Shown one piece after another: positions 1 to 15,040 of a stretch of DNA of 15,040 bases (position 1 is the stretch's first letter; every line of letters starts with the position of its first letter). The position numbers and the translations under genes are program-made. Origin of the DNA: Candidatus Mcinerneyibacteriota bacterium (GTDB taxonomy: Bacteria > AUK180 > JAQVHJ01); assembly GCA_030630935.1 (NCBI GenBank), contig DAOVMD010000021.1, positions 1 to 15,040 on the forward strand. Direction: 5' to 3'. Below the pieces are notes generated by a model, which saw only the letters and a list, made by a program, of their open reading frames with translations, made no database searches and had not been told where the DNA came from.

Positions 1-96
1 AAAGAGACATGTAATGTAATATTAAAATATCGTTATAATTGTTTAGAGCGATAGGTGCTTAAATGAACTAAAGAATGCGATTTAACCATGAAGAAC

Positions 97-117
97 ATCC
101 CGAAGTAAATTCGGGAT
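97..117. repeat. Perfect 8-bp inverted repeat, 5-base loop
   Basis: ATCCCGAA (97-104) pairs with TTCGGGAT (110-117) around GTAAA. It lies upstream of the first gene's promoter, beside the repeat element at 161-255. No U-tract follows, so a terminator role is not supported. A related GC-rich palindrome (9767-9782) lies in the second repeat field. The rest of 1-96 shows nothing recognisable. Confidence 0.6.
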
Positions 118-160
118 AAATTCCGACCATGAAGAAAAAATAATGATGAATGCTTTTTCG

Positions 161-255
161 TTATTAATTACGATGCTTTTGTCTATAAAACAACTGTTTT
201 CTGTTTTCTATTCTCTGATATCTACTATCTACTCAAGAAACAGAGTTTCTTGAGT
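161..255 (+). repeat. Dispersed modular intergenic repeat, copy 1
   Basis: This stretch has the three parts shared with copies near 6.0 and 9.7 kb. The head is ATTACGATGCTTTT (167-180) followed by TCTATAAAACAACTGTTTTC (182-201). The body is a degenerate run of TTCTCTGATATCTACTATCT type (about 202-230). The tail is a stem-loop (231-255). No reading frame runs through it. It ends 15 bases before the -35 box of the ZIP-CNBD gene. Confidence 0.75.
231..255. repeat. Stem-loop tail of repeat copy 1
   Basis: ACTCAAGAAAC (231-241) and GTTTCTTGAGT (245-255) form a perfect 11-bp stem with an AGA triloop. The same tail occurs at 5966-5986 and 9706-9726 with the stem changed to TCAAGCAAC/GTTGCTTGA, so one A-T pair has become C-G on both sides. 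Confidence 0.8.
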
Positions 256-269
256 AAATGGTTTTTTCC

Positions 270-298
270 TTGACATTATTAATTATTTATTATAAAAT
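270..298 (+). promoter_or_regulatory. Sigma-70-type promoter of the ZIP-CNBD gene
   Basis: TTGACA (270-275), a 17-base spacer, then TAAAAT (293-298), one mismatch from the -10 consensus. Transcription should start near 305, leaving a leader of roughly 57 bases. Confidence 0.75.
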
Positions 299-361
299 AA
301 ACTATAATCGGAAATAATCCTGTTCAAGGTTTTTACAATTTAAGTAGGAGAAATAGTTATA

Positions 362-1654
362 ATGATGGATTTCCTGTTTTCATCAATTCCGGCTAAAGCT
401 TTCTGGTTTGGTATAATTAGTGCGGTATCTTTACCGATTGGAGCGTTTTTAGGTATTTTGTTCAAGCCTCCGAAGAAATTTGTTGCAGCACTCATGTCTT
501 TTGGAGCTGGAAGTTTAATAGCCGCCTTAACCATTGAGTTGGTCGGTCCTGCAATCGAACATGCCGGATATTGGCCAATGGCTGCTGGTGCGGTTACTGG
601 TGGTATTTTATTTGTATGTCTGAATCAAGTTATTAACAGTCAGGGTGGTTTTTTAAGGAAGCAAGCCACTACCATGCGTCATTTGTTCAAAACCAAGAAA
701 GCTCTTTATAAAGAGATGATTGACGATATTTCAAACGCCGAGGTTTTGAGGTCATTACCTCCCTCCGAGATTCAAATGCTAATTCCTTATATAGTTGCTG
801 TTGAATTTGATGCTGATAAAATCATTTTTACTCAGGATGAAATTGGAGATTCTTTCTATTTAATTAGGAAGGGTGAGATTGAAGTTATCAGGAATCAAGA
901 AAAGATCGCGACGCTTTCTGAAGGTGAATGCTTTGGGGAGATGTCTTTATTATCAGGTGAGTCGCGAAATGCTACGTTGAAAACGATTACAGAAGTGAAG
1001 TTATGGAAAATTCAGAAGGATGATTTTGATAAGCTAATCCAACTTTCTCCAAAGTTATTGACAGCAGTTAATTTGGTTACAGAACAAAGAAAAGCAGAGA
1101 ATATAGATATTGACTTTAAGAATCGTCACGAGTGGCAATCTGAAGTTTTTAAACATATCGACTCTTCTTCATTTTCCTATACAGAGAGAGATCTTCAGGA
1201 AGCGGTTAAGTCTCAGGCCGGGAAGAAGGTTGGGTTAGCAATATTTTTAGGAATACTTCTTGATGGTATCCCTGAGTCTGCAGTAATTGGTGCGAGTATG
1301 TTAAGGAAAGAAATAAGTATGGCATTGATATTAGGATTATTCCTCGCAAATTTACCGGAAGCTATGTCAAGTGCTGTGAATATGAAAAAACAGGGTTCTT
1401 CTACAATGAAGATTATGTCGATGTGGATTTTTCTTACTTTAATGACTGGTTTTGGTGCATTAGCAGGGAATATATTTTTTCAAGATGCTTCACATTTGGT
1501 TTTTGCACTTTTTGAGGGTTGTGCTGCCGGGGCGATGCTTGCAATGGTTGCAGAGACGATGCTCCCTGAAGCTTATGAGCAGGGTGGGGCAGTGGTTGGG
1601 ATATCAACTTTGCTGGGGTTTCTCGCTACTCTCCTGATCAAATATGTGTTTTAA
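362..1654 (+). CDS. ZIP-family-like metal transporter with internal cyclic-nucleotide-binding domain
   Basis: This is a predicted inner-membrane protein of 430 residues. Hydrophobic segments at about 12-33, 41-60 and 72-92 are followed by a cytoplasmic insert (about 95-285), then at least four more segments (288-310, 317-335, 352-372, 380-400) and a last one near 408-428. Residues about 125-240 form a cyclic-nucleotide-binding domain with the phosphate-binding cassette FGEMSLLSGESRNAT (191-205), including Glu193 and Arg202. The flanking segments resemble the ZIP metal-binding helices: DGIPES (301-306) stands where ZIPs have HNxPEG, ANLPEA (329-334) is the second helix motif, and AGAMLAMVAETMLPEA (389-404) matches the late ZIP helix. 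The histidine of the first motif is Asp301; the glutamates (305, 333, 398) remain. AGGAG at 346-350 favours the first ATG. Divalent-metal transport gated by cAMP or a related nucleotide is inferred; a sensor without transport is possible. Confidence 0.8.
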   Translation: MMDFLFSSIPAKAFWFGIISAVSLPIGAFLGILFKPPKKFVAALMSFGAGSLIAALTIELVGPAIEHAGYWPMAAGAVTGGILFVCLNQVINSQGGFLRKQATTMRHLFKTKKALYKEMIDDISNAEVLRSLPPSEIQMLIPYIVAVEFDADKIIFTQDEIGDSFYLIRKGEIEVIRNQEKIATLSEGECFGEMSLLSGESRNATLKTITEVKLWKIQKDDFDKLIQLSPKLLTAVNLVTEQRKAENIDIDFKNRHEWQSEVFKHIDSSSFSYTERDLQEAVKSQAGKKVGLAIFLGILLDGIPESAVIGASMLRKEISMALILGLFLANLPEAMSSAVNMKKQGSSTMKIMSMWIFLTLMTGFGALAGNIFFQDASHLVFALFEGCAAGAMLAMVAETMLPEAYEQGGAVVGISTLLGFLATLLIKYVF

Positions 1655-1697
1655 CTAATTTAATTAACTTATCGCTGATAAACAAAAAAGGAATTAT

Positions 1698-1726
1698 TTG
1701 ACAAATGTATTTGTTTATTGTATAAT
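1698..1726 (+). promoter_or_regulatory. Exact-consensus promoter of the HD-GYP gene
   Basis: TTGACA (1698-1703), 17 bases, TATAAT (1721-1726): a perfect match to the sigma-70 consensus. Start expected near 1733, a leader of about 23 bases. The gene is therefore likely transcribed independently of the transporter upstream. Confidence 0.9.
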
Positions 1727-1755
1727 ATACTTTAAAATAATAAAGTTGGACAACA

Positions 1756-3948
1756 ATGAAATCTCAATCGGATCAAAATAGATTTTCTCTTGATAGACTT
1801 ATTTTTGAAAATATTTTTAATGCGGTATTTATAACCGACATTGATGGTAAGATTCTAAAATGGAATCCGGGTTCAGAACAGATGTTCGGGTACAAATTAA
1901 AGGAAGTTCTTGATACGAATGTTTTTAATATTGTTAAAGTTTTTAAAAGAGAAGATAATTTAAAAACTGTAATTACAGAGGTATCAGAAGCTGGTTCTTG
2001 GTTGGGGGACTTGATTTTTAAGAATAAAAATGCTAATGATATTGATTGTGAATCTAGGTTATTTTTGATTTCAGAGAACTCCAATTCCAGGATTCTTTGG
2101 ATAAACAGCAATGTAACTCTACCTCACCAAGCTGAAAAAGCCCTCAAGGCAAGTGAAGAAAAGTATAGAAATATAATTGATCAAGGTAGTGATGGTATTG
2201 TTATAATACAGGATGGAGTTGTAAAGTTTGCAAATACGCGAATTTGTGAGATTACCGAATCTACCTTAAAAGAAGTTCTGGAAACTCCATTTATAGATTT
2301 TGTAACTCAAGATCATAAAGAATATATTTTAACATTCTATAATACCAGATTAACCGGAGGTGAAGTTCCCGGTCGTTATAATTTGACGTTATTATCAAAA
2401 AGCGGGATTGAAATACCAGTAGAGGTGAATGCTACAATAATTGACTATGAAGGCAAGTCGGCAGATTTAGCAATAATTAGGGATAATACAGAAAGGTATA
2501 ATGCAGAGCGGATTAAGACGGCATTATTTCAAATTGCACAATCAGCCAATTTATCTGATAACCTCGAGGATTTATTAAAATTTGTTCATAAGCAATTAAG
2601 CGAGTTAATAGACACAACTAATTTCTATATTGCCCTTTGGGACAAAGAAACCGAGGCATATACATTTCCATATTTTATTGATCAGAAACTTGAGGTGCTA
2701 AATTATACACAGAAAAAGTTAAAGAAAAGTCTCACCGATTTTGTTCGAAGTACCGGTCGTCCTTTATTAATTAATAGGAAGATGTATGATGACTGGGTGA
2801 AAACAGGTAAGATCGAGGTTATTGGAATTCCCTCAGAAGTTTGGCTTGGAGTTCCTTTGAAGACTGCCTCAGGAACAATAGGAATTGTTGCAGTAAAGAG
2901 TTATGAAAGTGAGTCAGTGATATCTGAAGAAGATATGGATTTGATGATGTTCGTATCCGGAAATATTGCAATGGCAATTGAGAGAAAACGAGTAGAGCAG
3001 GCCTTGAGGGAAAGTGAACAGAAACATAGAATCCTTTTAAATGCGATACGTTTTCCTGTATTAGCTTTAGACAGGAATATGAAAATTCAATATTGCAACA
3101 CGGCATTTGCTGATTTTCTTGATTTGCCGATAGAGAAAGTAATCGGAAACAGAATGATAGACATAGACCCGGATTTTGAGGAGAAGGAAACGTATAATGC
3201 ATACAAGGAAGTCATGGAAACGGGTGAGTCCCAGGAGATTTTACTTAAGCTTAATGATCATTTCTGGCACATCTGGATTTATAATATTTCAGCGGGTGCA
3301 TTAAGTATTTCATATGATATTACAAAACAGAAATTTGCAGAAGATGAGCTTCACAAGAGCTTAAAGAAATTAAGACGATTGACAGAAGAAGTAATAGACG
3401 CAATGTCATTAACTGTTGAGACCAGGGATTTATATACTGCCGGTCATCAGAAGCGAGTTGCTCAGCTTGCAGTTGAGATTGCCCGTAAATTAAATTTTTC
3501 GGAAGATGAAATTCGTGGTTTGAAAATGGCTGCAATAATTCATGATATCGGCAAGATTTATGTACCTGCAGAGATATTAAGTAAACCTAGTACATTATCC
3601 GATATTGAATTTAATATAATTAAAGTTCATCCTCAAGTCAGCTATGATATTTTGAAAACCATTGAATTCCCATGGGAAGTTGCAAAAATTGTTCTTCAGC
3701 ATCATGAAAGGCTTGATGGGTCAGGTTATCCGAACGGTTTGAAGGCTAAAGAAATTTTAATTGAAGCCCAGATACTTGCAGTTGCAGATGTTGTTGAGGC
3801 GATGACATTTCATAGACCTTATCGTACTGCCCTGGGGATTGATAGTGCATTGGCTGAAATTAAAACCAATAGCGGTAAACTTTATAATCCCGAAATTGTT
3901 AATGTCTGCCTTAAAATATTTGAAGAAGACACATTCACTTTTGAATAG
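1756..3948 (+). CDS. PAS-PAS-GAF-PAS-HD-GYP protein, probable cyclic di-GMP phosphodiesterase
   Basis: This is a 730-residue soluble signalling protein with no membrane segment. Domains in order: PAS at about 14-125 (NAVFITDIDGKILKWNPGSE), PAS at 137-246, GAF at about 254-412, PAS at 425-523, a short helical linker, and HD-GYP at about 545-728. The catalytic domain keeps the family signatures: an early His in YTAGHQKRV (560-568), HDIGKI (596-601), the His of HP (625), HHERLDGSGYP (649-659) and RPYR (687-690). Known HD-GYP enzymes hydrolyse cyclic di-GMP to pGpG or GMP at a two- or three-iron centre; here activity is inferred from intact ligands. Three PAS and one GAF domain suggest several cytoplasmic inputs, with ligands unknown. 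The ribosome site is weak (TTGGA, 1746-1750). A GGDEF cyclase lies about 9 kb downstream. Confidence 0.93.
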   Translation: MKSQSDQNRFSLDRLIFENIFNAVFITDIDGKILKWNPGSEQMFGYKLKEVLDTNVFNIVKVFKREDNLKTVITEVSEAGSWLGDLIFKNKNANDIDCESRLFLISENSNSRILWINSNVTLPHQAEKALKASEEKYRNIIDQGSDGIVIIQDGVVKFANTRICEITESTLKEVLETPFIDFVTQDHKEYILTFYNTRLTGGEVPGRYNLTLLSKSGIEIPVEVNATIIDYEGKSADLAIIRDNTERYNAERIKTALFQIAQSANLSDNLEDLLKFVHKQLSELIDTTNFYIALWDKETEAYTFPYFIDQKLEVLNYTQKKLKKSLTDFVRSTGRPLLINRKMYDDWVKTGKIEVIGIPSEVWLGVPLKTASGTIGIVAVKSYESESVISEEDMDLMMFVSGNIAMAIERKRVEQALRESEQKHRILLNAIRFPVLALDRNMKIQYCNTAFADFLDLPIEKVIGNRMIDIDPDFEEKETYNAYKEVMETGESQEILLKLNDHFWHIWIYNISAGALSISYDITKQKFAEDELHKSLKKLRRLTEEVIDAMSLTVETRDLYTAGHQKRVAQLAVEIARKLNFSEDEIRGLKMAAIIHDIGKIYVPAEILSKPSTLSDIEFNIIKVHPQVSYDILKTIEFPWEVAKIVLQHHERLDGSGYPNGLKAKEILIEAQILAVADVVEAMTFHRPYRTALGIDSALAEIKTNSGKLYNPEIVNVCLKIFEEDTFTFE

Positions 3949-3980
3949 ATTATTACAGATTAAGATTCTTGCCTGACCTG

Positions 3981-3998
3981 ATAATTTTTAAAAATTAT
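3981..3998. other. 18-base perfect AT palindrome after the HD-GYP gene
   Basis: ATAATTTTTAAAAATTAT is a perfect palindrome 32 bases past the HD-GYP stop codon. It has no loop and only A-T pairs, so it would be a poor terminator hairpin. A role as a transcription end or protein-binding site is guesswork. Confidence 0.3.
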
Positions 3999-4018
3999 GA
4001 AACACCTATTATCAATTC

Positions 4019-4047
4019 TTGAATATAATAAAAAAATATGTTATAAT
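4019..4047 (+). promoter_or_regulatory. Promoter of the zinc-ribbon membrane protein gene
   Basis: TTGAAT (4019-4024), 17 bases, TATAAT (4042-4047). Initiation near 4054 would leave a leader of only about 10 bases before the ATG at 4064. An in-frame TTG at 4019 coincides with the -35 box and would lie upstream of the transcript, which argues against it as the start codon. Confidence 0.6.
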
Positions 4048-4063
4048 AATAAAAAAGAGAAAA

Positions 4064-5140
4064 ATGAAGTATTGTCAGATTTGCGGAATTCTTTATCAAT
4101 CGACTGATTCAATATGCGTGGAGTGTAAGGAGAACTTATCAGAATTAAAAGCCGGCTGGTTAATTGAACTTTCACCTGGTAATGTTTTGGTTTTAACAAC
4201 ATCAGAGGTTAAAGCCCGGATTAAGAAGAATGAATTTTCTGCATACCATAAGATCATTGGTCCGGGCGATAAAGAGTGGAGTCGAATCTTCGAAGTTTCT
4301 TTTTTTCATAAACTTTTTTCCCGTGAAGATAATTGGACTCTTCAACTTCCTGAAGGTTTTCAATATCCGATTAGTAAAGATAAGATCGTCAAGTTAATAA
4401 AAGAAAAATCCTTAACCGGTGATGAAAAGTGTTTTCATCCGAGTGAAAATAAATGGTATTTGGTAAAAGAGTGTGTTGAATTTATTTACCTATTTGAAAC
4501 AGGGTTAAAAACCTGTAGTTATTGTGGAGCGAAGAATGCAAAAACCTCAGTATTATGCTGGAAATGTTTTAAGGCATTTATCAATCCGGATAATAAAGGT
4601 TTTGAAATTAACGGAAGTCGAATTACTTTGGAAGAACCTGAAGAGGTTGCTCTTGAACGGAAAAAATTCAAAGAAAGAAAATTAGCACGGAAGCGGCTTA
4701 CTATACAATTAATTGCAATATTTATTGTAGTTGTAAGTTTAGGATTAGTGATAAGGTTTCATAGGATGAGTCAGGTAGAAAATTTTGAAATCGCAAAGGG
4801 AGTAGAGCTTTTCAACACTACTTCCCATTGGGAAGAGAAGGAATATGGCGGGTATAAAGTAAAGAACTTTGTGATTTCAGGAAAGCTAAGAAACAGTTCA
4901 AATACTTCAAAAAAAATAGTTATTCTTACAGGTTATATTTTCACAACAAACTCCAAGTTGATTTCGAAAAAGAGTGTAAATGTTTTTAAGGAAATGAATT
5001 TAAATAAACCAACAATTTCCAAAGGTGAACTGATAAATCCAGGTGAAGAGTTTAATTTTGAAATAAGATTTTACAGGAGCGATATTTTTGGTAAGGATAT
5101 CAGTTCCTGGGATGTGAGAATAACAAAAGTTATTGAGTAG
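4064..5140 (+). CDS. Double zinc-ribbon, single-pass membrane protein with DUF3426-like outer domain
   Basis: This is a 358-residue protein of unknown function. A four-Cys zinc ribbon opens it (Cys4, 7, 18, 21). Two related segments follow (about 40-85 and 98-144), each with a helix rich in Ile/Lys, a central Trp (72, 131) and a final LF; they look like a tandem copy of a GYF_2-like input fold. A second zinc ribbon has Cys151, 154, 165 and 168. After a strongly basic helix (199-211) comes one membrane segment (about 212-231), then a domain (about 240-358) with the FVISGKLRNSSN and NPGEEFNFEI pattern seen in DUF3426/FxLYD-type proteins. The topology should be N-terminus inside, C-terminus outside. 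I start at ATG 4064, because the ribbon begins there and the TTG at 4019 overlaps the promoter. The ribosome site is weak (AAGAGA). Confidence 0.8.
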   Translation: MKYCQICGILYQSTDSICVECKENLSELKAGWLIELSPGNVLVLTTSEVKARIKKNEFSAYHKIIGPGDKEWSRIFEVSFFHKLFSREDNWTLQLPEGFQYPISKDKIVKLIKEKSLTGDEKCFHPSENKWYLVKECVEFIYLFETGLKTCSYCGAKNAKTSVLCWKCFKAFINPDNKGFEINGSRITLEEPEEVALERKKFKERKLARKRLTIQLIAIFIVVVSLGLVIRFHRMSQVENFEIAKGVELFNTTSHWEEKEYGGYKVKNFVISGKLRNSSNTSKKIVILTGYIFTTNSKLISKKSVNVFKEMNLNKPTISKGELINPGEEFNFEIRFYRSDIFGKDISSWDVRITKVIE

Positions 5141-5198
5141 TGAATTTCAGGATATCTTAAACCCGCGAGCAAATTATAATAAGGTCAAATGTTTAATT

Positions 5199-5807
5199 TT
5201 ATAAATAGCGATCTTCTCCCCATGGATCACCGTGTAAGTGATAACCTTTCTCTTCCCAGTACCCAGCCGTATTTTCATTAATGAATTCAATTCTATTAAT
5301 CCATTTTATTGATTTATAAGCATAAAGTTTCGGAACAACTAATCTTAACGGAAATCCTTGAAGAGGAGTAAGATCCTTTCCATTGAGCTGGAATGCAAGG
5401 AGAACATCTTCATTAAAGAACTCTTCAATTGTTAAATTTGTTGTGTATTTCCCAGGGGCATATAGCATTACTGCTTTCGCTTCCGGGTGTATTGATACAA
5501 CTTTCTTTATTTCAAGTGCTTGAACCCCAACCCAGGTACAGTTTAAAATCGAGAACGAAGTCACACAGTGAAAATCTGCATATATTTCTGTTAAACCAAG
5601 GTTCTTTAACTCGTTATAGTTCAATTCAATTTTCTTTCTTACTAAGCCATCAATGGTTAATCGCCATTCTTCTATATTAAATTCAGGTGGTTTTTCAATG
5701 TTTAAAGTAGGCCACTTCTTTGCTCTTGATTCGAATTGACCGGGAGGGATTCGGTTTTCTTTTTTTGTATCAGGTGAGATGATCTTTTTAATTTTCTCGT
5801 CAGTCAT
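5199..5807 (-). CDS. Sulfite-oxidase-like molybdopterin oxidoreductase
   Basis: This is a 202-residue protein made almost wholly of the oxidoreductase molybdopterin-binding fold (COG2041). Visible signatures are IPPGQ (20-24), DFHCVTSFS (78-86) with Cys81 as the expected molybdenum ligand, the PLQGFPLRLVVP strand (148-159), and the C-terminal YWEEKGYHLHGDPWGEDRY (183-201). There is no signal peptide, Tat motif or dimerisation domain, so it resembles the short cytoplasmic bacterial members rather than full sulfite oxidase or exported MsrP. The substrate cannot be told. A GTG start 45 bases upstream (5852) is open, but TAAGGA lies 7 bases before the ATG at 5807 and conserved sequence begins after it. 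The gene converges on the zinc-ribbon gene, with 58 bases between stops. No molybdenum-cofactor genes are in the window. Confidence 0.9.
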   Translation of the reverse strand: MTDEKIKKIISPDTKKENRIPPGQFESRAKKWPTLNIEKPPEFNIEEWRLTIDGLVRKKIELNYNELKNLGLTEIYADFHCVTSFSILNCTWVGVQALEIKKVVSIHPEAKAVMLYAPGKYTTNLTIEEFFNEDVLLAFQLNGKDLTPLQGFPLRLVVPKLYAYKSIKWINRIEFINENTAGYWEEKGYHLHGDPWGEDRYL

Positions 5808-5814
5808 AACATGA

Positions 5815-5820
5815 TCCTTA
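5815..5820 (-). promoter_or_regulatory. Ribosome binding site deciding the molybdoenzyme start
   Basis: TAAGGA on the minus strand sits 7 bases upstream of the ATG at 5807. The alternative GTG at 5852 has no comparable purine tract in front of it. Confidence 0.65.
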
Positions 5821-5965
5821 TTTTTTAATGGTAATGTGAAATGTTTATTCACAGAAACTTGTTATCTATCGAATAATACGATCTTTATTAAAAATTTACT
5901 TACCTTTCCGAAAAAGTAAAACAAATAAAAAATTAACCACTGAACACACTGATCACACCGCATTC

Positions 5966-5986
5966 TCAAGCAACTACGTTGCTTGA
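5966..5986. repeat. Stem-loop tail, minus-oriented copy
   Basis: TCAAGCAAC (5966-5974) pairs with GTTGCTTGA (5978-5986), a 9-bp stem with loop TAC (GTA on the minus strand). It ends a minus-oriented repeat copy whose body is CTCTGTTATCTGTTCTCTG. Confidence 0.8.
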
Positions 5987-6655
5987 ACAGAGAACAGATA
6001 ACAGAGAACCGATAGCAGTCGTTTTATAGATAGTATACAGCTTCGCTGTTGAGATCAGATAGCAGAGAACTGAGAACAGTCGTTTTATAGATATAAGCAT
6101 TATACTCAATAATGCAAAATCATTCTTCACTCTTCATTATTCATTCTTATTTCTTACTTGTGGAGCGAAGCGAAACGATTCTATTCATTTTTCCTAATCC
6201 CATATTAACATGCTTTCTGAATCTCCGATTCCAATCTCTGTTAAAAAATATTGCTCTAAACCAAAGCAGTGAAATCATTAATGCAAATAATTCTTACTTA
6301 TTCACTCTTCATTGCAGAATCGAGCTTGCGCATCGAAACGAAGTGAGATCTAGCACGCGTCTTAGCTAGCTTGCGTCCGCGAAGCGATGCTATGTTCTCT
6401 TAAGTTCCCTGTTAATAAAAAAGTTTGAGCGAAGCGAGTTTTTCTCTGCGTTCTCTGCGTCCTCTGCGGTTAGAATTGCATTCTTTAGTTCCCTTAAGCA
6501 ACAATCGTTCTAAACAAAAGCATTCCAATCTCTAATGCAAATAATTCTTCATTCTTCATTGTTCATTCTTAATTATTACTTGCAGAGCGAAGCGATGCTA
6601 TTATCCCCTAATCATGTAATCTCTGTTAAATATTTTCAGTGTGATCAGTGCGGAG

Positions 6656-6679
6656 TCAGGAACTCCACGTAGTTCTTGA
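6656..6679. repeat. Imperfect stem-loop in the right edge of the repeat block
   Basis: TCAGGAACT (6656-6664) pairs with AGTTCTTGA (6671-6679) with one G-T pair and a six-base loop CCACGT. In layout and end sequence (TCA...TGA) it resembles the triloop tails, but its stem has diverged. It interrupts the right inverted edge. Confidence 0.6.
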
Positions 6680-6701
6680 TGTCCAGTGGTTAAAAGTTTT
6701 T

Positions 6702-6795
6702 CTTCTATCTACAGTCAATAAAACGACTGCTTCCGCGCCCAGATACCCTAATGAAATGCGTGGTTCTGGGTCTGTTATCTGCTCAGTAGTAAAGA
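6702..6795 (+). repeat. Altered copy of the repeat head and body
   Basis: ATCTACAGTCAATAAAACGACTG-type sequence (6707-6729) matches the head, with CAGTCA in place of the usual TA. A weak hairpin follows: CCCAGA (6738-6743) and TCTGGG (6765-6770). After it comes body sequence TCTGTTATCTGCTC (6771-6784). It lies just outside the inverted edge. Confidence 0.5.
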
Positions 6796-6960
6796 ATTTC
6801 TTTTTAACATCGTAAATAAATTATTATATCAAAGAACTGATTTATATTAAATTATTTTATAAATGAACTCCCATAACTGCAGAAGTAAGAAAAGAACCTC
6901 TTCATATGTTTACTTTTGACGTAGTTTTATTTTTCATAATCTTTTATAACATTTTTCACA

Positions 6961-8331
6961 CTATTTTTTTAATATCTTTTTTTCAAGGTCTTCCATGATA
7001 TTCGTGGCTTTTTTCCTTAATCTTTTAGGGACAGCAAGATAAAATGCAGCAGGGATGATATTAGCATTTTCAACATAGAATATAAAGAAGGGTTCTAATG
7101 AAATCAGTGGAAGAATCGTTTTTGATTTCGTTTGTATAAGAATATCTCTTGCGTATTTTAATCTTGGCTCAGTTAAGTCAAGGTACTTCAGAGATTTCAT
7201 ATTGATAAAAATCTCATCGATTTCCAGGTTTTTATCATTTAACTTGTTGTAAATTATCTCTCTCAATTTGTCAGTGCCAATTTTGTCCAATTCTCGAAGG
7301 ATCTTTTCCGAATCTTTATGGATTTCCGGATTAATTTTTCGATACCCTTGTTTCTTTAAGTATTGCAGAAGTTCTTTCTGTTTAGTATTAAAGATTGGCG
7401 GCACACGATAAGCAATTTTAAAAAGTTTTCTGTATTTAATTCCAATTCCCATCTTCCGGGCAATTGGATCTTTAGATCTGATTAATAATGTTCTAATTTC
7501 ATCATCGGTGTAAATTTGGAATTTTTCAATTTCACCTGCTTGAATTGCTCGTTTAACTCCAGTTTGGATCATGTTTCCAATTACTAATCCCGTGTCGGTT
7601 AAGTAGAAGTTATACATTGAGAGTCGAGCCATTATCATATCTTTAATTGCCGGGATTGCTTTTTCTGATGCAACAAGGTGTTTTCCTTTCCCGGGAATAT
7701 TTTTAATTGAAAAGAATTCTGTTAATGTATCAAGAGAAATATCACCATAGTTTACACCAGAAAATCGACTATCAGTTAACAGGAAAGCTAACTGGTCAAC
7801 ATCGATTGAACCAAAAATTAATTCCTGGAGATATGGTTTCTTTGAATATTTTTTCCTGACTAAATCTGCAATGTCCTGGGGGTTGATTTTATATTTCTTT
7901 AGAATTTTTGGGATTAAACCCACCTTTAAATGTTCCTGTTCCTCTTTGGGTAATTCGAGTTTAACCTTACCTGTGATTAAATTGCAGGTATAATCCATGT
8001 GGTCTTTCTTATATAAGTCGTGATACAGAATTTCTGTAGCATGAGAATATGGGCCATGACCGATATCATGAAGTAATCCGGCACAACCAAGTATTAAAAG
8101 TTCCTTTTTAGATAACTTGAGTTTCTGTCCGAGATCAGTAGCAATATGTGCAACTTCCATTGCGTGTAGTGACCGCGAGTGGTGTGTCCCGGGATATACG
8201 AGATACATAGGTCCCAGCTGACGTATTGTGGTTAATCTCTGAAATTCAGGAGTCTCGATGAGTTCTCCTACTACACCATCAAATGTCATGAGACCAAAAG
8301 ACGGGCTTCGTACTATTTTTTTAAATGACAT
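6961..8331 (-). CDS. HD-domain phosphohydrolase (COG1078, dNTPase-like)
   Basis: This is a 456-residue cytoplasmic protein of the HD superfamily group that includes dGTPases and Bacillus YwfO-type dNTP triphosphohydrolases. The N-terminus has the group's usual run: FQRLTTIRQLG (30-40), a VYPGTHHSRSLH segment (45-56), then HDIGHGPYSH (88-97). A second metal-site stretch, IDVDQLAFLLTDSRFSGV (176-193), keeps Asp177 but has Gln and Ala where many relatives have Arg and Asp, so nucleotide preference may differ. The C-terminal half is helical with no second named domain. The start is clear: AAGGAG five bases before ATG 8331. A minus-strand promoter at 8356-8384 serves it. The reaction, probably release of triphosphate or phosphate from nucleotides, is inferred from family. 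Confidence 0.9.
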   Translation of the reverse strand: MSFKKIVRSPSFGLMTFDGVVGELIETPEFQRLTTIRQLGPMYLVYPGTHHSRSLHAMEVAHIATDLGQKLKLSKKELLILGCAGLLHDIGHGPYSHATEILYHDLYKKDHMDYTCNLITGKVKLELPKEEQEHLKVGLIPKILKKYKINPQDIADLVRKKYSKKPYLQELIFGSIDVDQLAFLLTDSRFSGVNYGDISLDTLTEFFSIKNIPGKGKHLVASEKAIPAIKDMIMARLSMYNFYLTDTGLVIGNMIQTGVKRAIQAGEIEKFQIYTDDEIRTLLIRSKDPIARKMGIGIKYRKLFKIAYRVPPIFNTKQKELLQYLKKQGYRKINPEIHKDSEKILRELDKIGTDKLREIIYNKLNDKNLEIDEIFINMKSLKYLDLTEPRLKYARDILIQTKSKTILPLISLEPFFIFYVENANIIPAAFYLAVPKRLRKKATNIMEDLEKKILKK

Positions 8332-8355
8332 ATTAGCTCCTTGTTATCTAAGGAG

Positions 8356-8384
8356 ATTATATCATATTACTTAAACTAATTCAA
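8356..8384 (-). promoter_or_regulatory. Promoter of the HD phosphohydrolase gene
   Basis: On the minus strand TTGAAT (8384-8379), 17 bases, then TATAAT (8361-8356). The ATG is at 8331, so the leader is about 18 bases and contains AAGGAG. Confidence 0.7.
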
Positions 8385-8402
8385 ACAAATTTATACGGAA
8401 AG

Positions 8403-8411
8403 TTATCCACA
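8403..8411 (+). other. Isolated consensus DnaA-box sequence
   Basis: TTATCCACA matches the DnaA-box consensus exactly. I noticed no second box in this 353-base gap and there is no dnaA or dnaN nearby, so it is reported only as a sequence match, not an origin. The gap also holds a small hairpin, AGCCA-TTTA-TGGCT (8471-8484). Confidence 0.3.
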
Positions 8412-8543
8412 AGTTCTCGGACAACCTTCAAAGAATTTTGTGTAAAATCCGACCGCAGAGAAAAACAAACAGCCATTTATGGCTAGTATGAAAATATTAA
8501 GAAAATTTTGGGGACCCATTTTATAAAAAGTTCATTTTAAAAG

Positions 8544-8582
8544 CGAGATTGCCGCAGTCGCTATGCTCCATCGCAATGACAA
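8544..8582. repeat. REP-like interrupted palindrome
   Basis: ATTGC (8548-8552) and GCAAT (8573-8577) enclose CGCAGTCGCTATGCTCCATC-type sequence. It resembles the scattered intergenic repeats of the GATTGC...TCGC...GCTCC...GCAATGAC kind found in many bacterial genomes. It is seen once in this window. Confidence 0.5.
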
Positions 8583-8630
8583 CTAATGTCTGATAATAAA
8601 ATTTTTAAGGCAAGCATTTGAATTTAGGAC

Positions 8631-8659
8631 TTGACATTTTATTCAACTTGTTTTATAAT
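8631..8659 (+). promoter_or_regulatory. Exact-consensus promoter of the phosphodiesterase gene
   Basis: TTGACA (8631-8636), 17 bases, TATAAT (8654-8659). Start expected near 8666, with AAGGAG (8674-8679) five bases before the ATG at 8685. Confidence 0.9.
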
Positions 8660-8684
8660 AATTTTAAAGAACTAAGGAGAATAA

Positions 8685-9401
8685 ATGAAGGTAATAGGTC
8701 ATCGTGGTGCACGAGGTTTAGCTCCAGAGAATACAATTGCGGGATTCAAGCGCGGGATTGAGGAAGGAAGTGATTATATTGAGTTTGATGTGAATCTCAC
8801 AAAAGATAAAAGGGTTGTTGTTATTCATGATGCGAAGCTTGACAGGACGACTGATTTATCAGGGAAAATTTCTGAGTTAACCTGGTCTGAGATTAACACT
8901 GCTGATGCCGGGAGCTGGTTCTCTACAGAGTATAAAGGGGAGAAGCTTCTTCTCCTTGAAGAGGCATTGGAGTTTATTATTCCTGATGCAATACCAATTA
9001 TTGAATTGAAGATGAATTTTGTTTTGAATCAAGGACTTGAAGATGAAGTTGCAAAGATATGCAATGATTTTATTTTGAAATCGAAGATAATTGTAATTTC
9101 TTTTTTTCATCCTGCATTAAAGAGGATGAAAGATTTATTACCTGAGATCAAGACAGGGATTCTTTATAATTCTGCACTTCTTGAACCCTGGACATTAGCT
9201 GATGCAATTAAGGCAGATTCAATTCACCCCCGTGGTGATGCGATTAGTAAAGAGATTGTTTCCAAATGCCATAACTTAAATTATCCAGTTGGCCCCTGGA
9301 TTGCAAATACAGTTGAGGAGTTCAAATATTTTAAGGGTCTTGGTGTTGATGCGCTTGGAACAGATTTCCCGGATCGATTACGGGAATTTAATTTATTATA
9401 A
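8685..9401 (+). CDS. Glycerophosphodiester phosphodiesterase
   Basis: This is a 238-residue cytoplasmic enzyme of the GDPD family, which splits glycerophosphodiesters into glycerol 3-phosphate and an alcohol. It has the typical short bacterial length and no signal peptide. The catalytic residues are in place: HRGARGLAPENT (6-17) with His6, Arg7 and Glu15; EFDVNLTKD (33-41) with Glu33 and Asp35; IHDAKLDRTT (47-56) with catalytic His48; ELK (107-109); and the late PVGPW (201-205) and ALGTDFPD (223-230) elements. The gene is alone, with an exact-consensus promoter and strong ribosome site in front and a repeat field right after the stop. The likely role is phospholipid headgroup recycling. The exact substrate is not visible. 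Confidence 0.93.
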   Translation: MKVIGHRGARGLAPENTIAGFKRGIEEGSDYIEFDVNLTKDKRVVVIHDAKLDRTTDLSGKISELTWSEINTADAGSWFSTEYKGEKLLLLEEALEFIIPDAIPIIELKMNFVLNQGLEDEVAKICNDFILKSKIIVISFFHPALKRMKDLLPEIKTGILYNSALLEPWTLADAIKADSIHPRGDAISKEIVSKCHNLNYPVGPWIANTVEEFKYFKGLGVDALGTDFPDRLREFNLL

Positions 9402-9503
9402 TAGTTTCGCTTCGCTACACTTCGCTACACATTTATGATTGAATATTGATAATTATTAATTGATAATTAAATATTTGCATTACTTATTATGTTGCTTTTG
9501 TTT

Positions 9504-9537
9504 ATAACGATCAGTGGGGGTGAAACCCCATTGTTAT
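9504..9537. repeat. GC-rich hairpin after the phosphodiesterase gene
   Basis: CAGTGGGG (9512-9519) pairs with CCCCATTG (9526-9533), with one G-T pair and loop GTGAAA. After a three-base bulge, ATAA (9504-9507) can pair with TTAT (9534-9537). No U-tract follows, and it lies over 100 bases past the stop, so a terminator is doubtful. Confidence 0.6.
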
Positions 9538-9576
9538 GGCTAATTATAATACATATCCAAAGTATTAGCTTTCACA

Positions 9577-9595
9577 CCAGTCCAGTTTGGACTGG
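9577..9595. repeat. Perfect 8-bp stem-loop
   Basis: CCAGTCCA (9577-9584) pairs with TGGACTGG (9588-9595) around GTT. It has the same triloop plan as the element tails but an unrelated stem. Confidence 0.7.
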
Positions 9596-9705
9596 CGCAT
9601 GATTAAAGATGATAATGTTTTTGTATTTATATATGACAATGTTATTATCTATAAAACAACTGTTTTCTATTCTCTGCTATCTATTCTCTGCTATCTATTT
9701 TCTGT

Positions 9706-9726
9706 TCAAGCAACGGAGTTGCTTGA
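9706..9726. repeat. Stem-loop tail, 9.7-kb copy
   Basis: TCAAGCAAC (9706-9714) pairs with GTTGCTTGA (9718-9726), loop GGA. The stem matches the 5966-5986 copy and differs from 231-255 by a compensated base pair. Confidence 0.8.
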
Positions 9727-9766
9727 GAATAGCAGGTTGACGACCGAAGGGAGGAAATTGAGTTTA

Positions 9767-9782
9767 CCCCGATGCATCGGGG
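9767..9782. repeat. 16-base perfect palindrome
   Basis: CCCCGATGCATCGGGG is self-complementary throughout, and no U-tract follows. It could be a hairpin at the expense of its centre, or a dimer-binding site. Confidence 0.6.
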
Positions 9783-9962
9783 ATAGAGAAGCGTATCGGG
9801 AGACTTTAAAGAGACTATAGCATCGCTTCGCTCTGCAATTAAGAATGAATAATGAAAAAGTAAAAATTATTTTGCATTAGGTATTACGATGCTTTTATCT
9901 ATAAAACAACTGTTCTCTGCTTTCTGATATCTGCTCTCTGATATCTGCTCTCTGTTCTCTGT

Positions 9963-11393
9963 CTATGTATCAAGGTCAGCAAAAACCATAAGCTTAATTT
10001 CTGACATCTCTTCGATTGCAAACTCCGGGCCTTCTCTTCCTGAGCCGCTGTTTTTTACTCCGCCATAAGGCATATGGTCAACACGCCAGGTAGGGATGTC
10101 GTTAATTATAACTGCACCTGATTCAAGCTTTTCGTATGCAAGGAATGCTTTATTGATTTCACTTGTATAAACTCCTGCATTTAATCCGAACTGCGAATTG
10201 TTAACCCTATCAAGAACATCACTGAAATTATCATACGGAATAAGAACTGCAACAGGTCCAAATATCTCGGACGAATAAATTTTCATATCCGGTTTTATAT
10301 CTTCTACGAGTGTAGGTTCAATAATTGATTTGAATCTCTTACCGCCTGTAATAATATTTGCCCCGTTTTTTTCAGCTTCTTTTAACCACGCTTCAATACG
10401 AACTGCTTCCTTCTCTGAAATGAGAGAACTATACTCCACTTTCTCTTCAGTCGGATTACCAACATTTACTTTTTTAAATGCAGCAGTGAGTCTTTTCTTA
10501 AACTCGTCATAATAAGTTGTATTTATATAAATTCTTTGAGTAGAGATACATACTTGTCCACCATTTGCAAGGACTCCCGTAACGCACCGGGAAATTAATT
10601 TATCCCAATCTCTGATTTCGTCAATGATTAATGGAGAGTTTGCTCCCAGCTCAAGGGAGACTTTTTTCATACCTGAATTGTTTTTTATCCACTTTCCAAC
10701 ACTTGGGCTTCCTGTGAAAGTAATCATATTTATTTTTTCATTCCCGGTTATCCAATCTCCAACAATATCTCCACGTCCTATTACAAGGTTAACTGCATGT
10801 GGAGGAAGTCCTGCTTCAAGAAATAATTCGATTAATTTTATCGAAGTAATAGGTGTAAGGGAAGACGGCTTTAATAAAACAGAATTCCCTGCTGCAATTG
10901 CTGGGGCAATCTTATGAACAACCAGGTTTAACGGGAAATTAAAAGGTGTAATTGCAGCAATTATTCCAAGTGGAAACCTTTCATAAAATAATTTATGTTT
11001 TATTCCTCCCTTTGCAGCATCCGGTACCAAAACCTTTCCTTTAACATGCTTGGCTGCTTCAGCAGAGAACTGAAGGTTTTCAACTGCTCTCCTGACTTCT
11101 CCACGGGAGTACTTAATTGCTTTTCCTGATTCATTTGTAATTACTTGCGCAAACTCTTCTTCCTTTTGTGATAAGAGCTCAGAAACCTTGTGAAGAATTT
11201 CAGCTCTTTGAAATGCAGGGAGATAACGATTTTTTTTAAACCCTAATTCACAGCTCTTAACTGCTAAATCAAAATCTTTTCTTGATGATTCTGCTACCCT
11301 TGCAATCTCTTCTCCTGTGTATGGGTTGAAGACAGAGATATAGTGATCGGAGCTTTTCCATTCACCACTTATGTAAATCTGAAATTCTTCCAT
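9963..11393 (-). CDS. NAD(P)-dependent aldehyde dehydrogenase
   Basis: This is a 476-residue cytoplasmic enzyme of the ALDH superfamily (COG1012), of normal length and intact. It shows the fold in order: an NPYTGEEIA opening (23-31), ITPFNFPLN (148-156) with the oxyanion Asn152, LLKPSS (173-178) with cofactor-binding Lys175, FTGSPSVGKWI (226-236), the general base Glu248 in LELGA, the catalytic Cys282 in GGQVCIS (278-284), EIFGPV (376-381) and the C-terminal MPYGGVKNSGSGREG (441-455). The C-terminal run and the GKAIKYSRGEV segment recall lactaldehyde or GAPN-like dehydrogenases, but the substrate cannot be assigned. The ATG at 11393 follows AAGGT by about 5 bases. A minus-strand promoter precedes it. 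The gene ends inside a repeat body and stands alone. Confidence 0.93.
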   Translation of the reverse strand: MEEFQIYISGEWKSSDHYISVFNPYTGEEIARVAESSRKDFDLAVKSCELGFKKNRYLPAFQRAEILHKVSELLSQKEEEFAQVITNESGKAIKYSRGEVRRAVENLQFSAEAAKHVKGKVLVPDAAKGGIKHKLFYERFPLGIIAAITPFNFPLNLVVHKIAPAIAAGNSVLLKPSSLTPITSIKLIELFLEAGLPPHAVNLVIGRGDIVGDWITGNEKINMITFTGSPSVGKWIKNNSGMKKVSLELGANSPLIIDEIRDWDKLISRCVTGVLANGGQVCISTQRIYINTTYYDEFKKRLTAAFKKVNVGNPTEEKVEYSSLISEKEAVRIEAWLKEAEKNGANIITGGKRFKSIIEPTLVEDIKPDMKIYSSEIFGPVAVLIPYDNFSDVLDRVNNSQFGLNAGVYTSEINKAFLAYEKLESGAVIINDIPTWRVDHMPYGGVKNSGSGREGPEFAIEEMSEIKLMVFADLDT

Positions 11394-11431
11394 TTTGACC
11401 TTTTCGTTTATTTAAAAGTATCACATTGAAA

Positions 11432-11460
11432 AGTATATCATAAATCCAGTTTCAAGTCAA
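11432..11460 (-). promoter_or_regulatory. Promoter of the aldehyde dehydrogenase gene
   Basis: Minus strand: TTGACT (11460-11455), 17 bases, TATACT (11437-11432). It lies back to back with the flippase promoter, with 31 bases between the two -35 boxes. Confidence 0.75.
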
Positions 11461-11491
11461 GCAAAAGAGAAACTCCCGAAAATCAATCATC

Positions 11492-11521
11492 TTGACATTT
11501 AAGTATAATAAATGATATAAT
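11492..11521 (+). promoter_or_regulatory. Promoter of the flippase gene
   Basis: TTGACA (11492-11497), 18 bases, TATAAT (11516-11521). An earlier TATAAT at 11504 is only 6 bases from the -35 box and is unlikely to serve. Leader of about 17 bases. Confidence 0.75.
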
Positions 11522-11544
11522 CAAATCAAACATAAGGAAATTCA

Positions 11545-13002
11545 GTGGATAATGCACGAACCATTGTAAAGAACTCTTTTTTTTTATATGCATCACATCT
11601 GATCACACGAATAGTAAATATTGTTTATATCGGGATATTTGCTCGAAAATTAGGGATTGAAGTTCTTGGTGATTTTGGATTAGTCACAACATTATATTTT
11701 TATTTTGTTACGGTTGTAGAGTTTGGTTTGACTCCTTTATTCATGCGTGAGATAGCAACTGATAAAGCAGGTTCAGGCAAGAAATTCTTTAATATTTTAA
11801 TTGTTAGATATTTATTTTCCGGATTGTCATTCTTAGTAATCTTTCCAATTCAAGGGTTTTTAAATTATCCTCCTGAATTGAAATTATTAATTATCATATA
11901 CTTTATTAATATATTTTTTATACCTATTCAAAGCACTTATGGAGCTTTATTTAAAGGTCACGAGAAATATGAATTTACTTCCATCATCACATTAGTCAGC
12001 AATCTCATTGGGACAGCAGTCAATCTCCTGATAATTTTTATGGGTGGAACACTAAAAGAGATTATACTTGTCAGTATCCCGTTAAATATTATACCGGTGA
12101 TTCTTTATTTTATCTTCGGGAGAAAACTTAATATTGATTATGAATTTAAATTGGATTTAAGGTTAATAGGTAAATTCCTGAAAAAGGGTTTAGTGTTTTT
12201 CCTTGCAGGGATCTTTTTTCAGATTTATTTGAGGACAGACCTGATAATTTTATCTAAGCTATCAACAAAAAAAAGTGTAGGTCTTTATAATTCGGCATTT
12301 AGGATATTCGGTTTTCTTTTAGTGATGTTAAATATTCTTGTTCAGTCCACTTTCCCTACAATGAGTCGTTTATACAAAAATAACTTTGAAAAATTCAAAA
12401 AATTATTTTACGGGTTACTTCGCATTCTTTTATTTGTGTTTTTTCCCTTAGTAATATTCAGCAGTATTTTTTCAAAGGACATCATAATATTAATATTCGG
12501 GAAGGAGTTCATCTCAGCTCATCTTGCTTTAATTCCCTTACTATGGACCTTTTTTATAATTGCTTTTAATACGCCAATTTCACTTTCCTTAGTAACTACC
12601 AAGTATGAGCATTTCACAATGTATACAGCATTATTGGGGGCAATTCTGAATATAATTCTTGATCTCTATTTAATTCCTAAGTATGATATTTTAGGTGCGG
12701 GTCTTGCAACAATTATCCCGCGGCTCGTTAATACTACAATTTTAATGTCTTTATTTTATAAGTACTTCTTTAAGATTGAATGGGTAAAGATAATTAAGAT
12801 TGTGTTTTTAAATATTATATTAGGTATCGGCTTATATTTTTTCAGGGAGTATAATTGGGTAATTGTCCTTAGCGGCTACTTAATACTATATTCACTTTTA
12901 ATTTTTATTTTTAAAATAATTACGGATTATGAAATCAGCCTGATTAAGGGTTTGGTTTTAGACTTTAAAGATCGAATCTCGGGCGGAATGGTTAGTCTCT
13001 GA
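11545..13002 (+). CDS. Polysaccharide/oligosaccharide flippase-like transporter (MOP superfamily)
   Basis: This is a 485-residue polytopic inner-membrane protein with roughly 12-14 hydrophobic segments spread over its whole length. The pattern fits the Wzx/RfbX-type polysaccharide biosynthesis family (PF01943 and relatives), which moves lipid-linked sugars across the membrane. The opening, with a first helix holding a basic/aromatic start then GIFARKLGIEVLGDFGLV (30-47), is typical, as are LRTDLIILSKLS (229-240), VGLYNSAFRI (245-254) and YDILGAGLATIIPRLVN (380-396). The start is GTG, because AAGGA (11534-11538) precedes it and no in-frame ATG is near. No glycosyltransferase genes lie beside it, which is unusual for Wzx, so the substrate and even sugar specificity are uncertain. 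No clear terminator follows. The 193 bases to the tRNA contain only a scrap of repeat body (13015-13031) and a small hairpin (13065-13078). Confidence 0.85.
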   Translation: MDNARTIVKNSFFLYASHLITRIVNIVYIGIFARKLGIEVLGDFGLVTTLYFYFVTVVEFGLTPLFMREIATDKAGSGKKFFNILIVRYLFSGLSFLVIFPIQGFLNYPPELKLLIIIYFINIFFIPIQSTYGALFKGHEKYEFTSIITLVSNLIGTAVNLLIIFMGGTLKEIILVSIPLNIIPVILYFIFGRKLNIDYEFKLDLRLIGKFLKKGLVFFLAGIFFQIYLRTDLIILSKLSTKKSVGLYNSAFRIFGFLLVMLNILVQSTFPTMSRLYKNNFEKFKKLFYGLLRILLFVFFPLVIFSSIFSKDIIILIFGKEFISAHLALIPLLWTFFIIAFNTPISLSLVTTKYEHFTMYTALLGAILNIILDLYLIPKYDILGAGLATIIPRLVNTTILMSLFYKYFFKIEWVKIIKIVFLNIILGIGLYFFREYNWVIVLSGYLILYSLLIFIFKIITDYEISLIKGLVLDFKDRISGGMVSL

Positions 13003-13152
13003 TCACCCTAATTCTGTTATCTAATATCTGAGAAGAGAACGGTGTTATATAAGTTACCCAAATTAGGAATAAATTCCTTCGCATCAGGAAAATCAGAGAT
13101 TTACTTGATACACTCCATATTAAAAAATGGGGAAAGTTCTGGTTCAAAAGTA

Positions 13153-13181
13153 TTGACAAAATAAATAAAGTATGATATCAT
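13153..13181 (+). promoter_or_regulatory. Promoter of the serine tRNA gene
   Basis: TTGACA (13153-13158), 17 bases, TATCAT (13176-13181). It places transcription about 8 bases before the mature tRNA 5' end and may also drive the GGDEF gene. Confidence 0.75.
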
Positions 13182-13195
13182 TAAGTTTAATTTGA

Positions 13196-13285
13196 GGAGA
13201 GGTGCCCGAGTGGCTGAAGGGGGCTGCCTGCTAAGCAGTTGTCCTCGCAAGGGGACCCAGGGTTCGAATCCCTGCCTCTCCGCCA
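13196..13285 (+). tRNA. tRNA-Ser, anticodon GCT
   Basis: This is a complete class II tRNA of 90 bases with an encoded CCA end. Acceptor arms GGAGAGG (13196-13202) and CCTCTCC (13275-13281) pair fully, with discriminator G13282 and CCA 13283-13285. The anticodon loop CTGCTAA (13228-13234) has GCT at 13230-13232, which reads AGC and AGT serine codons. The long variable arm GTCCTC-GCAA-GGGGAC (13241-13256) is the serine hallmark. The T arm is CAGGG-TTCGAAT-CCCTG (13258-13274). Confidence 0.97.
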
Positions 13286-13310
13286 GTCAACAGGGGTTAA
13301 TAAACAACTG

Positions 13311-13315
13311 AGGAG
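13311..13315 (+). promoter_or_regulatory. Ribosome binding site supporting the TTG start
   Basis: AGGAG lies 6 bases before the TTG at 13322. I see no promoter in the 36 bases between the tRNA and this start codon. Confidence 0.8.
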
Positions 13316-13321
13316 AGACGC

Positions 13322-14809
13322 TTGAATCAGCGCTTTTTAGTAAAAACAACAACTAAGGTTTTACTTTTAATTGCCTGCCTTTCTGCTTTCTTAGATGTGC
13401 TGAAAATTCATAGGGGGATAATTTTTGTATATTCAGTCTTGCTGGTTTTATTTATCTTCTTCTTCATAAAAAAGATTAATTTAAAAGCTTTTATCTTGTT
13501 GAGCGGCTGTAACTTAATTTTATTTACCGGGTTTAAGATTATAAACGGGATTGAAATTAAAAATTTAATCTTTTTTATCGTGACATATTTATTTTTATTA
13601 ATGCTTTTTTACTTAATTTATTTAAGACGAAGTTCATTTTCAAAAGAAAAGTTTAAGAAGGAGAAAGGTTTTATAACAAAACTCATGGTTTTAAAAGCAG
13701 CAAAAACCAAGATAAATCGAAAAGTTGATAATGTAGATAGAGGGATAGAAGATATTTTAAATATTTATGACCTGAATAAGGAATTTGAGAAAATTCAAAA
13801 ACTGGAAGATGCATTAAAGGTTTTCAGTCAATTTTTCAAAGACCGCTATGACACGGATAGATATTTTTTCATTTTCAAAAAAGAAGATGAGTCTGATGTA
13901 TCCTTTGAGAAAGTTTCCAATGGTTTTAATTTAGAGCATTCAAAGATATCGTCAATTAATCTTAAGAACCTGAAGGAATTAGAGCAGCTTTTTTATTCAG
14001 ATAAAACGGTATTCTGCAAGGATTTTAGGAAATCAAAAAAGTACCACCAACTCTATGTTTATTTTCCTGCTGCAGAATTTGTAAGTATTCCGATAATTTC
14101 TGAGGATCTTGGCGTTGGTTTGTATATTTTATTTTCTAATCCAACCAAGCCATTTCCGAGAACTCTAAGGAAGGAGCGGGATACCCTTGCCCAGTTAATA
14201 AACGGGATATTAAGGAAGACCCTTCTTTATGTTAAGATGGAACGTCTTTCTGAGATAGATGGGCTTACCAAAATTTATTCGAGAGGTTATTTCAATAAAA
14301 TACTTGAAGAGTTGATCTCAGTCGATCAAAAGGAACAGAAATGTTTTTCTCTTTCAATTTTTGATATAGATTTTTTTAAATCCTGCAATGATAATTATGG
14401 CCATCAATTTGGTGATTATGTTCTTCGCAAATTATCCGACTTAGTCACCAGGTCTCTTACGGATAAGGAGATATTTGCCCGGTACGGCGGAGAAGAATTC
14501 ATAATAATCTTTCTCGGTCTAACAAAAAAATATGCAGGTAAGATATTGGAGGATATTCGCAAGACAATCGAAGATTATGAATTCAATGCGGATAGAAACT
14601 TTGTCAAATTAACTGTTTCATTTGGATTGAGCCAATTTCCTGAAGATGGAGCTGACTCCAAAACAATTCTCAAGAATGCAGATCAGGCATTATATACTGC
14701 AAAAAACACCGGTCGGAATCGGGTCGTGGTTTTTGACAGAGACGCACGTGATGAAATGGATAAAAAAACAAAGAAAAATACCAGACAGGGACTTGAAAGA
14801 GACTTGTAA
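13322..14809 (+). CDS. Membrane GAF-GGDEF protein, probable diguanylate cyclase
   Basis: This is a 495-residue inner-membrane signalling protein. About four N-terminal membrane segments (13-29, 32-50, 55-75, 79-101) carry a basic cytoplasmic linker, a divergent GAF domain (about 150-300) and a GGDEF domain (305-472). The active loop is GGEEF (389-393), preceded by ARY. SEIDGLTKIYSRGYF (310-324) and FDIDFFKSCNDNYGH (347-361) are the usual substrate and metal elements, so it should make cyclic di-GMP from two GTP. The product-inhibition site (RxxD before the active loop) is absent: the aligned residues are Thr-Asp-Lys-Glu (380-383). The start is TTG with a strong AGGAG. With no promoter visible after the tRNA, it is probably read from the tRNA-Ser promoter. 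The short, charged C-terminal tail (473-495) is unassigned. Confidence 0.9.
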   Translation: MNQRFLVKTTTKVLLLIACLSAFLDVLKIHRGIIFVYSVLLVLFIFFFIKKINLKAFILLSGCNLILFTGFKIINGIEIKNLIFFIVTYLFLLMLFYLIYLRRSSFSKEKFKKEKGFITKLMVLKAAKTKINRKVDNVDRGIEDILNIYDLNKEFEKIQKLEDALKVFSQFFKDRYDTDRYFFIFKKEDESDVSFEKVSNGFNLEHSKISSINLKNLKELEQLFYSDKTVFCKDFRKSKKYHQLYVYFPAAEFVSIPIISEDLGVGLYILFSNPTKPFPRTLRKERDTLAQLINGILRKTLLYVKMERLSEIDGLTKIYSRGYFNKILEELISVDQKEQKCFSLSIFDIDFFKSCNDNYGHQFGDYVLRKLSDLVTRSLTDKEIFARYGGEEFIIIFLGLTKKYAGKILEDIRKTIEDYEFNADRNFVKLTVSFGLSQFPEDGADSKTILKNADQALYTAKNTGRNRVVVFDRDARDEMDKKTKKNTRQGLERDL

Positions 14810-14834
14810 GAGACGGTTTACATCAATGGTTTCA

Positions 14835-14863
14835 TCTATAAAACGACTGTTTTCAGTTCTCTG
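14835..14863 (+). repeat. Fragment of the dispersed repeat (head and start of body)
   Basis: TCTATAAAACGACTGTTTTC (14835-14854) followed by AGTTCTCTG matches the head and first body unit of the other copies. No stem-loop tail follows, so it is truncated. It begins 26 bases after the GGDEF stop codon. The rest of 14864-15018 is AT-rich with nothing I can name. Confidence 0.7.
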
Positions 14864-15018
14864 TAATATTAACATTTTGATATTGTAACATCAAATAACA
14901 CAGCTCTGAATAGTAAATATTCTTCTCACCTTTAACGCTATGTAATCAGCGCAATATTCACAAAATTGTAATATAATAAAATTATTTAAAAAAATATTCT
15001 TCTTTTTCTCTTTTTTAC

Positions 15019-15040
15019 TTGACAAACTTGACATTATATG
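15019..15040 (+). promoter_or_regulatory. Two candidate -35 boxes at the right edge
   Basis: TTGACA occurs twice, at 15019-15024 and 15028-15033. Given how promoters look elsewhere in the window, a plus-strand gene probably begins shortly past 15040. The -10 element lies outside the sequence or at its very end (TATATG at 15035-15040 is too close). Confidence 0.35.

Follow-up and report, generated by a model that had tools for sequence, protein, structure and literature searches.

A cyclic-nucleotide-binding domain inserted into a ZIP-fold metal transporter of a Candidatus Mcinerneyibacteriota bacterium and its relatives

The window, which is the whole stretch of 15,040 nucleotides analysed here, carries on its forward strand a gene at positions 362-1654 for a protein of 430 amino acids. 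It is near certain that this protein is a ZIP-type transporter with a cyclic-nucleotide-binding domain (CNBD) inserted into it. The reading frame begins with three transmembrane helices, TM1-TM3 (residues 1-93; 362-640), followed by the pre-CNBD helices, with a GGFLRK motif after TM3 (residues 94-124; 641-733), the CNBD itself (residues 125-245; 734-1096), a post-CNBD linker (residues 246-288; 1097-1225) and finally TM4-TM8 (residues 289-429; 1226-1648), all on the forward strand. Both domains expected from a sequence-only reading of this DNA came up in a Pfam search: cNMP_binding (PF00027) at residues 147-227 (E=2e-20; 73 bits, above the cut-off of 27.5), and Zip at residues 276-424 (E=4e-6), which for the single sequence reached 26.6 bits, below the curated 35.1. 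There is no other Pfam domain in the frame (CNBH_CNNM2_C gave E 0.1), and it is the sole Zip-profile match found in the host genome, which is 80% complete. When the single protein was used as the query, the best 60 PDB sequence matches included CNBD proteins, with cGMP-dependent kinases, PKA regulatory subunits and SthK at their head.

Two genes of the c-di-GMP type flank the transporter locus, as judged by Pfam: a PAS/GAF/HD-GYP-type gene at 1756-3948 (forward strand), 100 bases downstream of the transporter, and, at the opposite end of the window, a gene for a GGDEF protein at 13322-14809 (forward strand). Among relatives, no neighbouring gene is widely shared. An open reading frame at 4019-5140 (forward strand) encodes 373 amino acids, in which CxxC clusters resembling zinc ribbons occur together with one hydrophobic segment; it has no Pfam match. 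No conserved operon partner was found across about 80 loci of the family, so that the neighbourhood indicates no pathway for the transporter; the commonest neighbour cluster is an ABC ATPase of generic appearance, present at 14 of these loci.

An AlphaFold model built from a 77-sequence alignment has a pLDDT of 92.6 and a pTM of 0.84, compared with a pLDDT of 83 for an earlier model from five sequences. In this model, TM1 (9-34, kinked), TM2 (38-68) and TM3 (70-93) are followed by a short helix (96-99) and an entry helix (101-123), then by the beta roll of the CNBD, helix alphaC (230-244) and linker helices between 255 and 285; TM4 (289-312), TM5 (320-343), TM6 (348-372), TM7 (378-408) and TM8 (411-429) complete the chain. 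VIA-align ranked BbZIP structures at the top (8ght, Z 24.3 over model residues 3-430; 7z6m, rmsd 2.3 Å over 226 residues), and residues 101-249 matched CNBD structures at Z 16-18.5, among them the channels AKT1 (Z 18.5), MloK1 (Z 17.9) and SthK (Z 16.7). The only matches of a profile made from the membrane parts alone of seven sequences were BbZIP structures, at E 6e-44 to 4e-46, with BbZIP aligned along the entire membrane part. This profile match, together with the structure match, rules out that the protein is not a ZIP, as the Pfam Zip score below its cut-off might suggest. A Foldseek listing for the whole model, ordered by E-value, contained CNBDs only; we regard this as a ranking effect, as VIA-align placed BbZIP first. 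A search of a viral structural library gave no useful match.

The sequence-only reading had described a full CNBD between the third and fourth hydrophobic segments, an FGEMSLL cassette with Arg202, and ZIP-like Pro-Glu motifs in the later helices. All of this stands: Pfam cNMP_binding and the model give the order TM1-3, CNBD, TM4-8; the cassette and Arg202 are where they were placed in the 77-member alignment; and the motifs are DGIPE in TM4 and NLPE in TM5 (Pro304 in 74 of 77 members, Pro332 in 76). That reading had also staked its idea of cyclic-nucleotide control on a ZIP fold and on a nucleotide pocket in the insert; the predicted fold is that of ZIP (VIA-align Z 24.3), and in silico the residues of a working pocket are present. 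The wide spread of the family, the lack of the phosphate-binding arginine in about a quarter of its members and a metal site without the zinc-type histidine were not part of it.

Of the 194 relatives found by scanning about 85,000 species, the 80 with the highest scores were taken further, ahead of 114 that score lower, and each of the 80 matches nearly the whole query. The sequence-only reading had supposed that such a fusion may exist elsewhere and, indeed, all of the best 80 loci carry the architecture. They come from Spirochaetota, Bacteroidota, Elusimicrobiota, Nitrospirota, Pseudomonadota, Myxococcota, Latescibacterota, Rokuibacteriota, Planctomycetota, Acidobacteriota and others, and every record among them is labelled a MAG. 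The family thus spans many phyla but, among named records, MAGs only, which may explain why it is unstudied. A full-length search of 60 relatives gave four further fused proteins at 41-49% identity, and a search with the C-terminal half found fused genes in ten of 386 sampled genomes, the window's own included. In these ten, the C-terminal half is at least 53% identical and the frames are 431-487 amino acids long; the next three matches fall to 37-40% identity and frames of 248-274 amino acids, which is a clean break. With this domain order kept in more than 80 genes, a chance or artefactual fusion, or read-through of two genes, is ruled out. In two fused homologues (L046 and L099) the frame is broken, early in L046 and before the end of the 1807-base match in L099, by a frameshift, an insert or an assembly error.

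In a tree made from the membrane columns only, by a quick method without bootstrap and with some long outgroup branches, 79 fused sequences form one side of a single branch (SH-aLRT 99). As the fused sequences share this one branch, the simplest reading is that the CNBD was inserted in a single event; independent gains were rejected because one change suffices on the tree.

Conservation is uneven along the protein. Mean pairwise identity among 77 members is 0.48 for residues 9-93, 0.34 for the CNBD, 0.23 for the linker, which varies more than any other part, and 0.57 for TM4-8. Several positions are nevertheless invariant in all 77: Gly95 and Arg99 in the pre-CNBD stretch, Gly171 and Gly192 in the CNBD, and, within the variable linker, Trp258 (1133-1135, forward strand), a candidate coupling residue. 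The phosphate-binding cassette (residues 190-206; 929-979, forward strand), which aligns with PKG cassettes, holds Gly192, Glu193 and Arg202. Glu193 is present in 72 of 77 members and Arg202 in 57, and all 57 with Arg202 also have Glu193. Arg243 in helix alphaC (1088-1090, forward strand) is a candidate purine-lid arginine: the structure match to MloK1 ends with 244 on 349, which would set Arg243 opposite MloK1 Arg348, a ligand-contacting residue. It goes together with Arg202, being present in 53 of the 57 members that have Arg202 vs three of the 20 that do not, although well-supported branches offer only two independent comparisons. The window protein keeps Glu193, Arg202 and Arg243 and is of the intact kind.

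Arg202 has been lost only in some Bacteroidota, in Lysobacterales/Chromatiales and in marine gammaproteobacteria; the tree requires no fewer than four changes and holds only two to four independent losses, so that sequence counts overstate independence. In one Bacteroidota subclade (L064, L066, L077, L081 and L084), the domain is kept and the cassette glutamate and arginine are lost, with approximately YGIVExxTGxxHNY in place of FGEMAL..R.A; its CNBD may bind another ligand or none. Since 20 of 77 members have lost Arg202 and kept the domain, a CNBD can persist here without ordinary cyclic-nucleotide binding. Conceivably, then, the CNBD serves for structure, dimerisation or docking and not for cyclic-nucleotide control of transport, in the manner of the CNNM CNBH domain, which keeps the fold, binds no cyclic nucleotide and dimerises (PMC6429129); the invariance of Trp258 and the metal site in both Arg202 groups would also fit. 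We consider this unlikely. The window protein and 56 others keep Gly192, Glu193, Arg202 and, nearly all, Arg243 in a fast-evolving domain; cyclase genes are abundant; and the match to the CNNM profile is as poor as stated above.

The host genome could supply the signal: its 3.2 Mb (80% complete) hold 27 matches to class III cyclases (PF00211), many compared with the median of 1 in sampled genomes of other phyla. Three cyclases were readable: two (L108 and L112) keep the metal-binding Asp pair, Lys, Asp, Asn and Arg, the residues of active class III cyclases, and the third (L110) has SDAVN where GDNVN is expected. Several of the cyclase matches sit in very long frames of more than 1,000 amino acids. 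Ten genomes of the family have 3-28 cyclase matches (median 8.5) vs a median of 1 in 55 others (p=3e-4), a difference that holds outside the window's own class, and genomes of Arg202-bearing members have a median of 8 vs 2 where Arg202 is lost (p=0.001); shared ancestry and genome size confound both comparisons. These counts agree with cyclic-nucleotide control and do not prove it. The most likely controlling nucleotide is cAMP. In cGMP or cAMP cassettes, the residue after the arginine is usually Thr/Ser or Ala, and the window protein has Asn203 at this place. The structural matches include the HCN2 CNBD solved with cUMP and the PycTIR CNBD, so a transporter that responds to another CNBD ligand, such as cCMP or cUMP, may be imagined; the host genome is rich in class III cyclases that carry the standard catalytic residues, which speaks against it, and we hold it to be highly improbable, the least probable of the readings weighed here.

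The metal site departs from that of BbZIP. The alignment replaces BbZIP His177 by Asp301, Asn178 by Gly302 and Gln207 by Ala329, Asp208 by Asn330 and Glu240 by Thr362, and keeps Glu181 and Glu211 as Glu305 and Glu333. Asp301 and Glu305 lie in the TM4 motif DGIPE (1262-1276, forward strand), and Asn330 and Glu333 in the TM5 motif NLPE (1349-1360, forward strand). Asp301, Asn330 and Glu333 are present in all 77 members and Glu305 in 76. The histidine-containing binuclear site of BbZIP-type zinc ZIPs (M1 His177; M2 Asn178/Asp208/Glu240) is absent, and with Asp301, Gly302, Asn330 and Thr362 at these places, the protein falls outside the BbZIP zinc-type subfamily. Short relatives without a CNBD share the Asp/Glu site, which is thus a subfamily trait older than the CNBD. 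Because the zinc-site histidine is Asp in every member, zinc is doubtful as the main substrate; a site of Asp, Glu, Asn and Glu without His, all oxygen, favours a harder ion. Judged from these residues, the substrate is more likely to be Mn2+, Fe2+ or some other divalent ion harder than Zn2+ than Zn2+ itself. Competence for divalent-metal transport is assumed from the modelled fold, with the M2 ligands Asn178 (now Gly) and Glu240 (now Thr) gone.

Such a reduced site (His177 to Asp, Gln207 to Ala, Asn178 to Gly, Glu240 to Thr), together with a cytoplasmic CNBD that could couple in either direction, leads to another possibility: the protein may be a receptor and not a transporter, reporting metal status either through a change that metal bound at the ZIP site causes in the CNBD or by releasing or sequestering the nucleotide. 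However, the protein has no fused output domain and no recurring partner gene, Asp301, Glu305, Asn330 and Glu333 are essentially invariant, and the shortest relatives are the transporter alone; we consider a receptor very unlikely. A regulated transporter remains the preferred reading.

We propose the following mechanism. The protein is probably a dimeric, elevator-type, ZIP-fold divalent-metal transporter, the activity of which is set by a cyclic mononucleotide from class III cyclases; its dimeric state would follow that of BbZIP. From the computed fold, pocket residues and cyclases we infer binding, transport and the direction of control, and cyclic-nucleotide-dependent control of metal transport is likely. 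TM3 of BbZIP is part of the scaffold and of the dimer interface, and TM4 is part of the transport domain (PMC9873690, PMC10256678); the loop between them has a regulatory role, folding back to sense zinc and so limit uptake (PMC10256678). As this loop is already regulatory in BbZIP, the CNBD has been inserted at an established control point. Lying in the cytoplasmic TM3-TM4 loop, the CNBD would link the fixed scaffold (TM3, at the dimer interface) to the moving domain (TM4). With nucleotide bound, helix alphaC would fold over the pocket and shut it; this closure may shift the following linker, with the invariant Trp258, and the shift may in turn alter the freedom of TM4 and the metal site to slide. 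Control would thus be exerted by pulling on TM4. We moderately favour activation over inhibition, that is, nucleotide binding would relieve a restraint, as in most CNBD proteins. An insertion that joins the two elevator halves would give a ligand-controlled handle with which to study the gating of the elevator motion. For the family as a whole, we lean slightly towards a widespread clade of metal transporters gated by a second messenger: the CNBD would bridge the elevator scaffold and the mobile domain, and cAMP/cGMP would directly gate divalent metal uptake, some lineages having later lost ligand binding, so that their domain would work constitutively or answer a different signal.

Fusion of a CNBD to a transporter is already known from MFS proteins and SLC9C1. 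A CNBD-ZIP fusion was not found in the open-access literature searched, to which it is new, and the same search agrees with the sequence-only reading that knew of no characterised example. BbZIP of Bordetella bronchiseptica (PDB 5TSB, 7Z6M, 8GHT) shares the eight-helix fold, the Pro-Glu motifs of TM4 and TM5 and a regulatory TM3-4 loop at the place of the insertion; it differs in that this loop is short, His-rich and zinc-sensing instead of a CNBD, and in its metal ligands His177, Asn178, Gln207 and Glu240, which are not kept. The closest CNBD-less relatives are short bacterial and archaeal ZIPs, mostly 37-47% identical in the C-terminal half, some on plasmids and annotated as 'ZIP family zinc transporter' (e.g., Pantoea WP_120456739.1). 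They have the same DGIPES and NxPE motifs, but are about 250 amino acids long, with no CNBD and only a short basic stretch as the TM3-4 loop. SthK and MloK1 share the CNBD fold with lead-in helices, cassette and alphaC; they are tetrameric K+ channels whose CNBD is C-terminal, not between transport helices. The sperm Na+/H+ exchanger SLC9C1 is a secondary transporter that cAMP modulates directly through a CNBD, as we propose for our protein, and the CNBD mutation R1053Q abolishes this modulation (PMC6052114); it is an animal protein, however, with an unrelated exchanger domain and an additional voltage sensor. Bacterial MFS-CNBD fusions, noted as 'plug and play' regulation, also combine a bacterial transporter and a CNBD, but have an unrelated fold, and MFS regulatory domains are usually C-terminal (PMC10710835). 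The CNNM magnesium transporters are metal transporters with a CNBD-like domain, but this domain binds no cyclic nucleotides and sits C-terminally, and the membrane domain is unrelated (PMC6429129); the CNNM/CorC hallmarks, a DUF21 membrane domain and a CBS pair, are absent from our protein in the Pfam scan. In the literature compared, ZIPs are regulated by a TM3-4 loop that senses metal and by endocytosis and degradation. If our proposal is true, metal supply and cAMP/cGMP signalling would be joined in one polypeptide, possibly as a direct on/off switch.
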